Positions 1-64,000 of a stretch of DNA of 64,000 bases are shown here, one piece after another. How positions within the stretch are numbered: the first letter of the stretch is position 1; every line of letters starts with the position of its first letter. The stretch lies in contig NZ_JABMCI010000066.1 of NCBI RefSeq assembly GCF_013359775.1, forward strand, positions 186,001-250,000, written 5' to 3'. Position numbers and translations under genes: made by a program. The DNA comes from Cellulomonas humilata (GTDB taxonomy: Bacteria > Actinomycetota > Actinomycetes > Actinomycetales > Cellulomonadaceae). The notes below the pieces were generated by a model. It saw nothing but the letters and a program-made list of their open reading frames with translations, had not been told where the DNA came from and searched no databases.

Positions 1-1
1 C

Positions 2-61
2 GTCGAGCAGGTGCAGGACAGCATCGCGGTGCTCGACACGGAGGCGACGCCCGCGCCGTGA
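2..61 (+). CDS. C-terminal end of an unidentified protein, cut by the window edge
   Basis: An open frame enters from the left edge and ends at a TGA at 59-61, giving 19 residues ending TEATPAP. Codon use (GC-ending third positions) fits a real coding tail, and the next gene starts 80 bp later on the same strand. The fragment is too short to assign any family or function. Confidence 0.4.
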
Positions 62-128
62 CCGTGCGACGCGTCACAGCGGCCGGTCCACGGGGTCGGC
101 GGCGACGCGGCCACCACCGGGCGCCGAC

Positions 129-140
129 TACCCTGGCGTC
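129..140 (+). promoter_or_regulatory. -10 element of guaA, probable leaderless promoter
   Basis: TACCCT at 129-134 lies exactly 6 nt before the GTG of guaA and no Shine-Dalgarno sequence is present. Transcription would start at or next to the start codon. No convincing -35 was found. Confidence 0.5.
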
Positions 141-1727
141 GTGACGCAGACGCCTGACCCGGCCGCCACCACCCACCGTCCCGTGCTCGTCGTCGACTTC
201 GGTGCGCAGTACGCGCAGCTGATCGCCCGACGGGTCCGCGAGGCCAACGTGTACTCCGAGATCGTGCCGCACACGGCGTCGGTCGCGGACCTGCTGGCCA
301 AGGACCCGGCCGCGATCATCCTGTCCGGCGGGCCGTCGTCGGTGTACGCCGCCGGCGCCCCGTTCGTGGACCCGGCCCTGTTCGAGGCCGGTGTCCCCGT
401 CCTGGGCATCTGCTACGGCTTCCAGGCGATGGCGGCGGCGCTCGGCGGGACGGTCGCGCAGACCGGTCAGCGCGAGTACGGCGGGACGGCCGTCGCGGTC
501 ACGTCCGCCGGGACCGTGCTGTCCGGCAGCCCCGACGCGCAGACCGTCTGGATGAGCCACGGCGACGCGGTGCACGCCGCGCCCGAGGGGTTCGAGGTGC
601 TGGCGACGTCGGCGGGCAGCCCGGTCGCCGCGTTCGAGGACCGCGCCCGGCGCCTGTACGGCGTCCAGTGGCACCCGGAGGTCAAGCACTCGCCGCTCGG
701 CCAGAAGGCGCTCGAGAACTTCCTCTACCAGGGCGCGGGCCTGAGTCCCGACTGGAACGCCGGCAACGTCGTCGCCGAGCAGGTGGACAAGATCCGCGCT
801 CAGGTGGGAGACGCCCGGGTGATCTGCGGGCTGTCCGGTGGCGTGGACTCCTCGGTCGCCGCGGCGCTCGTGCAGAAGGCCGTCGGCAGCCAGCTCACCT
901 GCGTGTTCGTCGACCACGGGCTGCTGCGCTCCGGCGAGGCCGAGCAGGTGGAGAAGGACTTCGTGGCCGCCACGGGCGTGCAGCTGAAGGTGGTCGACGC
1001 GCGCGAGCGGTTCCTGCACGCGCTCGCGGGCCACACCGACCCCGAGACCAAGCGCAAGATCATCGGCCGCGAGTTCATCCGGGTGTTCGAGCAGGCCGCC
1101 CGCGAGGTGGTCGCTGAGGCCGGTGAGGGCGAGGAGGTCAAGTTCCTCGTCCAGGGCACCCTGTACCCGGACGTCGTCGAGTCCGGCGGCGGCGAGGGCG
1201 CGGCCAACATCAAGTCGCACCACAACGTGGGCGGGCTGCCGGACGACCTCCAGTTCGACCTGGTGGAGCCGCTGCGCACCCTGTTCAAGGACGAGGTCCG
1301 CGCGGTCGGCCTGGAGCTGGGCGTGCCCGAGGGCATCGTGTGGCGCCAGCCGTTCCCGGGTCCCGGGCTGGGCATCCGGATCATCGGCGAGGTCACGGCC
1401 GAGCGTCTCGACATCCTGCGCGCGGCCGACGTCATCGCCCGCGAGGAGCTGACCCGCGCCGGCCTGGACCGCGACATCTGGCAGTGCCCGGTGGTGCTCC
1501 TGGCGGACGTGCGCTCGGTGGGCGTGCAGGGGGACGGCCGGACCTACGGGCACCCCGTCGTCCTGCGGCCGGTGTCGTCCGAGGACGCGATGACCGCAGA
1601 CTGGACCCGCCTGCCCTACGACGTGCTGGCGACGATCTCGACCCGGATCACCAACGAGGTGCCCGAGGTCAACCGCGTGGTCCTCGACGTGACGAGCAAG
1701 CCGCCGGGCACCATCGAGTGGGAGTGA
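141..1727 (+). CDS. guaA: GMP synthase (glutamine-hydrolysing)
   Basis: Converts XMP to GMP with ATP and glutamine, the last step of de novo guanine nucleotide synthesis. The 528 residues match the usual length. The N-terminal class I glutamine amidotransferase domain (about 12-200) has the nucleophile motif GICYGFQ and the HPEV histidine-glutamate pair. The ATP-pyrophosphatase domain has the P-loop SGGVDSS near residue 230. The C-terminal dimerisation domain ends KPPGTIEWE, as in bacterial GuaA. The GTG start at 141 follows a TANNNT -10 by 6 nt. The stop sits in a short 10-bp tandem duplication shared with the next gene's start region. Confidence 0.97.
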
Positions 1728-1747
1728 CTGGGAGTGACTGGGAATGA
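1721..1747. repeat. 10-bp tandem duplication at the guaA stop codon
   Basis: GGAGTGACTG occurs at 1721-1730 and again at 1731-1740, followed by the partial copy GGAATGAC. The first copy holds the guaA stop codon. The second supplies an in-frame GTG that could be the start of the next gene. Confidence 0.8.
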
Positions 1748-1751
1748 CACC

Positions 1752-2144
1752 GTGACCGAGTCCACGACGACCCTCGACCCCTGGGTGCGCAAGGCCGCAG
1801 GAGCGACGAAGCGCTACCGCGTGCTGGCCTGGATCACCGGCACCATGCTGCTGCTGCTCTGCGTCGAGCTCGTCCTCAAGTACGTGTTCCACGCGAGCGG
1901 GGTGGACGCCTCCGGCACGCCGAACCCCGTCATCGGCGCCTGGATCGCGTACGCGCACGGTTGGATCTACGTCGTCTACCTGGTCACGGTCTTCGACCTC
2001 TGGTCGAAGATGCGCTGGCGCCTCGGGCGGCTCGCCACGATGGCCGCGGCCGGCGTGGTGCCGGTCATGTCGTTCATCCTCGAGCGCAAGGTGCACGCGC
2101 AGGCGCTCGCCCGCATCGAGGCCGCCGGTGGCGCACGCGGGTGA
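1752..2144 (+). CDS. DUF3817 integral membrane protein
   Basis: A small membrane protein of about 130 residues that I place in the DUF3817 family by its layout: helices near residues 20-45, 60-80 and 95-115, with conserved HGWIYVVYL and DLWSKMRW segments between them. Function is unknown; in actinomycetes it is often found beside guaA. The frame is open from GTG 1734. I prefer GTG 1752 because GGGA at 1740-1743 gives a ribosome-binding site at sensible distance, whereas 1734 lies in the duplicated guaA stop sequence. Probably co-transcribed with guaA. Confidence 0.8.
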   Translation: MTESTTTLDPWVRKAAGATKRYRVLAWITGTMLLLLCVELVLKYVFHASGVDASGTPNPVIGAWIAYAHGWIYVVYLVTVFDLWSKMRWRLGRLATMAAAGVVPVMSFILERKVHAQALARIEAAGGARG

Positions 2145-2183
2145 GATGTTCCGGATCCTGGACGAACGTCCGTTTCGCGCCGA

Positions 2184-2195
2184 TACGGTGAGCGC
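2184..2195 (+). promoter_or_regulatory. -10 element of the glycosyltransferase gene, leaderless type
   Basis: TACGGT at 2184-2189 ends exactly 6 nt before the GTG at 2196, and no ribosome-binding site is visible. This is the same arrangement as at guaA. Confidence 0.5.
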
Positions 2196-3356
2196 GTGCT
2201 GATCGTCCACGTCTCCGACTGCTACGCACCGCGCACCGGGGGGATCGAGTCGCAGGTGGGGGACCTCGCCGCGCGCCAGGTCGCCGCCGGCCACGAGGTG
2301 CACGTCCTGACGGCCACCCTGGGCGTGGGTGGCGAGCGCGGTGGGGTCGTCGACCGGGAGCACGGCGTGCACGTGCACCGGCTGGGCGCGCGGATCCCGT
2401 TCGACCTGCCCGTGAACCCCGTCGGCCCCCGCCTGGTCCGTGAGGCCTACGCCGCCCTGCGGCCCGACGTGGTGCACGTGCACGCCGGCGTGCTGTCCCC
2501 GTTCGCGTACGACGGCGCGCGGATCGCCCTCGACCTGGGCCTGCCGACCGCGATCACGTGGCACTGCATGCTCGACGGCGTCGTCGGCGCCCTGCGGGCC
2601 GCGGTGGGACGCACGCGCTGGCAGCAGACGCCCGCCGCGCTGAGCGCGGTCAGCCACGCCGCCGCGGCACGCGTGCGGCAGGTGTTCGGCACCGAGGTGT
2701 CGGTGATGCCGAACGGGATCGACCTGGACCTGTGGGCGCCTCGGACCTTCTCCGAGGGGAGGGGACGTCCGGGCGAGCAGGGCCCGCTGCGGCTCGTCTC
2801 GACCATGCGCCTGGCTCCGCGCAAGAGGGCGGTCCCGCTGGTCGAGCTGGTCGGCCAGGCCGCCCGCAGGCTGCCGCCCGACCGGCTGCGCCTGTCGATC
2901 ATCGGGTCCGGCCCGGCTCAGGGCCGGGTCTCCTCCACCGTGGCGGAGCAGGGGCTCCAGCACGTCGTGGAGCTGCGCGGCCGGCTGACCCGGCCCCAGG
3001 TCCGCAGCGCGTACACCGACGCCGAGGTGTTCCTCGCCCCCGCCGAGCTCGAGGCGTTCGGCATCGCGGCCCTCGAGGCCCGCACGGCCGGGCTGGCGAT
3101 CGTCGCCCGCCGCGGCACGGGCATCGAGGAGTTCGTCGAGGACGGCGTGGACGGCCTGCTGGTGGCCGACGACGCCGAGATGACCGAGGCGATCGTGCAC
3201 CTGGCGCGCGACGGGCGGCTGCTCGACGGCATGCTCACGCACAACCGCGCTGTCCGACCCAGGTTCGGGTGGGACGACGTTCTCGGTGCCGCGGACGCGG
3301 AGTACGCGCGGGCTCGCGCGGCGAAATCTCCCACTTCGTCACCCGCCCCTCACTAG
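2196..3356 (+). CDS. GT4-family glycosyltransferase
   Basis: A 386-residue retaining glycosyltransferase with the two-Rossmann GT-B fold. The N-terminal acceptor domain begins with SDCYAPRTGGIESQV, typical of GT4 enzymes. The C-terminal nucleotide-sugar domain contains the E-x7-E signature ELEAFGIAALE near residue 285, followed by GTGIEEFV. It resembles mannosyl- or glucosyltransferases of envelope glycolipid or polysaccharide synthesis, but donor and acceptor cannot be read from the sequence. No membrane segment, so cytoplasmic or peripheral. The gene stands alone between unrelated membrane-protein genes. Confidence 0.85.
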   Translation: MLIVHVSDCYAPRTGGIESQVGDLAARQVAAGHEVHVLTATLGVGGERGGVVDREHGVHVHRLGARIPFDLPVNPVGPRLVREAYAALRPDVVHVHAGVLSPFAYDGARIALDLGLPTAITWHCMLDGVVGALRAAVGRTRWQQTPAALSAVSHAAAARVRQVFGTEVSVMPNGIDLDLWAPRTFSEGRGRPGEQGPLRLVSTMRLAPRKRAVPLVELVGQAARRLPPDRLRLSIIGSGPAQGRVSSTVAEQGLQHVVELRGRLTRPQVRSAYTDAEVFLAPAELEAFGIAALEARTAGLAIVARRGTGIEEFVEDGVDGLLVADDAEMTEAIVHLARDGRLLDGMLTHNRAVRPRFGWDDVLGAADAEYARARAAKSPTSSPAPH

Positions 3357-3431
3357 AGTCGTTTCGTTGGACGGTTCTGTCAGGGGCCGCACGGCACACC
3401 TGCCCGTCCTCTGGGGCTCAGAGAGGGAGAC

Positions 3432-3902
3432 ATGACGACGACGACGGGACAACCGAAATCGGTCCGCGTGCTCGGGCTGTTGACCATCATCTTCGGGATC
3501 ATCTTCATCATCGCGGGCGGCATCACGTGGGGCGCCGTGGCCAGCAACCTGGCGGCCGAGCAGATCACGGTGTCCGAGGACGCGCAGGCGTTCGGCGGCC
3601 AGCTGGTCGACACCCCGTGGGAGGCCTGGTTCCAGGCCGACATCATCAACACCCACGCGCTCGAGGCCACTGACGGCCAGACCTACGCCCAGCTGGACCA
3701 GGACGACGAGCGCCGCGGCACGGTCATGACGGCGTCGTTCCTGCGCGCCTCGCTGTTCACCTCGGTGGTCGCGTTCGGCGTCGCGCTGCTCGTGGTCGGC
3801 ATCGGTGTCGTGTTCATCCTCATCGGGTGGGCGCTGCGCAAGGTCGGCACCACCACCTACGCCGACACGACGGCTCCGGTGGCTCCGGACCCGGTGGTCT
3901 GA
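3432..3902 (+). CDS. Two-helix membrane protein, unknown function
   Basis: A 156-residue protein with one membrane helix near residues 12-38 and a second near 105-132, separated by an acidic extracytoplasmic loop of about 65 residues, and a short proline-rich tail. Similar actinobacterial proteins have been called aromatic ring-opening dioxygenase LigA in databases, but nothing here supports an enzyme: there are no metal ligands and no catalytic fold. The ATG at 3432 has a clear ribosome-binding site (GAGAGGGAG). TAGAGT near 3354 could be its -10. A strong terminator follows. Confidence 0.75.
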   Translation: MTTTTGQPKSVRVLGLLTIIFGIIFIIAGGITWGAVASNLAAEQITVSEDAQAFGGQLVDTPWEAWFQADIINTHALEATDGQTYAQLDQDDERRGTVMTASFLRASLFTSVVAFGVALLVVGIGVVFILIGWALRKVGTTTYADTTAPVAPDPVV

Positions 3903-3908
3903 CGACGA

Positions 3909-3944
3909 CAGGGGCGACGTCCGAGGGCTCGGACGTCGCCCCTG
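3909..3944. terminator. Bidirectional intrinsic terminator
   Basis: A perfect 16-bp inverted repeat (CAGGGGCGACGTCCGA and its complement) with a 4-nt loop. It lies between the stop of the + strand membrane protein and the end of the - strand operon, so it can serve both. There is no U-tract, as is usual in high-GC actinomycetes. Confidence 0.8.
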
Positions 3945-3953
3945 CTCGGGCGG

Positions 3954-4445
3954 TCAGCGCCGGGCGCGTGCTCCGCTCACGATCGAGCCGACCAGCAGGG
4001 CGGTCCCGGCGACCGCGAGGAGCACGATCATCGCGAGCTGGAGGTCGATCGCGACCCCTGCCGCCCACGCGAGCAGGCCGACGCCGATCGCGGCGATGAC
4101 CAGGCCCCAGACGACCGTCCCGACCCGCAGCCGGCGGCGGGGTGTGTCGACCGGTGCCGGCTCCGACGGTGCGGCCGCTGCGACGAACGGGTCCGGGCTG
4201 GTGGCGGGCCCGTCGATCCGCTCGGTGCGGTCCGACGGGGAGTACAGCGCGCCGATCGGGGACGTCGCCGTGGTGGGCTCGGGCGACCCGAACGGTGCCG
4301 GCTGCGACGCCGTCTCGTCCGCTGCGACCTCGTCGACCGGGATCACGGTCGTGTCGTCGGCGTCGGCGTCGGCAGTGGGCTCGGGGTCGGTGACCGGCAG
4401 GGCGAGCGTCTCGTCGTCGTCGCGGGGGGTCTTGTCGGTGGACAT
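3954..4445 (-). CDS. Acidic-tailed membrane protein downstream of pspC
   Basis: A 163-residue protein with about 100 residues of disordered Asp/Ala/Pro-rich N-terminal sequence, then two membrane helices near 108-130 and 135-155 separated by a very short turn. Its ATG overlaps the stop of the upstream PspC gene (TGATG), so it is translationally coupled and probably belongs to the same envelope-stress module. No family could be assigned with confidence. Confidence 0.7.
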   Translation of the reverse strand: MSTDKTPRDDDETLALPVTDPEPTADADADDTTVIPVDEVAADETASQPAPFGSPEPTTATSPIGALYSPSDRTERIDGPATSPDPFVAAAAPSEPAPVDTPRRRLRVGTVVWGLVIAAIGVGLLAWAAGVAIDLQLAMIVLLAVAGTALLVGSIVSGARARR

Positions 4446-5833
4446 CAGTTCTCCTCGATGATCGAGACGTCGCCGGCGCCGATCTGCACCTGCAGCGCGA
4501 GCTGCGGGCCGTCGGAGCCGATGTCGTCGGTCGTGAACGTGCTGGGGTTGAGGCCCACCCCGTCGGAGCCCTTGCTCTGCCCGTCGACCTCCCAGCGCAC
4601 GGAGCCCGCACCGGCCTCCACGTCGGCGGACACGGTCGCGTCGCTCGGCACGACGACGGTGAGGTCACCGGCCGCGAGCGAGATCGGGACCACGAGGGTC
4701 TGGGACGTCAGGGGCACGTCGGTGAGGTCGATGGTCACGTCGCCGAATCCCATCGAGAACCCGTCGGCGGCCTCGGAGCGGTCCGTGATCACGGCGACGC
4801 CGTCAGCGGCGAAGTCGTGCCGGGCGTCCGACGACCAGGTCCAGTCGGCGTTCTGCACCGCGCCGAGGGGAACGGCCACGAGGACGCCGACCACCGCGAG
4901 CCCGCCGAGGGCGCCGCTGGTCCGGCCACGCAGACCCGAGACGATGATGCCGAGGCCGGCCAGGACGATGCCGATACCCAGCGCGGTGAGTGCGACCGGT
5001 CCGGTGAAGTCGCCCGACCGCTCGGCCATCAGCAGCAGGGCGAGCGCGAGCAGGCTGAGCGCGACGACCACACCGACCGTGCCGGCACCGGCGCCGGGGG
5101 TGCGCGGACGCGGGGGGCGCGGCGGCTGCACGGGTCGGGGCGCCGGGGCCGGCTGAGCCGGGGCGTAGGACGTCCAGGCCGGGGCAGCGGCCGGCGGAGC
5201 GCCGTACGCGGAGGTCGTCGGCGTCGCGGCGGCGGTCGGGTAGGAGGCCGCGGGGTAGCTGGTCGCGGGGTAGGTGGCCGCGCCCGCCGGCGGCACGTAG
5301 GGGACGTACGGCGGGGCCGGCGGGCGGGGCCTGGACGGCTGCTGGTTGGAGACGACGGCGATCAGCGTGACGATGCCGCAGACGAGCGCGATCCAGAGGA
5401 TGCCCTGGACCCATCCGGGCGGACCCCAGAAGAAGAACCAGTTGTCGCCGCGGCCGAAGCCGACGATGACGAACGCGAGGGCGCCGAGCAGCGCGATGTC
5501 GAAGCGGCCGAGGATCATCTCCTCGAGGTGGATCCGTCCGTCCCGTCGCTCGGGCAGCAGGGCCCACGCGGCGCCGTACGCCACGAGGCCGAGCCCGCCC
5601 AGCAGGAGGGTCGCGAAGAAGATGCCGCGGACCAGCAGCGGGTCGATGCCGAAGCGGTCGCCGATGCCGCCGCTGACGCCGCCGATCCAGCGGTCGTCGG
5701 CGCGGGTGATGCCGAGGCGGCGCACACCGGCGAAGAAGCTGTTCGAGGTGTGCCCAGGTGCTGCGGCGGGTGCCGGGTCCGGAGTGGCGGTGCCCGGTGC
5801 CGGCTCCGGGCCGGCGGGGGTGGTCGTGTCCAT
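4445..5833 (-). CDS. PspC-domain membrane protein with C-terminal toast-rack-like domain
   Basis: The 462 residues contain a PspC domain near 33-100 (DDRWIGGVSGGIGDRFGID, then a membrane helix and ALLPERRDG). Further helices, a Pro/Ala/Tyr-rich linker (about 165-260) and more helices follow. The end is a beta-rich extracytoplasmic domain (about 345-462) with repeated AAGDLTVVVP and IGAGDVSI strands, like toast-rack/DUF4097-type domains. I chose the ATG at 5833 because AGGA lies just upstream; the frame stays open further. It is divergent from a PspC-containing histidine kinase, suggesting it senses or buffers membrane stress with that kinase. Confidence 0.8.
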   Translation of the reverse strand: MDTTTPAGPEPAPGTATPDPAPAAAPGHTSNSFFAGVRRLGITRADDRWIGGVSGGIGDRFGIDPLLVRGIFFATLLLGGLGLVAYGAAWALLPERRDGRIHLEEMILGRFDIALLGALAFVIVGFGRGDNWFFFWGPPGWVQGILWIALVCGIVTLIAVVSNQQPSRPRPPAPPYVPYVPPAGAATYPATSYPAASYPTAAATPTTSAYGAPPAAAPAWTSYAPAQPAPAPRPVQPPRPPRPRTPGAGAGTVGVVVALSLLALALLLMAERSGDFTGPVALTALGIGIVLAGLGIIVSGLRGRTSGALGGLAVVGVLVAVPLGAVQNADWTWSSDARHDFAADGVAVITDRSEAADGFSMGFGDVTIDLTDVPLTSQTLVVPISLAAGDLTVVVPSDATVSADVEAGAGSVRWEVDGQSKGSDGVGLNPSTFTTDDIGSDGPQLALQVQIGAGDVSIIEEN

Positions 5834-5991
5834 GTCTCGATCCTGCTCGCCCGGACCGTCCCGGGGCATCGGGTGGTCCCCTGAGCGCACCCTGATCCTT
5901 GGTGCTGCGGACCCCTGAACCTGGTCCGAGGAACCCTGAACAGACCCCGGAGGTGGCCCCGGAGGGCGCCGGGGCGTGTGACGATCGGACC

Positions 5992-7299
5992 GTGCACACG
6001 ACCGCTCCTCCTCTGGCGCCCACGCGCCGGCTGCCGCTGCGCCGCCCCGCGCGCGGGCGGTGGTTCGGCGGCGTCGCGCTGGGGCTCGCCGCGCACCTCG
6101 ACCTGCCGGTCGCCCTGGTGCGGCTCGCGTTCGTGGTGCTCACGCCCATCGGCGCGATCGGACCCGTGCTGTACGTGTTCTGGTGGCTGGCCGTCCCGGC
6201 GGGCGACCCGGCCGCTGCCGCGCAGGAGGTGCGTCCGAGCGCGCTGACCCGGCTGGCCCGACGGCAGGCCGTGATCGAGCCGGGCCGGCGCATCCCGGTC
6301 ACCGACATCGCCATCGGCGCCGTGCTGGTGATCGCGGCCGCCCTGCTCATCGCGGTCCGGTCCGGGGCCGACGTGGACGCGGACTGGCTCCTGCCCGCGC
6401 TGATCGTGCTGGCCGGTCTGTGGCTGGCGTGGAGCCAGCTCGACGAGGTGCAGCGCGGTCGCCTGCGGGACCGGGCCGGTGGGCGGACTCCCGTCAGCCT
6501 CCTGCGGGTCGCCGGCGGGATCCTGCTCGCGGGCGTCGGCGTGCTCCTGTTCGTCGGCCTGGCGTCGGGGGAGGGCGTCGAGACGGCGACGCTCGCGCAG
6601 TCGATCGTCGCGGCGCTGGTGATGCTCGGGGGCGTGGCCCTGGTGCTCACGCCCTGGTGGTTGCGACTGGTGCGGGAGCTCGGCGACGAGCGGGCCGCCC
6701 GTGCGCGGGAGTCGGAACGCGCGGACATCGCCGCCCACCTGCACGACTCCGTGCTCCAGACGCTGGCCCTCATCCGGTCCCGGGCCGACGACTCCGCGGA
6801 GGTGGCCCGCATGGCGCGCGCGCAGGAGCGCGAGCTGCGCGAGTGGCTCTACGACGACCGCCCCGCGCCGGGCACCTCCGTGGCGGCGGCGCTGCGGGAG
6901 ATCGTCGCCGAGGTCGAGGACTCGCGCTCGGGGCCGACCGGCGACCCGGTGGCCGTCGAGTCGGTGGTGGTCGGCGACCGCGTGCCCGACGCCGACACCG
7001 AGGCGCTGCTCCAGGCCACCCGCGAGGCACTCGTCAACGCGGTGGTGCACGGGCGCCCGCCGGTGTCGCTCTACCTCGAGGTGGGTGCGTCCGAGGTCGA
7101 GGTGTTCGTGCGCGACCACGGCGACGGCTTCGACCTCGACGAGGTCGGCACCGACCGGTTCGGGGTGCGGGAGTCGATCATCGGGCGGGTGCGGCGTCGC
7201 GGCGGGAAGGCGACCGTGACCAGCAGCCCGGAGCGCGGGACCGAGGTGCACCTGGTCGTACCGATCCGGTCCACGGACGAGCAAGGAGCGCAGTCATGA
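5992..7299 (+). CDS. PspC-domain sensor histidine kinase (HisKA_3 type)
   Basis: A 435-residue membrane kinase. An N-terminal PspC domain (about 10-75, GRWFGGVALGLAAHL) is followed by four further predicted helices, then a HisKA_3 dimerisation domain with the phospho-acceptor in HLHDSVLQTL (His near 251). The HATPase domain has an N-box in ATREALVNAVVHG and a G-box in DHGDGFDL. GTG 5992 is preferred: GACGAT lies exactly 6 nt upstream, matching the leaderless pattern of this window, and the frame upstream lacks coding character. It overlaps the response regulator by 4 bp (ATGA). It most likely phosphorylates that LuxR-type partner in response to envelope stress. Confidence 0.88.
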   Translation: MHTTAPPLAPTRRLPLRRPARGRWFGGVALGLAAHLDLPVALVRLAFVVLTPIGAIGPVLYVFWWLAVPAGDPAAAAQEVRPSALTRLARRQAVIEPGRRIPVTDIAIGAVLVIAAALLIAVRSGADVDADWLLPALIVLAGLWLAWSQLDEVQRGRLRDRAGGRTPVSLLRVAGGILLAGVGVLLFVGLASGEGVETATLAQSIVAALVMLGGVALVLTPWWLRLVRELGDERAARARESERADIAAHLHDSVLQTLALIRSRADDSAEVARMARAQERELREWLYDDRPAPGTSVAAALREIVAEVEDSRSGPTGDPVAVESVVVGDRVPDADTEALLQATREALVNAVVHGRPPVSLYLEVGASEVEVFVRDHGDGFDLDEVGTDRFGVRESIIGRVRRRGGKATVTSSPERGTEVHLVVPIRSTDEQGAQS

Positions 7300-7952
7300 G
7301 CGAGGCAGTCGACGTGGTGCTGGTGGACGACCACCACATGTTCCGGACCGGCGTGAAGGCGTCGCTCGACGCGGGCGTGCGGGTGATCGGCGAGGCGGAC
7401 ACGGTCGACGAGGCGATCCGCCTGGTCCGCGAGCTGAAACCTCCGGTCGTCCTGCTCGACGTGCACCTGCCCGGCGGGGACGGCGGTGGTGGCGCCGAGG
7501 TGATCAAGGCGTGCACCGACCTGCTGGGCCAGACCCGGTTCCTGGCCCTGTCGGTGTCCGACGCCTCCGAGGACGTGGTGGCCGTCATCCGCGCCGGCGC
7601 CCGGGGGTACGTGACGAAGGCGATCGACGGCACCGACCTGTCGGACGCGGTGCGCCGCGTGGCCGGCGGGGACGCGGTGTTCTCGCCGCGGCTGGCGGGG
7701 TTCGTGCTCGACGCGTTCGGCGCCGCCGCGGGGGACGTGGCCATCGGCGACGACGAGCTGGACCGGCTCTCGGCCCGGGAGCGCGAGGTCATGCGGCTCA
7801 TCGCGCGCGGGTACTCCTACCGCGAGGTGGCCTCCGAGCTGTTCATCTCGATCAAGACCGTGGAGACCCACGTCTCCGCCGTGCTCCGCAAGCTCCAGCT
7901 CTCCAGCCGCCACGAGCTCACGCGGTGGGCGGCGGCCCGGCGGCTGCTGTGA
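7296..7952 (+). CDS. NarL/LuxR-family response regulator
   Basis: A 218-residue regulator. The receiver domain (about 5-120) has the acidic pair in DDHH, the phospho-acceptor Asp near residue 55 (LLDVHLPGG) and the conserved Lys in YVTKAIDG. The C-terminal LuxR helix-turn-helix (about 150-212) carries LSAREREVMRLIARGYSYREVA and IKTVETHV in separate blocks. Its ATG overlaps the kinase stop, and its own stop overlaps the next ATG (TGATG), so kinase, regulator and NUDIX gene form one translationally coupled unit. Likely targets are the divergent PspC genes. Confidence 0.92.
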   Translation: MSEAVDVVLVDDHHMFRTGVKASLDAGVRVIGEADTVDEAIRLVRELKPPVVLLDVHLPGGDGGGGAEVIKACTDLLGQTRFLALSVSDASEDVVAVIRAGARGYVTKAIDGTDLSDAVRRVAGGDAVFSPRLAGFVLDAFGAAAGDVAIGDDELDRLSAREREVMRLIARGYSYREVASELFISIKTVETHVSAVLRKLQLSSRHELTRWAAARRLL

Positions 7953-8359
7953 TGCTCCGCGTCGGCGCCTACGCGGTCGTCGTCGACTCCGGTCGGGTGC
8001 TCCTGCCGCACTGGCGCGGGGACGGCCGGTGGATGCTGCCGGGCGGCGGGATCGACCCGGGGGAGGACCCGGCCGATGCCGCGGTGCGGGAGGTGCTCGA
8101 GGAGACCGGCTTCGACGTCGAGCTCGACGGTCTGCTCGGCATCGACTCGTTGGTGGTGCCGGCGAAGGACCGGATCAACGCCTCCGACGGCCCGATGCAC
8201 TGGCTGCGGGTCGTGTACCGCGCGCACGTCGTCGGCGGCGAGCTGCGCGACGAGGCCGACGGGAGCACCGACGCGGCGGCGTGGTTCGACCTCGCCGAGG
8301 TGCCGGGGCTGCGCCGGGTGGAGCTGGTCGACGTCGCCCTGCGGCTGGCCGGGCACTAG
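7952..8359 (+). CDS. NUDIX hydrolase
   Basis: A 135-residue NUDIX protein. The Nudix box starts at GGGIDPGED and continues REVLEETGF, with the metal-binding glutamates present. It hydrolyses some nucleoside diphosphate derivative; the substrate cannot be told. The ATG overlaps the response-regulator stop (TGATG). Its stop and the stop of the opposing hydrolase gene share one CTAG (8356-8359). Confidence 0.88.
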   Translation: MLRVGAYAVVVDSGRVLLPHWRGDGRWMLPGGGIDPGEDPADAAVREVLEETGFDVELDGLLGIDSLVVPAKDRINASDGPMHWLRVVYRAHVVGGELRDEADGSTDAAAWFDLAEVPGLRRVELVDVALRLAGH

Positions 8360-9486
8360 AGGGAGCCGTACAGCGCCTGGAGGTAGGCGTCCGAGCGGGC
8401 CGAGCCGAGGATCCCCGGGGACATGCGGTTCATCACGTACGCGAACGTGAGCCCGCGGTCGACGTCGTTGACGACGAGCGAGCCGCCCCAGCCGCCCCAG
8501 AACGCCACGCGGCCCTCGGGGATGAACGGGGTGCTCGCCGGGTGGGAGACCGCGTAGCCGAGCCCGAACCGCAGGGGCACGCCGAGGACGAGGTCCACGT
8601 TGTCGGTGTGCTGCGCGAACACGAGATCGACCGTCTCGGGTGACACCAGACCGCCCCCGCCGTTCGTGAGCACCGACTGGACCGTCGCCACCGAGCGCGC
8701 GTTGCCGTGGCCCCCGGCGCCCCCGATCCCGGCGGCCTTCCACTCCCGGGTCCAGGTGATCGAGGCGTCGAGCACCGGTCCGCCCAGCGTGCGGCGGGCG
8801 GGGGAGTCCGGGGGCAGCTGCGCGAGGTCGACCTGCGACGGCGGCGGCGGGACGACGTGGCTGACGCGCGCATCCTGGCCGGCGGGCAGACCGAGCCAGA
8901 AGTCGGCGCCGAGCGGCTCGGCGATCTCGGCCCGGAAGAACTCGCCGAGCGACCGCCCGGTGACGCGCAGGACGAGCTCACCCACCAGGTGCCCGTAGTC
9001 GAGCAGGTGGTACCCGGACAGGGTGCCCGGCGGCCACCACGGCGCCTGGGCGGCGAGCCGGGCGGTCGCCGCGGGGACGTCGAGGATGTCCTCGGCCGTG
9101 ACCGGCTGGTCCCAGCCCGAGACGCCCGAGGTGTGGTTCAGCACGTGCCGGACCAGCACGCCCTCCTTGCCGGCGGCCTTGAACTCGGGCCAGTAGGCGC
9201 CGACGGGCTCGTCGGGGTCGAGCAGCCCCCGGTCGACGAGGACGAGCGCCGACACGGACGTCATGGTCTTGGAGATCGACCAGACGTTGGTGAGCGTGTC
9301 CGCGGTCCAGGGGCGCGTCCGCTCCGAGTCGGCCCAGCCTCCCCAGAGGTCGGCCACCAGGGCCCCGCGCTCGACGACGGCAACGCTCGCGCCGAGCTCT
9401 GCTCCGCTGTCGAGGTGCTGCTGGAACGCCGCTCGCAACGCGGAGAACCGCTGCTCGGCGAAGCCCTGGACCGGTGTGCTCGTCAT
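8356..9486 (-). CDS. Serine hydrolase of the class C beta-lactamase/esterase fold
   Basis: A 376-residue protein without signal peptide, so cytoplasmic. It has the SxxK nucleophile motif S-I-S-K at residues 70-73 and a downstream tyrosine motif in LLDYGH. This fold covers esterases, carboxyl-transfer enzymes, D-peptidases and lactone-cleaving enzymes; lack of secretion argues against beta-lactam resistance. The start at 9486 has a strong AGGAGGG ribosome-binding site. Its promoter region holds one of four palindromic operators of the catabolic island, so I infer a hydrolytic first step (ester or lactone opening), not proven. Confidence 0.82.
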   Translation of the reverse strand: MTSTPVQGFAEQRFSALRAAFQQHLDSGAELGASVAVVERGALVADLWGGWADSERTRPWTADTLTNVWSISKTMTSVSALVLVDRGLLDPDEPVGAYWPEFKAAGKEGVLVRHVLNHTSGVSGWDQPVTAEDILDVPAATARLAAQAPWWPPGTLSGYHLLDYGHLVGELVLRVTGRSLGEFFRAEIAEPLGADFWLGLPAGQDARVSHVVPPPPSQVDLAQLPPDSPARRTLGGPVLDASITWTREWKAAGIGGAGGHGNARSVATVQSVLTNGGGGLVSPETVDLVFAQHTDNVDLVLGVPLRFGLGYAVSHPASTPFIPEGRVAFWGGWGGSLVVNDVDRGLTFAYVMNRMSPGILGSARSDAYLQALYGSL

Positions 9487-9530
9487 CGAGCCCTCCTGCG
9501 TCGGTCGATCGTGTGTACTCTGGCCTGCAA

Positions 9531-9550
9531 CATACCGCGCGGTCGGTATG
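9531..9550. promoter_or_regulatory. TetR-type palindromic operator, copy 1
   Basis: CATACCGCGCGGTCGGTATG is an inverted repeat with arms CATACCG/CGGTATG. It lies between the divergent serine hydrolase and MDR dehydrogenase genes. Three further copies occur at 15535, 24202 and 27340. Confidence 0.72.
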
Positions 9551-9580
9551 CCGACAACGTCGTCGACCCCGGAGGTGCAC

Positions 9581-10690
9581 GTGCAGATCCTGGGCGCGGT
9601 GCTGGAACGATCCGGCGCCCCTGCGCCGTTCGCGGCGTCGCGGCCGTTCACGGTGGGCGTCCTCGAGCTGGACGGTCCGGGACCGGGCGAGGTGCTCGTC
9701 CGGATCGAGGCGGCAGGGGTCTGCCACTCGGACCTGTCCGTCGTCGACGGGAACCGCGTCCGGCCCACCCCGATGCTGCTGGGCCACGAGGCCGCGGGGA
9801 TCGTGGAGCGCCTCGGTGCCGGCGTCGACGACCTGGCCGTCGGCGACCGCGTCGTCATGACCTTCCTGCCCCGGTGCGGACAGTGCCCCGAGTGCGCGAC
9901 CGACGGGCGGCTGCCGTGCCGGGTGGGCAGCGCCGCCAACGGCCGTGGCACGCTGGTCGGGGACGGGATGCGGCTGCACCGCGACGGACGGCCGGTCCAC
10001 CACCACCTCGGCGTCTCGGCGTTCGCCAGCCATGCGGTGGTCAGCCGGACCTCCGTCGTGCGGGTCGACCCCGACGTGCCGCCCGAGGTCGCCGCGCTGC
10101 TCGGCTGCGCCGTACTCACCGGTGGGGGAGCGGTGGTCAACGCGGGCCGGCCGCGGGAGGGTGACACCGTGATGGTCGTGGGGCTCGGAGGCGTGGGCAT
10201 GGCCGCGCTGCTGGTCGCCGTCGCGCTCGGGCTCGAGGTGATCGGTGTGGACGCGCGCGCGGACAAGCTCGCCGCCGCGCGCACCAACGGGGCGGCGGCG
10301 ACGTACCTGCCGGCGGACGTGCCCGTCCGAGCACCCGTGGTCATCGAGGCCGCCGGCAACGCCCGCGCGTTCGAGACCGCGTTCGCCGCGACCGCACCCG
10401 GCGGGACGACGGTGACGGTCGGCCTGCCCGCTCCCGACGCCCGCGCGTCCGTCAGTCCGCTCATCCTCACCGCCGAGGCCCGGACCGTCGTCGGCAGCTA
10501 CCTCGGCTCCGCGGTCCCCTCCCGCGACATCCCGCTCTACGTCGACCTGTGGCGCTCCGGGCGGCTGCCGCTCGAGCGCCTGGTCTCCTCCCGGATCACC
10601 CTGCACGACCTCGACGTCGCCATGGACCGCCTCGCGGCCGGTGGCGAGCTCCGCCAGCTCATCGTTCTCGACGAAAGGACTACCCCGTGA
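9581..10690 (+). CDS. Zinc-dependent medium-chain alcohol dehydrogenase
   Basis: A 369-residue MDR enzyme. Catalytic zinc ligands are in GVCHSD and LLGHEAAG; the structural zinc site is the four-cysteine motif CGQCPECATDGRLPC; the Rossmann motif is GLGGVGMAA. It resembles class III/benzyl- or aryl-alcohol-type dehydrogenases and probably oxidises an alcohol to aldehyde or ketone with NAD(P). GTG 9581 was chosen for its GGAGG site; the in-frame ATG at 9548 lies inside the operator and is unlikely. It overlaps the next gene by 4 bp (GTGA), forming an operon with the SDR and MaoC genes. Confidence 0.9.
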   Translation: MQILGAVLERSGAPAPFAASRPFTVGVLELDGPGPGEVLVRIEAAGVCHSDLSVVDGNRVRPTPMLLGHEAAGIVERLGAGVDDLAVGDRVVMTFLPRCGQCPECATDGRLPCRVGSAANGRGTLVGDGMRLHRDGRPVHHHLGVSAFASHAVVSRTSVVRVDPDVPPEVAALLGCAVLTGGGAVVNAGRPREGDTVMVVGLGGVGMAALLVAVALGLEVIGVDARADKLAAARTNGAAATYLPADVPVRAPVVIEAAGNARAFETAFAATAPGGTTVTVGLPAPDARASVSPLILTAEARTVVGSYLGSAVPSRDIPLYVDLWRSGRLPLERLVSSRITLHDLDVAMDRLAAGGELRQLIVLDERTTP

Positions 10691-11436
10691 CTCGCACCGC
10701 CCTGGTGACCGGAGCCGCCCGCGGCATCGGCGCCGCGACCGCCCTGCGCCTGGCCGCCGACGGCTACCAGGTGGCCGTCCTCGACCTGCGCGAGGAGGAC
10801 TGCGCGGCGACCGTGGAGGCGGTCCGCTCCGCCGGGGGGACCGCGATCGGCCTCGGTGCCGACGTCGGCAGCACGCAGGACGCCGTCGCCGCGGTCGCGC
10901 GCGTGGTCGAGGAGCTCGGCGCGCCCACCGTGCTGGTCAACAACGCCGGGATCCTGCGCGACAACCTCCTGTTCAAGATGACCGAGACCGACTGGGACTC
11001 GGTGATCTCGGTGCACCTGCGCGGCGCGTTCCTGATGAGCCGCGAGGTGCAGAAGCACCAGGTCGCGGCGGGCTGGGGCCGGATCGTCAACCTGTCGAGC
11101 ACGTCGGCGCTGGGCAACCGCGGGCAGGCCAACTACGCGACGGCCAAGGCGGGGATCCAGGGGCTGACCAAGACCCTCGCCATCGAGCTGGGCCGGTACG
11201 GGATCACCACCAACGCGGTGGCTCCGGGATTCATCGGCACCGACATGATCCGGCAGACCGCCGAGCGCATGCACGTCACGTACGAGCAGTTCGTCGAGGC
11301 CGCGGCCAAGGAGATCCCGGTCGGTCGCATCGGGGTGCCTGAGGACATCGCGAACGCCGTGTCGTTCTTCTGCTCCGAGGCCGCGGGCTTCGTCAACGGG
11401 CAGGTCCTGTACGTGGCCGGCGGGCCGAAGTCATGA
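10687..11436 (+). CDS. Short-chain dehydrogenase/reductase, FabG-like
   Basis: A 249-residue classical SDR with cofactor motif TGAARGIG, NNAG, a catalytic serine in VNLSSTSALG and the YxxxK pair YATAK. It closely resembles 3-oxoacyl-ACP/CoA reductases. Next to a MaoC hydratase it most likely acts on 3-hydroxyacyl/3-oxoacyl-CoA. GTG 10687 overlaps the upstream stop, and the gene ends in an ATGA overlap with the MaoC gene, so the three genes are translationally coupled. Confidence 0.9.
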   Translation: MTRTALVTGAARGIGAATALRLAADGYQVAVLDLREEDCAATVEAVRSAGGTAIGLGADVGSTQDAVAAVARVVEELGAPTVLVNNAGILRDNLLFKMTETDWDSVISVHLRGAFLMSREVQKHQVAAGWGRIVNLSSTSALGNRGQANYATAKAGIQGLTKTLAIELGRYGITTNAVAPGFIGTDMIRQTAERMHVTYEQFVEAAAKEIPVGRIGVPEDIANAVSFFCSEAAGFVNGQVLYVAGGPKS

Positions 11437-11891
11437 TCGCGGTCGACGCCCCCGCGGGGCTGGTGGACGCCGTCGGGCAGAGCGCGACCGCCGACCGCTG
11501 GTTCACCGTCGACCAGGCGCGCATCGACGTGTTCGCGGACACCACGGACGACCACCAGTGGATCCACGTCGACCCCGTCCGTGCCGCGGCCGGCCCGTTC
11601 GGCGCGACCGTCGCGCACGGGTACCTCACGCTCGCCCTGATCCCCGCGCTCACCGACGGGCTGGTGGAGGTCGGCGGCACGGGGCCGGTGGTCAACTACG
11701 GACTCGACCGCGTGCGGTTCCTCCAGCCGGTCACGGCAGGCTCCCGCGTCCGGGCGACCTCCACGGTGACCTCCGCCGAGCCGACCCCGCAGGGCGTGCG
11801 CGCGACCTTCACGGTCACGGTCGAGATCGAGGGAGCCACCAAGCCGGCCCTGATCGCGGAGACCGTGGTGCTCTACTTCGCTGCGGCCTGA
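11433..11891 (+). CDS. MaoC-like (R)-specific enoyl-CoA hydratase
   Basis: A 152-residue single hot-dog protein of the MaoC family. The catalytic Asp/His pair lies in DDHQWIHVDP, followed by AHGYLTLAL, the hallmark of R-hydratases. It would hydrate trans-2-enoyl-CoA to 3-hydroxyacyl-CoA, matching the SDR directly upstream. Last gene of the ADH-SDR-MaoC operon; a strong hairpin follows. Confidence 0.9.
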   Translation: MIAVDAPAGLVDAVGQSATADRWFTVDQARIDVFADTTDDHQWIHVDPVRAAAGPFGATVAHGYLTLALIPALTDGLVEVGGTGPVVNYGLDRVRFLQPVTAGSRVRATSTVTSAEPTPQGVRATFTVTVEIEGATKPALIAETVVLYFAAA

Positions 11892-11897
11892 CCACCG

Positions 11898-11945
11898 CAA
11901 CGTCCGAGGAAGTGAGCGCCTGAGCAGCCACTTCCTCGGACGTTG
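11898..11945. terminator. Bidirectional terminator
   Basis: A perfect 17-bp inverted repeat (CAACGTCCGAGGAAGTG and its complement) around a 14-nt loop, between the convergent MaoC (+) and thiolase (-) genes. Confidence 0.8.
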
Positions 11946-11960
11946 GGTGTTCGCGGAGGG

Positions 11961-13184
11961 TCAGGAGACCCGCTCGACCACCATCGCCATGCCCTGGCCG
12001 CCGCCGACGCACATGGTCTCCAGCCCGAACGTCGCGTCCCGGACCGCGAGGCCGTGCAGGAGCGTGGTGGTCAGCCGGGCGCCGGTGCTCCCGAACGGGT
12101 GGCCCACCGCGATCGCGCCCCCGTGCACGTTGAGCTTGTCGTGGTCGATCCCGAGCGCGCGGGCCGACGGCAGCACCTGGGCCGCGAACGCCTCGTTGAG
12201 CTCGACCAGGTCGATGTCGTCGATCGTGAGCCCTGCGCGGGACAGGGCCATCAGTGAGGCGTCGACCGGTCCGAGGCCCATGATCTCGGGCGACAGGCCG
12301 CTGACCCCCGTGGACACGATTCGGGCGAGCGGGGTCAGACCGAGCTCGTCGACGATCCGGTCGCTGACGATCACCACGGCCGCGGCACCGTCGTTGAGCG
12401 GGCAGCAGTTGCCGGCCGTGACCGTGCCGTCGGGCCGGAACACCGGGTTCAGGCCGGCCAGCGCCTCCACCGTGACGCCGGCGCGGGGGCCGTCGTCGTG
12501 CGCCACGACAGCGCCGTCCGGCAGCGTCACCGGCGTGATCTCGTCGGCCCAGAAGCCGTCGGCCAGCGCCTTCTCCGCGCGGTTCTGGGACAGGGCGGCG
12601 AACTCGTCCTGCTCGCGGCGCGTGGTGCCGGTGAGCGCGGCGACGTTCTCCGCGGTCTGGCCCATCGCGATGTAGGCGTCGGGGAGCAGTCCGCTCTCGC
12701 GCGGGTCGGTCCACGGGTCGGCGGCGACCGCCCGTGCGGCCGTGCGTCCCACCGCCTCCGCGAACCGGGGGTTCTCCAACGAGACCCCGGGGATGTAGTC
12801 GCTGTTCCCGATGGCGGACCGGCTCACGCACTCGACGCCGGCGGACACGAACACGTCGCCCTCGCCGGCCTTGATCGCGTGGAACGCCATGCGGGTGGTC
12901 TGGAGCGACGACGAGCAGTACCGGTTGACCGTGGTGCCCGGGACCGAGTCGAGGCCGAGCAGCACCGCGACGATCCGCGCCATGTTCATGCCCTGCTCGC
13001 CGCCGGGCATGCCGCAGCCGAGCAGCAGGTCCTCGACGCGGCCGGGGTCGAGCGCCGGCACCTGCGCGAGGGCGGCGCGGACCATGGAGGCAGCGAGATC
13101 GTCGGGCCTCATCGATGCCAGGGAGCCCTTGAACGCGCGGCCGATGGGTGAGCGGGCGGTCGCGACGATGTACGCCTCGGCCAT
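11961..13184 (-). CDS. Acetyl-CoA acyltransferase (thiolase)
   Basis: A 407-residue degradative thiolase. The nucleophilic cysteine is in NRYCSSSLQT (near residue 90), with NEAFA, the histidine block HGGAIAVGHPFG and the second cysteine in CVGGGQGMA. It cleaves a 3-oxoacyl-CoA to acetyl- or propionyl-CoA and a shortened acyl-CoA. Its ATG overlaps the stop of the upstream acyl-CoA dehydrogenase gene (TGATG), so the two enzymes are made together. Confidence 0.93.
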   Translation of the reverse strand: MAEAYIVATARSPIGRAFKGSLASMRPDDLAASMVRAALAQVPALDPGRVEDLLLGCGMPGGEQGMNMARIVAVLLGLDSVPGTTVNRYCSSSLQTTRMAFHAIKAGEGDVFVSAGVECVSRSAIGNSDYIPGVSLENPRFAEAVGRTAARAVAADPWTDPRESGLLPDAYIAMGQTAENVAALTGTTRREQDEFAALSQNRAEKALADGFWADEITPVTLPDGAVVAHDDGPRAGVTVEALAGLNPVFRPDGTVTAGNCCPLNDGAAAVVIVSDRIVDELGLTPLARIVSTGVSGLSPEIMGLGPVDASLMALSRAGLTIDDIDLVELNEAFAAQVLPSARALGIDHDKLNVHGGAIAVGHPFGSTGARLTTTLLHGLAVRDATFGLETMCVGGGQGMAMVVERVS

Positions 13185-14377
13185 CAGACGAACGCCGCGA
13201 TGCCGGTGATGGCACGCCCCACGATCAGGTGGTTCATGTCCTTGGTGCCCTCGAACGAGTACACGGCCTCGGCGTCGGCCATGTAGCGCGCGACGCCGTG
13301 GTCCAGCTGGATGCCGTTGCCGCCGAGCGTCTCGCGGCACAGCGCCACGGTCTCGCGCATCGCGGTGGTCGTGTACGCCTTGGCCAGCGCCGAGTGCTGG
13401 TCGCCCTGGCGGTCCTGGTCGCCCAGCTGGGAGGCCCGGACGCACAGGGCGATGCTCGCGGTGATGTTGCCCAGGCACCGCGCGAGCCGGTCCTGGACCA
13501 GCTGGAAGGACGCGATCGGCTTGCCGAACTGCTCGCGCTCCAGGGCGTACTTCACGGTGGCCTCGTAGGCGCCGACGGCCACCCCGACCGCCTGCCACGC
13601 CACTTCGGCCCGCGTCAGGCGGAGCACGGTGGCGACGTCCCGGAAGGAGTGGATGTTCGGCAGCCGGTCGGCCTCGGAGACCTCGACGCCGTCCAGCAGG
13701 ATGTCCGCGTTCTGCACGGAGCGCAGCGCCTGCTTGCGCTCGATCTTGGTGGCGGTGAACCCGGGGGTACCCCGGCGGACGATGAACCCCTTCACCTGGT
13801 CGTCGGCGGTGTCCCGCGCCCAGATGACGGTGAGGTCCGCGAACGTGGCGTTGCCGATCCAGCGCTTGGCGCCGTTGAGCACCCACGTGTCGCCGGTGCG
13901 GTGCGCGGTGGTGCGCAGGCCGCGCGCCGTGTCGGAGCCGGACAGCGGCTCGGTGAGCCCGAACGCGCCCACCAGCTCGCCGCGGCTCATCGGCGGCAGC
14001 AGCTCGGCGCGCTGCTCCACAGAGCCGCCGACGCCGATCGCGCCCATGGTCAACCCGTTCTGCACGCCGATGAACGTGGAGAACCCGGCGTCGACGCGAG
14101 AGAGCTCGAGAGCGACCCACCCGCGGTAGACGGCGCTGTTCTCGAACCGGACCGTCTCCGGCCACATCGGACCGAGCAGCCCCAGCTCTCCGACGCGCGG
14201 GATGAGCTGGACGGGGAACTCGGCGCGGTCCCAGTAGTCGTCCGCGATCGGCCGGACCTCGGTCTCCAGGAACTCCCGGATCTCCATGACGTGCTCGTTC
14301 TCCACCGGCGTGAGGAGGTCCTGGAAGGAGTAGAAGTCGCTGGTCAGCAGCGCGTGGGTCACGTCGGTCTGAGTCAC
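13184..14377 (-). CDS. Acyl-CoA dehydrogenase, glutaryl-CoA-dehydrogenase-like
   Basis: A 397-residue FAD-dependent acyl-CoA dehydrogenase. Motifs include AFGLTEPLSGSD, WIGNATFAD and the C-terminal SFEGTKDMN, where the glutamate aligns with the catalytic base of glutaryl-CoA dehydrogenases. It also shares their LRSVQNADI segment. Substrate could be glutaryl-CoA or another acyl-CoA. GTG start with GGAG upstream. It is divergent from the QsdR-family regulator with 100 bp between them, so that regulator may control it. Confidence 0.88.
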   Translation of the reverse strand: MTQTDVTHALLTSDFYSFQDLLTPVENEHVMEIREFLETEVRPIADDYWDRAEFPVQLIPRVGELGLLGPMWPETVRFENSAVYRGWVALELSRVDAGFSTFIGVQNGLTMGAIGVGGSVEQRAELLPPMSRGELVGAFGLTEPLSGSDTARGLRTTAHRTGDTWVLNGAKRWIGNATFADLTVIWARDTADDQVKGFIVRRGTPGFTATKIERKQALRSVQNADILLDGVEVSEADRLPNIHSFRDVATVLRLTRAEVAWQAVGVAVGAYEATVKYALEREQFGKPIASFQLVQDRLARCLGNITASIALCVRASQLGDQDRQGDQHSALAKAYTTTAMRETVALCRETLGGNGIQLDHGVARYMADAEAVYSFEGTKDMNHLIVGRAITGIAAFV

Positions 14378-14465
14378 GTCAAGGCTCCGCTCGTCGATCG
14401 GCTCTGATCTCGTCCCGAGTCTGCATCATTTTCCCAGATGTTGCATACCCCCTGGGGCGCAGGAG

Positions 14466-14477
14466 TAGGTTGCCGCC
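14466..14477 (+). promoter_or_regulatory. -10 element of the QsdR-family regulator gene
   Basis: TAGGTT at 14466-14471 ends 6 nt before the ATG at 14478. This suggests a leaderless transcript, although a weak AGGAG also lies upstream. Confidence 0.5.
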
Positions 14478-15119
14478 ATGTCGAACCTCGACGTCATCGA
14501 AGACGGGCTCGGACGCATCGGAACCCGCGTCGCGCCCTCGTGGCTGTCGCAGCGGCTGAAGGACGGCGAGCACGCCGAGGCGCTGCGGGCGTTCGTCGCG
14601 GCCCGCGAGACGTTCATCGAGGGCGCCCGCATCGACATGGGCCGCCTGGCGACCAAGCTGGGCGTCGACCGGACCTCGCTGTTCCGCTGGGTGGGCAACC
14701 GCGACGCCCTGCTCTCGGAGGTCCTCTGGTCGCTCGCGGTGCCCACTCTCGAGCAGGCGGAGGCCGCGACGCGCGGCACGGAGGGCGCCGCGCGGGTGGC
14801 CGGTGTCCTCACGCACTTCGCGCGCGACCTCATCACCGCCGACTACTTCCGTGGCTTCCTGCGGCGCGAGCCGGCGCGTGCCCTGCGGCTGCTGACCACC
14901 AAGGAGAGCGACATCCAGCGGCGGTACGTCGCGGTGGTCGAGGCGCTGGTCCGCCAGGAGCTGGGCGACCAGCCGTTCGGCGGGGCGGTGGGCGCGCGCG
15001 ACCTCGCGTACCTGCTGGTCCGGGTCTCGGAGTCGTTCACGTACGCGGACCTGATCACCGGCGACGTGCCCAGCGCCGAGCGCGCCCGGGCGGCCTTCGA
15101 GCTGGTGCTGCGGCCGTGA
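14478..15119 (+). CDS. TetR regulator, QsdR-like
   Basis: A 213-residue regulator. The helix-turn-helix is near residues 53-78 (MGRLATKLGVDRTSLFRW), followed by an all-helical ligand domain. The N-terminal layout with RTSLFRWVGNRDALL matches the QsdR-type TetR proteins named after the lactone-responsive regulator of the Rhodococcus qsd operon, recalled from memory. It overlaps the downstream thioesterase gene by 4 bp (GTGA) and faces the ACAD-thiolase pair. No clear operator was found in the 100-bp divergent region. Confidence 0.78.
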   Translation: MSNLDVIEDGLGRIGTRVAPSWLSQRLKDGEHAEALRAFVAARETFIEGARIDMGRLATKLGVDRTSLFRWVGNRDALLSEVLWSLAVPTLEQAEAATRGTEGAARVAGVLTHFARDLITADYFRGFLRREPARALRLLTTKESDIQRRYVAVVEALVRQELGDQPFGGAVGARDLAYLLVRVSESFTYADLITGDVPSAERARAAFELVLRP

Positions 15120-15526
15120 CCGGGCAGTACCCGCACCGTGCCGCCTTCAGCACGCGCTGGAACGACAACGACGTCTACGGCCACCTCAACAACACCGTCT
15201 ACTACGAGGCGATGGACACGACGATCAACGTCTGGCTCATGACCTCGGCCGGCCTCGACCCGTCCGCGGGGGAGCCGATCGGCGTCTGCGTGTCGTCGTC
15301 GTGCGAGTTCACGGCGTCGGCCGCGTTCCCGGAGGCGCTCGAGGTCGGGCTGCGGGCCGGCCGGCTCGGGACCAGCAGCGTCACCTGGGAGCTCGGCATC
15401 CTGCGCGCCGGGGAGCTCATCGCGGAGGGCAGGTTCGTGCACGTGTTCGTCGACGACGCGACGCGCCGCCCGGTCCCCATCCCCGCGCAGATCCGAGCGG
15501 CCATCGAGCGCGACCTGATCGTCTGA
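15116..15526 (+). CDS. Hot-dog acyl-CoA thioesterase, 4HBT type
   Basis: A 136-residue single hot-dog protein with the 4-hydroxybenzoyl-CoA-thioesterase-like active-site region TRWNDNDVYGHLNNTVYYE. It probably hydrolyses an acyl-CoA and may relieve CoA trapping when the pathway stalls. Translation is coupled to the upstream regulator (GTGA overlap). The next operator lies 9 bp past its stop. Confidence 0.85.
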   Translation: MTGQYPHRAAFSTRWNDNDVYGHLNNTVYYEAMDTTINVWLMTSAGLDPSAGEPIGVCVSSSCEFTASAAFPEALEVGLRAGRLGTSSVTWELGILRAGELIAEGRFVHVFVDDATRRPVPIPAQIRAAIERDLIV

Positions 15527-15534
15527 TCGGGTAG

Positions 15535-15554
15535 CATACCGACCGGGCGGTATG
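15535..15554. promoter_or_regulatory. TetR-type palindromic operator, copy 2
   Basis: CATACCGACCGGGCGGTATG, the same motif as at 9531. It lies just upstream of the kinase-ACAD-ligase operon and would overlap its promoter. Confidence 0.72.
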
Positions 15555-15584
15555 ACGACGTGCCTCCCGGAGAGGCGGTCGACG

Positions 15585-16634
15585 ATGACCCGACGCATGC
15601 CGGACCCGCCCGGGCTCGACGTGGCGCGACTCGAGGCGTACCTGAGGCGTGAGCACCCGTCCACGGTGGACGACGGCCCGCTGTCGGCGCGCGTGATCGC
15701 CGGGGGACGCAGCAACCTCACCTACCGGGTCGACGGCGGCGCGCGGCCCCTGGTCGTCCGCAGGCCGCCACTCGGTCACGTGCAGACCACCGCGCACGAC
15801 ATGGCCCGCGAGTACCGGGTCATCTCGGCACTGCACGGGTCGCGGGTGCCGGTGCCTCCGGCGGTCGCGCTGGTGGAGGACCCGGCCGCGGGCACCGGCA
15901 CGGTGTTCTACGTCATGGACCTCGTCGAGGGGTCCGTGCTGGCGCACCAGGCGCAGAACACGACGTACACGGCCGACGAGCTGCGCACCGTGAGCCTCGA
16001 GCTGGCCACGCTGCTGGCCGAGCTGCACGCCATCGAGCCGGCGGACGTCGGGCTCGCGGACCTCGGGCGGTCCGACGGCTACCTCGACCGGCAGCTGCGA
16101 CGGTGGCGGACCCAGCTGGACGGGTCGCGCTCGCGGCCGGTGCGCAGCCTCGACGACCTGCAGGAACGGCTGGCCGAGCGGGTTCCGACGACGCGGCGCA
16201 GCAGCATCGTGCACGGCGACTACCGGCTGGACAACGCCCTCGTCGGGGGAGTGGTCCCGCACATCACCGCGATCCTGGACTGGGAGATGGCGACCCTGGG
16301 CGACTCCGCGGTCGACCTCGGCATGCTCGGTCTGTACTGGCACATTCGCGGTATCGCCGGTGCCGAGGGCGTCGCGCCCAGCGCCGTCGACCCGGCCGCG
16401 GGCTACCCGGAGTTCGACGAGCTGGTCGACGCGTACTGCGCCCGCCTGGGCGGCCGCGTGCCGGAGCTGGGCTGGTACCGGGCGTTCGCCGCGTACAAGC
16501 TCGCGGTCATCCTCGAGGGGATCCACTTCCGGTTCCTCGGCGGGGACACGGTCGGCGACGGGTTCGACCGGATCGGGGGGCTGGTCGAGCCGCTCGCCGA
16601 CGAGGGCCTGGCGCAGCTGGCGGGGGTGCGCTGA
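15585..16634 (+). CDS. APH-fold phosphotransferase, FadE36/ACAD11-kinase/LvaA-like
   Basis: A 349-residue kinase-like protein with the glycine loop GGRSNLTYRV, catalytic loop HGDYRLDN (near residue 210) and metal-binding Asp in ILDWEMATLGD. These are the marks of the aminoglycoside phosphotransferase fold. Relatives fused or adjacent to ACAD10/11-type dehydrogenases, and LvaA of Pseudomonas putida, phosphorylate the hydroxyl of 4-hydroxyacyl-CoA. Its direct coupling to an ACAD (TGATG) supports that role; antibiotic resistance is unlikely. ATG 15585 is preferred over ATG 15552, which lies in the operator. Confidence 0.85.
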   Translation: MTRRMPDPPGLDVARLEAYLRREHPSTVDDGPLSARVIAGGRSNLTYRVDGGARPLVVRRPPLGHVQTTAHDMAREYRVISALHGSRVPVPPAVALVEDPAAGTGTVFYVMDLVEGSVLAHQAQNTTYTADELRTVSLELATLLAELHAIEPADVGLADLGRSDGYLDRQLRRWRTQLDGSRSRPVRSLDDLQERLAERVPTTRRSSIVHGDYRLDNALVGGVVPHITAILDWEMATLGDSAVDLGMLGLYWHIRGIAGAEGVAPSAVDPAAGYPEFDELVDAYCARLGGRVPELGWYRAFAAYKLAVILEGIHFRFLGGDTVGDGFDRIGGLVEPLADEGLAQLAGVR

Positions 16635-17833
16635 TGGACTTCGCGCCCGACGCGGTGACGATCGACATGGTCGCGCGCACGCAGCGGTTCCTGGACGAGC
16701 ACGTCTACCCCGCCGAGCCGGTGCTGGAGGCGGAGCTGGCGGCGACGCCGACCGAGTGGGGCACCCGGCCGGTGGTCCGGCGGCTGCAGGGGCTGGCCAG
16801 CGAGCAGGGCCTCTGGAACCTCTTCCTGCCCAGCGTCCTGACCACCCTCCAGTACGCGCCGGTCGCCGAGCTCACCGGCCGCAGCCCTCGCCTGGCCCCG
16901 GCCGCGTTCAACTGCGCCGCTCCGGACACCGGCAACATGGAGCTGCTCTCCGAGTTCGGCACGCCCGAGCAGAAGGAGGAGTGGCTGGAACCGCTCCTCG
17001 ACGCCGAGATCCGCTCCGCGTTCTGCATGACCGAGCCGGACGTGGCGTCGTCGGACGCCTCGCAGATCGCCACCCGCATCGTCCGCGACGGTGACGAGTA
17101 CGCGATCACCGGCCGCAAGTGGTGGTCGACCGGCGCCATGAACCCCGAGTGCGCGCTGCTGGTGGTCATGGGTGCCACGGACCCGTCGGCGGAGCGGCAC
17201 CGCCGGCAGAGCATGGTGCTGGTGCCCCGGGACGCCCCGGGCGTGCGGATCGTGCGGCCGCTGACCGTGTTCGGGTACGACGACCGCGACCACGGCGGGC
17301 ACGCGGAGATCGTGTTCGAGGACGTGCGCGTCCCGGTCGCCAACATCCTGGCCGGGGAGGGCGAGGGGTTCGCGATCGCGCAGGCGCGGCTCGGCCCGGG
17401 CCGGATCCACCACTGCATGCGTTCGCTCGGCATGGCGGAGCGGGCGATGGACCTGGTCGTGGAGCGTGCGACGTCCCGCACCGCGTTCGGGAAGCGCCTG
17501 GCGGACCAGGGGGTGGTGCGCGAGTGGGTGGCCGAGTCCCGGCTGCAGATCGAGGCCCTGCGCCTGCTGGTGCTCAAGACCGCCTGGCTGATGGACACGG
17601 TCGGCAACCGCGCGGCCATGACCGAGATCCAGGCCATCAAGATCGCGGTCCCACGGGCCGTGCAGCAGATCCTCGACCGCGCCATCCAGCTGTTCGGCGC
17701 GGCCGGCCTGTCCGGCGACCAGCCGCTGGCCGAGATGTTCGCCGCCGCCCGGGCCCTGCGCCTGGCCGACGGTCCCGACGAGGTCCATCTCGCCTCACTC
17801 GGGCGAGCCCAGCTCACGACGAAAGGACAATGA
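16634..17833 (+). CDS. Acyl-CoA dehydrogenase, ACAD10/11 or LvaC-like
   Basis: A 399-residue acyl-CoA dehydrogenase with AFCMTEPDVASSDAS, KWWSTGAMN and RTAFGKRLADQGVV, diagnostic of the ACAD10/11 subgroup. The C-terminus ADGPDEVHLASLGR lacks the usual YEGT block of short-chain ACADs. In the LvaC/ACAD11 model it converts 4-phosphoacyl-CoA to the 2-enoyl-CoA, moving the oxygen so that normal beta-oxidation can proceed. It overlaps the kinase stop and lies 1 bp before the ligase gene. Confidence 0.88.
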   Translation: MDFAPDAVTIDMVARTQRFLDEHVYPAEPVLEAELAATPTEWGTRPVVRRLQGLASEQGLWNLFLPSVLTTLQYAPVAELTGRSPRLAPAAFNCAAPDTGNMELLSEFGTPEQKEEWLEPLLDAEIRSAFCMTEPDVASSDASQIATRIVRDGDEYAITGRKWWSTGAMNPECALLVVMGATDPSAERHRRQSMVLVPRDAPGVRIVRPLTVFGYDDRDHGGHAEIVFEDVRVPVANILAGEGEGFAIAQARLGPGRIHHCMRSLGMAERAMDLVVERATSRTAFGKRLADQGVVREWVAESRLQIEALRLLVLKTAWLMDTVGNRAAMTEIQAIKIAVPRAVQQILDRAIQLFGAAGLSGDQPLAEMFAAARALRLADGPDEVHLASLGRAQLTTKGQ

Positions 17834-17834
17834 C

Positions 17835-19415
17835 ATGACTGATCAGGCTCTCGATGGCGCGGGCTACGCCAGCCTGTCCGTCGCGGCGATCCTCGCCGAG
17901 ACCGCCCATCGCCATCCCGACCGCACGGCGTTCCTCCTGGGCGACCAGGTGGTCCGCTACGGCGAGCTGTGGGACCAGACCCGTTCCTACGCCGGTGCCC
18001 TCCGGGCTCGCGGCATCGGGCCTGGCGACCGTGTCGCCATGATCGTGCCGAACGTGCCCGACTTCGCCCGCGTCTACTACGGGGTGCTGGCCCTGGGCGC
18101 GGTCGTCGTGCCGGTCCACCTGCTGTTCAAGGCCGACGAGATCGAGTTCGTCCTGCGCGACTCGGGCGCGACTCTCCTGGTCGCGGCCGCGCCGATGCTC
18201 GCCGAGGCGGCACCCGCCGCGGCACGGGCCGGCATCCCGCTGCTCACGGTGCTGGTCCCGGACGGCATGGCGGTCCCGTTCCCGCGTCTCGAGGACGAGG
18301 CCGCGGCGGCGGACCCGGTCGACCGGTACGAGTCCGTGCACCCGATCAGCGCCGCGACGATCCTCTACACGAGCGGCACCACGGGCCGTCCCAAGGGGGC
18401 GGTCGGCTCGCACCTGTCGATCGTCGAGCAGGTCCACGTGGCCCTGATCGACCTGTTCGACATGCGCCGCGACGACGTCGTCTTCGGCGGGCTCCCGCTG
18501 TTCCACACGTTCGGGCAGGTCTCGGTGATGAACACCGCGTTCCGCCGCGGCGCCGCGGTGATCCTGCTGCCGAAGTTCGACCCGGACCAGGCGCTCGCAC
18601 AGATGGTCCACCACGGCGCCACGGTGTTCACGGCGGTCCCGACCATGTACATCGGCCTCATCCAGGCCGCCGCGCGCAGCCTCGACCGGCCACCTCTGCG
18701 CTACGCGGTGTCCGGCGGTGCGGCGCTGCCGGTGGCGGTGCTCGAGGCGTTCTCCCGCGACTTCGGCGCCGAGGTGCACGAGGGGTACGGGCTGACCGAG
18801 ACGTCGCCGGCCGTCGCGTTCAACCGCGTGGGCGAGCCGATCCGGCCCGGCACGGTGGGCCGCCCGCTCTGGGGGGTCGACATCGAGATCGCGGACGCGA
18901 ACGTCGACGACCGGATCGTGCACCTGCCCGCCGGCGAGCTCGGCGAGATCGTCGTCCGCGGGCACGCCCTGTTCAAGGGCTACCTGGGCAACCCGGAGGC
19001 GTCGGCCGCCGCCGTGGTGGACGGCTGGTTCCGCACGGGTGACCTGGGCACCAAGGACGCGGACGACATCGTGACGATCGTCGACCGCAAGAAGGACATG
19101 ATCGTCCGCAACGGCTACAACGTGTACCCGAGCGAGGTCGAGGACGTGATGATGCGGCACCCCGCGGTGGCGTTCGCCGCGGTGTTCGGGCTCCCCGACG
19201 AGGCGCGCGGCCAGGAGGTGCACGCCGCCGTGGTGCTGCTCGACGGGCACGAGGCGACGCCCGAGGAGCTGGTGGCGTTCACCCAGGAGCGCATCGCGGC
19301 CTACAAGTACCCGCGCGTCGTGCACCTGGTCGACGCCCTGCCCCTCGGCGGGAGCGGCAAGGTGCTCAAGCGCGAGCTGGTGGCGCAGTTCTCCCAGGAG
19401 CCCGTCGAGGCCTGA
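17835..19415 (+). CDS. Fatty-acid-type acyl-CoA synthetase (AMP-forming)
   Basis: A 526-residue adenylate-forming CoA ligase. Core motifs: YTSGTTGRPKGA (phosphate loop), YGLTETSP, GWFRTGDLG, the hinge DRKKDMIVRNGYN and the C-terminal lysine in GGSGKVLKREL. It activates a free acid with ATP and CoA for the dehydrogenases upstream. AAGGA sits well before the ATG. Third gene of the kinase-ACAD-ligase operon, followed by a terminator. Confidence 0.93.
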   Translation: MTDQALDGAGYASLSVAAILAETAHRHPDRTAFLLGDQVVRYGELWDQTRSYAGALRARGIGPGDRVAMIVPNVPDFARVYYGVLALGAVVVPVHLLFKADEIEFVLRDSGATLLVAAAPMLAEAAPAAARAGIPLLTVLVPDGMAVPFPRLEDEAAAADPVDRYESVHPISAATILYTSGTTGRPKGAVGSHLSIVEQVHVALIDLFDMRRDDVVFGGLPLFHTFGQVSVMNTAFRRGAAVILLPKFDPDQALAQMVHHGATVFTAVPTMYIGLIQAAARSLDRPPLRYAVSGGAALPVAVLEAFSRDFGAEVHEGYGLTETSPAVAFNRVGEPIRPGTVGRPLWGVDIEIADANVDDRIVHLPAGELGEIVVRGHALFKGYLGNPEASAAAVVDGWFRTGDLGTKDADDIVTIVDRKKDMIVRNGYNVYPSEVEDVMMRHPAVAFAAVFGLPDEARGQEVHAAVVLLDGHEATPEELVAFTQERIAAYKYPRVVHLVDALPLGGSGKVLKRELVAQFSQEPVEA

Positions 19416-19424
19416 GACGCAGAG

Positions 19425-19461
19425 CGGAGGCCCGGCCCCCCTGGTGGGGACCGGGCCTCCG
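19425..19461. terminator. Bidirectional terminator
   Basis: An inverted repeat with 11-bp arms (CGGAGGCCCGG and its complement) plus an inner 4-bp C/G stem. It lies between the convergent ligase and substrate-binding-protein genes. Confidence 0.78.
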
Positions 19462-19474
19462 GTGCGTGCGGGGC

Positions 19475-20740
19475 TCAGGCGGTCGGGATGCCGTCGCCCT
19501 CGAGCGCCACCGGCTCGCCCGTGTACGGCACGACGTCCCCGTCGCCGCCGTCCGTGGTGAACACGTCGCCGACGTAGTCCTGGACGCCCTGGTCCACCGC
19601 GGTGATGCCCACGCCCTCGAACGCCGCGTGGCTGTCCTTGGAGAAGCTCAGGGGCACGATGCCGTTGCCGGTCAGGGCTCCCACCTCGAGGGCGTCGAGC
19701 ACGCTCTCGCGCGTCGGGTCGTCGCCGGCCTTGGCCAGCGCCTGCGCGAACAGGAAGCCGACCGACATCCCGAACACGGTGTTCCCGCTGAACGGCGCGC
19801 CTCCGTTGTACTCGTCGTTGATCTCCCGGAACAGGGCGACCCACTCGTCGTCCGGGCTGAACGGCAGGTAGTTGGAGCTGACGAAGCCCTGGAGCAGCAG
19901 GGGCGCGACGTCCTCGCCGAGGTAGCCCACCAGTGTCGGGTAGTCGCCGCCGGACGACGACGACACCCACTGCGCCTGGTACTTCATCTTGGCGGCCGTG
20001 CCGAGCGCCAGGGCCGTGAACCCGTTCACCGTGGCCAGGAAGTTGACCTCGCAGCCGGCCGCCTGCATGGCGCCGATCTGCGCGACGACATCCTGCACCG
20101 AGACGGAGTAGGTCTGCGTCGAGGCGAGCCCGTCCGCGCCGAGCACGGTGATCAGCCCGGTGGTGAAGTCGGTGCCGAAGTCGTCGTCCTGGCCGAGCAC
20201 GCAGTACGTCTTGCCGGGCCACGTCTCCTGCGCGTAGGTGGCCAGCGCCTTGGCCTCGACGATGTAGCTGGCGTTGTACGCGAACGTCCACGGGTACGTG
20301 CCCGGCTGGTCCCACTTGGGGCTGCCCGAGGCGACGAACAGGTCCGGCACCTCGTTCTCGTTGAGGTAGTCGACCACCGACGAGTGCGTGGGCGTGCCCA
20401 GGCCGTTGAGGACCGCGAACACCTCGTCCTCCTGCACGAGCTCGCGCACGACCGTCTGCGTGGTGGCCGGGTTGTAGCCGTCGTCCTTGACCACGTACTC
20501 GATGCTGCGGCCGTTGATCCCGCCGTTGTCGTTGACGTAGTCGAAGTACGCCTTCGTCGCTGCCGAGATGGAGGAGTAGCCCGCGGCCGCCGGGCCGGTG
20601 AGCGGTGTGTGCGTGCCGACCGTGATCGTGTCGTCCGTGACGCCGGGTGACGCCTCCGGGGTAGAGCAGGCGGACAGGCCCGCCGCGGCGAGGGCCGCGA
20701 CCGCCAGCACTGCGGGGACGGACCGGGAGCGCTGTGACAT
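19475..20740 (-). CDS. Branched-chain-amino-acid-type ABC substrate-binding lipoprotein
   Basis: A 421-residue type I periplasmic-binding protein of the LivK/Peripla_BP_6 family. It has a lipoprotein signal (lipobox LSACS near residue 25) and then TITVGTHTPLTGPAAAGY, the typical start of this fold. Members with permeases and ATPases of the HAAT class often import aromatic or aliphatic acids rather than amino acids, and the catabolic setting here favours that. Last gene of a five-gene transporter operon with only 5 bp between it and the permease stop. Confidence 0.88.
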   Translation of the reverse strand: MSQRSRSVPAVLAVAALAAAGLSACSTPEASPGVTDDTITVGTHTPLTGPAAAGYSSISAATKAYFDYVNDNGGINGRSIEYVVKDDGYNPATTQTVVRELVQEDEVFAVLNGLGTPTHSSVVDYLNENEVPDLFVASGSPKWDQPGTYPWTFAYNASYIVEAKALATYAQETWPGKTYCVLGQDDDFGTDFTTGLITVLGADGLASTQTYSVSVQDVVAQIGAMQAAGCEVNFLATVNGFTALALGTAAKMKYQAQWVSSSSGGDYPTLVGYLGEDVAPLLLQGFVSSNYLPFSPDDEWVALFREINDEYNGGAPFSGNTVFGMSVGFLFAQALAKAGDDPTRESVLDALEVGALTGNGIVPLSFSKDSHAAFEGVGITAVDQGVQDYVGDVFTTDGGDGDVVPYTGEPVALEGDGIPTA

Positions 20741-20745
20741 CGGTG

Positions 20746-21837
20746 TCACCTCTGTTCTTCGGTAGGGACGAGGACCTTCTGTGGAGCGGGTTCGTCGATC
20801 TGACGGGGTGTGTCGGGGGGTCGGCGCCGGCGTCGGGACGCGAGCGCACCGTGCAGGCCCTGGGGGGCGAGCGCCATGACGGTGATGAGCAGGAGGCCGA
20901 ACACCAGGACCGCGAGGTTGCCGTCCAGGCGCTGGGCGGCGTCGGTCGGCAGCCCCGCGGTGAGCCGGCCGATGAGCCACGGCAGGAGCACGATGACGGC
21001 CGAGCCGAGCGCCGCGCCGAGGATGCTGCCCAGCCCGCCGATCACCACGGCGACCACGAGCAGCAGCGAGAACCCCAGGGTGTACGCGCCCGGGCTCACG
21101 GCCTGCGCGACGAAGCACAGGACCGCACCGCCCAGGCCCGCGGCGACCGAGCTGGCCGCGAACGCCAGCACCTTGACGCGCCCCGCGGGGATACCGCTGA
21201 GCCGGGCGGCCACCTCGTCGTCGCGGACCGCCTGCATCCGCAGCCCGAACCGACCGCCGCGCAGCAGGGCCAGGCCGGTCACGACGACGGCCGCGACGAC
21301 GACCGCCACCATCGCCTGCCACTGCTCGAGCGCGATGATCCGGCGCAGCGCGTCGGGCACGCCCTCGAAGTCGGTCTGAACCCCCTGGTCGCCGTGCAGC
21401 ACGGTGGACCAGGTGGAGGCGACCGCGGGCAGCGCGACGACGACGGCGAGCGTCAGGCCGGCCAGGTACGGGCCGGACAGGCGCGCGGCGGCGAGCCCGA
21501 GCAGGAGACCGACGACCGCGCTCGCGGCTGCACCGGCGAGCAGGGCGACGACGAAGCGCGCCGCCCCCTCGAACGGCAGAGCGTTGCTGGTCAGGGCGTA
21601 CCCGTACCCGCCGACCGCCATGAGCGCGGCGTGCCCGAGGGACAGCTGCCCGGTGGCGCCGACGAGCACCGTGAGCCCGGCGGTCGCGCACAGGTACGCG
21701 GCGACGAGGGCGAGCTGGTAGTTGCGGAACGGGTCGAGCGCGAACGTGCCCAGCAGGGCGACGGCGGTCCAGCCGGCCGCGAGCGCAAGCGTGCGGACGA
21801 GCGGTCGCTGCCCCGGCAGGCGCTGGCGGCGGTTCAT
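20746..21837 (-). CDS. HAAT-family ABC permease, LivM-like
   Basis: A 363-residue inner-membrane permease with 8-10 helices and the LivM-type signature GQLSLGHAALMAVGGYG near residue 65. It has an Arg/Pro-rich cytoplasmic tail. It overlaps the stop of the LivH-like gene by 4 bp (ATGA), so both permease halves are translated together. Confidence 0.88.
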   Translation of the reverse strand: MNRRQRLPGQRPLVRTLALAAGWTAVALLGTFALDPFRNYQLALVAAYLCATAGLTVLVGATGQLSLGHAALMAVGGYGYALTSNALPFEGAARFVVALLAGAAASAVVGLLLGLAAARLSGPYLAGLTLAVVVALPAVASTWSTVLHGDQGVQTDFEGVPDALRRIIALEQWQAMVAVVVAAVVVTGLALLRGGRFGLRMQAVRDDEVAARLSGIPAGRVKVLAFAASSVAAGLGGAVLCFVAQAVSPGAYTLGFSLLLVVAVVIGGLGSILGAALGSAVIVLLPWLIGRLTAGLPTDAAQRLDGNLAVLVFGLLLITVMALAPQGLHGALASRRRRRPPDTPRQIDEPAPQKVLVPTEEQR

Positions 21838-22712
21838 GCGTGCCTCGCTGCCGCGGCCGCGAACAGGCCCGCCGGTCGGAGCAGGAGCACCAGCACCAGC
21901 AGCGCCAGGACTGCCAGCGGCACCAGCCCGGCGCCCAGGTACCCGGTCACCAGGCTCATCGCGACGCCGACCACGACGCCGCCGACCAGGGCACCGACCG
22001 GCGAGTCCAGCCCGCCGACCACCGCGACCGTGAAGCCGAGCACGAAGAGCGAGTCGGTGGCGTGCGGGTTCAGGCCCAGGCTGGTCGGCACCAGGAGCAG
22101 GGCGGCGAGCGACCCGACGACGCTGGAGAGCACCCAGCCGATGGTGACGGTGCGCGAGACCCGGACGCCCAGCAGCCGGGACACCTCGGGGGCGAACGCG
22201 GCGGCCCGCATCTGCAGGCCGAGCGAGGTCCACCGGAACAGGACGGCCAGCACGACCATGACCACGACCGCGGTGACCAGCACGAACAGGTCGTACGGGG
22301 ACAGCAGCGGCACGCCGCCGACGAGCACCGCGCTGTCGTCGAACGGGACGCGTACCGGCCGGTAGTCCGGACCGAACACGATCCCGAGCGTCGACTGGAG
22401 CACCATCACCAGCCCGATCGCCAGGATGACCCCCGACAGCGGCGAGCGGGGCGACGCGAACCGCATGACCCCGCGCTCGACGGCGAACCCGAGGAGCGCC
22501 CCGGACACGAGCGCGGCCAGCAGCCCGAGCCAGTAGCTCCCGGTCAGCGAGGTCACCTCGAACGCGACGTAGGTGCTGACCACCGCCATGGCGCCCTGCG
22601 CGAAGTTGATGACGCGTGCGCCGCGCCAGATCAGCACGAGGGCGAGCGCGAACAGTGCCAGGACGGCGCCGCGCGCGAGGCCGGTGCCCAGGAGGAAGAC
22701 GAGTCGGTCCAT
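21834..22712 (-). CDS. HAAT-family ABC permease, LivH-like
   Basis: A 292-residue permease with about eight helices and the LivH hallmark ARVINFAQGAMAVVSTY near residues 32-48. It pairs with the LivM-like subunit. The ATG overlaps the stop of the upstream ATPase gene (TGATG). Confidence 0.88.
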   Translation of the reverse strand: MDRLVFLLGTGLARGAVLALFALALVLIWRGARVINFAQGAMAVVSTYVAFEVTSLTGSYWLGLLAALVSGALLGFAVERGVMRFASPRSPLSGVILAIGLVMVLQSTLGIVFGPDYRPVRVPFDDSAVLVGGVPLLSPYDLFVLVTAVVVMVVLAVLFRWTSLGLQMRAAAFAPEVSRLLGVRVSRTVTIGWVLSSVVGSLAALLLVPTSLGLNPHATDSLFVLGFTVAVVGGLDSPVGALVGGVVVGVAMSLVTGYLGAGLVPLAVLALLVLVLLLRPAGLFAAAAARHA

Positions 22713-23422
22713 CAGAACCCCAGGTAGGCGTGGCGGAGGCGCTCGTCGGCCGCGAGCTCGTGGGCCGGGCGCGACGCCACGACCTGGCCGAGCCCGAGGA
22801 CGACCCCGTGGTCGGCCACCGACAGCGCGCCGACCACGTTCTGCTCGGCGAGCAGGACGGTGAGCCCGGTCCGGTCGGCCAGGCTGCGCAGGACGCCCAT
22901 GATCTGGGCGACCACGCGGGGGGCCAGGCCCAGCGACGGCTCGTCGAGCAGCAGGACCGTGGGCCGCGCGACCAGCGCCCGGCCGAGCGCGAGCATCTGC
23001 CGCTCCCCGCCGGAGAGCTGGTGGCCGGCGTGGTTCCTGCGCCGCGCCAGCGGCTCGAACAGGGCGTAGACCTCGGCGATCGCCGCCCGCCGGTCGGCCC
23101 CGCGCCACAGCCCACCGAGCCGCAGGTTCTCGTCCACGGTCAGCTCGGCCACGACGCCGCGACCCTCCGGCACGTGCGCGAGCCCGTTCCGGACGCGGTC
23201 CTCGACGCTCACCCCCGCCAGGTCCCGGCCGGCCATCCGGACGGTGCCACGGGTCGGCGGCACCAGCGCGCTGAGGGTGCGCAGCAGGGTCGTCTTGCCC
23301 GCGCCGTTGGCCCCGACGAGCGCGACGATGCTGCCCGCCGGCACGTCGAGGTCCACGTCGCGCAGCACCGGCGCGCCGCCGTACCCGACCGTGAGGCCCC
23401 GGACCTCGAGCAGCGCGCTCAC
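22712..23422 (-). CDS. HAAT-family ABC ATPase, LivF-like
   Basis: A 236-residue ATPase with Walker A GANGAGKTT, signature QLSGGERQMLAL and Walker B VLLLDEPSLGLAP, the last typical of LivF. The GTG at 23422 overlaps the LivG-like stop by 4 bp (GTGA). The frame is open further upstream, but that part is the LivG coding region read in another frame. Confidence 0.9.
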   Translation of the reverse strand: MSALLEVRGLTVGYGGAPVLRDVDLDVPAGSIVALVGANGAGKTTLLRTLSALVPPTRGTVRMAGRDLAGVSVEDRVRNGLAHVPEGRGVVAELTVDENLRLGGLWRGADRRAAIAEVYALFEPLARRRNHAGHQLSGGERQMLALGRALVARPTVLLLDEPSLGLAPRVVAQIMGVLRSLADRTGLTVLLAEQNVVGALSVADHGVVLGLGQVVASRPAHELAADERLRHAYLGF

Positions 23423-24162
23423 GACGCCGTCACCTCGATCCCCAGGTAGGCCTCGTCGACCGCGGGGTCGCCGGCGACCTCGTCGGGGGTGCCGGACGCG
23501 ATCACGCGGCCGAAGTCGAGCACCACCACGCGGTCGCACACGCCCATCACGAAGTCGACGTGGTGCTCCACCAGCAGCACGGCGCAGCCGGTGGCCGCGG
23601 TGTGCCGGACCAGGTCGCCGAGCGCCGCGATGTCGTCGGTGCCGAGGCCCCCGGCAGGCTCGTCGAGGAGCAGCAGCCGCGGTTCGGCGACCAGTGCCCG
23701 GGCCAGCGCGACCTTCTTCTGGTCCGGGTAGGGCAGGTCGCCGACGGGTCGGTCGGCGTGCTCCGCGAGTCCGAGGTCGGCCAGCTGTCGCTGCGTGTCG
23801 GACCCGGGGTCGTGCGCGTCCAGCCGGCCGGCCAGCACGTTCTCACGGACCGTGAGGCCGCGGAACAGCCCGAGCCCCTGGAGCGTGCGGGCGACGCCGC
23901 GCGCGGCCAGGCGCACCGGGTCGGGCGCCAGGGGCAGGCCGCCGACGGCGATGCTGCCCGCGCTGGGGCGCACCAGGCCGCAGACCGCGTTGAAGAGCGT
24001 CGTCTTGCCCGCGCCATTGGGCCCGATGAGGCCGACGACCTCGCCCTCGTCGACGTGCAGCGAGACGTCGTCGAGGGCGGCGAGGCCGCCGAACCGCACG
24101 CTGAGGCCGCGGACGGCAAGGCGCGGGGCACCCTCTCGGGGAGGAGCAGTCAGTGCGGACAT
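23419..24162 (-). CDS. HAAT-family ABC ATPase, LivG-like
   Basis: A 247-residue ATPase with Walker A GPNGAGKTTLFNAVCG, as in LivG proteins, and Walker B LLLLDEPAGGL. The signature segment, LPYPDQKKVALARAL, departs from the usual LSGGQ form. First gene of the transporter operon. ATG 24162 has an AGAGGTG ribosome-binding site, and a copy of the island's operator lies 40 bp upstream, so transport is probably induced together with catabolism. Confidence 0.9.
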   Translation of the reverse strand: MSALTAPPREGAPRLAVRGLSVRFGGLAALDDVSLHVDEGEVVGLIGPNGAGKTTLFNAVCGLVRPSAGSIAVGGLPLAPDPVRLAARGVARTLQGLGLFRGLTVRENVLAGRLDAHDPGSDTQRQLADLGLAEHADRPVGDLPYPDQKKVALARALVAEPRLLLLDEPAGGLGTDDIAALGDLVRHTAATGCAVLLVEHHVDFVMGVCDRVVVLDFGRVIASGTPDEVAGDPAVDEAYLGIEVTAS

Positions 24163-24201
24163 CGGCACCTCTTCGTGTCGGTGAGGACGAACGTACAACA
24201 G

Positions 24202-24220
24202 AAACCGACCGGACGGTATG
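24202..24220. promoter_or_regulatory. TetR-type palindromic operator, copy 3
   Basis: AAACCGACCGGACGGTATG, one base short of the full left arm found in the other copies (A for T). It lies in the 99-bp gap between the SDR gene and the transporter operon, indicating a separate promoter for the latter. Confidence 0.65.
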
Positions 24221-24261
24221 TCCTTCCGAGAACAGTTCTGTCACGGTCGTGCGGGGGTCGG

Positions 24262-24996
24262 TCAGGAGTGCGGGATGCCCGCGATCATGCCGCCGTCGAC
24301 CACCAGCTCGGTGCCGGTGGTGTAGGCGGAGTCGTCGGACGCGAGGAAGACCACCGTGCCCGCGACGTCGGCCGCGACCGCGGGCCGCCCGAGCGGGATG
24401 GCCGTCGCCGTGGGGTCCAGCCGCGCGGTCATGGGCGTGAGCACGAAGCCCGGGTGGACGGAGTTGACCCGGATGCCGTCGCGGCCCAGCTCGACCGCGA
24501 GCGACTTGGTCAGTCCGCGCACGCCGAACTTGGACGCGACGTAGCCGTGCAGGTGGTCGCCGCCGCGCATGCCCTCGACCGAGGAGATGTTGATGATCGA
24601 CCCGCGTCCGGCCGCCTTCATCACCGGCACCACGGCCTGCGCGCCCAGGAACACCCCGGTGAGGTTGACCGCGATGACGGCGTCCCACTTGGCCAGCGGG
24701 TAGTGGTCGATCGGCCCGGCGTTGGCGATGCCCGCGTTGTTCACCAGCACGTCGACCGCGCCGAAGGCGGCGAGCGTCCGGTCGACCGCGTCGGCCCAGC
24801 TCTCCGGGGAGGTGACGTCCAGGTGCACGGCCAGCGCGCGGTCGCCCAGCTCGGCGGCCAGCGCGGCAGCGGCGTCGTCGGCGAGGTCCGCGATCACGAC
24901 GCTCGCCCCGGCCGCGTGCAGGGCGCGCGAGAACGCCGACCCGAGCCCGCCCGCCGCGCCGCTGACCAGCGCGACGCGCCCGTCGAGCGTGCTCAC
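24262..24996 (-). CDS. Short-chain dehydrogenase/reductase
   Basis: A 244-residue classical SDR with SGAAGGLG, NNAG, the serine in NISSVEG and YVASK. Asp-Leu-Ala-Asp after the second strand suggests NAD rather than NADP. It likely oxidises a hydroxyacyl-CoA or a related alcohol. GTG 24996 overlaps the stop of the quinone-oxidoreductase-like gene by 4 bp. Confidence 0.88.
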   Translation of the reverse strand: MSTLDGRVALVSGAAGGLGSAFSRALHAAGASVVIADLADDAAAALAAELGDRALAVHLDVTSPESWADAVDRTLAAFGAVDVLVNNAGIANAGPIDHYPLAKWDAVIAVNLTGVFLGAQAVVPVMKAAGRGSIINISSVEGMRGGDHLHGYVASKFGVRGLTKSLAVELGRDGIRVNSVHPGFVLTPMTARLDPTATAIPLGRPAVAADVAGTVVFLASDDSAYTTGTELVVDGGMIAGIPHS

Positions 24997-25970
24997 GAGA
25001 CCCGCACCACGAGGCGCCCGGTGGTCCTGCCGTCGGCGAGTCGCTGCACCGCCGCGGGGGCGTCCTCGAACGCGACGACCTCACCGACGACCGGCCGGAC
25101 GCTCCCCTGGTCGATGAGCCGGGTGAGCTCGGTGTGCGCCGCGTCCACCAGCTCGGGCCGGCGCTGCGCGTAGAGCGCCCAGTGCAGGCCGAGCACGCCG
25201 TAGTTCTTCACCAGGGCGTGCCCGGCGTTGACGGCCTGGATCGTCCCGCCCGCGAAGCCGACCACGACGATCCGGCCCTCGAACGCGATGCACTTCGTGG
25301 ACTGCTCGAAGGCGGTCCCGCCGACGGGGTCGAACACCACGTCGGCACCCGCACCCGCGGTCTCCGCCTTGACCATCGCCACGACGTCCTGCGCCGACCG
25401 GTCGATCACGACCTCTGCACCGGCCTTCCGGGCGACCTCCGCCTTGGCCGCGCTGCCGACCACGCCGATCACCCGCGCCCCCGCGGCGGCCCCGAGCTGG
25501 ACGGCCGCCGTCCCCACGCCCCCGGCGGCTGCGTGCACGAGCAGGGTCTCGCCCGGTTGCAGGGCCGCGCGGCGGTGCAGGCCGAACCAGGCGGTCTGGT
25601 AGCCGATGGTCAGCGCGGCGGCCTCGGCGTCGTCGAGAGCAGCCGGGGCCGGGAACACCTCGCGCTCGTCGAGCACGGCGAGCTCCGAGAGGACGCCGAT
25701 CCGCGACCCGACCACCCGGTCGCCCAGCGCCACGCGCGACACCCCGTCGCTGACGCCCACCACCTCGCCGCACAGCTCGATGCCCGGGGAGAAGGGCAGC
25801 GCGGGGCGTACCTGGTACTCGCCGCGGGCGAGCAGCACGTCGGGGAAGTTCACCGCGACGGCGCGCACCCGGACGAGCACCTGCCCCGGGCCGGGCGTCG
25901 GATCGGCCACCTCGGCGAGCTGGAGGACGTCTGCCGGCTCGCCGTGCCGGGTCACGTGCCAGGCGCGCAC
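24993..25970 (-). CDS. NADPH:quinone oxidoreductase-like MDR protein
   Basis: A 325-residue zinc-free MDR enzyme of the QOR/crotonyl-CoA-reductase-like branch. It has NFPDVLLARGEYQ, the nucleotide motif HAAAGGVGTAAVQLG and no structural cysteine cluster. Such enzymes reduce enones or enoyl-CoA with NADPH. It starts 4 bp after the TetR stop at a GTG with no clear ribosome-binding site, so it probably relies on coupling. Confidence 0.85.
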   Translation of the reverse strand: MRAWHVTRHGEPADVLQLAEVADPTPGPGQVLVRVRAVAVNFPDVLLARGEYQVRPALPFSPGIELCGEVVGVSDGVSRVALGDRVVGSRIGVLSELAVLDEREVFPAPAALDDAEAAALTIGYQTAWFGLHRRAALQPGETLLVHAAAGGVGTAAVQLGAAAGARVIGVVGSAAKAEVARKAGAEVVIDRSAQDVVAMVKAETAGAGADVVFDPVGGTAFEQSTKCIAFEGRIVVVGFAGGTIQAVNAGHALVKNYGVLGLHWALYAQRRPELVDAAHTELTRLIDQGSVRPVVGEVVAFEDAPAAVQRLADGRTTGRLVVRVS

Positions 25971-25974
25971 GGGG

Positions 25975-26550
25975 TCAGGCCTTGATCGCGACGAGGAAGA
26001 GGTCCGTCAGCTGCTGCGCGAGGACCCCCTTGTCCTCGGCGCCCTCGGGGGAGTACCAGTTCGACAGGTAGTGGACGTCCGCGAAGAAGTGCGCGACGAG
26101 CACCGCGCGGGGGATGTCGGTCCGGTAGAGCCCCTCCTCCTGGCCGCGCTCGATCAGGCCCGCGAACACGTCGTGGTACTGCCGACGTCGGCGGGTGACC
26201 TCCTTCTGGCGCGGCTCGGAGAGCATGTGGACGCTGCGGAAGAAGACGGTGCCCTCAGGCAGGAAGTCGATCGAGGTCTCGACGACGTCGACGCACACGT
26301 CGTGCAGCGTCTGCGCGGTCGGTGCGCCGCGGCCGACGATCTCCTCGAGGTGGTTCGTCTGGAGCGTCAGCATCCGCTCGTAGATCGAGAAGAGGAGGTC
26401 GTCCTTGGACTCGAAGTAGTGGTACATCGCGCCCTTGGTGACGCCGGCCGCCTCGACGATCTGCTGCACCGAGGTGTTGGCGTACCCCTGGGTGGAGAAC
26501 AGGTCGACGGCGGCCCGCGTGATGTCGTCGACGACGCTGGACGTGGCCAT
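25975..26550 (-). CDS. TetR-family repressor, probable regulator of the catabolic island
   Basis: A 191-residue TetR protein. The helix-turn-helix is near residues 25-50 (TSVQQIVEAAGVTKGAMYHYF), followed by a helical ligand domain of the kind seen in acyl-CoA-responsive repressors (KstR2/FadR-like). It sits inside the operon whose promoter carries operator copy 4, as expected for an autoregulated repressor. I infer it binds the four ATACCG...CGGTAT sites; binding is not shown by sequence alone. Confidence 0.85.
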   Translation of the reverse strand: MATSSVVDDITRAAVDLFSTQGYANTSVQQIVEAAGVTKGAMYHYFESKDDLLFSIYERMLTLQTNHLEEIVGRGAPTAQTLHDVCVDVVETSIDFLPEGTVFFRSVHMLSEPRQKEVTRRRRQYHDVFAGLIERGQEEGLYRTDIPRAVLVAHFFADVHYLSNWYSPEGAEDKGVLAQQLTDLFLVAIKA

Positions 26551-26573
26551 GGTGGTGCCTCTCTCGTGTGCGA

Positions 26574-27326
26574 CTAGCCGACGGCGACGGCACTCGCGCC
26601 GCCGTCGATGGTGAGCGTATGGCCGGTGATCCAGGCGGCGTCGTCGGACAGCAGGAACGCGACCGGGCCGGCGACGTCCTCGGGCTCACCGATGCGGCCG
26701 AGCGGGTAGACCGCGGCGAGCCGCGCCTCGCGGTCGCCCTCGTACAGCGCCTGCGCCAGCCGCGTCCGGACGACGGCGGGGGCCACCGCGTTGACCCGGA
26801 TCCCGGGCGCCAGCTCGACGGCGAGCTGCTGCGTGAGGTTGAGCAGCGCGGCCTTGGAGACGCCGTAGAACGCGACGCCCGGGCTGGCCGACAGGCCCGC
26901 GACCGAGCCGGTGTTCACGATCGAGCGGCGCAGCCCGGCCTCGACGGCCGAGCGTGTCCAGTCCAGGGCCGCCACGACGTTCACGTCCAGGATCTTGCGC
27001 ACCACGGAGCTCTCGATCTGCAGCGCGGGGCCGTAGGCGGGGTTGATGCCGGCGTTGTTCACCAGGTGGTCCAGGCCGCCGAAGCGATCGCGTACGAGGG
27101 CGAGGACGTCGGCGCGGTGGTCGTCGTCGTCGGCCTTGCCCGCGACGCCCACCGCGTGTCCCTCGGCGATCGCGTCGAGCCGGGCGATCGCAGCCGTCAG
27201 CGACTCCGGCTTGCGGCCGGTGATCACCACCGTGGCACCCTCGGTGACCAGCCGTTCCGCGACGGCCAGGCCGATCCCGCGGCTGGCCCCGGTGATCAGG
27301 GCGACCCTGCCCTCGAACCTGCGCAT
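26574..27326 (-). CDS. Short-chain dehydrogenase/reductase
   Basis: A 250-residue SDR with TGASRGIG, NNAG, the serine in NTGSVAG and YGVSK. Arg-Lys after the second strand (TGRKPE) suggests NADP. First gene of the SDR-TetR-QOR-SDR operon. ATG 27326 was chosen for its AAGGGG site; the longer frame reads through the operator. Confidence 0.88.
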   Translation of the reverse strand: MRRFEGRVALITGASRGIGLAVAERLVTEGATVVITGRKPESLTAAIARLDAIAEGHAVGVAGKADDDDHRADVLALVRDRFGGLDHLVNNAGINPAYGPALQIESSVVRKILDVNVVAALDWTRSAVEAGLRRSIVNTGSVAGLSASPGVAFYGVSKAALLNLTQQLAVELAPGIRVNAVAPAVVRTRLAQALYEGDREARLAAVYPLGRIGEPEDVAGPVAFLLSDDAAWITGHTLTIDGGASAVAVG

Positions 27327-27339
27327 GCCCGCCCCTTCG

Positions 27340-27357
27340 ATACCGACTGTTCGGTAT
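27340..27357. promoter_or_regulatory. TetR-type palindromic operator, copy 4
   Basis: ATACCGACTGTTCGGTAT, just upstream of the - strand SDR-TetR operon. Arms ATACCGA/TCGGTAT are exact complements. Confidence 0.75.
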
Positions 27358-27390
27358 GTCGCCAGACAGTAGCGCATCGGCGATGGCCTT

Positions 27391-27411
27391 TATCTGACGC
27401 TGCGTCAGATA
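27391..27411. promoter_or_regulatory. Second, unrelated palindromic operator
   Basis: Perfect 10-bp arms TATCTGACGC and GCGTCAGATA around a single T. It sits over the spacer and -10 (TAGGCT, 27410-27415) of the following membrane-protein gene, and 34 bp from operator copy 4. The unlike sequence implies a different regulator. Confidence 0.7.
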
Positions 27412-27421
27412 GGCTCCTCGC

Positions 27422-27769
27422 ATGGATCTCGTCTACCACCTGCTCGTCGTCCTGCACCTGCTCGGCTGGGCCATCGTGCTCGGCGGCACCCTGGTCAACC
27501 TCCGCACCCCGAAGATCGCCACCGGCGTGCTGCACGGCATCCTCACCGCGCTGGTCACCGGCATCGCCCTGGCCGGCATCGCGTCGGCGGGGCTCGCCGG
27601 GCACGAGCCGGACACGACCAAGATCGCCGTCAAGCTCGTCGTCGCGGTCGTCGTCACCGTGCTCGTCGTGCTCGGCGTCCGCAAGCCGTCGCGCGTGACC
27701 ACCGGCTACCTCGGCGCGATCGCCGGTCTGACGGCGCTGAACGTCGCGATCGCGGTGCTCTGGCGCTGA
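27422..27769 (+). CDS. Small four-helix membrane protein, unknown function
   Basis: A 115-residue hydrophobic protein with about four membrane helices (near 5-25, 35-55, 65-83 and 92-112) and no recognisable motif. The ATG follows TAGGCT by 6 nt, suggesting a leaderless mRNA. A perfect palindrome covers this promoter, so its expression is tightly controlled by an unknown regulator. Its position next to the catabolic island hints at, but does not prove, a link. Confidence 0.72.
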   Translation: MDLVYHLLVVLHLLGWAIVLGGTLVNLRTPKIATGVLHGILTALVTGIALAGIASAGLAGHEPDTTKIAVKLVVAVVVTVLVVLGVRKPSRVTTGYLGAIAGLTALNVAIAVLWR

Positions 27770-27785
27770 CGTTACTGTCCACCCC

Positions 27786-28268
27786 GTGAACTCCGTCGGT
27801 GACCTCCTGGTCGGGCTCGTCGTGCTGGTCGGTCTCTTCGGGGTCGTCGTCCAGGTGCTGCCCGGCGGGCTGCTCGTCGCCGGGGCGGTCATCGTCTGGG
27901 GCGTCGTCACCGGGGGAGTCGCGGGCTGGACCGTCGTCGCGATCACGGTCCTGGTCACGGCGCTGGCGTTCGTCGGCAAGTACCTGCTGGCGGGCCGGCA
28001 CCTCAAGCGCGCGGGCGTGCCGTCGTCCACGCTCGTCTGGGGCGGGATCGCGGGCGTCGTCGGGTTCTTCGTCATCCCCGTCGTCGGGCTGTTCGTCGGC
28101 TTCGTGCTCGGGATCTACGTCGCGGAGTGGCTCCGGTCGCGCGAGCCCCGGCCGGCGTGGCGCGCCACCGTCGCGGCGCTCCAGGCCACCGGCCTGACCA
28201 TCCTGGTGGAGCTCGCCGCGGCGCTGGTCTCGACCGGAGCGTGGCTGACCGCGCTCGCCCTCACCTGA
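27786..28268 (+). CDS. DUF456 membrane protein
   Basis: A 160-residue membrane protein of the DUF456 family, with its glycine-rich helices and the IYVAEWLR segment. Function unknown. GTG 27786 lies 7 nt after TACTGT and 16 bp after the previous stop; it may be co-transcribed with the upstream small membrane protein or have its own leaderless promoter. Confidence 0.8.
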   Translation: MNSVGDLLVGLVVLVGLFGVVVQVLPGGLLVAGAVIVWGVVTGGVAGWTVVAITVLVTALAFVGKYLLAGRHLKRAGVPSSTLVWGGIAGVVGFFVIPVVGLFVGFVLGIYVAEWLRSREPRPAWRATVAALQATGLTILVELAAALVSTGAWLTALALT

Positions 28269-28328
28269 CCGGGCGCGTCCACAGCCCAGCACGGGAATGT
28301 CGGTCCCGGCGCCTATCCTGGGAGCGCC

Positions 28329-30785
28329 ATGACGTCGCTCTTCGAGAACCTCTCCCTGCCCCTGCCGGGCGCCTCGGCAGACCCCTCCGGCGACGCCGCG
28401 GCCGAGGCTGCCGCCGTCCGCCGCCGGGCAGAGGCCGACGCCCTGCTCAGGGGCCTCAACCCGCAGCAGCGGGAGGCCGTCCTGCACCAGGGCGGGCCGC
28501 TGCTGATCGTCGCCGGCGCGGGATCGGGCAAGACGCGGGTGCTGACCAACCGCATCGCGTACCTGCTGGCCACGGGACGGGCCCGCGCGGGCGAGGTCAT
28601 CGCGATCACGTTCACCAACAAGGCCGCGGCGGAGATGCGCGAGCGCGTCGAGAGCCTCGTCGGCCCGGCCGCCGGCCGCATGTGGGTGTCCACGTTCCAC
28701 TCGGCATGCGTGCGGATCCTGCGCCGAGAGGCCGCGACCCTGGGCCTGCGGTCCAGCTTCTCCATCTACGACTCGGCGGACTCGCAGCGCCTGCTCACCC
28801 TGGTGGCGCGCGAGCTCGACCTCGACACCAAGCGGTACCCCGCCAAGGCGCTGGCGAACAAGATCTCGTCGCTCAAGGACGAGCTGGTGGACCCCGAGAC
28901 GTTCGCGGCGACCTCCGGCGGCGGCGCGGCGAACGACTTCGACACCGCCCTGGCGCAGGTCTACACGCGCTACCAGGCCCGGTTGAAGCAGGCGCACGCC
29001 CTCGACTTCGACGACCTGATCATGACCACCGTGCACCTGCTGCGCGCGTACCCCGCCGTCGCCGAGCACTATCGGCGCCGGTTCCGGCACGTGCTGGTCG
29101 ACGAGTACCAGGACACCAACCACGCCCAGTACGCCCTGGTGCGTGAGCTGGTGGGCTCCTCGCGGGGGATCGTCGACGACTCCACGGACATGGAGCTCCC
29201 GCGCGGCGAGCTCACGGTGGTCGGCGACGCGGACCAGTCGATCTACGCGTTCCGCGGGGCGTCCATCCGCAACATCCTCGAGTTCGAGGTGGACTACCCG
29301 GACGCGCGGACCATCCTGCTCGAGCAGAACTACCGGTCCACGCAGACCATCCTGTCCGCCGCCAACGCGGTGATCAGCCGCAACCCCGGCCGGGAGAACA
29401 AGCGACTCTGGACCGACTCCGGGGCGGGCGCCCAGATCGTCGCCTACGTGGCGGACACCGAGCACGAGGAGGCGCGGTTCGTCGCTGAGGAGATCGACCG
29501 GCTGGGCGACTCCGACGGGGTCCGGCCCGGCGACGTCGCCGTGTTCTACCGCGCGAACGCACAGTCCCGCGCGCTCGAGGAGGTGCTCATCCGCGTCGGG
29601 CTGCCGTACAAGGTGGTCGGCGGCACGCGGTTCTACGAGCGCAAGGAGATCAAGGACGCGGTCGCGTACCTGCGCGCGCTGGACAACCCCGACGACGACG
29701 TGAGCGTGCGCCGCATCCTCAACGTGCCCAAGCGCGGGCTGGGGGACCGGTCGGAGGCCATGGTCGCCTCCTTCGCGGAGCGCGAGCGCATCTCGTTCGG
29801 CGCCGCTCTCGACCGGCTCGACGAGGTCCCCGGCCTCGGCACGCGCGCGATCACGGGCCTGTCGGCCTTCGCCTCGATGATGACCGACCTGCGGACGCTG
29901 GCGTCGACCGCCGGCCCGGCCGAGGTCCTCGGCGCGATCCTCGACCGGTCGGGCTACCTCGCGGAGCTGCGGGCCAGCGACGACCCGCAGGACGGCTCCC
30001 GGGTGGAGAACCTGGCCGAGCTGCACGCCGTCGCGTCCGAGTTCGAGCAGAGTGATCCCGAGGGGGTTCTCGCCGACTTCCTCGAACGCGTCTCGCTCGT
30101 CGCGGACTCCGACCAGATCCCGGACGACGACGGCGGGGACGGCGACGACGAGTCCCGCCCCGACCCCGGTGTCGTCACGCTCATGACCCTGCACACCGCC
30201 AAGGGCCTCGAGTTCCCGGTCGTGTTCCTCACCGGCATGGAGGACGGCACGTTCCCGCACCTGCGGTCGCTGTCGGACTCGCAGCAGCTGGAGGAGGAGC
30301 GCCGGCTGGCGTACGTCGGGCTGACCCGTGCGCGCGAGCGGTTGTACATCTCGCGAGCAGCCGTCCGTACGGCGTGGGGGGTGCCCAACGAGTTCCCGCC
30401 CAGCCGCTTCCTGGACGACCTGCCGGACGAGCTCATCGACTGGCGTCGGCGGGAGTCGTCGACCTCGCAGCTGCGCGGCGGGTGGGGCTCGGGCTACGGG
30501 TCCTCCGGTGGGGGCGGCTACCGGGCCTCGTCGGCACCGCGCGTCGAGCGCGAGGCGCGGCCCACGTTGCCGTCCACCGGTGCCACCTTCGGCTCGGCCA
30601 AGCCGCGCCCCGACTCCGCGATCCCGCAGCTGGCGATCGGTGACCGCGTCACGCACGACTCGTACGGACTGGGCACGGTCATCGGGCTCGAGGGTGCCGG
30701 CCCGAACGCGGTGGCCAAGGTCGACTTCGGCACCGACGGCACCAAGCGCCTGCTGCTGAGGTTCTCGCCGGTCACCAAGCTGTAG
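28329..30785 (+). CDS. pcrA: ATP-dependent DNA helicase, UvrD/PcrA type
   Basis: An 818-residue SF1A 3'-5' helicase for repair and replication-fork clearing. Motifs in order: GAGSGKTRVL (I), FTNKAAAEMRERV (Ia), VDEYQDTN (II), GDADQSIYAFRGA (III), LEQNYRST (IV), TLHTAKGLEFP (V) and VGLTRARERL (VI). The C-terminal tail has a glycine/serine linker and a Tudor-like RNA-polymerase-binding segment (IGDRVTHDSYGLGTV), typical of PcrA. TATCCT at 28314 is a likely -10. Confidence 0.95.
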   Translation: MTSLFENLSLPLPGASADPSGDAAAEAAAVRRRAEADALLRGLNPQQREAVLHQGGPLLIVAGAGSGKTRVLTNRIAYLLATGRARAGEVIAITFTNKAAAEMRERVESLVGPAAGRMWVSTFHSACVRILRREAATLGLRSSFSIYDSADSQRLLTLVARELDLDTKRYPAKALANKISSLKDELVDPETFAATSGGGAANDFDTALAQVYTRYQARLKQAHALDFDDLIMTTVHLLRAYPAVAEHYRRRFRHVLVDEYQDTNHAQYALVRELVGSSRGIVDDSTDMELPRGELTVVGDADQSIYAFRGASIRNILEFEVDYPDARTILLEQNYRSTQTILSAANAVISRNPGRENKRLWTDSGAGAQIVAYVADTEHEEARFVAEEIDRLGDSDGVRPGDVAVFYRANAQSRALEEVLIRVGLPYKVVGGTRFYERKEIKDAVAYLRALDNPDDDVSVRRILNVPKRGLGDRSEAMVASFAERERISFGAALDRLDEVPGLGTRAITGLSAFASMMTDLRTLASTAGPAEVLGAILDRSGYLAELRASDDPQDGSRVENLAELHAVASEFEQSDPEGVLADFLERVSLVADSDQIPDDDGGDGDDESRPDPGVVTLMTLHTAKGLEFPVVFLTGMEDGTFPHLRSLSDSQQLEEERRLAYVGLTRARERLYISRAAVRTAWGVPNEFPPSRFLDDLPDELIDWRRRESSTSQLRGGWGSGYGSSGGGGYRASSAPRVEREARPTLPSTGATFGSAKPRPDSAIPQLAIGDRVTHDSYGLGTVIGLEGAGPNAVAKVDFGTDGTKRLLLRFSPVTKL

Positions 30786-30801
30786 CGGTCCGCCCGGGAC
30801 A

Positions 30802-30839
30802 GGTGGCGTGCGCGCGTGGCGAACCTGCCGCGCGCCACC
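30802..30839. terminator. Probable terminator between convergent genes
   Basis: Inverted repeat GGTGGCG/CGCCACC extended by GC pairs with a one-base bulge, in the 86-bp gap between pcrA and the Clp-N gene. Weaker than the other terminators here. Confidence 0.45.
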
Positions 30840-30871
30840 ACCGCAGCCCAGTCGGTCGGCATCCGGGTCCC

Positions 30872-31420
30872 TCAGCCCACCGGGACGTCGGCCCACACGG
30901 CGGTGACGGACTCGCGCACGGCCGCGGGTCCCACGCCGAGGGAGCTGAGCACCCGGTACGCGGTGGTGTCGTCCAGCCGCGCGACCGCGAGCAGCAGGTG
31001 CCCGGTGTCGATCCGCCGGTGCTTGCAGCGGACCGCCTCGCGCAGCGCGATCTCCAGCAGCTTCTTCGACGCGGGCTCGAACGGCAGGTGACCGGTGGAG
31101 CCGCGCGTCGGCGGCGGCGTGTCCAGCGCTCCGGGCCCGAACGAGGCCTCGACCTGTGCGCGGACGGCGTCGAGATCGATGCCCACACCGGCCAGCGCGT
31201 CGGCGTCGATCGCGTGCGCCGGCAGCGTGCGGACCGTGGCGAGCACCTCGGCGTGGTGGAGGCCCAGCCGTTCGAGCGCTCGCGCGGCGACGGTGTCGGG
31301 CGTCCGGACCATGCCCAGCAGCACGTGCTCGGTGCCGATCCTGTCGGCGCCGAGCGCGCGGCCCTCGTCCTGCGCGCGGACGACGGCCTCGCGTGCGTCC
31401 TTGGCGAACTTCTCGAACAT
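30872..31420 (-). CDS. Stand-alone double Clp N-domain protein
   Basis: A 182-residue protein made of two Clp-N repeats (about 1-70 with RIGTEHVLLGMV, and 90-175 with RIDTGHLLLAV) and no AAA+ module. Clp-N domains bind adaptors or substrates of ClpA/ClpC, so it may act as an adaptor, decoy or regulator of the Clp machine. Its ATG overlaps the stop of a small HTH gene (TGATG), forming a two-gene module controlled by two operators. Confidence 0.85.
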   Translation of the reverse strand: MFEKFAKDAREAVVRAQDEGRALGADRIGTEHVLLGMVRTPDTVAARALERLGLHHAEVLATVRTLPAHAIDADALAGVGIDLDAVRAQVEASFGPGALDTPPPTRGSTGHLPFEPASKKLLEIALREAVRCKHRRIDTGHLLLAVARLDDTTAYRVLSSLGVGPAAVRESVTAVWADVPVG

Positions 31421-31632
31421 CAGCCGAGCCTCTTCCCGTACTTCTTGTGGACCGCCTGCCGAGAGACGCCCAAGGCGTCGGCGACCTGCTGCCAGGACCA
31501 GCCGAGCCGGCGGGCGCGCTCGACGTGCAGGGCCTCCAGCCGGTCGGCGAGCGCGCGCAGCGCCCGCACGGCCCGCAGGCCCTCGGCAGGCTCGGCAGCA
31601 CTCGCGGCTGCGGTCATGAGCTCATCGGACAT
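31420..31632 (-). CDS. Small helix-turn-helix regulator of the Clp-N module
   Basis: A 70-residue protein with a predicted coiled or helical N-terminus and a C-terminal helix-turn-helix (GWSWQQVADALGVSRQAVHK). It is a minimal DNA-binding protein, probably a dimer. Two inverted repeats lie exactly on its promoter, consistent with autorepression. Because it is co-translated with the Clp-N protein, that protein may be its partner or control its turnover. Confidence 0.82.
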   Translation of the reverse strand: MSDELMTAAASAAEPAEGLRAVRALRALADRLEALHVERARRLGWSWQQVADALGVSRQAVHKKYGKRLG

Positions 31633-31635
31633 GCC

Positions 31636-31679
31636 GTCAACCTACGTTGACACGCAGGAGACTGTCAACCCACATTGAC
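31636..31679 (-). promoter_or_regulatory. Promoter of the HTH/Clp-N module with two operators
   Basis: On the - strand, TTGACA (-35, 31668-31663) and TAGGTT (-10, 31644-31639) are 18 nt apart, and the -10 ends 6 nt before the ATG. Operator A, GTCAACCTACGTTGAC (31636-31651), covers the -10. Operator B, GTCAACCCACATTGAC (31664-31679), covers the -35. Their centres are 28 bp apart. Confidence 0.78.
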
Positions 31680-31684
31680 AGCAA

Positions 31685-31789
31685 CGTCCGCACTCGTGCG
31701 GGGAGGAACCCGACGGAGTGCGGACGCAGCGGCGGGAGGGGTGACGACGTCCGCACTCGTGCGGGGAGGAGGCCGCCGGAGTGCGGACG
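31685..31789. repeat. Two tandem copies of a hairpin-forming repeat
   Basis: Unit 1 (31685-31726) and unit 2 (31748-31789) each start CGTCCGCACTCGTGCGGGG and end GAGTGCGGACG, so each can fold with 11-bp arms. They are 63 bp apart and end 18 bp before the stop of the uridine-kinase-like gene on the - strand. Possible terminator pair or REP-like element. Confidence 0.75.
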
Positions 31790-31807
31790 TCCGCGGGTGG
31801 GGCCGGG

Positions 31808-32500
31808 TCAGGGGTGGGGGATCACCTGGGGGTGGGCCAGGTCGCGGTTGTCGACGACCACCGTGGCGCGGGATGCCGGCCGGCAGGCGGCCAGGTAGCG
31901 GCGCTGGCCCTCGACGTAGCGGGTGTTCGCGGGGTGGGTGGGGTCGGGCGAGCAGCCGTCGCGGACGGCCATCCGCGCGAACGTCTCGGCGAAGTCGACG
32001 TCGAGGTACACCGACAGGTCCCACCAGGCGGCCAGCTCGTCTCGGTGCAGGAAGATCCCGTCGACCACGAGCACGGTGCGGTCGGTGCCGGCCTCGCGCG
32101 GCAGGTGCAGGGGGTTGTCGTTCGCGACGTCACGCACCGCGCGCCGGAAGCGCCGGGAGCCGCCCGGGGCGAACGGCTCCAGCACCTCGGTCCGCAGCGC
32201 GTCGTAGTCGTACGAGTCCGCCCAGAACCCCTCGGGGGAGTGCCGGCCCTGGCGGTAGCGCTCGTCACGGGGTCGGTGGAAGCCGTCGACGCAGACGCGC
32301 ACCACGTCCCGGCCCTCGCGTCGCAGGTCGACGGCCAGCTCGTCGGCAAACGTGGTCTTGCCGGCGCCGTCCATGCCGTCGACCCCGACGAGGACGGGAC
32401 GGCCGAGCGCGCGCGGGTCGGGGATGCGACCCGTCACCTCGCGCACGACGGCGAGGCGGGCGACCGACGCCGTGGGCGCCGTGTCCGAGGGGGCGCTCAC
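31808..32500 (-). CDS. Uridine kinase-like P-loop nucleoside kinase
   Basis: A 230-residue cytoplasmic kinase with Walker A GMDGAGKTTF near residue 43, the DGFHRPRDERYRQG segment and ADSYDYDAL typical of uridine kinase/phosphoribulokinase-like proteins, and a lid region rich in arginine. It probably phosphorylates a nucleoside or related metabolite. GTG 32500 was taken as the first plausible start; no ribosome-binding site is evident, so the N-terminus is uncertain by a few residues. Confidence 0.8.
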   Translation of the reverse strand: MSAPSDTAPTASVARLAVVREVTGRIPDPRALGRPVLVGVDGMDGAGKTTFADELAVDLRREGRDVVRVCVDGFHRPRDERYRQGRHSPEGFWADSYDYDALRTEVLEPFAPGGSRRFRRAVRDVANDNPLHLPREAGTDRTVLVVDGIFLHRDELAAWWDLSVYLDVDFAETFARMAVRDGCSPDPTHPANTRYVEGQRRYLAACRPASRATVVVDNRDLAHPQVIPHP

Positions 32501-32663
32501 CGCGGCCGACGCAGGGACGCCGACGAACCGCCGGGATCGAGCGTTGCAGCGACGTGCGTCACTGGGTTCATGCGGGCGAACGTAGCGGAACGTCCGGTTT
32601 GTCGGGAAGGGTTCGGGGACGCGTCGGGGAGAAACCGTGAAGAACGGGCGTTGCGCACGCCAC

Positions 32664-32685
32664 ATCTCTCGATGTGAAGAGATCT
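32664..32685. promoter_or_regulatory. Candidate TCA-cycle regulatory motif upstream of sucC
   Basis: A 22-nt stretch beginning ATCTCTCGATGTGAAG and ending ATCT matches 17 of 22 positions with the stretch at 42365 upstream of the isocitrate dehydrogenase gene. It contains the inverted repeat ATCTCT...AGAGAT. The 267-bp gap 32501-32767 is otherwise promoter and leader of sucC. Confidence 0.5.
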
Positions 32686-32767
32686 CCACCCGGCGGCTAC
32701 CATCGACCGGGGCGTTTCGGCCGCACAGAGGCCGTCGAACGCCGGTTGATGAGAGGACCCAGACCAG

Positions 32768-33949
32768 GTGGACCTGTTCGAGTACCAGGCACGTGACATC
32801 TTCGAGAAGCACGGCGTCCCCGTGCTCGGCGGCGTCGTCGCCACCACCCCGGAGGAGGCCCGCGCCGGCGCGGAGCAGCTCCTGGGCGGTCAGCCCGGCG
32901 TCGTGGTCGTCAAGGCGCAGGTCAAGGTCGGTGGCCGCGGCAAGGCCGGCGGCGTCAAGCTGGCCAGGTCCGCGGACGACGCGGCCGAGAAGGCCACCGA
33001 GATCCTCGGCATGGACATCAAGGGCCACACGGTCCACCGCGTGATGATCGCGGCCGGTGCGAAGATCGCGACGGAGTTCTACTTCTCCCTGCTGCTGGAC
33101 CGCTCCGAGCGCCGCTACCTGGCGATGTGCTCGGTCGAGGGCGGCATGGACATCGAGCAGCTGGCCGTGGAGCGTCCCGACGCCCTGGCGAAGGTGGCCG
33201 TCGACCCGCGCACCGGCATCGACCAGGCCAAGGCCGACGAGATCGTCCGCGCCGCCGGGTTCGACGCCGAGATCGCCCCCAAGGTCGCCGCGGTGCTCCA
33301 GACGCTCTGGACCGTCTACCGCAGCGAGGACGCCACGCTGGTCGAGGTGAACCCGCTGGTCCTCACCGAGGACGGCGAGATCGTCGCGCTCGACGGCAAG
33401 GTCACGCTCGACGAGAACGCCTCCTTCCGGCACCCGGAGCACGCCGACCTCGAGGACACCGCCGCGGCGGACCCGCTCGAGGCCAGGGCCAAGGCGGCGG
33501 ACCTCAACTACGTCAAGCTCGACGGCGAGGTCGGCATCATCGGCAACGGCGCCGGGCTCGTGATGAGCACGCTCGACGTCGTCGCGTACGCCGGTGAGGC
33601 GCACGGCGGCGTGAAGCCCGCCAACTTCCTGGACATCGGCGGCGGCGCGAGCGCCGAGATCATGGCGGCCGGCCTGCACATCATCCTGACGGACCCGCAG
33701 GTCAAGTCGGTCTTCGTCAACGTCTTCGGTGGCATCACGGCGTGCGACGCCGTCGCCAACGGCATCGTCGCGGCGCTCGAGATCCTCGGCGACGAGGAGA
33801 ACAAGCCGCTCGTCGTGCGCCTGGACGGCAACAACGTGCTCGAGGGCCGTCGGATCCTGGCCGAGGCCGGTCACCCCCTGGTCACCATCGCGGACACCAT
33901 GGACGGCGGCGCCGACAAGGCTGCCGAGCTCGCCCACGCCGCCGCCTGA
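32768..33949 (+). CDS. sucC: Succinate-CoA ligase, beta subunit
   Basis: A 393-residue ADP/GDP-forming succinyl-CoA synthetase beta chain of the TCA cycle. The ATP-grasp domain (about 1-240) starts [12 protein letters not shown] and contains [16 protein letters not shown] and EVNPLVLT. The CoA-ligase domain has [10 protein letters not shown] and [13 protein letters not shown] start with AGAGGA upstream. The alpha subunit follows after 42 bp. Confidence 0.97.
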
Positions 33950-33991
33950 GACCGCTGACCCACACAGACGCAGAGAGAAGCAGACACCACC

Positions 33992-34879
33992 ATGGCGATC
34001 TTCCTGACCGAGGCATCCAAGGTCATCGTCCAGGGCATGACGGGTTCCGAGGGCCAGAAGCACACCACCCGCATGCTCGCGTCCGGCACGGCCGTCGTCG
34101 GCGGGGTGAACCCGCGCAAGGCGGGCACCTCGGTCACCTTCGGTGAGGGGGACACCGCGACCGACGTCCCCGTGTTCGGCACCGTGGCCGAGGCCATGGA
34201 CGCCACCGGGGCCGACGTGTCCGTGGTCTTCGTGCCGCCGGCCCACACCAAGGCGGCCGTCGTCGAGGCGATCGACGCCGGCATCCCGCTGGTCGTCATC
34301 ATCACCGAGGGCGTCCCGGTGGCCGACACCGCCGAGTTCTTCGCGCTCGCGCTGGACAAGGGCGTGCGGCTCATCGGCCCCAACTGCCCCGGCCTGATCA
34401 GCCCCGGAAAGTCCAACGTCGGCATCATCCCGGCGGACATCACCGGCCCGGGCCGCATCGGCCTGGTGTCCAAGTCGGGCACGCTGACCTACCAGATGAT
34501 GTACGAGCTGCGGGACCTTGGGTTCTCCACGGCCATCGGCATCGGCGGCGACCCCATCATCGGCACCACGCACATCGACGCCCTCGCGGCGTTCGAGGCG
34601 GACCCCGACACCGAGGTCATCGTGATGATCGGCGAGATCGGGGGCGACGCCGAGGAGCGGGCCGCCGCGTACATCGCCGAGCACGTCACGAAGCCCGTCG
34701 TCGGCTACGTCGCCGGTTTCACGGCACCCGAGGGCAAGACCATGGGCCACGCCGGCGCCATCGTCTCGGGCTCGTCGGGCACCGCGCAGGCCAAGAAGGA
34801 GGCCCTCGAGGCCGCGGGCGTCAAGGTCGGCAAGACGCCGTCCGAGACGGCCCTCCTGGCGCGCCAGCTGGTGAGCTAG
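33992..34879 (+). CDS. sucD: Succinate-CoA ligase, alpha subunit
   Basis: A 295-residue alpha chain with the CoA-binding Rossmann domain ([15 protein letters not shown]), [12 protein letters not shown] and the phosphohistidine region [17 protein letters not shown]. Together with sucC it converts succinyl-CoA to succinate with substrate-level phosphorylation. A strong terminator follows. Confidence 0.97.
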
Positions 34880-34903
34880 CACCGGCGGACCTCGTTCGAC
34901 TCT

Positions 34904-34935
34904 CGGCCCCGGTGAGCCAGCGCTCGCCGGGGCCG
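34904..34935 (+). terminator. Terminator of sucCD
   Basis: Arms CGGCCCCGGTGAGC and GCTCGCCGGGGCCG (14 bp, one G-T wobble) with a 4-nt loop, 25 bp after the sucD stop. It lies before the next gene and argues against the earlier GTG at 34938 as that gene's start. Confidence 0.75.
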
Positions 34936-35009
34936 ACGTGTCTCACCCGACGGCCGACGCGCCGCGCGGGGTTCGGCGCTCGGGCGAGCCAGGCGGCGAC
35001 GATGGCACG

Positions 35010-36284
35010 GTGAGCACCACCGGCCCCCGCACGGGGGGTACCCCCGTCGTCGACCGTCGCCGTCGCCGCACCCTGGTCGACGAGCCCGCCCCGACCTTCT
35101 TCACCAGCGCGCTCGACGGCGCCCCGCGCTGGGTCGCCGGCGTGCTGTCCGCGCTCCAGGCGGCCCTCCTCTCGTTCCTCGTGCTGGCACTGCCGGCGGT
35201 CGCGGCCTACGTCGCCACCTCGGCCGACCCCTCCAACAGCGGGGTCGGCTGGTTCCGCTCCGTGGGCGTCGGGTCCGCCTTCTGGCTCCTCGGGCACGGC
35301 GTGCCGGCCCACGTCGGCCCCGTGGTGGTGTCCCTGGTCCCGCTCGGCGTGACCGCGGTCGCACTCTTCGTCTGCTACGCGTCGGCCCGACGGTCCGGGC
35401 TGGCCACCTGGTCGTCCTATGCCGCGGGCGTCGGGACGTACGTGCTGGTGACGGTCGTCGTGGCGCTGCTGTCCGGGGGCTCGCCCGGGCACGCGCTCGT
35501 CGGGGGGGCGCTGGTCTCCGCCGTCGGGCTGGGCACCGGTCTGCTGGCGCGCCCGGAGGCGCCGCCGCTGCGGACCCTCGCCCGTCCCGTGTGGTCGCGG
35601 TGCCCGGCGCCCCTGCGCACCGGCGCCGCCGGTGGCGTGCTCGGGGCAGCCGCCCTGGTGCTCGTCGCCACCCTCGTGACCACCCTGTGGGTCGTCGCGG
35701 GCCGGGCCACCATCGGGGACGTCGTGCGTGGTCTCGGTCTCGATGCGGTGGGCGGCGTCGTCCTGGCGGTCGCCGAGCTGGCCTACCTGCCCAACCTGGT
35801 GGTGTGGGCGCTGGCGTGGCTGTCCGGCGCCGGCTTCGCGGTGGGCGAGGGGACGCACTTCGGGCCCGACGGGGTGCTGGGCGGTGCGCTCCCGGCGGTC
35901 CCGCTGCTCGGTGCGCTCCCGGCTCCGGACGTCGCGGGTCCGGCGACCAGCCTCGTGCCCCTGGTGGTCGTCGGCGTGGGCGCGTTCGTCGGCTGGTACG
36001 TCCACCGTCGGCTGCCCGCCCAGCGTTGGTGGGACGCGATGGTGGCGTGCGCCGCCGCCGGGGTGACCGCCACGGTCGTGGTCGCGGTCCTGGTGACGGC
36101 GGCGAGCGGCGGGATCGGGCCGGACAGGCTGGAGGTCGTGGGCGCACAGGGCATGGTCGTCGGCCTGCGGGCCGGTGCGGGCGTGCTGGTGGGGGCGTTG
36201 CTCGTGGCGCTGCCCGGCGACGCGCTGCTGCGCGAGCAGCTCGGCCGTCGCCTCCGCGGCGTGCGGTCGCGCGAGGGGGACTGA
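35010..36284 (+). CDS. Polytopic membrane protein, DUF6350/PerM-like
   Basis: A 424-residue protein with about 10 membrane helices and a charged N-terminal tail (DRRRRRTLVDEP). Layout resembles the actinobacterial DUF6350 family, which includes the mycobacterial division-associated protein PerM; this is a family-level guess. GTG 35010 is preferred because GACGAT lies exactly 6 nt before it, as at the histidine kinase gene, and because the alternative at 34938 abuts the sucD terminator. Confidence 0.72.
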   Translation: MSTTGPRTGGTPVVDRRRRRTLVDEPAPTFFTSALDGAPRWVAGVLSALQAALLSFLVLALPAVAAYVATSADPSNSGVGWFRSVGVGSAFWLLGHGVPAHVGPVVVSLVPLGVTAVALFVCYASARRSGLATWSSYAAGVGTYVLVTVVVALLSGGSPGHALVGGALVSAVGLGTGLLARPEAPPLRTLARPVWSRCPAPLRTGAAGGVLGAAALVLVATLVTTLWVVAGRATIGDVVRGLGLDAVGGVVLAVAELAYLPNLVVWALAWLSGAGFAVGEGTHFGPDGVLGGALPAVPLLGALPAPDVAGPATSLVPLVVVGVGAFVGWYVHRRLPAQRWWDAMVACAAAGVTATVVVAVLVTAASGGIGPDRLEVVGAQGMVVGLRAGAGVLVGALLVALPGDALLREQLGRRLRGVRSREGD

Positions 36285-36290
36285 CCGCCG

Positions 36291-36845
36291 TCAGGACCCC
36301 GTGCTGGCCTCCTCGAACGGGGTGAGCAACGTGCTGAGCTCCTTCTGGTACTGCGACTCGCAGGTGCTCGTCGCGCTGATCGTCAGAGCCCCCTCGAGGC
36401 ACTTCTGCTGCGCCAGCAGTGCGGGCCAGGTGTAGGCCATCACGCCCAGGGCGGTGGTCCACAGCAGCGCGACCACCACACCGGCCGCGAGCAGGGGCAC
36501 GAGCCCACGCGTCCGGGCACGGGCGGCCACGCCCAGCGCCCTGACGCCCACGACGAGCGCAGGCAGGGCGAACAGGAGCGCGGGCGCCTGCCAGGGCAGC
36601 GGCAGGGTGGCCACCAGCACGGACGCCAGGACGAGGACGCCGAACAGCCGTGTGAGGCCCGCAGCGCGCGCGGTGAGCACCGGGTCCGGCGGCTGGGGCT
36701 CGGGTTCGAGCGCGACCGGCGTCCGGGGCACGGGCATGGGCATCGGTGGCGGCCACGAGGGTCCGTCCTGGGGGGCCGGCGCGTCCGCCCTGTCGCCGTC
36801 CGGCGTGCGCGGACGGTCCTCCGGGGGCGCGTAGGGGTTGCTCAC
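36291..36845 (-). CDS. Membrane protein with proline-rich N-terminus, unknown function
   Basis: About 184 residues: a Pro-rich cytoplasmic N-terminus (about 1-70, with NPYAPPEDRP), three hydrophobic segments near 73-92, 95-115 and 120-145, and an extracytoplasmic C-terminus with two cysteines (KCLEG, TCESQYQK) that could pair. Not assigned to a family. Start is GTG 36845 or ATG 36854; neither has a clear ribosome-binding site. Its stop is 6 bp from the stop of the opposing gene. Confidence 0.68.
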   Translation of the reverse strand: MSNPYAPPEDRPRTPDGDRADAPAPQDGPSWPPPMPMPVPRTPVALEPEPQPPDPVLTARAAGLTRLFGVLVLASVLVATLPLPWQAPALLFALPALVVGVRALGVAARARTRGLVPLLAAGVVVALLWTTALGVMAYTWPALLAQQKCLEGALTISATSTCESQYQKELSTLLTPFEEASTGS

Positions 36846-36898
36846 GGGAGCCATTCTCGCCCACGGAGCCGTGACGGCGACCGCACACCGGGCGCCGG

Positions 36899-36910
36899 TA
36901 GGGTCGGCCC
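36899..36910 (+). promoter_or_regulatory. -10 element of purN, leaderless type
   Basis: TAGGGT at 36899-36904 ends exactly 6 nt before the GTG of purN; no ribosome-binding site is visible. Confidence 0.5.
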
Positions 36911-37558
36911 GTGACGCACGAGACACCTCACCGCCCCACCCCGGCCACGCGCGACTCGGGCCGGCTCGTGGTCCTCGTCTCGGGCACCGGCTCGAACCTG
37001 GCGGCCCTGCTCGCCGCGCACGACGACCCCGCCTACGGGGCGCGCGTCGTCGCGGTGGTGGCGGACCGCAGCGGGATCCGGGCCCTGGACATCGCGCGCG
37101 AGGCCGGCATCCCGACCGCGGTCGTCTCGCTCAAGGACTTCGACGACCGCGCCTCGTGGGACGCCGCGGTCACCGAGACCGTCGGCGTCTTCTCGCCGGA
37201 CCTCGTCGTCTGCGCCGGGTTCATGAAGCTCTTCGGGGCGACGTTCCTCGGCCGGTTCGGCGGGCGGATCGTCAACACCCACCCCGCGCTGCTGCCGTCG
37301 TTCCCCGGTGCGCACGGCGTGCGGGACGCGCTCGCCCACGGCGTCAAGGTGACCGGGTGCACGGTGATGGTGGTCGACGACGGCGTCGACACGGGCCCGA
37401 TCCTCGCGCAGGCCGCCGTCGCGGTGGAGCCCGGCGACGACGAGGCCACGCTGCACGAGCGGATCAAGGCAGTCGAGCAGGGGCTGCTGGTCGAGTGGGT
37501 CGGCCGCATCGCGCGCGAAGGGCTGCGCGTCGAGGGTCGGCACGCGATCGTCGGCTGA
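36911..37558 (+). CDS. purN: Phosphoribosylglycinamide formyltransferase
   Basis: A 215-residue GAR transformylase using 10-formyl-tetrahydrofolate in purine synthesis. Motifs: LVSGTGSNLAALL, GFMKLFG, the active-site stretch NTHPALLPSFPG (catalytic Asn and His) and DDGVDTGPILAQ with the catalytic Asp. It directly precedes a ZTP riboswitch and purH, so both formyl-folate-using purine steps sit together. Confidence 0.96.
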   Translation: MTHETPHRPTPATRDSGRLVVLVSGTGSNLAALLAAHDDPAYGARVVAVVADRSGIRALDIAREAGIPTAVVSLKDFDDRASWDAAVTETVGVFSPDLVVCAGFMKLFGATFLGRFGGRIVNTHPALLPSFPGAHGVRDALAHGVKVTGCTVMVVDDGVDTGPILAQAAVAVEPGDDEATLHERIKAVEQGLLVEWVGRIAREGLRVEGRHAIVG

Positions 37559-37579
37559 CGCTCGGCTAGACTCGGCCAC

Positions 37580-37660
37580 GGTCGTGACTGGCGCAGGTGG
37601 GTGCAACCACCGGGGAGCGACCGCAGTGCCCCGCCACGCACCGCCCGCCTGGGTGCATGG
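37580..37660 (+). ncRNA. ZTP (pfl) riboswitch upstream of purH
   Basis: Conserved blocks of the pfl motif are present in order: GACTGGCG (37586-37593), a GGTGG/CCACC hairpin, GGGGAGCG (37612-37619), then CCGCCTGGG (37645-37653), the 3' pseudoknot-forming block. It ends about 40 nt before the purH ATG. ZTP riboswitches sense ZTP/ZMP, the purH substrate that builds up when formyl-folate is short, and usually turn on purine and folate genes. Confidence 0.88.
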
Positions 37661-37695
37661 GTCCGCCTAGCCGACCCTGCATCACGGGAGCCGTC

Positions 37696-39288
37696 ATGCC
37701 AGCCACCGATACCCAGCGACCTGTTCGCCGCGCGCTCGTCAGCGTCTACGACAAGACGGGCCTGACCGAGCTCGCCGCAGCCCTGCACGACGCCGGCGTC
37801 GAGATCGTCTCCACCGGCTCGACCGCCTCGACGATCGCGGCCACCGGCGTGCCTGTCACCCGCGTCGAGGACCTCACCGGCTTCCCGGAGTGCCTCGACG
37901 GGCGCGTGAAGACGCTGCACCCGCGCGTGCACGCGGGCGTGCTGGCCGACACCCGGCTCCCCGCCCACCTCGCGCAGCTGGAGGAGCTCGGCATCGAGCC
38001 GTTCGAGCTGGTCGTCGTCAACCTGTACCCGTTCACCGCGACGGTCGCGTCCGGCGCCGGTCCCGACGAGTGCGTCGAGCAGATCGACATCGGCGGACCG
38101 TCGATGGTCCGCGCCGCGGCGAAGAACCACCCGAGCGTGGCCGTCGTGGTGGATCCGGCGCGGTACGACGAGGTGGTCGCGGCCGTCGGAGCCGGCGGGT
38201 TCACGCTCGCCGCGCGACGCCTGCTCGCGGCCGACGCGTTCGCCCACACCGCCGCCTACGACGCCGCGGTGGCCAGCTGGTTCGCCGCCGAGTACGCGCC
38301 CGACGAGCAGGCCGCCGACTCCGGCTTCCCAGCGTTCACCGGGACCACGTGGGTGCGCGGAGAGGTGCTGCGCTACGGCGAGAACCCGCACCAGCAGGCC
38401 GCGCTGTACCTGACGCCCGACGGCGCCGCGGGCCGCGGTCTGGCCGGTGCCGAGCAGCTGCACGGCAAGGCGATGAGCTACAACAACTACGTCGACGCGG
38501 ACGCTGCCTGGCGCGCCGCGCACGACCACACCGACCCGGCCGTCGCCATCATCAAGCACGCCAACCCGTGCGGGATCGCGGTCGGCTCGGACGTGGCCGA
38601 CGCGCACGCGAAGGCCCACGCGTGCGACCCGGTGTCGGCGTTCGGCGGTGTCATCGCCACCAACCGGACCCTCACGGCGGCGGCCGCGGAGCAGATCGCG
38701 CCGGTGTTCACCGAGGTGGTCGTCGCGCCCGCGTTCGAGCCCGAGGCCCTCGAGATCCTCGGCCGCAAGAAGAACATCCGCCTGCTGCGGGTCGCCCCCG
38801 TGGACGGCGTGCGCACGGAGCGTCGCGCGATCAGCGGAGGCCTGCTGGTCCAGGAGCTCGACCAGGTGGACGCCCCCGGCGACGACCCCACCACGTGGAC
38901 GCTCGCGGCCGGTGCGCCGGCCGACGACGCCACGCTCGCCGACCTGGCGTTCGCCTGGCGGGCCGTGCGCGCCGTGAAGTCCAACGCGATCCTGCTGGCC
39001 GACGCCGGCGCCTCCGTGGGCGTCGGGATGGGCCAGGTCAACCGCGTCGACTCGTGCCGGCTCGCGGTCGAGCGCGCCAACTCCGGGGACGCCGAGCGCG
39101 CCCGCGGGGCGGTGGCCGCCTCGGACGCGTTCTTCCCGTTCGCCGACGGCGCCCAGGTGCTCATCGACGCCGGGGTGCGCGCCATCGTGCAGCCGGGCGG
39201 GTCCGTCCGCGACGAGGAGGTCGTCGCCGCGGCGCAGGCCGCCGGGGTGACGCTCTACCTGACCGGGACGCGCCACTTCGCCCACTGA
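37696..39288 (+). CDS. purH: Bifunctional AICAR transformylase / IMP cyclohydrolase
   Basis: A 530-residue enzyme for the last two steps to IMP. The N-terminal MGS-like cyclohydrolase domain (about 10-150) has SVYDKTGL and [13 protein letters not shown]; the transformylase domain contains KHANPCGIA and ends in the family's [14 protein letters not shown] 37696 has GGGAG upstream; the ZTP riboswitch in the leader should control it. The stop codon is part of a CTGATCAG repeat. Confidence 0.97.
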
Positions 39289-39323
39289 TCAGGCGAGCTG
39301 ATCAGCCGAGCTGATCAGACGAG
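39285..39323. repeat. Three tandem 13-bp CTGATCAG-NCGAG repeats at convergent stops
   Basis: CTGATCAG occurs at 39285, 39298 and 39311, each followed by a 5-nt NCGAG. The first supplies the purH stop (TGA, + strand) and the third the stop of the opposing FAD oxidoreductase gene (TGA, - strand). Confidence 0.88.
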
Positions 39324-40574
39324 TGCAGCGGACCGCAGGGGACGCCCCGGGTCGCCCGCCGCCGCGCGGTCGAGCCGGGGCAGCGCCGCGCCGGTGAACA
39401 GCCGGCGCGCGGCCCCGACGTCGCGCGGGCGGTCGACGGTGAGGATCGCGGAGACCTCGTCGGAGCCGCGCCGGAACCAGAGCGCCGCCCAGCCCTGGCC
39501 GGCCGGGTCGCCGCGGAGCACCACCTCGTCCGGCGTGCGCGGGTGCCCGAACAGGGCCAGCTCGTGCCCCAGCTGGGTGGAGAAGACGTAGGGCGCGATG
39601 TCGGCCGGGGTGTCGTCGGGGGTGCCCAGCAGGTCGGCGACGAGCCCGGCGGGTCCGCGTAGCGCACCGTCCCAGTGCCCACCGGGGATCCACCCGTGCC
39701 GCGGGGAGCGCCGGAGCGCGACGTCGCCCACCGCGCGGACCGATCGCGGCGCGCCGAGCACCGCGTGGTGCTCGTCGACCCGCAGCGAGCCGTCGTCCTC
39801 GCGGGGGAGCGCCCCGGCGAGCCAGTCGGTGGTCGGGCGCGCGCCCACGGCTGCCAGGACGACGTCGGCGGCGATCAGCTTGCCGTCGGCCAGGCCCACG
39901 CCGTTGGCGCCCACCTCGACCACGTGCTCGCCCGTCAGCAGCCGCACGCCGGCCGCGGCGTACCACGGGGTGGTCAGCTCGCCGACGGCCTGGCCGAGCG
40001 CCGCGGCGAGCGGCGCGCCCGTCGCCTCGACCACCACCACCTCGACGCCGGCAGCGGCGGCGACCCCTGCCACCTCCGCGCCGATCCAGCCCGCGCCGAT
40101 CACGACGAGGCGCGCCCCCGGGACCAGCGCCGCGCGCAGCCGGTCCGCGTCTGCCGCGGTGTGCAGGGTCAGCGCGGTCTCCCACCCGGCCGGGCGCACC
40201 GCGTGCGCGCCGCTGGCGACGACGAGCGCGTCGGCCGACATCGGGCCGTCGTCGGTCAGCACCTCGGGGCGCGCGCCCGAGAGGGACAGCGCGCGGGCGG
40301 GGGTGCTCAGGTGGACCTCGTCGGCGAGGGCGAGCAGGTCGACGCCGATCTCGTCCGTGAGCCAGGTGGGCGTCGGCCGGTCGAGCAGGTGCTTGGACAG
40401 CGGGGGGCGGTCGTACGGGGCGATGCCCTCGGCGCCGAGCACGACGACCCGCCCGCCGAACCCGCGTTCGCGCAGGCCGGCGACGGTCTGGGTGGCCGCG
40501 AGTCCCGCGCCGACCACCAGCACGTCCCGCGGTACGGAGGGGTCCAGGTGCTCGTCGTCGGTCCGGGCGCTCAC
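39315..40574 (-). CDS. FAD-dependent NAD(P)H oxidoreductase, ferredoxin-reductase type
   Basis: A 419-residue two-dinucleotide-domain flavoprotein. FAD motif VLVVGAGLAATQTV, then YDRPPLSKHLL; NAD(P) motif VVIGAGWIGAEVA; second FAD contact VRAVGDVALR. It resembles rubredoxin/ferredoxin reductases of oxygenase systems and assimilatory flavoproteins, but no ferredoxin gene is adjacent, so its electron partner is unknown. GTG start 6 nt after TACCGT. Reductase C-terminal domain present (about 315-405). Confidence 0.87.
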   Translation of the reverse strand: MSARTDDEHLDPSVPRDVLVVGAGLAATQTVAGLRERGFGGRVVVLGAEGIAPYDRPPLSKHLLDRPTPTWLTDEIGVDLLALADEVHLSTPARALSLSGARPEVLTDDGPMSADALVVASGAHAVRPAGWETALTLHTAADADRLRAALVPGARLVVIGAGWIGAEVAGVAAAAGVEVVVVEATGAPLAAALGQAVGELTTPWYAAAGVRLLTGEHVVEVGANGVGLADGKLIAADVVLAAVGARPTTDWLAGALPREDDGSLRVDEHHAVLGAPRSVRAVGDVALRRSPRHGWIPGGHWDGALRGPAGLVADLLGTPDDTPADIAPYVFSTQLGHELALFGHPRTPDEVVLRGDPAGQGWAALWFRRGSDEVSAILTVDRPRDVGAARRLFTGAALPRLDRAAAGDPGRPLRSAALV

Positions 40575-40586
40575 CTCGCAACGGTA
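40575..40586 (-). promoter_or_regulatory. -10 element of the FAD oxidoreductase gene
   Basis: On the - strand, TACCGT (40586-40581) ends 6 nt before the GTG start, again the leaderless arrangement. Confidence 0.48.
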
Positions 40587-40627
40587 GTCTCCCGTCGGTA
40601 GGCACGAGCGAGATGGTGAGGGAGCGC

Positions 40628-41074
40628 ATGAGCGGGGGAGCCGGGGTGCATCGCGCGGCTCCCGCTCACCCCGGATCCGCGAAGCGCTCCGAGCCCGCGG
40701 TGCCGGACGTGCCGGATGTGCCGCCCGCGCGACCGGCCGACCCGACGCCCCCGTCGACCGGTCCGATCCCCGTCGAGCAGGCACCGCTGGACCCTCGGGC
40801 CATCGCGCGCGCGTCGCTCGACGCCGCCCGCAACGTGTCCCTCTGGTGGACCTGCTCGGGCATCGTCGTCGCCACGCTGGTGGCCCTCGTCGTCGGCACC
40901 CGTGAGGGCGCGTGGGTGCTCGCCGGGGTCGCCCTCGTCGGCGCGCTCGTCCGGGCGGTCCTGCCGTCGCCGGGTCCCGTCGCGCTCAGCGTGCGCGCCA
41001 AGGCCATCGACGTCGTCGTCCTGGTCCTGTTCGGCACCGGCATCGCGCTGCTCGCCCAGATCCTGCCCCGCTGA
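40628..41074 (+). CDS. DUF3017-type small membrane protein
   Basis: A 148-residue protein with a long Pro/Ala-rich cytoplasmic N-terminus (about 1-65) and three membrane helices (near 75-95, 98-112 and 122-145). The helix region resembles DUF3017. ATG 40628 is preferred over ATG 40613 because GAGGGAG precedes it. Function unknown; a terminator follows. Confidence 0.72.
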   Translation: MSGGAGVHRAAPAHPGSAKRSEPAVPDVPDVPPARPADPTPPSTGPIPVEQAPLDPRAIARASLDAARNVSLWWTCSGIVVATLVALVVGTREGAWVLAGVALVGALVRAVLPSPGPVALSVRAKAIDVVVLVLFGTGIALLAQILPR

Positions 41075-41078
41075 CGCA

Positions 41079-41113
41079 CGGACGCCCGGCACCACGAGGG
41101 TGCCGGGCGTCCG
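41079..41113. terminator. Bidirectional terminator
   Basis: Perfect 15-bp arms (CGGACGCCCGGCACC and its complement) with loop ACGAG, between the convergent DUF3017-like and aquaporin genes. Confidence 0.8.
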
Positions 41114-41136
41114 GGCGTGCAGGGGTCAGGCGGAGG

Positions 41137-42183
41137 TCAGCGCTCCGTGACCACGAGGACGTCGTCCGTGGTGACGTACGCGTCGTCCTCCTCGAGCAGG
41201 TTGTCCTCGACCGGCTCCGCGGCGAACGCGCGGTAGACCAGGCCGGCCAGCGCGGCACCGACCAGCGGGGCCACCCAGAACAGCCAGAGCTGGCCCAGGG
41301 CCCAGCTCTCCGAGAAGACTGCGGCGGCCGTCGAGCGGGCCGGGTTGAGCGACGCGTTCGTCACGGGCATCGCGACGAAGATCAGCACGGCGAGCGACAG
41401 GCCGATGGCGAACGGCGCCTGCACGTTGGCCGACCGGCGGTCGGTGGCGCCCAGGATGATGCCGACGAACACGGCGGTGACGACGATCTCGACGAGCAGG
41501 CCGATGACCAGCGAGAACTCCACCGTGCCCTGCGAGGCGGTGGACAGCGGCGAGTGCTCACCGAAGCCGTTGGCGACGCTGCTGAAGAAGGACTTCGCCG
41601 TGGACGCGGGGTCCTGCGTGATGGCGCTGGGGAGAGCCGACGGGACGGTGATGAACAGGACCGCGGCCGCGAGGATGCCGCCGACCAGCTGCGCGAGCCA
41701 GTAGGGCAGGACGTCCTTCCACGGGGTACGCCCGCCGATGGCCGCACCGAGCGTCACGGCCGGGTTGAAGTGGCCGCCCGACACGTGGCCGACGGCGATG
41801 ATCGCCGCGACGACCGCGATGCCGAAGCCGAGACCGACGGCGAGCGCGCCGAGCTGGCTGATGCCGTTGTAGAGCGCGATGCCCAGGCCCACGAGCACGA
41901 GCGCGAAGGTGCCGAACGCCTCGGCGCCGAGCCGGGAGACCAGGCTCGGCCCGGTCACGACGACGGTGCCGGCGGGGACGACGTACGCGTCGAGCTCCTC
42001 GACGACGACGTCCTCGTCCGCGGGCTCCGCTGCGACGACGGGCTCCTCGACGACGGGCTGCTCGACGACCGGGTCGGCCGCGGCGGCGGCCGTCGTCTCC
42101 TCCGGGGCCGGAGCCGGTGCGGCGGCGGGGGTCGTGTCCGGCTCCGGGGAGCCGGCGGCCTTCTCGGGGTTGTCCTGTGACAT
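41137..42183 (-). CDS. Aquaporin with long acidic N-terminal extension
   Basis: A 348-residue MIP-family channel. The two pore motifs are HFNPAVTLG and SLNPARS, with six helices from about residue 85. Length between the two NPA boxes fits a water-selective (AqpZ-like) channel rather than a glycerol facilitator. The first about 80 residues are a disordered stretch rich in Ala, Pro, Glu and Asp, and the C-terminus is also acidic; both are unusual for AqpZ. ATG 42183 has AGGA 5 nt upstream. Confidence 0.9.
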   Translation of the reverse strand: MSQDNPEKAAGSPEPDTTPAAAPAPAPEETTAAAAADPVVEQPVVEEPVVAAEPADEDVVVEELDAYVVPAGTVVVTGPSLVSRLGAEAFGTFALVLVGLGIALYNGISQLGALAVGLGFGIAVVAAIIAVGHVSGGHFNPAVTLGAAIGGRTPWKDVLPYWLAQLVGGILAAAVLFITVPSALPSAITQDPASTAKSFFSSVANGFGEHSPLSTASQGTVEFSLVIGLLVEIVVTAVFVGIILGATDRRSANVQAPFAIGLSLAVLIFVAMPVTNASLNPARSTAAAVFSESWALGQLWLFWVAPLVGAALAGLVYRAFAAEPVEDNLLEEDDAYVTTDDVLVVTER

Positions 42184-42364
42184 GTCGATCCTGTCGTGAG
42201 TCATCGTCGATGGGCGATCTGGTGCGCGGGGAGCCTGCCACGCCCGGCTGTGCGGTCGTGACGACGCGGTGCTCGGCGTCGTTCCCCTGACGTGGGCCAG
42301 CATGCCAGTCCCGCGCGGTCCGGTCACGGCAAACGCGGGGTTCGGCTTCTGCCGCCACACATGG

Positions 42365-42386
42365 ATCTCTCGACGTCGAGTAATCT
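42365..42386. promoter_or_regulatory. Candidate TCA-cycle regulatory motif upstream of the icd gene
   Basis: A 22-nt stretch beginning ATCTCTCGACGTCGAG and ending ATCT. It holds the perfect 12-bp palindrome CTCGACGTCGAG (42369-42380) and matches 17 of 22 positions with the stretch at 32664 before sucC. Confidence 0.55.
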
Positions 42387-42461
42387 TGTCCGCGGACCCG
42401 CGCCGGCAGACGCTCCATCGTGCCGTGCCCCCACCCGTCCCCAGCATCAGGAGATCCCCGC

Positions 42462-44770
<2,309 letters not shown>

Positions 44771-44786
44771 GCCGGGTGCACTGACC

Positions 44787-45215
44787 GTGTGGGCCGAGGA
44801 GGTCGCGGTCGCACGCCCGGGCACGGGGGTGGGGGCGTTCCTCGGGTGGGCGCTGCTCGGCGCGGGGATCGGGGTCGGCTTCGGGCTCGGTCGTGACGTC
44901 GGGACCGTCGGGCTCTTCGGCGCGCTCGGGCTCCTGCTCGTGGTCGGCGTGCTCGTCGTGCGCCAGGGTCCTCGCCCCGCACAGCTCGGCATCGTCACGG
45001 GGCTCGGCGCGCTGCCCCTGTCCATCGGCTGGCTCAACCGGTTCGGTCCCGGCGAGTTCTGCACCGGTGGTGTGACCGGGGCGTCGGAGTGCATCGCCCA
45101 GGCGAACCCGTGGCCGTTCGTCCTGGTCGGGGTCGTCGTCGCCGTCGTCGGCGTGGTGCTGTTCGCGCGCGCCCGCCGCGCACCAGGCCGGCTCGTCGCG
45201 CCGCCGCGGGCCTGA
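44787..45215 (+). CDS. Small membrane protein, unknown function
   Basis: A 142-residue protein with four membrane helices (near 14-33, 38-58, 66-82 and 106-126). A periplasmic loop carries two cysteines (FCTGG and SECIAQ) that could form a disulfide. No family assigned. GTG start 16 bp after mdh, without a visible ribosome-binding site; it ends 1 bp before the YggU gene, so the two are likely co-transcribed. Confidence 0.7.
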
Positions 45216-45216
45216 C

Positions 45217-45480
45217 GTGCGGGTCGCCATCCGGGTCCGGCCCGGCGCGTCCCGCACCAAGGTCGGCGGCACGCGCGCCGACCGGCTGGTGGTCGCCGTG
45301 AGCGCCCGGGCGGTCGACGGCGCCGCCACGCAGGCCGCGCTCGATGCCCTCGCCAAGGCGTTCGGCGTGCGGCCGCGGCAGGTCCGGCTGGTGTCGGGGG
45401 CGACCAGCCGCGACAAGCTGGTGGAGGTCGACGCCGACGAGGTGGAGCTCGCCGGGCGTCTCGCGGAGCTCCGCGGCTAG
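45217..45480 (+). CDS. DUF167/YggU family protein
   Basis: An 87-residue protein with the DUF167 core: VRPGASRTKVGG near the start, SARAVDGAATQAALDALAK, then VSGATSRDKLVEV. The family has a known fold but no settled function. It starts 1 bp after the preceding stop. Its TAG overlaps the stop of the opposing hydrolase gene in one CTAG (45477-45480). Confidence 0.85.
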   Translation: MRVAIRVRPGASRTKVGGTRADRLVVAVSARAVDGAATQAALDALAKAFGVRPRQVRLVSGATSRDKLVEVDADEVELAGRLAELRG

Positions 45481-46106
45481 AGGACCGACCGGATCGCCTC
45501 GACCAGCGCCCCCGGGTTGTCGTGCTGGACGAAGTGCCCCGTCGCGGGCAGCACCCTGACCTCGACGCCCAGCCGGTCGTGCAGTGCCCACGCCGCCTGG
45601 TGCCGCGCTGGCGGGGACAGCTCACCGACGGTGACGAGGACGCGGCCCTGTCCGGGGCTCGGCGCGGACGGCTCGAACCGGCGGAACATCGCGAGGTCGC
45701 GGCCGACGGCTCCCGGATCGGCAGGGGCCATCGTCGGGTCCCAGGACGGTCCGTAGAGCGCGGCACCGAACCCGGGCACACCGTCGGCCGCGTACCCGGC
45801 CACGACGTGGTCCAGCAGGCCCGGGACCAGGGAGCCGACGGCCGGCTCGTGCAGGACGGCAGCCGCCAGCATCCGGTCGGACGCCGCGAGGGCGAGCCCG
45901 AGGGTGGCGCCCCCGCTCACCCCGACGACGATCGCGCCCGCGGCGTCGTCGGCCAGGGCGGCGAGCTCGACGGCGAGGTCGCCGCTGCTCGCGCGGTCGG
46001 GGGCGACGACGTCGAGCTCGTCGGCGCGCAGGAGCTCGGTCACCGGGTCCCAGATCCGCGCCGTCGTCGCTGCGCCGTGCACGAGGAGCACGCGGGTCCG
46101 GGGCAT
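45477..46106 (-). CDS. Alpha/beta hydrolase
   Basis: A 209-residue hydrolase with the oxyanion-hole region LVHGAATTARIW, the nucleophile elbow GVSGGAT and a C-terminal histidine in LPATGHFVQHDNP. It is short, with a reduced lid, and could be an esterase or a lactonase. Substrate unknown. It is divergent from the BMP-type transporter operon. Confidence 0.82.
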   Translation of the reverse strand: MPRTRVLLVHGAATTARIWDPVTELLRADELDVVAPDRASSGDLAVELAALADDAAGAIVVGVSGGATLGLALAASDRMLAAAVLHEPAVGSLVPGLLDHVVAGYAADGVPGFGAALYGPSWDPTMAPADPGAVGRDLAMFRRFEPSAPSPGQGRVLVTVGELSPPARHQAAWALHDRLGVEVRVLPATGHFVQHDNPGALVEAIRSVL

Positions 46107-46209
46107 GGCGCGAGCGTAGGTGGAGCGTCGAGCACCGGCGCGCCGCAGACACGCAAGCGTTACGTGTGCCGCGAATGCCCGAAACATCACGCTCCTAGTC
46201 TCCCCGCAT

Positions 46210-46245
46210 GGATACACGAGCGGATACCGCTGTGGATACTGTCGC
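46210..46245 (+). repeat. Three direct repeats of GGATAC with exact 12-bp period
   Basis: GGATAC occurs at 46210, 46222 and 46234, in the leader of the BMP-type transporter operon, ending 16 bp before its ATG. TAGTCT at 46197 could be the -10, which would place the repeats at the very start of the mRNA. Direct repeats suggest an operator read cooperatively by an unknown regulator. Confidence 0.7.
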
Positions 46246-46260
46246 TCGGCCGAGCCGGCC

Positions 46261-47772
46261 ATGAGCACCGACGCCGTCGCCCGCGCACGCGGCCGGGTCG
46301 GCAAGCCGGCCGCGCTCCTCGAGGTGCGCAGCCTGTCCAAGCGCTTCGGCGAGGTGCAGGCCAACTGGGACGTCGACCTCACCGTCCTGCCGGGCACGGT
46401 GCACGGGCTGATCGGCGAGAACGGCGCCGGCAAGAGCACGTTGCTGAAGATGATCTACGGCGTCTACACGCCCGACGAGGGCCGGATGTTCGTCGACGGC
46501 GCCCCGGTGGCGCCGGGCAGCCCGGCCGACGCGCGTGCCCTCGGCATCGGCATGGTGTTCCAGGACCTGCGGCTGGTGCCCGCCCTCACGGTCGCCGAGA
46601 ACATCGCGCTCGCGCTCCCGGAGGGCCCGAGGCTGCGCCTGACGCAGCTGGCGGCGCGCATCACGGAGGCGTCGGAGGCGTACGGGCTGGCGGTCGACCC
46701 GTCCGCGCAGGTCCGCCACCTGTCCATCGGCGAGCGGCAGCGCGCGGAGATCCTCAAGGTCCTCATGACCGGTGCGCGGCTGGTCATCCTCGACGAGCCG
46801 ACGAGCGTGCTCGCGCCGCAGGAGGTCGAGGCGCTGTTCGGCGTCGTGGCGCAGCTGCGCGACCGCGGGCTGGGAGTCGTCCTGGTGACGCACAAGCTGG
46901 GGGAGGTCCGCGCGATCGCCGATCAGGTGACCGTGCTGCGCGGCGGGCAGGTGATCCTCAACGCGGAGGACCCCGGCAACTTCTCGGACGCCGAGCTGGT
47001 CGAGGCGATGGTCGGGCGGCGGGTGCCGCCGCTCGCGGTGGAGCGTGCCGCGGTCCCGCCGCGGGATCACCCGGTGCTCACGTTGGCGGGCGCCACGGCC
47101 CTCGGCGACCGCGGGCACGTGGCGCTCAAGGGCGTCGACCTCGCCGTCTACCCCGGGGAGCTCGTCGGCGTGGCGGGTGTCGCGGGGAGCGGCCAGAAGG
47201 AGCTGTGCGAGGTCGCGCTCGGGCTCCGGCCGGTCACGTCGGGGTCGGTCGACGCCGGCGACGGTGCCGCGGTCGCGGTGCCGGAGGACCCCGTGGCGGA
47301 CTCGGTCGTGCCGGGGCTGACGGTGCTGGAGCACATGGTGCTCGACGGCCGCGCGGTGCCCCGACGGGGGCTCGGCGTCGACTGGCCGGCCGTCGGTGCG
47401 CGCACCGCGGTGCTGGACGAGCGCGTCGGTCTGCACATGGCGCCGACCAGGCGCACGCTCTCGTCGCTGTCCGGAGGGAACATCCAGCGCGTCCTGCTCA
47501 CGCGCGAGCTGGGTCAGGACGCCGCTCTGGTGGTCGCGGCCTACCCGAGCCGCGGCCTCGACGTCGCGAACACCCGCCGGACGCAGGAGCTGCTGCTCGA
47601 GCACCGGGCCCGCGGGGCCGGCGTGCTCATGGTCTCGGAGGACCTGGACGAGCTCATCGCCGTCGCCGACCGGATCGCCGTGATGCACGACGGCCACGTG
47701 GTCGGGGTCGTCGACACCGCCGGCGCCGACCGGATGTCGATCGGACGACTGATGCTCGGAGGTGTCGCATGA
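46261..47772 (+). CDS. Nucleoside/BMP-type ABC transporter, double ATPase subunit
   Basis: A 503-residue protein with two ABC cassettes in one chain, as in RbsA/NupA/YufO. The first cassette (about 20-250) has [23 protein letters not shown] and [14 protein letters not shown]. The second (about 265-500) has a degenerate Walker A ([11 protein letters not shown]) and [12 protein letters not shown] 46261 is the best start although its ribosome-binding site is weak. First gene of a six-gene operon; it overlaps the permease gene by 4 bp (ATGA). Confidence 0.9.
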
Positions 47773-48860
47773 GCCAGGAGGTGACCAAGGAGGCCCCCGC
47801 GTCCGCTGCGGCCGCGCCGCCCGCCGAACCCCCTCGGCGCGTGCGGGTCCGGGGTGCCGCGCTCCTGCGCTGGGTGGGTGCCCTGATCGCCGGTCTCGTG
47901 GTCTTCGGGGCGTTCGTGCTGGCCAACGGCGCGGACCCGTTCGCGGTCTACGCCGACATCTGGACCTCGACCCTGACGCAGCCCGGGCAGTTCCAGCAGA
48001 TCGTGCTGCGCGCGGCGCCCATCGCGCTGGCGGGTCTCGCGGTCGTCGTGCCGGCGCGCGCGGGGCTGGTGAACGTGGGCGGCGAGGGGCAGCTGATCAT
48101 CGGGGGCGTGGCCGCGGCGGGCGTCGCGCTGTGGCTCACGCCGGTCGCCTCGCCGTGGCTGATCATGCTGCTGATGATCCTGGCCGCGATGGCCGCAGGT
48201 GCGGCGTGGGCCGGCATCGCCGCCGCCATGCGCCTCGTCGTCAAGGTCAACGAGGCCGTGACCACGCTGCTGCTCAACTACGTCGCGCTCTACTCGATGC
48301 TCTTCCTCATCCTCGGCCCGTGGAAGGACCCGGCGGCGCTCGGGCAGTCCACCAGCGTCGAGCTCAACGACGCGATGAAGCTGCCGGTCTTCGCCGGGAC
48401 CGCCATCCACGTCGGGGTGGCGCTGGCGGTGGTCGCCGCCGGTGCCGTCTGGTTCGCGCTGACCCGCACCACGTGGGGCTTCCGGCTCTCCGTGGTCGGC
48501 GGCAACGCGGAGGCCGCCCGCCGCGCCGGACTGCCGGTGGTCACGCTGCTGCTCACCGCGCTGCTGCTCGGCGGCGCGCTGGCCGGGCTCGCCGGGTTCA
48601 TCCAGTTCGCGGGGATGGAGTACAAGCTGCGGCCGACGTTCGGTCTGACCATCGGCTACGTCGCGTTCCTGGCCAGCTGGCTCTCCCGGCACAAGCCGCT
48701 GCCGCTGCTGCTCGCGTCGCTGGTGCTGGCCGCGATCGCGGTCTCCGGCAACAGCCTCCAGATCGGCTCGGGCCTGCCGGCGGCGAGCGTCAACATCCTC
48801 ATGGGGCTGGTCCTGCTGGCCGTCCTCGGCTGGACCGGCCCGCGGAAGGTGCGCTCGTGA
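47769..48860 (+). CDS. BMP-type ABC transporter permease 1
   Basis: A 363-residue BPD_transp_2 permease with about 9-10 helices and a 30-residue Ala/Pro N-terminal tail. It has [19 protein letters not shown] and [18 protein letters not shown], typical of nucleoside/purine-type permeases paired with BMP binding proteins. Coupled to both neighbours by 4-bp overlaps. Confidence 0.9.
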
Positions 48861-49768
48861 TCATCGACATCCTGGCGGGGGCGGTCCGCGGCGGCACGTC
48901 CATCATGTACGCGGGCCTCGGGGAGACGATCTCCGAGCGGGGCGGCGTCATCAACCTCGGCACCGAGGGCGCGATGCTGCTCGGTGCCCTCGGTGGGTAC
49001 GCGGTGACGGCGGAGACCGGGAACCCGTGGCTCGGCGTCCTGGGCGGCGCGCTCGCGGGTGCCCTGCTCAGCCTGGTGCACGCGGTCCTCGTGGTCAGCC
49101 GGCGCGCCAACCAGTTCGCCAGCGGGCTCACCCTCTACTTCCTGGCGCTCGGCGTCACGTCACTGTTCGGCGTCTCCTACGTCAGCCGCCAGATCAACGC
49201 GTTCACACCGGTCCCCGTGCCGGGGCTGAGCGAGATCCCCGGGCTCGGCCCGATCCTGTTCGACCACGACCCGCTGGTCTACGTCGCCTACGTCGCGGCG
49301 CCGGTCATCTGGTGGGTGCTGTTCCGCACGCGCGTCGGGCTGCTGGTGCGGACGGCGGGCGAGCGGTCGGAGGCGCTCGAGGTGAACGGGTACTCCGTCC
49401 GGGCCGTGCGGTACTGCGCGACCGTCGCGGGTGGTGCGCTGGCGGGGATCGGCGGCGCCCACATCTCCATCGCCTACGCCAACAGCTGGTTCGAGAACAT
49501 GATCGCCGGCCGCGGGTTCATCGCGGTGGCCCTGGTGATCTTCGCGATGTGGAACCCCGTCCGCATCATGGCCGGCGCGTACCTGTTCGGCGCGGCGCTG
49601 TCGCTCGCCTCCGTCCTGCAGACCTCCGGCATCGCCGTCAACCAGTTCGCGCTGAACGCCGTGCCGTTCGTCCTCACGCTCGTCGTCCTGGCGATCCTGG
49701 GCCGCCGCACGATGCTGGCCGCCCCGGACGAGCTGCTCAAGGTGTTCGACAACAGCCGCACCACCTGA
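48857..49768 (+). CDS. BMP-type ABC transporter permease 2
   Basis: A 303-residue second permease with ISERGGVINLGTEGAMLLG and ANQFASGLTL. It forms the heterodimeric channel with permease 1. GTG start overlaps the upstream stop (GTGA). The binding-protein gene follows after 31 bp. Confidence 0.9.
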   Translation: MIIDILAGAVRGGTSIMYAGLGETISERGGVINLGTEGAMLLGALGGYAVTAETGNPWLGVLGGALAGALLSLVHAVLVVSRRANQFASGLTLYFLALGVTSLFGVSYVSRQINAFTPVPVPGLSEIPGLGPILFDHDPLVYVAYVAAPVIWWVLFRTRVGLLVRTAGERSEALEVNGYSVRAVRYCATVAGGALAGIGGAHISIAYANSWFENMIAGRGFIAVALVIFAMWNPVRIMAGAYLFGAALSLASVLQTSGIAVNQFALNAVPFVLTLVVLAILGRRTMLAAPDELLKVFDNSRTT

Positions 49769-49799
49769 CCCCCTCCTGTCCCGTCCCGGAAGGATCACC

Positions 49800-50951
49800 A
49801 TGCGCCTCACCCGAACAGCACGCGTGTGTCTCGTCGCGGCGGTGGTCGCGGTCCTCGCCGCGTGCAGCCCCGCCGTCAGCACCCCGGAGGCCGACGGTTC
49901 CGCTCCGGCCGGCGACTCCGCACCCGGGGCGGACGCCACGAAGGTCGGAGTCATCGCCGTCGGGCCGAAGGACGACTTCGGCTACAACCAGGCGGTCTTC
50001 CAGGGCGTCGAGGCGCTGCGCGGCGAGTTCCCCGACCTCGAGGTCCTCGAGGCGTACAACATCCCCGAGGACGACACGGCCGCGACGACGATGGAGAGCA
50101 TGGTCGCGCAGGGGGCGACGATCATCTTCGCCACCAGCTACGGCCACCTGGACGCGGCCAAGCAGGTGGCCGACGCCCACCCCGAGGTCGTCGTGGTCCA
50201 CCAGGGCGGCCTGCTCGACCCGGCGCCGGCGAACATGGGGACCTACTTCGGCAGCGTGTTCGAGCCGGTCTACCTGGCCGGCATCGCCGCGGGGGCCGCG
50301 ACGCAGACCGGGAAGCTGGGCTACATCTACGCCATCCCGATCCCGCAGACGCTGGCCAACATCAACGCGTTCACGCTCGGTGCGCAGTCGGTGCGGCCGG
50401 ACGTCGAGGTGACCGCGGTGTCGACCACGAGCTGGTGCGACCCGGCCACGCAGGCCGACCGCGTGGCGTCGCTGCTCAGCTCCGGCGTCGACGTGATGAC
50501 GCAGCACCAGGACTGCACCAAGACGATCATCGAGGCGACCGAGGCCGCCGGTGCCTTCACCGTCGGCTACCACGCGGACGCGTCGTCGCTGGCACCCGAG
50601 GGCTGGCTCACCGGTTCCGAGTGGAACTGGGGCCCGCTGTACACGGACATCGTGCAGACGGCGATCGGCGGCGGCTTCACCGGCAGCGAGTACAACGGCA
50701 ACTACCGCGCGAACATGGCCAGCGGCGAGAACCCGTTCGTCGCCTCCGCGTTCGGGCCGAGCGTGTCCGACGAGACGAAGGCCCTCATCGCCGCGGCTGC
50801 CGAGGAGCTGGAGGCTGGTGGCAGCCCCTTCACCGGACCTGTCACCGCGCAGGACGGGACCGTGACGGTGGCCGACGGCGAGACCCCGCCGATCGAGACC
50901 ATCGAGCAGATGGACTACTTCGTCCAGGGCGTGACCGGCACCGTCTCCTGA
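49800..50951 (+). CDS. BMP-family ABC substrate-binding lipoprotein
   Basis: A 383-residue lipoprotein (lipobox LAACS near residue 19) of the Bmp/PnrA-like family: KVGVIAVGPKDDFGYNQA, then GATIIFATSYGHLD. PnrA-type proteins bind nucleosides; relatives in operons with amidohydrolases bind other small nitrogen compounds. Followed by two isochorismatase-fold hydrolases, it may bring in biuret or a ureide-like compound. AAGGA before the ATG. A strong hairpin follows, so this gene may be expressed above the hydrolases. Confidence 0.88.
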   Translation: MRLTRTARVCLVAAVVAVLAACSPAVSTPEADGSAPAGDSAPGADATKVGVIAVGPKDDFGYNQAVFQGVEALRGEFPDLEVLEAYNIPEDDTAATTMESMVAQGATIIFATSYGHLDAAKQVADAHPEVVVVHQGGLLDPAPANMGTYFGSVFEPVYLAGIAAGAATQTGKLGYIYAIPIPQTLANINAFTLGAQSVRPDVEVTAVSTTSWCDPATQADRVASLLSSGVDVMTQHQDCTKTIIEATEAAGAFTVGYHADASSLAPEGWLTGSEWNWGPLYTDIVQTAIGGGFTGSEYNGNYRANMASGENPFVASAFGPSVSDETKALIAAAAEELEAGGSPFTGPVTAQDGTVTVADGETPPIETIEQMDYFVQGVTGTVS

Positions 50952-50956
50952 CCGTC

Positions 50957-50988
50957 CCCGGGGCCGGCTCGTGCGAGCCGGCCCCGGG
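50957..50988 (+). terminator. Intra-operonic hairpin after the binding-protein gene
   Basis: Perfect 15-bp arms CCCGGGGCCGGCTCG and its complement with a minimal loop. It lies between the binding protein and the first hydrolase on the same strand, so it probably acts as an attenuator or 3' mRNA stabiliser as well as a partial terminator. Confidence 0.7.
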
Positions 50989-51008
50989 CTTCCACCCGAG
51001 GGGACCCC

Positions 51009-51548
51009 ATGCACGTCACCGGCACCACGCCCTACCCGTGGCCGTTCGACGGCGACCTCGACGGCACCCGCACCGCGCTGCTCGTCGTCCTGCCGGCGGG
51101 GGACTGCGTGCTCGCCGCGCCGGTCGAGCCCCTCGCCTCGGCGGTACGGGCGGCGGGAGGCAGGGTCATCGTCGTCCGCACGACGGCGCCGGCTCCGGAC
51201 TCGGATGCGGGCCCCCACCCGCACGGGCTCCCGGCCGACCTCGAGATGCAGGCCGGTGGGATCGACGGCTTCTACGCCAGCGACCTCGACCTGGTCCTGC
51301 GCACCGGCCGCACCCGACGGCTCGTCGTCGTCGGCGTCGGCCTGGAGACCTGCGTGCACTCGACCCTGCGCGATGCGAACGACCGCGGCTACGAGTGCCT
51401 GCTCGTCGTCGACGCCTGCGTGCCGATCGACCCGTCCCTGGTGGCCGCGTCGATCTCCAGCATCGAGATGTCCGGCGGGATCTTCGGCGCGGTGGGGTAC
51501 TCCACCGACGTCGTCGAAGCGCTCGCACCCCAGCCCGCCCTGCGCTGA
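51009..51548 (+). CDS. Shortened isochorismatase-fold protein, likely catalytically dead biuret-hydrolase paralogue
   Basis: A 179-residue paralogue of the next gene: both share [32 protein letters not shown] and [10 protein letters not shown]. The cysteine is kept (GLETCVHSTL). The catalytic Asp position reads LLVVLPAGD instead of NIDWQQDF, the Lys position reads GGIDGF instead of GKGSF, and the [10 protein letters not shown] substrate segment is missing. It therefore looks like a pseudoenzyme, perhaps a partner subunit. Strong GAGGGG site, and conserved reading frame, argue it is expressed. Confidence 0.8.
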   Translation: MHVTGTTPYPWPFDGDLDGTRTALLVVLPAGDCVLAAPVEPLASAVRAAGGRVIVVRTTAPAPDSDAGPHPHGLPADLEMQAGGIDGFYASDLDLVLRTGRTRRLVVVGVGLETCVHSTLRDANDRGYECLLVVDACVPIDPSLVAASISSIEMSGGIFGAVGYSTDVVEALAPQPALR

Positions 51549-51563
51549 CCCGAGGAGAGCACG

Positions 51564-52289
51564 ATGACCGACCAGCTCACGACGACGACGGTGGCGTACG
51601 GGCCTGTCGTCGCGGACCCCTACTCCTGGCCCTACGACGGCACGTTCACCGCCGAGACGACGGCCGTCCTCAACATCGACTGGCAGCAGGACTTCTGCGG
51701 CCCCGGGGGATACGTCGCCGCGATGGGCTACGACCTGGAGCTGACCCGGGCGGGCCTGGCGCCCACGGCGGCGATGCTCGAGGTGGCACGTGAGCTGGGC
51801 TTCCACATCATCCACACGCGTGAGGGCCACCGTCCCGACCTGTCCGACCTGCCCGCCAACAAGCTGTGGCGCTCGCGGCGGATCGACGCCGGCATCGGGG
51901 ACCTGGGCCCGTGCGGCCGGATCCTCACCCGCGGCGAGCCCGGGTGGGAGATCGTCCCGGAGGTGGCGCCCCTGCCTGGCGAGGTGGTCATCGACAAGCC
52001 GGGGAAGGGCTCGTTCTACGCGACGGACCTGGACCTGATCCTGCGCAACCGGGGGATCACGCACATCATCCTCACGGGCATCACCACCGACGTCTGCGTG
52101 CACACCACCATGCGCGACGCCAACGACCGCGGGTACGAGTGCCTGCTCCTGTCCGACTGCACGGGCGCCACGGACTACGGCAACTACCTGGCCGCGCTGA
52201 AGATGGTGACGATGCAGGGCGGCGTGTTCGGCGCGGTCGCGGACTCGGCGGCCCTGCTGGCCGCACTGGCGAACCCGGTGACCGTCTAG
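51564..52289 (+). CDS. Biuret amidohydrolase-like cysteine hydrolase
   Basis: A 241-residue isochorismatase-fold enzyme. The triad is Asp in [10 protein letters not shown], Lys in DKPGKGSF and Cys in [10 protein letters not shown]. Long stretches ([47 protein letters not shown]) match what I recall of the Rhizobium biuret hydrolase BiuH. It would split biuret to allophanate and ammonia, yet no allophanate hydrolase gene is in this window. A related ureide or triuret is also possible. Good GAGGAGA site, 15 bp after its paralogue. Confidence 0.86.
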
Positions 52290-52326
52290 CCCGAACCATC
52301 CCAAGACTGCGGAATCGCCCGTATCT

Positions 52327-52347
52327 CTTGCTGCAAGTTGCTGCAAG
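52327..52347 (+). promoter_or_regulatory. Candidate maltose/starch operator: two TTGCTGCAAG repeats
   Basis: TTGCTGCAAG occurs twice in direct contact (52328-52337 and 52338-52347), 60 bp before the amylopullulanase ATG. CTTGCTGCAAG resembles LacI-family MalR sites of actinomycetes. No malR gene is in the window. Confidence 0.6.
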
Positions 52348-52407
52348 CGGATACGGTCGGCGACACCTGCCTCGCACATCGACGTGCGGGGAGACGAAGG
52401 AGTCGCC

Positions 52408-55400
52408 ATGTCGCCCGCCGACGCCCCCGTCCGCCCCCTGTCTCGAGCCTTCGCCGCGCTGACTGCCCTCGCGGTCGCGGGCATCGGGCTCGTCGCCGCC
52501 GTCGGAACCCCCGCCGCAGCCGCCGACCGCACCGTCGCCCTCGTCGGCAGCCTGCAGAGCGAGCTCGGCTGCCCGGGGGACTGGCAGCCCGACTGCAACG
52601 CCACGGACCTCGCCCCCACCACTACGGCGGGGGTGTACGCCGCGGACTTCACCGTGCCGGCCGGTGAGTACGAGTACAAGGTCGCGATCAACGACAGCTG
52701 GGACGAGGCGTACGGCAAGAACGGGACAACGGGAGACAACAACAACATCCCGCTCGTGATCGCCGGCCCGTCGACGCTGCGGTTCACCTACGACGACACC
52801 ACGCACCGGATCGCGCTGACCCCGCTGGACCTGGGCGCGGGCTACACGCCGGCGGACGACGCGCTCGTCGCGACCCCCGTGCGCGACCCTGGAGCGAACC
52901 AGCAGTTCTACTTCGTGATGACCGACCGGTTCGCCGACGGCGACGACGCGAACGACACCGGCGGGCTCACGGGCGACCGGCTGACCACGGGGTTCGACCC
53001 CGCGGACAAGGGCTTCTACGAGGGCGGTGACCTGGCAGGCCTGCACAGCAAGCTGGACTACATCGAGGGCCTGGGCACCACGGCCATCTGGCTGACCCCG
53101 TCGTTCAAGAACCGCGCGGTGCAGGGCACGGGCGCGAACGCGTCCGCCGGGTACCACGGGTACTGGATCACCGACTTCACGCAGATCGACCCGCACCTGG
53201 GCACCAACGCCGAGTTGGAGGCGCTGATCGCCGACGCCCACGCGCGCGGCATCAAGGTCTACTTCGACATCATCACCAACCACACGGCCGACGTCATCGA
53301 CTACACCGAGGGCCAGTACGGCTACATCGACCAGGCCACCAGCCCGTACACGGACGCCGGCGGCACGGAGTTCGACCCCGCGACCTACGCGGGCACCGAC
53401 TCGTTCCCGACGATGGACGCCGCGACGAGCTTCCCGTACACGCCGGTGATCGCGCCCGAGGACGAGAACGTCAAGGTTCCCGGCTGGCTGAACGACCCCA
53501 CCCTCTACCACAACCGAGGCGACTCGACCTGGGTCGGGGAGTCCGTCACGTACGGCGACTTCACCGGGCTCGACGACCTCATGACCGAGCACCCCGCGGT
53601 CGTCGACGGATTCGTGGACGTCTACAACGACTGGGTGGACCTGGGCGTCGACGGCTTCCGCATCGACACCGCCAAGCACGTGAACTTCGAGTTCTGGGAG
53701 AAGTTCACGACCGCGGTGCGCGACCACGCGACCTCGGTCGGCAACCCCGACTTCTTCATGTTCGGCGAGGTGTACGACGCCGACCCCGCCAAGCTCTCCC
53801 CGTACCTGCGCGACAGCGACATGAACGCGGTCCTCGACTTCACGTTCCAGTCGGCTGCCGCCAACTACGCCAAGGGCTTCTCGGCGGGCGGCCTCAAGGC
53901 GCTCTACGCGGGCGACGACATGTACACCACCCCGACGACGAACGCGCAGGCGCTGCCCACCTTCCTGGGCAACCACGACATGGGCCGCATCGGCTACGTC
54001 GTCAAGGACGCCGGCAACCCGGAGCAGCGCTCCGAGCTGGCGCACTCCCTCATGTACCTCACGCGCGGGCAGCCGGTCGTGTACTACGGCGACGAGCAGG
54101 GCTTCGCGGGGGTCGGCACCGGCGGCGACAAGGACGCGCGGCAGTCGCTGTTCGCGACGCAGGTGCCCGAGTACGCCAACCAGACGCTGCTCGACGGCAC
54201 GACCGTCGGCTCCGTGGACCGGTACGGCACCGACACCGCGCTGTACGACCACATCGCCGAGCTGGCCGCCCTGCGGTCCGCGCACCCGGCGCTCCAGGAC
54301 GGTGCCCAGATCGAGCGGTACGCCGACGGCGCGGTCTACGCGTTCTCCCGCGTCGACGCCGACGACAAGGTCGAGCACCTCGTGGCGACGAACAACGGGA
54401 CGACCCCGGCGACGGTCACGATCGACACCCTGACGCCCGGCGCGACGTTCGCCCCGCTGTACGGCACGTCGACGAGCCTGACGGCTGCCGCTGACGGCAC
54501 TGTGTCGGTGACGGTCCCCGCCCTGAGCGCGGTCGTGCTCCAGGCCGGGACGACCGTGGCTGCGCCCGCCACGGCGGGACCGATCACGCTCACCGCCCCC
54601 ACCCCGGGCGCCGGGCTGACGGGGCAGGCCGCCGTCGGCGCGGACGTGGCCGACGACGTCTGGAGCCAGACGTCCTTCGCGTACCGCGTGCTCGGTGACG
54701 ACGCGTGGACGCCGCTCGGCACGTCGGAGACGACGTCGCCGCGGGTGTTCCACACGGTCTCCGGCCTGCCGGACGGTGCCGTGGTGGAGTACCGAGCGGT
54801 GACCGTGGACGCCGCCGGGAACGCGTCCGCCGCGTCCACCTACGCGAGCGTCGGCGTCGCCATCGACGGCGTGGTCCCCGACACGGGGCCGGTCAGCCCG
54901 ACGTCGGTGTCCGTGCCCGGCAGCCACAACAGCGAGATGGGCTGCGCGGGCGACTGGGAGCCCGCCTGCGAGGTGGACCAGCTGACCAAGCGCGCGGACG
55001 GCGTGTGGTCCGGCACGTTCGACCTGCCCGTCGGCACCTACGAGTACAAGGTCGCCATCAACGGCTCCTGGGACGAGAACTACGGCGCCGGCGGCGCACC
55101 GGGCGGCGCGAACGTGACGTACAGCGTCACGACGGCCGGACCCGTGACGTTCTACTACGACGAGACGACGCACTACTTCTCGTCCACCGCGCAGGGCCCC
55201 ATCCTCACGGTGCCGGGCTCGTTCAACAGCGAGGTGGGCTGCGACGAGGACTGGGCCCCGTGGTGCATGGCGACGTGGCTGCAGGACCTGGACGGTGACG
55301 GGACCTTCACCTACACCGAGCCGGACCTCCCGGCCGGCTCGTACGAGGCCAAGGCGGCGCACAACCTCAGCTGGGACGAGAGCTACGGCGCCGGCGGTTC

Positions 55401-58206
55401 GCCGACAGGGGGGAACATCCCGTTCTCGGCGCCGGGCGGCAAGCCCGTCACGTTCTCCTACGTGCTGGCCACGCACGTCCTGACCATCACGGTCACCGAC
55501 CCGCCGCTGCCCGGTACCGGGCTGGCGCAGGCGCAGTGGATCGACCGCGACACGATCGCGTGGCCCGCGGCCTGGGCGCCCGACGCCGCCGCGAGCACCT
55601 TCGCGCTGCACGCCTCGCCCACCGGCGGCTTGAAGGTCCAGGACGGCGCAGTGGTGGGCGGCGACGGCGACCCCGTCCCGCTGACCTACGACCCGGCCGG
55701 GCTCACGGCGGAGCAGCTCGCGAGGTTCCCCGCGCTGACCGGCTACCTCGCGCTGCACCTGCCCGACGGCGCGCCGACGTCCGACCTGCTGCGCGGTGCG
55801 CTCCTGGTCACCCAGGCGGCGTCCGACGGCACCTACGAGGCGGCCACGGGGGTGCAGATCCCGGGCGTGCTCGACGACGTGTACGCCGGTGACGCCCAGG
55901 AGCGGACCCTCGGCGTCACCTGGAAGAAGGGCGTCCCGTCGCTGGCCGTCTGGGCGCCGACGGCACAGGAGGTCGCGCTGCTGGTCTGGCCGGGGACCTC
56001 GTCGACCGAGCAGCGCGTGGCCGCCACGCGTCAGGCGGACGGCACCTGGACCGTGCCCGGGAAGAAGTCCTGGACCGGTGCGCGCTACCTCTGGGAGGTC
56101 ACGGTGTACGCGCCGACGACCGACCAGGTGGAGGTCAACCGCGTGACGGACCCGTACTCGGTGGCGCTCACGCTCAACTCGACGCACTCGGTGCTGGTGG
56201 ACCTGGCCGACAAGGCCTTCCGCCCGACCCAGTGGGAGAAGGCGAAGCAGCCGGTCGTGCGGCCCGTGGACCAGACGATCTACGAGCTGCACGTGCGGGA
56301 CTTCTCCATCAGCGACCTGACCGTCCCGGCGGCCAAGCGCGGCACGTACCTGGCGTTCGCCACCAACGGCGCCGGACGCACGCACCTGCGTGAGCTCGAG
56401 AAGGCGGGCCTGACGACGATCCACCTGCTGCCGACGTTCGACATCGCCTCTATCCAGGAGGACAAGGCGCTCCAGGAGACCCCGGACTGCGACCTCGCGT
56501 CGTACGCACCGGACTCCGACCAGCAGCAGGCCTGCGTGACCGCCGTGGCCGACGCCGACGGGTTCAACTGGGGCTACGACCCGCTGCACTGGACGGCCCC
56601 CGAGGGCTCGTACGCGGTGAACGCCGACGGTGGCGCACGCGTCGCCGAGTTCCGCACGATGGTCGGGGCGCTGCACGCCGACGGCCTGCAGGTGGTGCTC
56701 GACCAGGTGTTCAACCACACGACGGCCAGCGGTCAGTCGCCGCAGTCCGTGCTCGACCGCGTGGTGCCCGGCTACTACCAGCGGCTCAACGCGATCGGGA
56801 ACGTGGAGACCTCGACCTGCTGCCAGAACATCGCCACCGAGCACCAGATGGCGCAGAAGGCGATGGTCGACTCCGTGGTGACCTGGGCCCGTGACTACAA
56901 GGTCGACGGCTTCCGGTTCGACCTCATGGGCCACCACTCGGTGGAGAACATGGAGGCCATCCGGACCGCTCTCGACAGGCTGACCCCGAAGAAGGACGGC
57001 GTCGACGGCAAGAAGGTCTACCTGTACGGCGAGGGCTGGAACTTCGGCGAGGTGGCCGACAACGCGCTGTTCACGCAGGCCACGCAGGGTCAGCTGGGCG
57101 GCACGGGCATCGGCACGTTCTCCGACCGCCTGCGCGACGCCGTGCGCGGAGGGGGACCGTTCGACGAGAACCCCCGCATCCAGGGCTTCGGTTCCGGTGG
57201 CGGTACCGACCCCAACGGTGACGCCATCAACGGCTCGGAGGCCGTCCAGCTGGCCCGGGCGGCGCACGATGCCGACCTGGTCCGCCTCGGCATGGCCGGC
57301 AACCTGCGCGACTACGCGTTCCTGACGAGCGCGGGGACGGTGCAGACCGGCGCGGAGCTCGACTACAACGGCCAGCCGGCCGGGTACGCCGACTCCCCGG
57401 AGGAGGTCATCACCTACGTCGACGCCCACGACAACGAGACGCTGTGGGACTCGCTCACGTACAAGCTGCCCACGGACACCCCGATGGCGGACCGCGTGCG
57501 CATGAACACCGTCTCGCTGGCGACGACGGCCCTGGCCCAGACGCCCTCGTTCTGGCACGCGGGCGCCGACCTGCTGCGGAGCAAGTCGCTCGACCGGAAC
57601 AGCTACAACTCCGGCGACTGGTTCAACCTGCTCGACCTGTCCGGCCAGGACAACGGCTTCGGCCGCGGTCTGCCCCCGGCGGCCGACAACTCCGCGAAGT
57701 GGCCCATCCAGCAGCCGCTGCTGGCCGACCCGGCGCTCAAGCCGACGCCGGCCGACATCGCCACGGCCTCCAAGGCCGCGGACGACCTGCTGCGGCTGAG
57801 GTTCTCCACGCCGCTGTTCCGGCTCGGCTCGGCGGACCTGATCGAGCAGAAGGTCAGCTTCCCGGGCTCCGGCCCGGACGCCGACCCGGGTGTCGTGGTC
57901 ATGGCCATCGACGACGCGCCCGGCTGGGACCCGACGACCCGGCGCTGGACCAAGGACGTGGACCGCACGCTCGACGGCGTCCTGGTCGTGGTCAACGGGT
58001 CCGACGAGGCGACGACGCAGACGGTGCCCGACCTGTCCGGCCACCGGTTGACACTGTCGTCGGTCCAGGCCAAGGGGAGCGACCCCGTGGTCAAGGGCAC
58101 CACCTGGGACAAGGCCACCGGCACGGTGACCGTCCCGCCGCGCACGGTCGCGGTGCTCGTCGAGAAGGCGGGCCACGGCCACGGTGGGTGGCACTGGGGG
58201 CGGTGA
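52408..58206 (+). CDS. Secreted bifunctional alpha-amylase/pullulanase (amylopullulanase)
   Basis: A 1932-residue exoenzyme with a Sec signal peptide (cleavage near AAAAD, residue 40). Order: X25-like module (about 42-145), GH13 amylase (about 165-720; nucleophile in DGFRIDTAKH near 418, acid in FGEVYD near 454, third acid in GNHDMGR near 523), Fn3-like linker, two more X25-like modules (PGSHNSEMGCAGDWEP, PGSFNSEVGCDEDWAP), pullulanase N-domain and CBM48, then GH13 pullulanase (DGFRFDLMGHHS near 1507, YGEGWNFGE near 1542, DAHDNET near 1675). It should cut both alpha-1,4 and alpha-1,6 bonds of starch and glycogen. No LPXTG or anchor; start has AAGGAG. Confidence 0.93.
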   Translation: MSPADAPVRPLSRAFAALTALAVAGIGLVAAVGTPAAAADRTVALVGSLQSELGCPGDWQPDCNATDLAPTTTAGVYAADFTVPAGEYEYKVAINDSWDEAYGKNGTTGDNNNIPLVIAGPSTLRFTYDDTTHRIALTPLDLGAGYTPADDALVATPVRDPGANQQFYFVMTDRFADGDDANDTGGLTGDRLTTGFDPADKGFYEGGDLAGLHSKLDYIEGLGTTAIWLTPSFKNRAVQGTGANASAGYHGYWITDFTQIDPHLGTNAELEALIADAHARGIKVYFDIITNHTADVIDYTEGQYGYIDQATSPYTDAGGTEFDPATYAGTDSFPTMDAATSFPYTPVIAPEDENVKVPGWLNDPTLYHNRGDSTWVGESVTYGDFTGLDDLMTEHPAVVDGFVDVYNDWVDLGVDGFRIDTAKHVNFEFWEKFTTAVRDHATSVGNPDFFMFGEVYDADPAKLSPYLRDSDMNAVLDFTFQSAAANYAKGFSAGGLKALYAGDDMYTTPTTNAQALPTFLGNHDMGRIGYVVKDAGNPEQRSELAHSLMYLTRGQPVVYYGDEQGFAGVGTGGDKDARQSLFATQVPEYANQTLLDGTTVGSVDRYGTDTALYDHIAELAALRSAHPALQDGAQIERYADGAVYAFSRVDADDKVEHLVATNNGTTPATVTIDTLTPGATFAPLYGTSTSLTAAADGTVSVTVPALSAVVLQAGTTVAAPATAGPITLTAPTPGAGLTGQAAVGADVADDVWSQTSFAYRVLGDDAWTPLGTSETTSPRVFHTVSGLPDGAVVEYRAVTVDAAGNASAASTYASVGVAIDGVVPDTGPVSPTSVSVPGSHNSEMGCAGDWEPACEVDQLTKRADGVWSGTFDLPVGTYEYKVAINGSWDENYGAGGAPGGANVTYSVTTAGPVTFYYDETTHYFSSTAQGPILTVPGSFNSEVGCDEDWAPWCMATWLQDLDGDGTFTYTEPDLPAGSYEAKAAHNLSWDESYGAGGSPTGGNIPFSAPGGKPVTFSYVLATHVLTITVTDPPLPGTGLAQAQWIDRDTIAWPAAWAPDAAASTFALHASPTGGLKVQDGAVVGGDGDPVPLTYDPAGLTAEQLARFPALTGYLALHLPDGAPTSDLLRGALLVTQAASDGTYEAATGVQIPGVLDDVYAGDAQERTLGVTWKKGVPSLAVWAPTAQEVALLVWPGTSSTEQRVAATRQADGTWTVPGKKSWTGARYLWEVTVYAPTTDQVEVNRVTDPYSVALTLNSTHSVLVDLADKAFRPTQWEKAKQPVVRPVDQTIYELHVRDFSISDLTVPAAKRGTYLAFATNGAGRTHLRELEKAGLTTIHLLPTFDIASIQEDKALQETPDCDLASYAPDSDQQQACVTAVADADGFNWGYDPLHWTAPEGSYAVNADGGARVAEFRTMVGALHADGLQVVLDQVFNHTTASGQSPQSVLDRVVPGYYQRLNAIGNVETSTCCQNIATEHQMAQKAMVDSVVTWARDYKVDGFRFDLMGHHSVENMEAIRTALDRLTPKKDGVDGKKVYLYGEGWNFGEVADNALFTQATQGQLGGTGIGTFSDRLRDAVRGGGPFDENPRIQGFGSGGGTDPNGDAINGSEAVQLARAAHDADLVRLGMAGNLRDYAFLTSAGTVQTGAELDYNGQPAGYADSPEEVITYVDAHDNETLWDSLTYKLPTDTPMADRVRMNTVSLATTALAQTPSFWHAGADLLRSKSLDRNSYNSGDWFNLLDLSGQDNGFGRGLPPAADNSAKWPIQQPLLADPALKPTPADIATASKAADDLLRLRFSTPLFRLGSADLIEQKVSFPGSGPDADPGVVVMAIDDAPGWDPTTRRWTKDVDRTLDGVLVVVNGSDEATTQTVPDLSGHRLTLSSVQAKGSDPVVKGTTWDKATGTVTVPPRTVAVLVEKAGHGHGGWHWGR

Positions 58207-58217
58207 CCGCCTGAGGT

Positions 58218-58258
58218 GACGACGGGGCGGGGCCGGGTGCCGGTCCTGCCCCGTCGTC
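58218..58258 (+). terminator. Terminator of the amylopullulanase gene
   Basis: Arms GACGACGGGGC and its complement (11 bp) with an inner GGCCGG/CCGGTC stem. Confidence 0.72.
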
Positions 58259-58367
58259 GTGCGGACCCGCCGGACCTCCCCCTACGGTGAGCTCGTGTGC
58301 GGATGCCGCACGCGCGGCCCGGCAGCCCGCGACCACGCCGGCTCGGCCCTCAAGGAGGAGGCACATC

Positions 58368-58964
58368 GTGGCAGCCCTCGACGACCTGACAGCGGCGATC
58401 CCGATCGACCAGCTCGCCGCCAAGCTGGGGGTGGACACCGCGACCGCCCAGAGCGCCGTCGCCGCCGCCCTCCCGGCCCTGCTGGGCGGGATCGAGGCGA
58501 ACGCGCAGGACCCGGCCGGCGCCGCGTCCCTCTCGAAGGCGCTCGGCACCAAGGACCCGGCGCTCGTCGAGGGCGGCGTCGACCTGGACCAGGTGGACAC
58601 CGACGACGGCGCCAAGATCGTGCGCAACGTGTTCGGCTCGAACCAGGACCAGGTGGTGGCGGCGCTCGGCTCCGACTCGCGCACGCCCGACCAGTCCATC
58701 ATCGCCAAGGTGCTCCCGATGCTCGCCCCGATCGTCATGGCGTTCCTGGCCAAGCAGCTGGCCGGGCGGTCGGGCTCGACGACCAGCGGCGCGGCCGAGG
58801 GCGGTGGGTCCGGCGGCGGCGGGCTCGGCGACGTGCTCGGGGGAGTGCTCGGTGGGGGTGGCTCGGGCGGCGGCCTCGGGGACGTCCTCGGCGGACTGCT
58901 CGGCGGGTCCTCGGGCGGGATCGGGGACGTCCTCGGCGGTCTGCTCGGCGGCGGCAAGCGCTGA
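58368..58964 (+). CDS. DUF937 protein with glycine-rich repeat tail
   Basis: A 198-residue protein. The N-terminal DUF937 helical region (about 1-130: AAIPIDQLAAKLGV, AALPALLGGIEAN) is followed by a glycine-rich tail with three LGDVLGG(V/L)LGG-type repeats. Such proteins (YidB-like) have no settled function. GTG 58368 has a very strong AAGGAGGAGG site; the frame upstream of it is not needed. A strong terminator follows. Confidence 0.82.
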   Translation: MAALDDLTAAIPIDQLAAKLGVDTATAQSAVAAALPALLGGIEANAQDPAGAASLSKALGTKDPALVEGGVDLDQVDTDDGAKIVRNVFGSNQDQVVAALGSDSRTPDQSIIAKVLPMLAPIVMAFLAKQLAGRSGSTTSGAAEGGGSGGGGLGDVLGGVLGGGGSGGGLGDVLGGLLGGSSGGIGDVLGGLLGGGKR

Positions 58965-58976
58965 CCCCCAGGCACA

Positions 58977-59014
58977 CGAAGGGCCCGCGACCAGTGACTG
59001 TCGCGGGCCCTTCG
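58977..59014. terminator. Bidirectional terminator
   Basis: Perfect 15-bp arms CGAAGGGCCCGCGAC and its complement with an 8-nt loop, between the convergent DUF937 gene and the sugar ABC operon. Confidence 0.85.
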
Positions 59015-59061
59015 TCTGTGCCGGGTTGCGGAGACCGCGGCGGGTGGTCACGCCAGGGGCG

Positions 59062-59958
59062 TCAGCCCTTGACCGACCCGGACATGAGGCCGCCGATGAA
59101 GTACTTCCCGAGCAGGATGTACACCAGCAGCGTCGGCAGCGACGCGAGCAGGGCGCCCGCCATCGAGATGCCGTAGTTGGTGAGCAGCGCACCGTTGGCC
59201 AGGTTGTTGAGCGCCAGGGTCACCGGGCCGTTCTGGCTGGAGGAGAAGAAGACCGCGAACAGGAAGTCGTTCCACGCCGAGGTGAACTGCCAGATGAGGA
59301 CGACCACGAAGCTCGGGATCGAGATGGGCAGCACGACGGACCAGTAGGTCCGCAGCATCCCGGCACCGTCCACGCGGGCGGCCTCGACCAGCTCCTCGGG
59401 GATGGACATGTAGTAGTTGCGGAAGATCAGCGTCGTGATCGGCAGCCCGTAGATCACGTGCAGGATGATCAGCGACGGGACGCCCGAGGGGATGCCGGCG
59501 CCCAGGATGAGCTGGAGCAGCGGGATCATCACGGCCTGGTAGGGGATGAACATCCCGAACAGGATCAGGGTGAAGACGATGTCCGCACCCTTGAAGCGCC
59601 AGCGCGCCAGGACGAAGCCGTTCATCGACCCCAGGAACGAGGAGATGATCGCGGCCGGGATCACCATCTGGAAGGTGCGCCACAGCGACGGCGACAGCGC
59701 CGTCCAGGCGGCGGTCCAGTTCTCCGTGGTCCACACCTGCGGCAGGTTCCAGGCGCGCGCCGGGGTGGCGTCGCCCAGGCCCTTGAAGCTGGTCACGATC
59801 AGCACGTAGACCGGGATCAGGACGAGGAGCGTGAAGAAGATGAGCAGCGCGTACTTGGCCGTGCGGCCCCTCGAGAACCTGCTGCGGGTCACCGCGGCGG
59901 TGGGGCCGGCCGGGCGGCCGAGGGGAGCGGTGAGCTCCGCGGGGGTGACGGTGGTCAT
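59062..59958 (-). CDS. CUT1 sugar ABC permease, MalG-like
   Basis: A 298-residue permease with six helices and the EAA loop EELVEAARVDGAG near residue 195. Last gene of the binding protein-permease-permease operon. Its ATG overlaps the stop of the MalF-like gene (TGATG). No ATPase gene is present, as usual for CUT1 systems that share an MsiK-type ATPase. Confidence 0.9.
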   Translation of the reverse strand: MTTVTPAELTAPLGRPAGPTAAVTRSRFSRGRTAKYALLIFFTLLVLIPVYVLIVTSFKGLGDATPARAWNLPQVWTTENWTAAWTALSPSLWRTFQMVIPAAIISSFLGSMNGFVLARWRFKGADIVFTLILFGMFIPYQAVMIPLLQLILGAGIPSGVPSLIILHVIYGLPITTLIFRNYYMSIPEELVEAARVDGAGMLRTYWSVVLPISIPSFVVVLIWQFTSAWNDFLFAVFFSSSQNGPVTLALNNLANGALLTNYGISMAGALLASLPTLLVYILLGKYFIGGLMSGSVKG

Positions 59959-60860
59959 CAGTGCTTCTCCGTCCGGTTGAGGTGCACCAGGTACGGGATG
60001 ATGAGCACCGCGACGATGACCAGCAGGATCGCGCCGACGGCCGCGGCGTTCGAGTAGTCGAAGCTCGACTTGAACACGTACATGTCGATCGCCGGCACCT
60101 TCGTCTGGTAGTTGGCCGGCTTCGAGATCGACATGATCAGGTCGAACGCCTTGAGGGACATGTGGCCGACGATGATCACCGCGGACAGGGCGACGGGGCT
60201 CAGCTGCGGGAAGATCACGTGGCGGTACGTCTGCCAGCTGCTGGCACCGTCGATCTGCGACGCCTCGCGCAGCTCCTCCGGGATGCCGCGGAAGCCGGCG
60301 AGGAACAGGGCCATGACGTAGCCGGACAGCTGCCAGATGGCGGGGATCGCGATGGCCGCGATGCCCACGTCGACGTTGTTCCACCAGTTGTTCTGGAGGA
60401 ACGGCAGGCCGATCATCTGGAACAGCCGGTTGAGGCCGGAGGCGTTCTCACCCTGGTTGGAGTTGAGCAGCCAGCGCCACACCACGCCCGAGGCGACGAA
60501 CGAGACCGCCATGGGGAACAGGTAGATGGAGCGGAAGACGCCCTCGAAGCGCACGGGCCGGTCCAGCAGCCAGGCCCAGACGAACCCGAAGAACATCGTG
60601 CCCGCCAGGAAGACGACGGTGTACAGGACCAGGTTGCGCAGCGAGTGCTGGAACGAGTCGGACCCGAACAGCGTGAAGTAGTTCTCGAGGCCGACGAAGC
60701 TCACGGGCGCCTTGCCGTTGGCCTGCGCGGCGTTGTGGATGTCCCGGAACGACGTGTTCGCGTTGACCGCGAGGAGGCCGTACACGAAGACACCGAGCAG
60801 GATCAGGGTCGGCGAGATGAGCAGGAGGGGAGGCCCCCACTTACGGATCTGTCGGGGCAC
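59958..60860 (-). CDS. CUT1 sugar ABC permease, MalF-like
   Basis: A 300-residue permease with six helices and the EAA loop EELREASQIDGASSW near residue 200. GTG 60860 was chosen for its AGGAGG site 6 nt upstream; the longer frame has no such signal. Partners: the MalG-like permease downstream and the binding protein upstream, from which it is separated by 147 bp holding a hairpin. Confidence 0.9.
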   Translation of the reverse strand: MPRQIRKWGPPLLLISPTLILLGVFVYGLLAVNANTSFRDIHNAAQANGKAPVSFVGLENYFTLFGSDSFQHSLRNLVLYTVVFLAGTMFFGFVWAWLLDRPVRFEGVFRSIYLFPMAVSFVASGVVWRWLLNSNQGENASGLNRLFQMIGLPFLQNNWWNNVDVGIAAIAIPAIWQLSGYVMALFLAGFRGIPEELREASQIDGASSWQTYRHVIFPQLSPVALSAVIIVGHMSLKAFDLIMSISKPANYQTKVPAIDMYVFKSSFDYSNAAAVGAILLVIVAVLIIPYLVHLNRTEKH

Positions 60861-60950
60861 GCGTGCCTCCTGGAGTCGTGACGAGCGTTCGGACGGGTCG
60901 GGCGGTCGGATCAGCCGACCCGGGTCGAGCAGGCGCTGCACGCGGCCCCG

Positions 60951-60979
60951 CCCCGGCCCTGGGATCGCCAGGGCCGGGG
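60951..60979 (-). terminator. Intra-operonic hairpin between binding protein and permeases
   Basis: Perfect 12-bp arms CCCCGGCCCTGG and its complement with a 5-nt loop. Its place just after the binding-protein gene suggests it protects that part of the mRNA and lowers permease expression. Confidence 0.65.
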
Positions 60980-61007
60980 ACGGGACCGTGTCATGCGGTG
61001 AGCCGGA

Positions 61008-62306
61008 TCAGCCGGCGTTCGCCTCGGCGGCCGCGACCAGGTCGGCCTGGAAGCCGGCGAGGTCGCCACCACCGGTGGTGAACTTGCTGGTGGCGTCCGA
61101 GATCGCGTTGGCCCAGGCGGCCGGGGCCGCTGCGCCGTGCGCCAGCGAGGAGACGATGGTGTCCTGACCGAAGGACGTCATCGCGGACTGCTGGTACTCC
61201 GAGAAGTCCTCGGGCTTGGCGTCGTTGCGGGCCGGGATGGAGCCCTTCGCCTTGTTGAACGCGACCTGGCCGTCGAGCGACCCGATCGTCTTCAGCCACG
61301 CCTTGGCGCCGGCCGGGTGCGGGGCACCGACGGGCAGCGTGAAGGAGTCGGCGAGGAAGTCGAAGACGCCGTCGGTGCCGGGGACCGGCATGTAGACGTA
61401 GTCGGCAGGAGCCTTCTTGCCGGCCTCCTCGAACGCGGCCACGGCCCAGTCGCCCATGACGTTGAACGCGGCGTTGCCGTCGATGACCTGCTGCGTCGCG
61501 TCGGGCCAGTCGAGACCGTCGCGGTCCTCGTTCGTGTAGCTCATGAGCTTCTCGAAGTCGGTGAGCGCGTCGGTGACCTCGGGGCTGGCCCAGTCGGTCG
61601 ACCCGTCCCAGAGACCGTTGTAGCCGTCGGCGCCCAGGCTGGACAGGAGGATCGTCTCGAACAGGTTGACCTGGGTCCACGTGGTCGCCACCGAGAGCGG
61701 CGTGCGGCCCGTCTTCTCCTTGACGGCGTCGAGCGCGACGAACCAGTCGTCGAGCGACGCGTACGTCGCGGCCGGGTCGAGGCCCGAGTCCGTGAGGAGC
61801 TGGGTGTTGGCCCAGACGACGTTGGCGCGGTGGATGTTCGACGGGATGGAGTAGATCTTGCCGTCGACGGTGAGGCGCTCGACCAGGTCGGCCGGGAAGG
61901 CGTCGCGCAGACCGAACTCGTCGTACAGGGCCGAGACGTCCTCGACCTGGCCGGCGTTGATGTAGTCGGTCAGCTCCGCGCCCGCGTGGGCCTGGAACGT
62001 GTCCGGCGGGTCGTTGGCCTGCAGGCGGGACTGGAGCAGGTCCTTGGCCGCGGAGCCGGCGCCACCGGCGACCGCGCCGTTGATGAACGTGACGTCGGGG
62101 TTCTGGGTCTCGAACACGCCGACGAGGGCATCGAGGCCGAGCTTCTCGGACCCGCTGGCCCACCAGGTGAAGACCTCCACCTCGTCGCCGCTGCCGGTGC
62201 CGCCGGTCTCGTCATCGCTGCCGCTGCCGGTGCTGCACGCGGCCAGCGCGAGGCTGGCGACGGCGAGACCTGCGGCCATGGCGGTGAACTTGCGTGCTGT
62301 ACGCAT
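61008..62306 (-). CDS. CUT1 sugar-binding lipoprotein
   Basis: A 432-residue extracellular solute-binding protein (SBP family 1) with a lipobox LAACS near residue 22, followed by VEVFTWWASGSEK and FQAHAGAELTDYI. Trp-rich segments (VEVFTWW, DDWFVAL) fit oligosaccharide binding. First gene of the operon; ATG 62306 has AGGAG 6 nt upstream. The divergent ROK regulator probably controls it. The ligand may be a starch- or cellulose-derived oligosaccharide. Confidence 0.9.
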   Translation of the reverse strand: MRTARKFTAMAAGLAVASLALAACSTGSGSDDETGGTGSGDEVEVFTWWASGSEKLGLDALVGVFETQNPDVTFINGAVAGGAGSAAKDLLQSRLQANDPPDTFQAHAGAELTDYINAGQVEDVSALYDEFGLRDAFPADLVERLTVDGKIYSIPSNIHRANVVWANTQLLTDSGLDPAATYASLDDWFVALDAVKEKTGRTPLSVATTWTQVNLFETILLSSLGADGYNGLWDGSTDWASPEVTDALTDFEKLMSYTNEDRDGLDWPDATQQVIDGNAAFNVMGDWAVAAFEEAGKKAPADYVYMPVPGTDGVFDFLADSFTLPVGAPHPAGAKAWLKTIGSLDGQVAFNKAKGSIPARNDAKPEDFSEYQQSAMTSFGQDTIVSSLAHGAAAPAAWANAISDATSKFTTGGGDLAGFQADLVAAAEANAG

Positions 62307-62488
62307 GTGACTCCTACGCCTTCTTTGCCGTGGATATGGGTGCTGCTGGCCGGGGGTGGGGTCCCGCGGCCCGTGTGCTCGCCCGGCGGAGCGGGAGCGT
62401 CTGCCGGACGATCGGTCGGAGGCCCTGCGTTGCGCCTCGCCCCGATCCGGGTCACATCACATAGCCGGGGCGACTTTGAAGTCAAGAA

Positions 62489-62527
62489 GTGAACACATGA
62501 GTGGCCAAATCGTGATCTGGTGTTCAC
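62489..62527. promoter_or_regulatory. Candidate operator: GTGAACAC/GTGTTCAC inverted repeat
   Basis: Perfect 8-bp arms separated by 23 nt, about three helical turns centre to centre, in the region between the sugar operon and the ROK gene. Could bind the ROK protein as two dimers or another regulator. Confidence 0.5.
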
Positions 62528-62683
62528 CCGCTGGAGACGTCACGTCGTCCGGGTCGCCGCAGACCTCCTGGTCTGCGGCATTTCTGCGCCGTCGCCGCAG
62601 GTCGGGGCCGGGAGCGGCACGGTCGCGGCGGTCGGCCCGCCGGTACGCGCGCAGGTCCACCCGAGGTGCGGCGGACGGCTGTG

Positions 62684-62695
62684 TATCCTGCGCCG
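62684..62695 (+). promoter_or_regulatory. -10 element of the ROK gene, leaderless type
   Basis: TATCCT at 62684-62689 ends exactly 6 nt before GTG 62696, which decides the start codon; no ribosome-binding site is present. Confidence 0.6.
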
Positions 62696-63880
62696 GTGGG
62701 CAATGACCGGGTCACACCGGGCTCGCAGACTTCACTGCGTGAAGCCAACCGGGCGCGGATCGTCAGCGCCGTCCAGCAGCGTGGCTCGCTCACGCAGGTC
62801 GAGCTGGCCGGCGTCACCGGCCTGTCCCCAGCCACCGTGTCCAACATCGTCAAAGAGCTGACGAGCGCCGGCGTCCTGCACACGGCCCCCACGTCGCGCA
62901 GCGGCCGACGGGCCCAGCAGGTGACGCTCGCCCGCAACCTCGGGCTCGTCGCCGGGATGCACTTCGGCACGCGATCGCTGCGCGTGGCCCTCTCGGACGT
63001 GGCGCACCGCATCGTCGCCGAGCAGCGCATGCCGCTGCCGCCCGACCACCGCGCCGACCAGGGCCTCGAGCGGGCCGCCATGCTGCTCACCGAGATGGTC
63101 GACTCGGTCGACGCCACCCTGGCCGAGGTGCTGGCCGTCGGGGTCGGCGTGCCCGCGCCCGTCGACGTGCGGACCGGCCAGCTCTCCTCCCTGGGCATGC
63201 TGCGCGGCTGGGACGGTGCACCGGTGCCCCAGATGCTCGGCCAGCTCCTCGGCCTGCCCGTGTACATCGACAACGACGCCAACCTGGGCGCGCTCGCGGA
63301 GGTCCGCCTCGGCGCCGCACGCGGGAAGCAGCACGTGGTCTACGTGCGCGCGTCCCACGGGGTCGGCGGCGGTCTGGTGCTCGGCGGCGAGGTGTTCCAC
63401 GGTCGCGTGGGCGCCGCGGGCGAGATCGGGCACACGACGATCGACGACCAGGGACCCGTCTGCCGCTGCGGCAACCGCGGCTGCCTCGAGATGTACGTGG
63501 GCGCCCCCGTGCTGCTGGAGATGCTGCGGCCGAGCCACGGCAACCTCACGCTGCGCGACGTGATCGCCCGCGCGCAGGCCGGCGACACCGGGTGCCGGCG
63601 CGTGATCGCCGACGCCGGGCACCACCTCGGTGTCGCCGCCGCGAGCGTGTGCAACCTGTTCGACCCCGAGCTCCTGGTGGTCGGCGGGGAGCTGGCGGAC
63701 GCGGGCGAGCTGCTGCTCGAGCCCCTGCGCGTCGCGCTCGCCCAGCGCACCATCCCCAGCACCGCCGGTCCGGTCCCCGTGGTCGGCGCGGAGCTGGGCG
63801 CCGCGGCCGAGGTGCGCGGCGCGCTCGCGGTGGCGCTCGACACGGTGACGATCGCCGGCGCCGGGGCGGTGGTCGTGTGA
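62696..63880 (+). CDS. ROK-family transcriptional regulator
   Basis: A 394-residue regulator: N-terminal winged helix (about 12-70, QVELAGVTGLSPATVSNIV), then a ROK sugar-kinase-like domain with DNDANLGALAE, the zinc-binding loop CRCGNRGCLE and GHTTIDD. It probably senses a sugar and represses the divergent CUT1 operon, and perhaps the downstream xylose-type gene. It overlaps the next gene by 4 bp (GTGA), so it is the first gene of another sugar-uptake operon. Confidence 0.9.
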   Translation: MGNDRVTPGSQTSLREANRARIVSAVQQRGSLTQVELAGVTGLSPATVSNIVKELTSAGVLHTAPTSRSGRRAQQVTLARNLGLVAGMHFGTRSLRVALSDVAHRIVAEQRMPLPPDHRADQGLERAAMLLTEMVDSVDATLAEVLAVGVGVPAPVDVRTGQLSSLGMLRGWDGAPVPQMLGQLLGLPVYIDNDANLGALAEVRLGAARGKQHVVYVRASHGVGGGLVLGGEVFHGRVGAAGEIGHTTIDDQGPVCRCGNRGCLEMYVGAPVLLEMLRPSHGNLTLRDVIARAQAGDTGCRRVIADAGHHLGVAAASVCNLFDPELLVVGGELADAGELLLEPLRVALAQRTIPSTAGPVPVVGAELGAAAEVRGALAVALDTVTIAGAGAVVV

Positions 63881-64000
63881 CCCGCGCGCTGACGGCGTCG
63901 CTGGCCGTGGTGCTCGCCCTCGCGGGGTGTGCGGCCGCGCCGACGGTCGCTGCTCCCTCCGACCAGGTCATCGCCCTGCTGCTCCCGGAGTCGAAGACTG
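63877..64000 (+). CDS. Sugar-binding lipoprotein, N-terminal part (XylF/ChvE-like), truncated
   Basis: 41 residues before the window ends: a lipoprotein signal with lipobox LALAGC near residue 18, then VIALLLPESKT, a typical opening of xylose/multiple-sugar-binding proteins of the XylF type. GTG 63877 overlaps the ROK stop (GTGA). Only the signal and first strand are visible, so the ligand is unknown. Confidence 0.7.
   Translation, partial: MTRALTASLAVVLALAGCAAAPTVAAPSDQVIALLLPESKT

Follow-up and report, generated by a model that had tools for sequence, protein, structure and literature searches.

In the window analysed here, a stretch of 64,000 nucleotides from Cellulomonas humilata, a gene for biuret hydrolase (BiuH) is directly preceded by a gene for a paralogue that has lost catalytic residues. 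The locus raises the question of what keeps such a pseudoenzyme gene in place, since the protein could serve its neighbour, act on its own, perform another chemistry or be a duplicate in decay. A first-pass annotation, made from the sequence alone, had suggested a structural partner, an allosteric subunit or a substrate sensor. In this study, we compared occurrence, linkage, conserved positions, selection and predicted structure of the pair. The coordinates are collected in Table 1.

Table 1. Features of the locus, given as positions in the window.
Feature	Position	Strand	Basis or remark
alpha/beta hydrolase, divergent upstream	45477..46106	-	PF12697, 47.2 bits
ABC ATPase, duplicated cassette (start inferred)	46261..47772	+	PF00005, 2 stretches
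ABC permease 1	47769..48860	+	named from position and homologues in other loci
ABC permease 2 (start inferred)	48857..49768	+	PF02653, 112.3 bits over scanned stretch 48872-49765
BMP/PnrA-type substrate-binding protein of ABC transporter	49800..50951	+	PF02608, 121.2 bits
14-bp hairpin between binding-protein and pseudoenzyme genes	50957..50988	+	folding
pseudoenzyme, isochorismatase-fold paralogue of BiuH	51009..51548	+	without catalytic Asp/Lys, lid and substrate loop; has Cys115, E113, S155, I158
biuret hydrolase BiuH	51564..52289	+	NF050097, 413.7 bits (cut-off 370); PDB sequence match 6xjm RhdBiuH

Gene pair and predicted structure

The pseudoenzyme gene is an open frame of 179 aa with GAGGGGA ahead of its ATG, and its stop is separated by 15 nt from the start codon of the BiuH gene, an ATG that in turn follows GAGGAG; the earlier description of an intact frame with a strong ribosome-binding site directly ahead of the active copy thus holds. 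Both products belong to the isochorismatase family (PF00857, cut-off 27 bits), with 67.6 bits for the pseudoenzyme and 143.5 bits for BiuH. The latter passes the NCBIfam equivalog listed in Table 1, carries the catalytic D39, K145 and C178 together with K148 and Q218, and has the BiuH-type residues Y50, Y56, S150, D176, T203 and V221; residue roles were taken from the accounts in PMC7948467 and PMC5806882, with positions matched via an offset of 3. Its top PDB sequence matches are RhdBiuH (6xjm) and the Rhizobium BiuH. What had been called biuret-hydrolase-like is a biuret hydrolase by family cut-off and residues, with predicted activity on biuret.

With BiuH (PDB 6azo, 6azq and 6xjm; NF050097), the pseudoenzyme shares the predicted fold, an N-terminal PYxWP, the helix around ANDRGYEC and the loop GGxFGA. 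It differs from BiuH in the loss of Asp39, Lys145 and the HTREGHRPD substrate loop (P0002 numbering), which the first-pass annotation had seen correctly, in the loss of the second substrate Lys and the mobile lid, and in a Ser that replaces the cross-subunit Gln. Against the BiuH model it scores 110.9 bits, below the equivalog cut-off of 370, with residues 80–172 as the best stretch, and it does not have the catalytic triad and Gln202 that mark TrtA. The AF2 model (pLDDT 93.6, pTM 0.90) predicts an isochorismatase-like fold, for which the best PDB fold match is BiuH 6xjm (Z 23.6, rmsd 2.4, 174 residues aligned). VIA-align superimposes the model on BiuH structures with Z 22.0–23.6 over 171–175 residues at rmsd 2.0–2.7, where RutB, at Z 22.0, stands level with the Rhizobium BiuH rows. 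A search of the own genome returned no further pseudoenzyme matches beyond the pseudoenzyme itself and BiuH.

Genomic context

A BMP homologue is found on the same strand in all 56 pseudoenzyme loci examined, directly upstream in 48, and 45 of the 56 hold all four transporter genes. Published triuret operons are described as containing trtA, biuH and atzF (PMC7948467), and one study describes a triuret operon with an ABC transporter named bmpA-nupABC (PMC12625717); the cluster therefore fits scavenging of ureide nitrogen. An allophanate hydrolase is encoded elsewhere in the own genome (603.6 bits, cut-off 511), and matches over this cut-off occur in 11/11 paired genomes of the genus versus 30/70 others (Fisher p 0.00045, kinship being ignored). 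At the loci themselves, AtzF-like tblastn matches, which do not tell AtzF from other amidases, are present in 28 of 54 cases with pseudoenzyme, mostly just downstream of BiuH, and also in 13 of 25 without, so that such linkage does not set the pair apart. Urease alpha (PF00449) gave no match in the own genome, the control matching in 4/14, while TIGR02714 (cyanuric acid hydrolase) matched neither there nor in the control, so that its absence is not implied.

The region 50940–51020 around the hairpin folds with -45.2 kcal/mol (z -3.64). At other Cellulomonas loci, comparable stems of different sequence occupy the equivalent site, and L041, L043, L046 and L051 are without one. The hairpin may set the ratio of the binding protein to the products of the downstream genes. 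The divergent alpha/beta hydrolase, a protein of 209 aa, bears a GVSGG motif. By blastp, homologues are found in 28/54 pseudoenzyme loci (5 of them weak, 45–70 bits) versus 0/25 loci without pseudoenzyme, in varying places, namely divergent upstream, between the binding protein and the pseudoenzyme, or after BiuH; this enzyme may provide a further step of the pathway. BiuH is followed on the same strand by an ORF of 1940 aa (52384–58206, +), the motifs of which we take to resemble those of amylase/pullulanase.

Occurrence across genomes

A scan of genome contigs yielded at least 79 loci; among those listed, the named loci closest to the window come from Cellulomonas. Dropped before the counts were L018 (broken BiuH), L001–L010 (same genomes as the window or as named loci), the N-containing BiuH of L070, rows of less than 165 aa (the BiuH fragments of L049 and L068) and L103_ac2. 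Among the loci listed, 57 pseudoenzyme copies, that of the window included, were aligned; the profile alignment A1 comprises 52 of these, L033, L035, L064 and two fusions being left out. A quick tree with 156 rows places the 57 copies together on one side of a branch with support 100, which substantiates the first impression of a conserved pseudoenzyme. One copy comes from Chloroflexota (a Dehalococcoidia MAG) and the rest from Actinomycetota. Stops flagged in three class-level copies turned out to be terminal stops only.

A search for the same pair in other genomes, proposed at the outset as a check, found the two genes adjacent, on one strand and with the pseudoenzyme first, in 52/52 listed loci with both genes; L072 and L076, where the sequence ends too soon to show BiuH, are outside the 52. 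With starts chosen by script, the spacing lies within -10 to 40 nt in 48 of the 52 loci, and 31 pairs overlap by 4 nt. Three profile surveys, each scoring the best 8 candidates per genome, found pseudoenzyme matches of at least 197 bits in 3, 5 and 7 genomes among 396, 396 and 394, and a BiuH match adjoined the pseudoenzyme in 3/3, 5/5 and 7/7 of them; it should be noted that the surveys overlap, with G000 in all three and some other genomes recurring from A1. In close relatives, where a missing or frame-shifted paralogue had been named as evidence against a role, the outcome is mostly in favour of one. A strong full-length pseudoenzyme with a BiuH match downstream is found in 11/81 genomes of the same genus, from which G034 is excluded as a twelfth genome with a fragment at a contig end; most of the 81 have neither pseudoenzyme nor BiuH as a strong match. 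In genome G068 of this genus, the BiuH-like matches at L018 fall into two different frames, a pseudoenzyme match is missing within 3.2 kb, and the locus is apparently a decayed BiuH.

In one MAG, the pseudoenzyme frame runs into that of BiuH with no intervening stop on two diverged contigs, L074 and L084. A ribosome that begins at the first start must therefore make a fused protein, while an internal ribosome-binding site could also yield BiuH alone. The AF2 model of the natural fusion (pLDDT 68.7, pTM 0.60) is weak and uninformative on docking. Its alignment held 13 rows, among them a single BiuH row with the first residues on the wrong half, and with two or more BiuH rows MAFFT aligned pseudoenzyme rows to the wrong half of the fusion. 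In a fold search, this model matched individual chains from its own family (BiuH, TrtA, RutB and others).

The linkage bears on the reading in which the pseudoenzyme self-assembles apart from BiuH and serves the pathway independently, as a regulator or a binding protein, for instance for the transporter or for ureides. The BMP gene present in 56/56 loci would suit such a role, but BMP genes also stand beside BiuH where the pseudoenzyme is missing, and a protein working independently would not be expected to adjoin BiuH in every copy with enough downstream sequence, often with the 4-nt overlap, or to be fused to it in one MAG. Together with the residue data given below, this leaves an independent role conceivable, though improbable.

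BiuH exists without pseudoenzyme in 30 of the 51 BiuH genomes picked for comparison, and therefore has no general need of it. The proposed structural partner or allosteric subunit is nonetheless a reasonable class of function, since the pseudoenzyme is under purifying selection and adjoins BiuH wherever both are visible; only a partner on which BiuH depends in general is at odds with the data. At L180, L184 and L185, BiuH lies beside a BMP binding protein 63–65% identical to that of the window, with no pseudoenzyme between; these loci are natural no-partner controls. In the BiuH tree, BiuHs without pseudoenzyme are nested among paired ones, with 5 label changes of which at least 2 are forced by supported branches. 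Repeated loss of the pseudoenzyme is the simplest reading of this tree, although losses and gains are not distinguished by this count.

Selection and conserved positions

Measurement of selection, likewise proposed earlier, gave NG86 dN/dS values for the pseudoenzyme of 0.05–0.57 in 13 locus pairs, with 12/13 at or below 0.39 and all below 1. By this sequence-based measure the pseudoenzyme is under purifying selection, and 23 columns are invariant across the 52 aligned copies of A1. With essential catalytic residues lost, the predicted fold intact and this selection acting on it, the protein qualifies as a pseudoenzyme.

A decaying duplicate that hitch-hikes in the operon would evolve faster than BiuH, as is seen from the higher dN/dS of the pseudoenzyme in 12/13 pairs (NG86), and could be missing from some BiuH lineages, as it is. 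It would not be expected to keep dN/dS below 1 throughout and invariant columns, to form one clade that includes the Chloroflexota MAG, or to have intact frames even where interruptions had been flagged; frame-shifted copies beside an intact BiuH were not seen among the copies examined. On the basis of the single clade, invariant columns, intact frames and dN/dS, we reject the pseudogene reading, which retains hardly any probability. Since the pair of dead and live copy recurs across many Actinobacteria, the dead copy probably functions as a partner subunit instead of being in decay.

The 57 copies have a scatter of residues at the former catalytic positions. At the position of Asp39, Gly (17), Leu (9) and Ala (7) prevail besides others; at that of Lys145, Ala (40) and Ser (13) besides others; and at that of Cys178, Cys (15), Gly (13), Thr (8), Ser (7), Pro (7), Ala (6) and one more residue are found. 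The cysteine of the window copy is therefore incidental: retention of the cysteine and of a core stretch of 10 residues had been described accurately for this copy, but a kept catalytic Cys as a family trait is rejected at 15/57. The same scatter, Cys included, weakens the idea of a substrate sensor that uses the old active site.

An enzyme with changed chemistry, which would not be dead at all, could be expected from the confidently predicted fold and from the polar residues invariant in the 52 aligned copies (E113, R121, N124, D125, E129, D135 and S155). However, 5/7 of these are equally fixed among the partner BiuHs, so that no new role is needed for them, the nucleophilic Cys is kept only in the minority of copies given above, with mostly Gly, Leu or Ala at the Asp site and Ala or Ser at the Lys site, and lid and substrate loop are gone. 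We therefore consider changed chemistry quite unlikely.

Three other positions, Glu113, Ser155 and Ile158, are fixed in 57/57 pseudoenzymes, while Asp, Gln and Val occupy them in 52/52 partner BiuHs. In the Rhizobium BiuH, Gln215 is reported to be donated by the adjacent monomer and to gate the main tunnel jointly with Val218, and the exchange Q215A to raise KM from 79 to 2073 uM (PMC5806882). In TrtA, which is reported as dimeric, it is again the other subunit that donates Gln202 (PMC7948467). Since the equivalents of Gln and Val reach into the active site of the neighbour, the pseudoenzyme conserves what a neighbour would be offered, and not what it would use itself. Fixed residues that differ from BiuH could also mark a new site of the pseudoenzyme's own, as an independent regulator would have, but conservation of a binding site is not seen in the former catalytic pocket. 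The retention of Gln218 in 52/52 partner BiuHs agrees with BiuH homodimers and, to this extent, with independence of the two proteins. It is equally expected if BiuH continues to form dimers with itself, whereas the need for it would not be obvious were BiuH purely heterodimeric.

Conservation along the putative interface is uneven. The mean majority in the pseudoenzyme is 0.86 for the stretch 181–189, a dimer helix in BiuH, and 0.98 for 217–224, compared to 0.55 overall; helix 205–216, at 0.56, is no better than average, and the third dimer helix (98–105) is largely absent. The PYxWP near the N terminus is present in 57/57 pseudoenzymes and 50/52 partner BiuHs, with 0/18 among the TrtA-like rows. 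A BiuH change specific to the pair (His to Tyr208) was considered and discarded, resting on 2 independent, non-significant contrasts on supported branches; this comparison used 23/26 lone loci, since extraction by motif missed 3.

A model for the pair

We propose that the pseudoenzyme is a non-catalytic subunit in a hetero-oligomer with the BiuH of the adjoining downstream gene, within a cluster of transporter and hydrolase for nitrogen from biuret or triuret, and put the probability of this reading at roughly 0.6. Pseudoenzyme and BiuH would bind through the helices that form the BiuH dimer. Ser155 and Ile158 of the pseudoenzyme would then stand where a second BiuH would put Gln215 and Val218 into the active site and tunnel of its neighbour, and this small Ser/Ile edge from the dead subunit would tune specificity, cooperativity or stability of BiuH. 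The retained Gln218 and the missing helix could be accommodated by BiuH homodimers mixed with hetero-dimers, or by a smaller tetramer interface.

A variant that overlaps with this model restricts the pseudoenzyme to the contact between dimers, where it would raise yield or stability of BiuH without reaching the active site. The Rhizobium BiuH is reported to be a tetramer with a second interface of ca. 700 A2 (PMC5806882), and the PYxWP motif shared by pseudoenzyme and BiuH is missing in 18/18 rows similar to the reportedly dimeric TrtA (PMC7948467), which is in agreement with such a contact. It would, however, leave the fixation of the tunnel-gating positions S155 and I158 in all 57 copies unexplained, and we regard a role at this contact only as rather doubtful.

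Relation to TrtA

Like TrtA (PDB 6xix and 6xje; PMC7948467), the pseudoenzyme is a second IHL paralogue beside BiuH, often accompanied by a BMP transporter, and it has Glu at the position of E160 and Ile at that of I205 (18/18 TrtA-like rows and 57/57 pseudoenzymes). It differs in that TrtA has the full triad with Gln202, and TrtA-like rows have no PYxWP. Eighteen loci without pseudoenzyme, nearly all from Pseudomonadota, encode a second, fully catalytic BiuH paralogue, with a BMP gene within the stretch in 13; this second paralogue groups with actinobacterial genes bearing the consensus residues of TrtA. In four genomes of the same genus as the window (G010, G003, G077 and G078; L014–L017), a gene of the TrtA clade occurs with no pair, and no allophanate hydrolase match was obtained there at the threshold used.

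Among 51 genomes with BiuH, a TrtA-like match (225–250 bits) is found in 0/21 with pseudoenzyme and in 25/30 chosen without, although 22 of the 25 belong to one family. Counted by family, the contrast is 0/9 with pseudoenzyme versus 3/6 without (Fisher p 0.044), where the 30 genomes without pseudoenzyme were hand-picked from BiuH-like survey matches and those with TrtA-like-only or unclear matches (e.g. G1076 and G1145) were excluded. Since the TrtA-like match is absent from 21/21 pseudoenzyme genomes, a wider substrate range of the pair can be imagined, in which Ser/Ile supplied in trans would open the pocket, so that BiuH homodimers would take biuret and mixed dimers a larger ureide such as triuret, in replacement of TrtA. 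This is the weaker step of the argument, and we consider it speculative and on balance unlikely.

In a tree with outgroup, the pseudoenzyme is placed outside both BiuH and TrtA, with support 94/87 for BiuH plus TrtA and with long branches in play. Descent of the pseudoenzyme from TrtA or from BiuH is in neither case rejected (AU p 0.194 and 0.186).

Discussion

Neither the fold, BiuH and the transporter nor the concept of a dead partner is new. The heteromeric metformin hydrolase is an example from bacterial catabolism of urea-type nitrogen, in which one active and one inactive homologous subunit are combined; it is a metal enzyme of the ureohydrolase fold and not a cysteine hydrolase. In AdoMetDC/prozyme of T. 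brucei, a dead paralogue is described to activate its partner (PMC5201418). The pair of pseudoenzyme and BiuH would resemble it as a dead paralogue controlling an active one in a complex, which is described for prozyme and inferred here, and differs from it in fold, organism and reaction. By title and start of abstract, we found no literature on a conserved dead BiuH paralogue or on such a pair; prior mention is possible in two BiuH surveys (Environ Microbiol 2018 and AEM 2020, as cited in PMC12625717).

If the proposed model is true, a second subunit has been overlooked in a family of bacterial enzymes for nitrogen scavenging, and measurements on actinobacterial BiuH from which the partner is missing could give a wrong picture of its activity and specificity. 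TrtA would then represent the natural alternative in other lineages. The pair would further be well suited to testing cleanly how a live active site can be re-shaped by a dead subunit across the dimer interface, via a fixed exchange of Gln to Ser.
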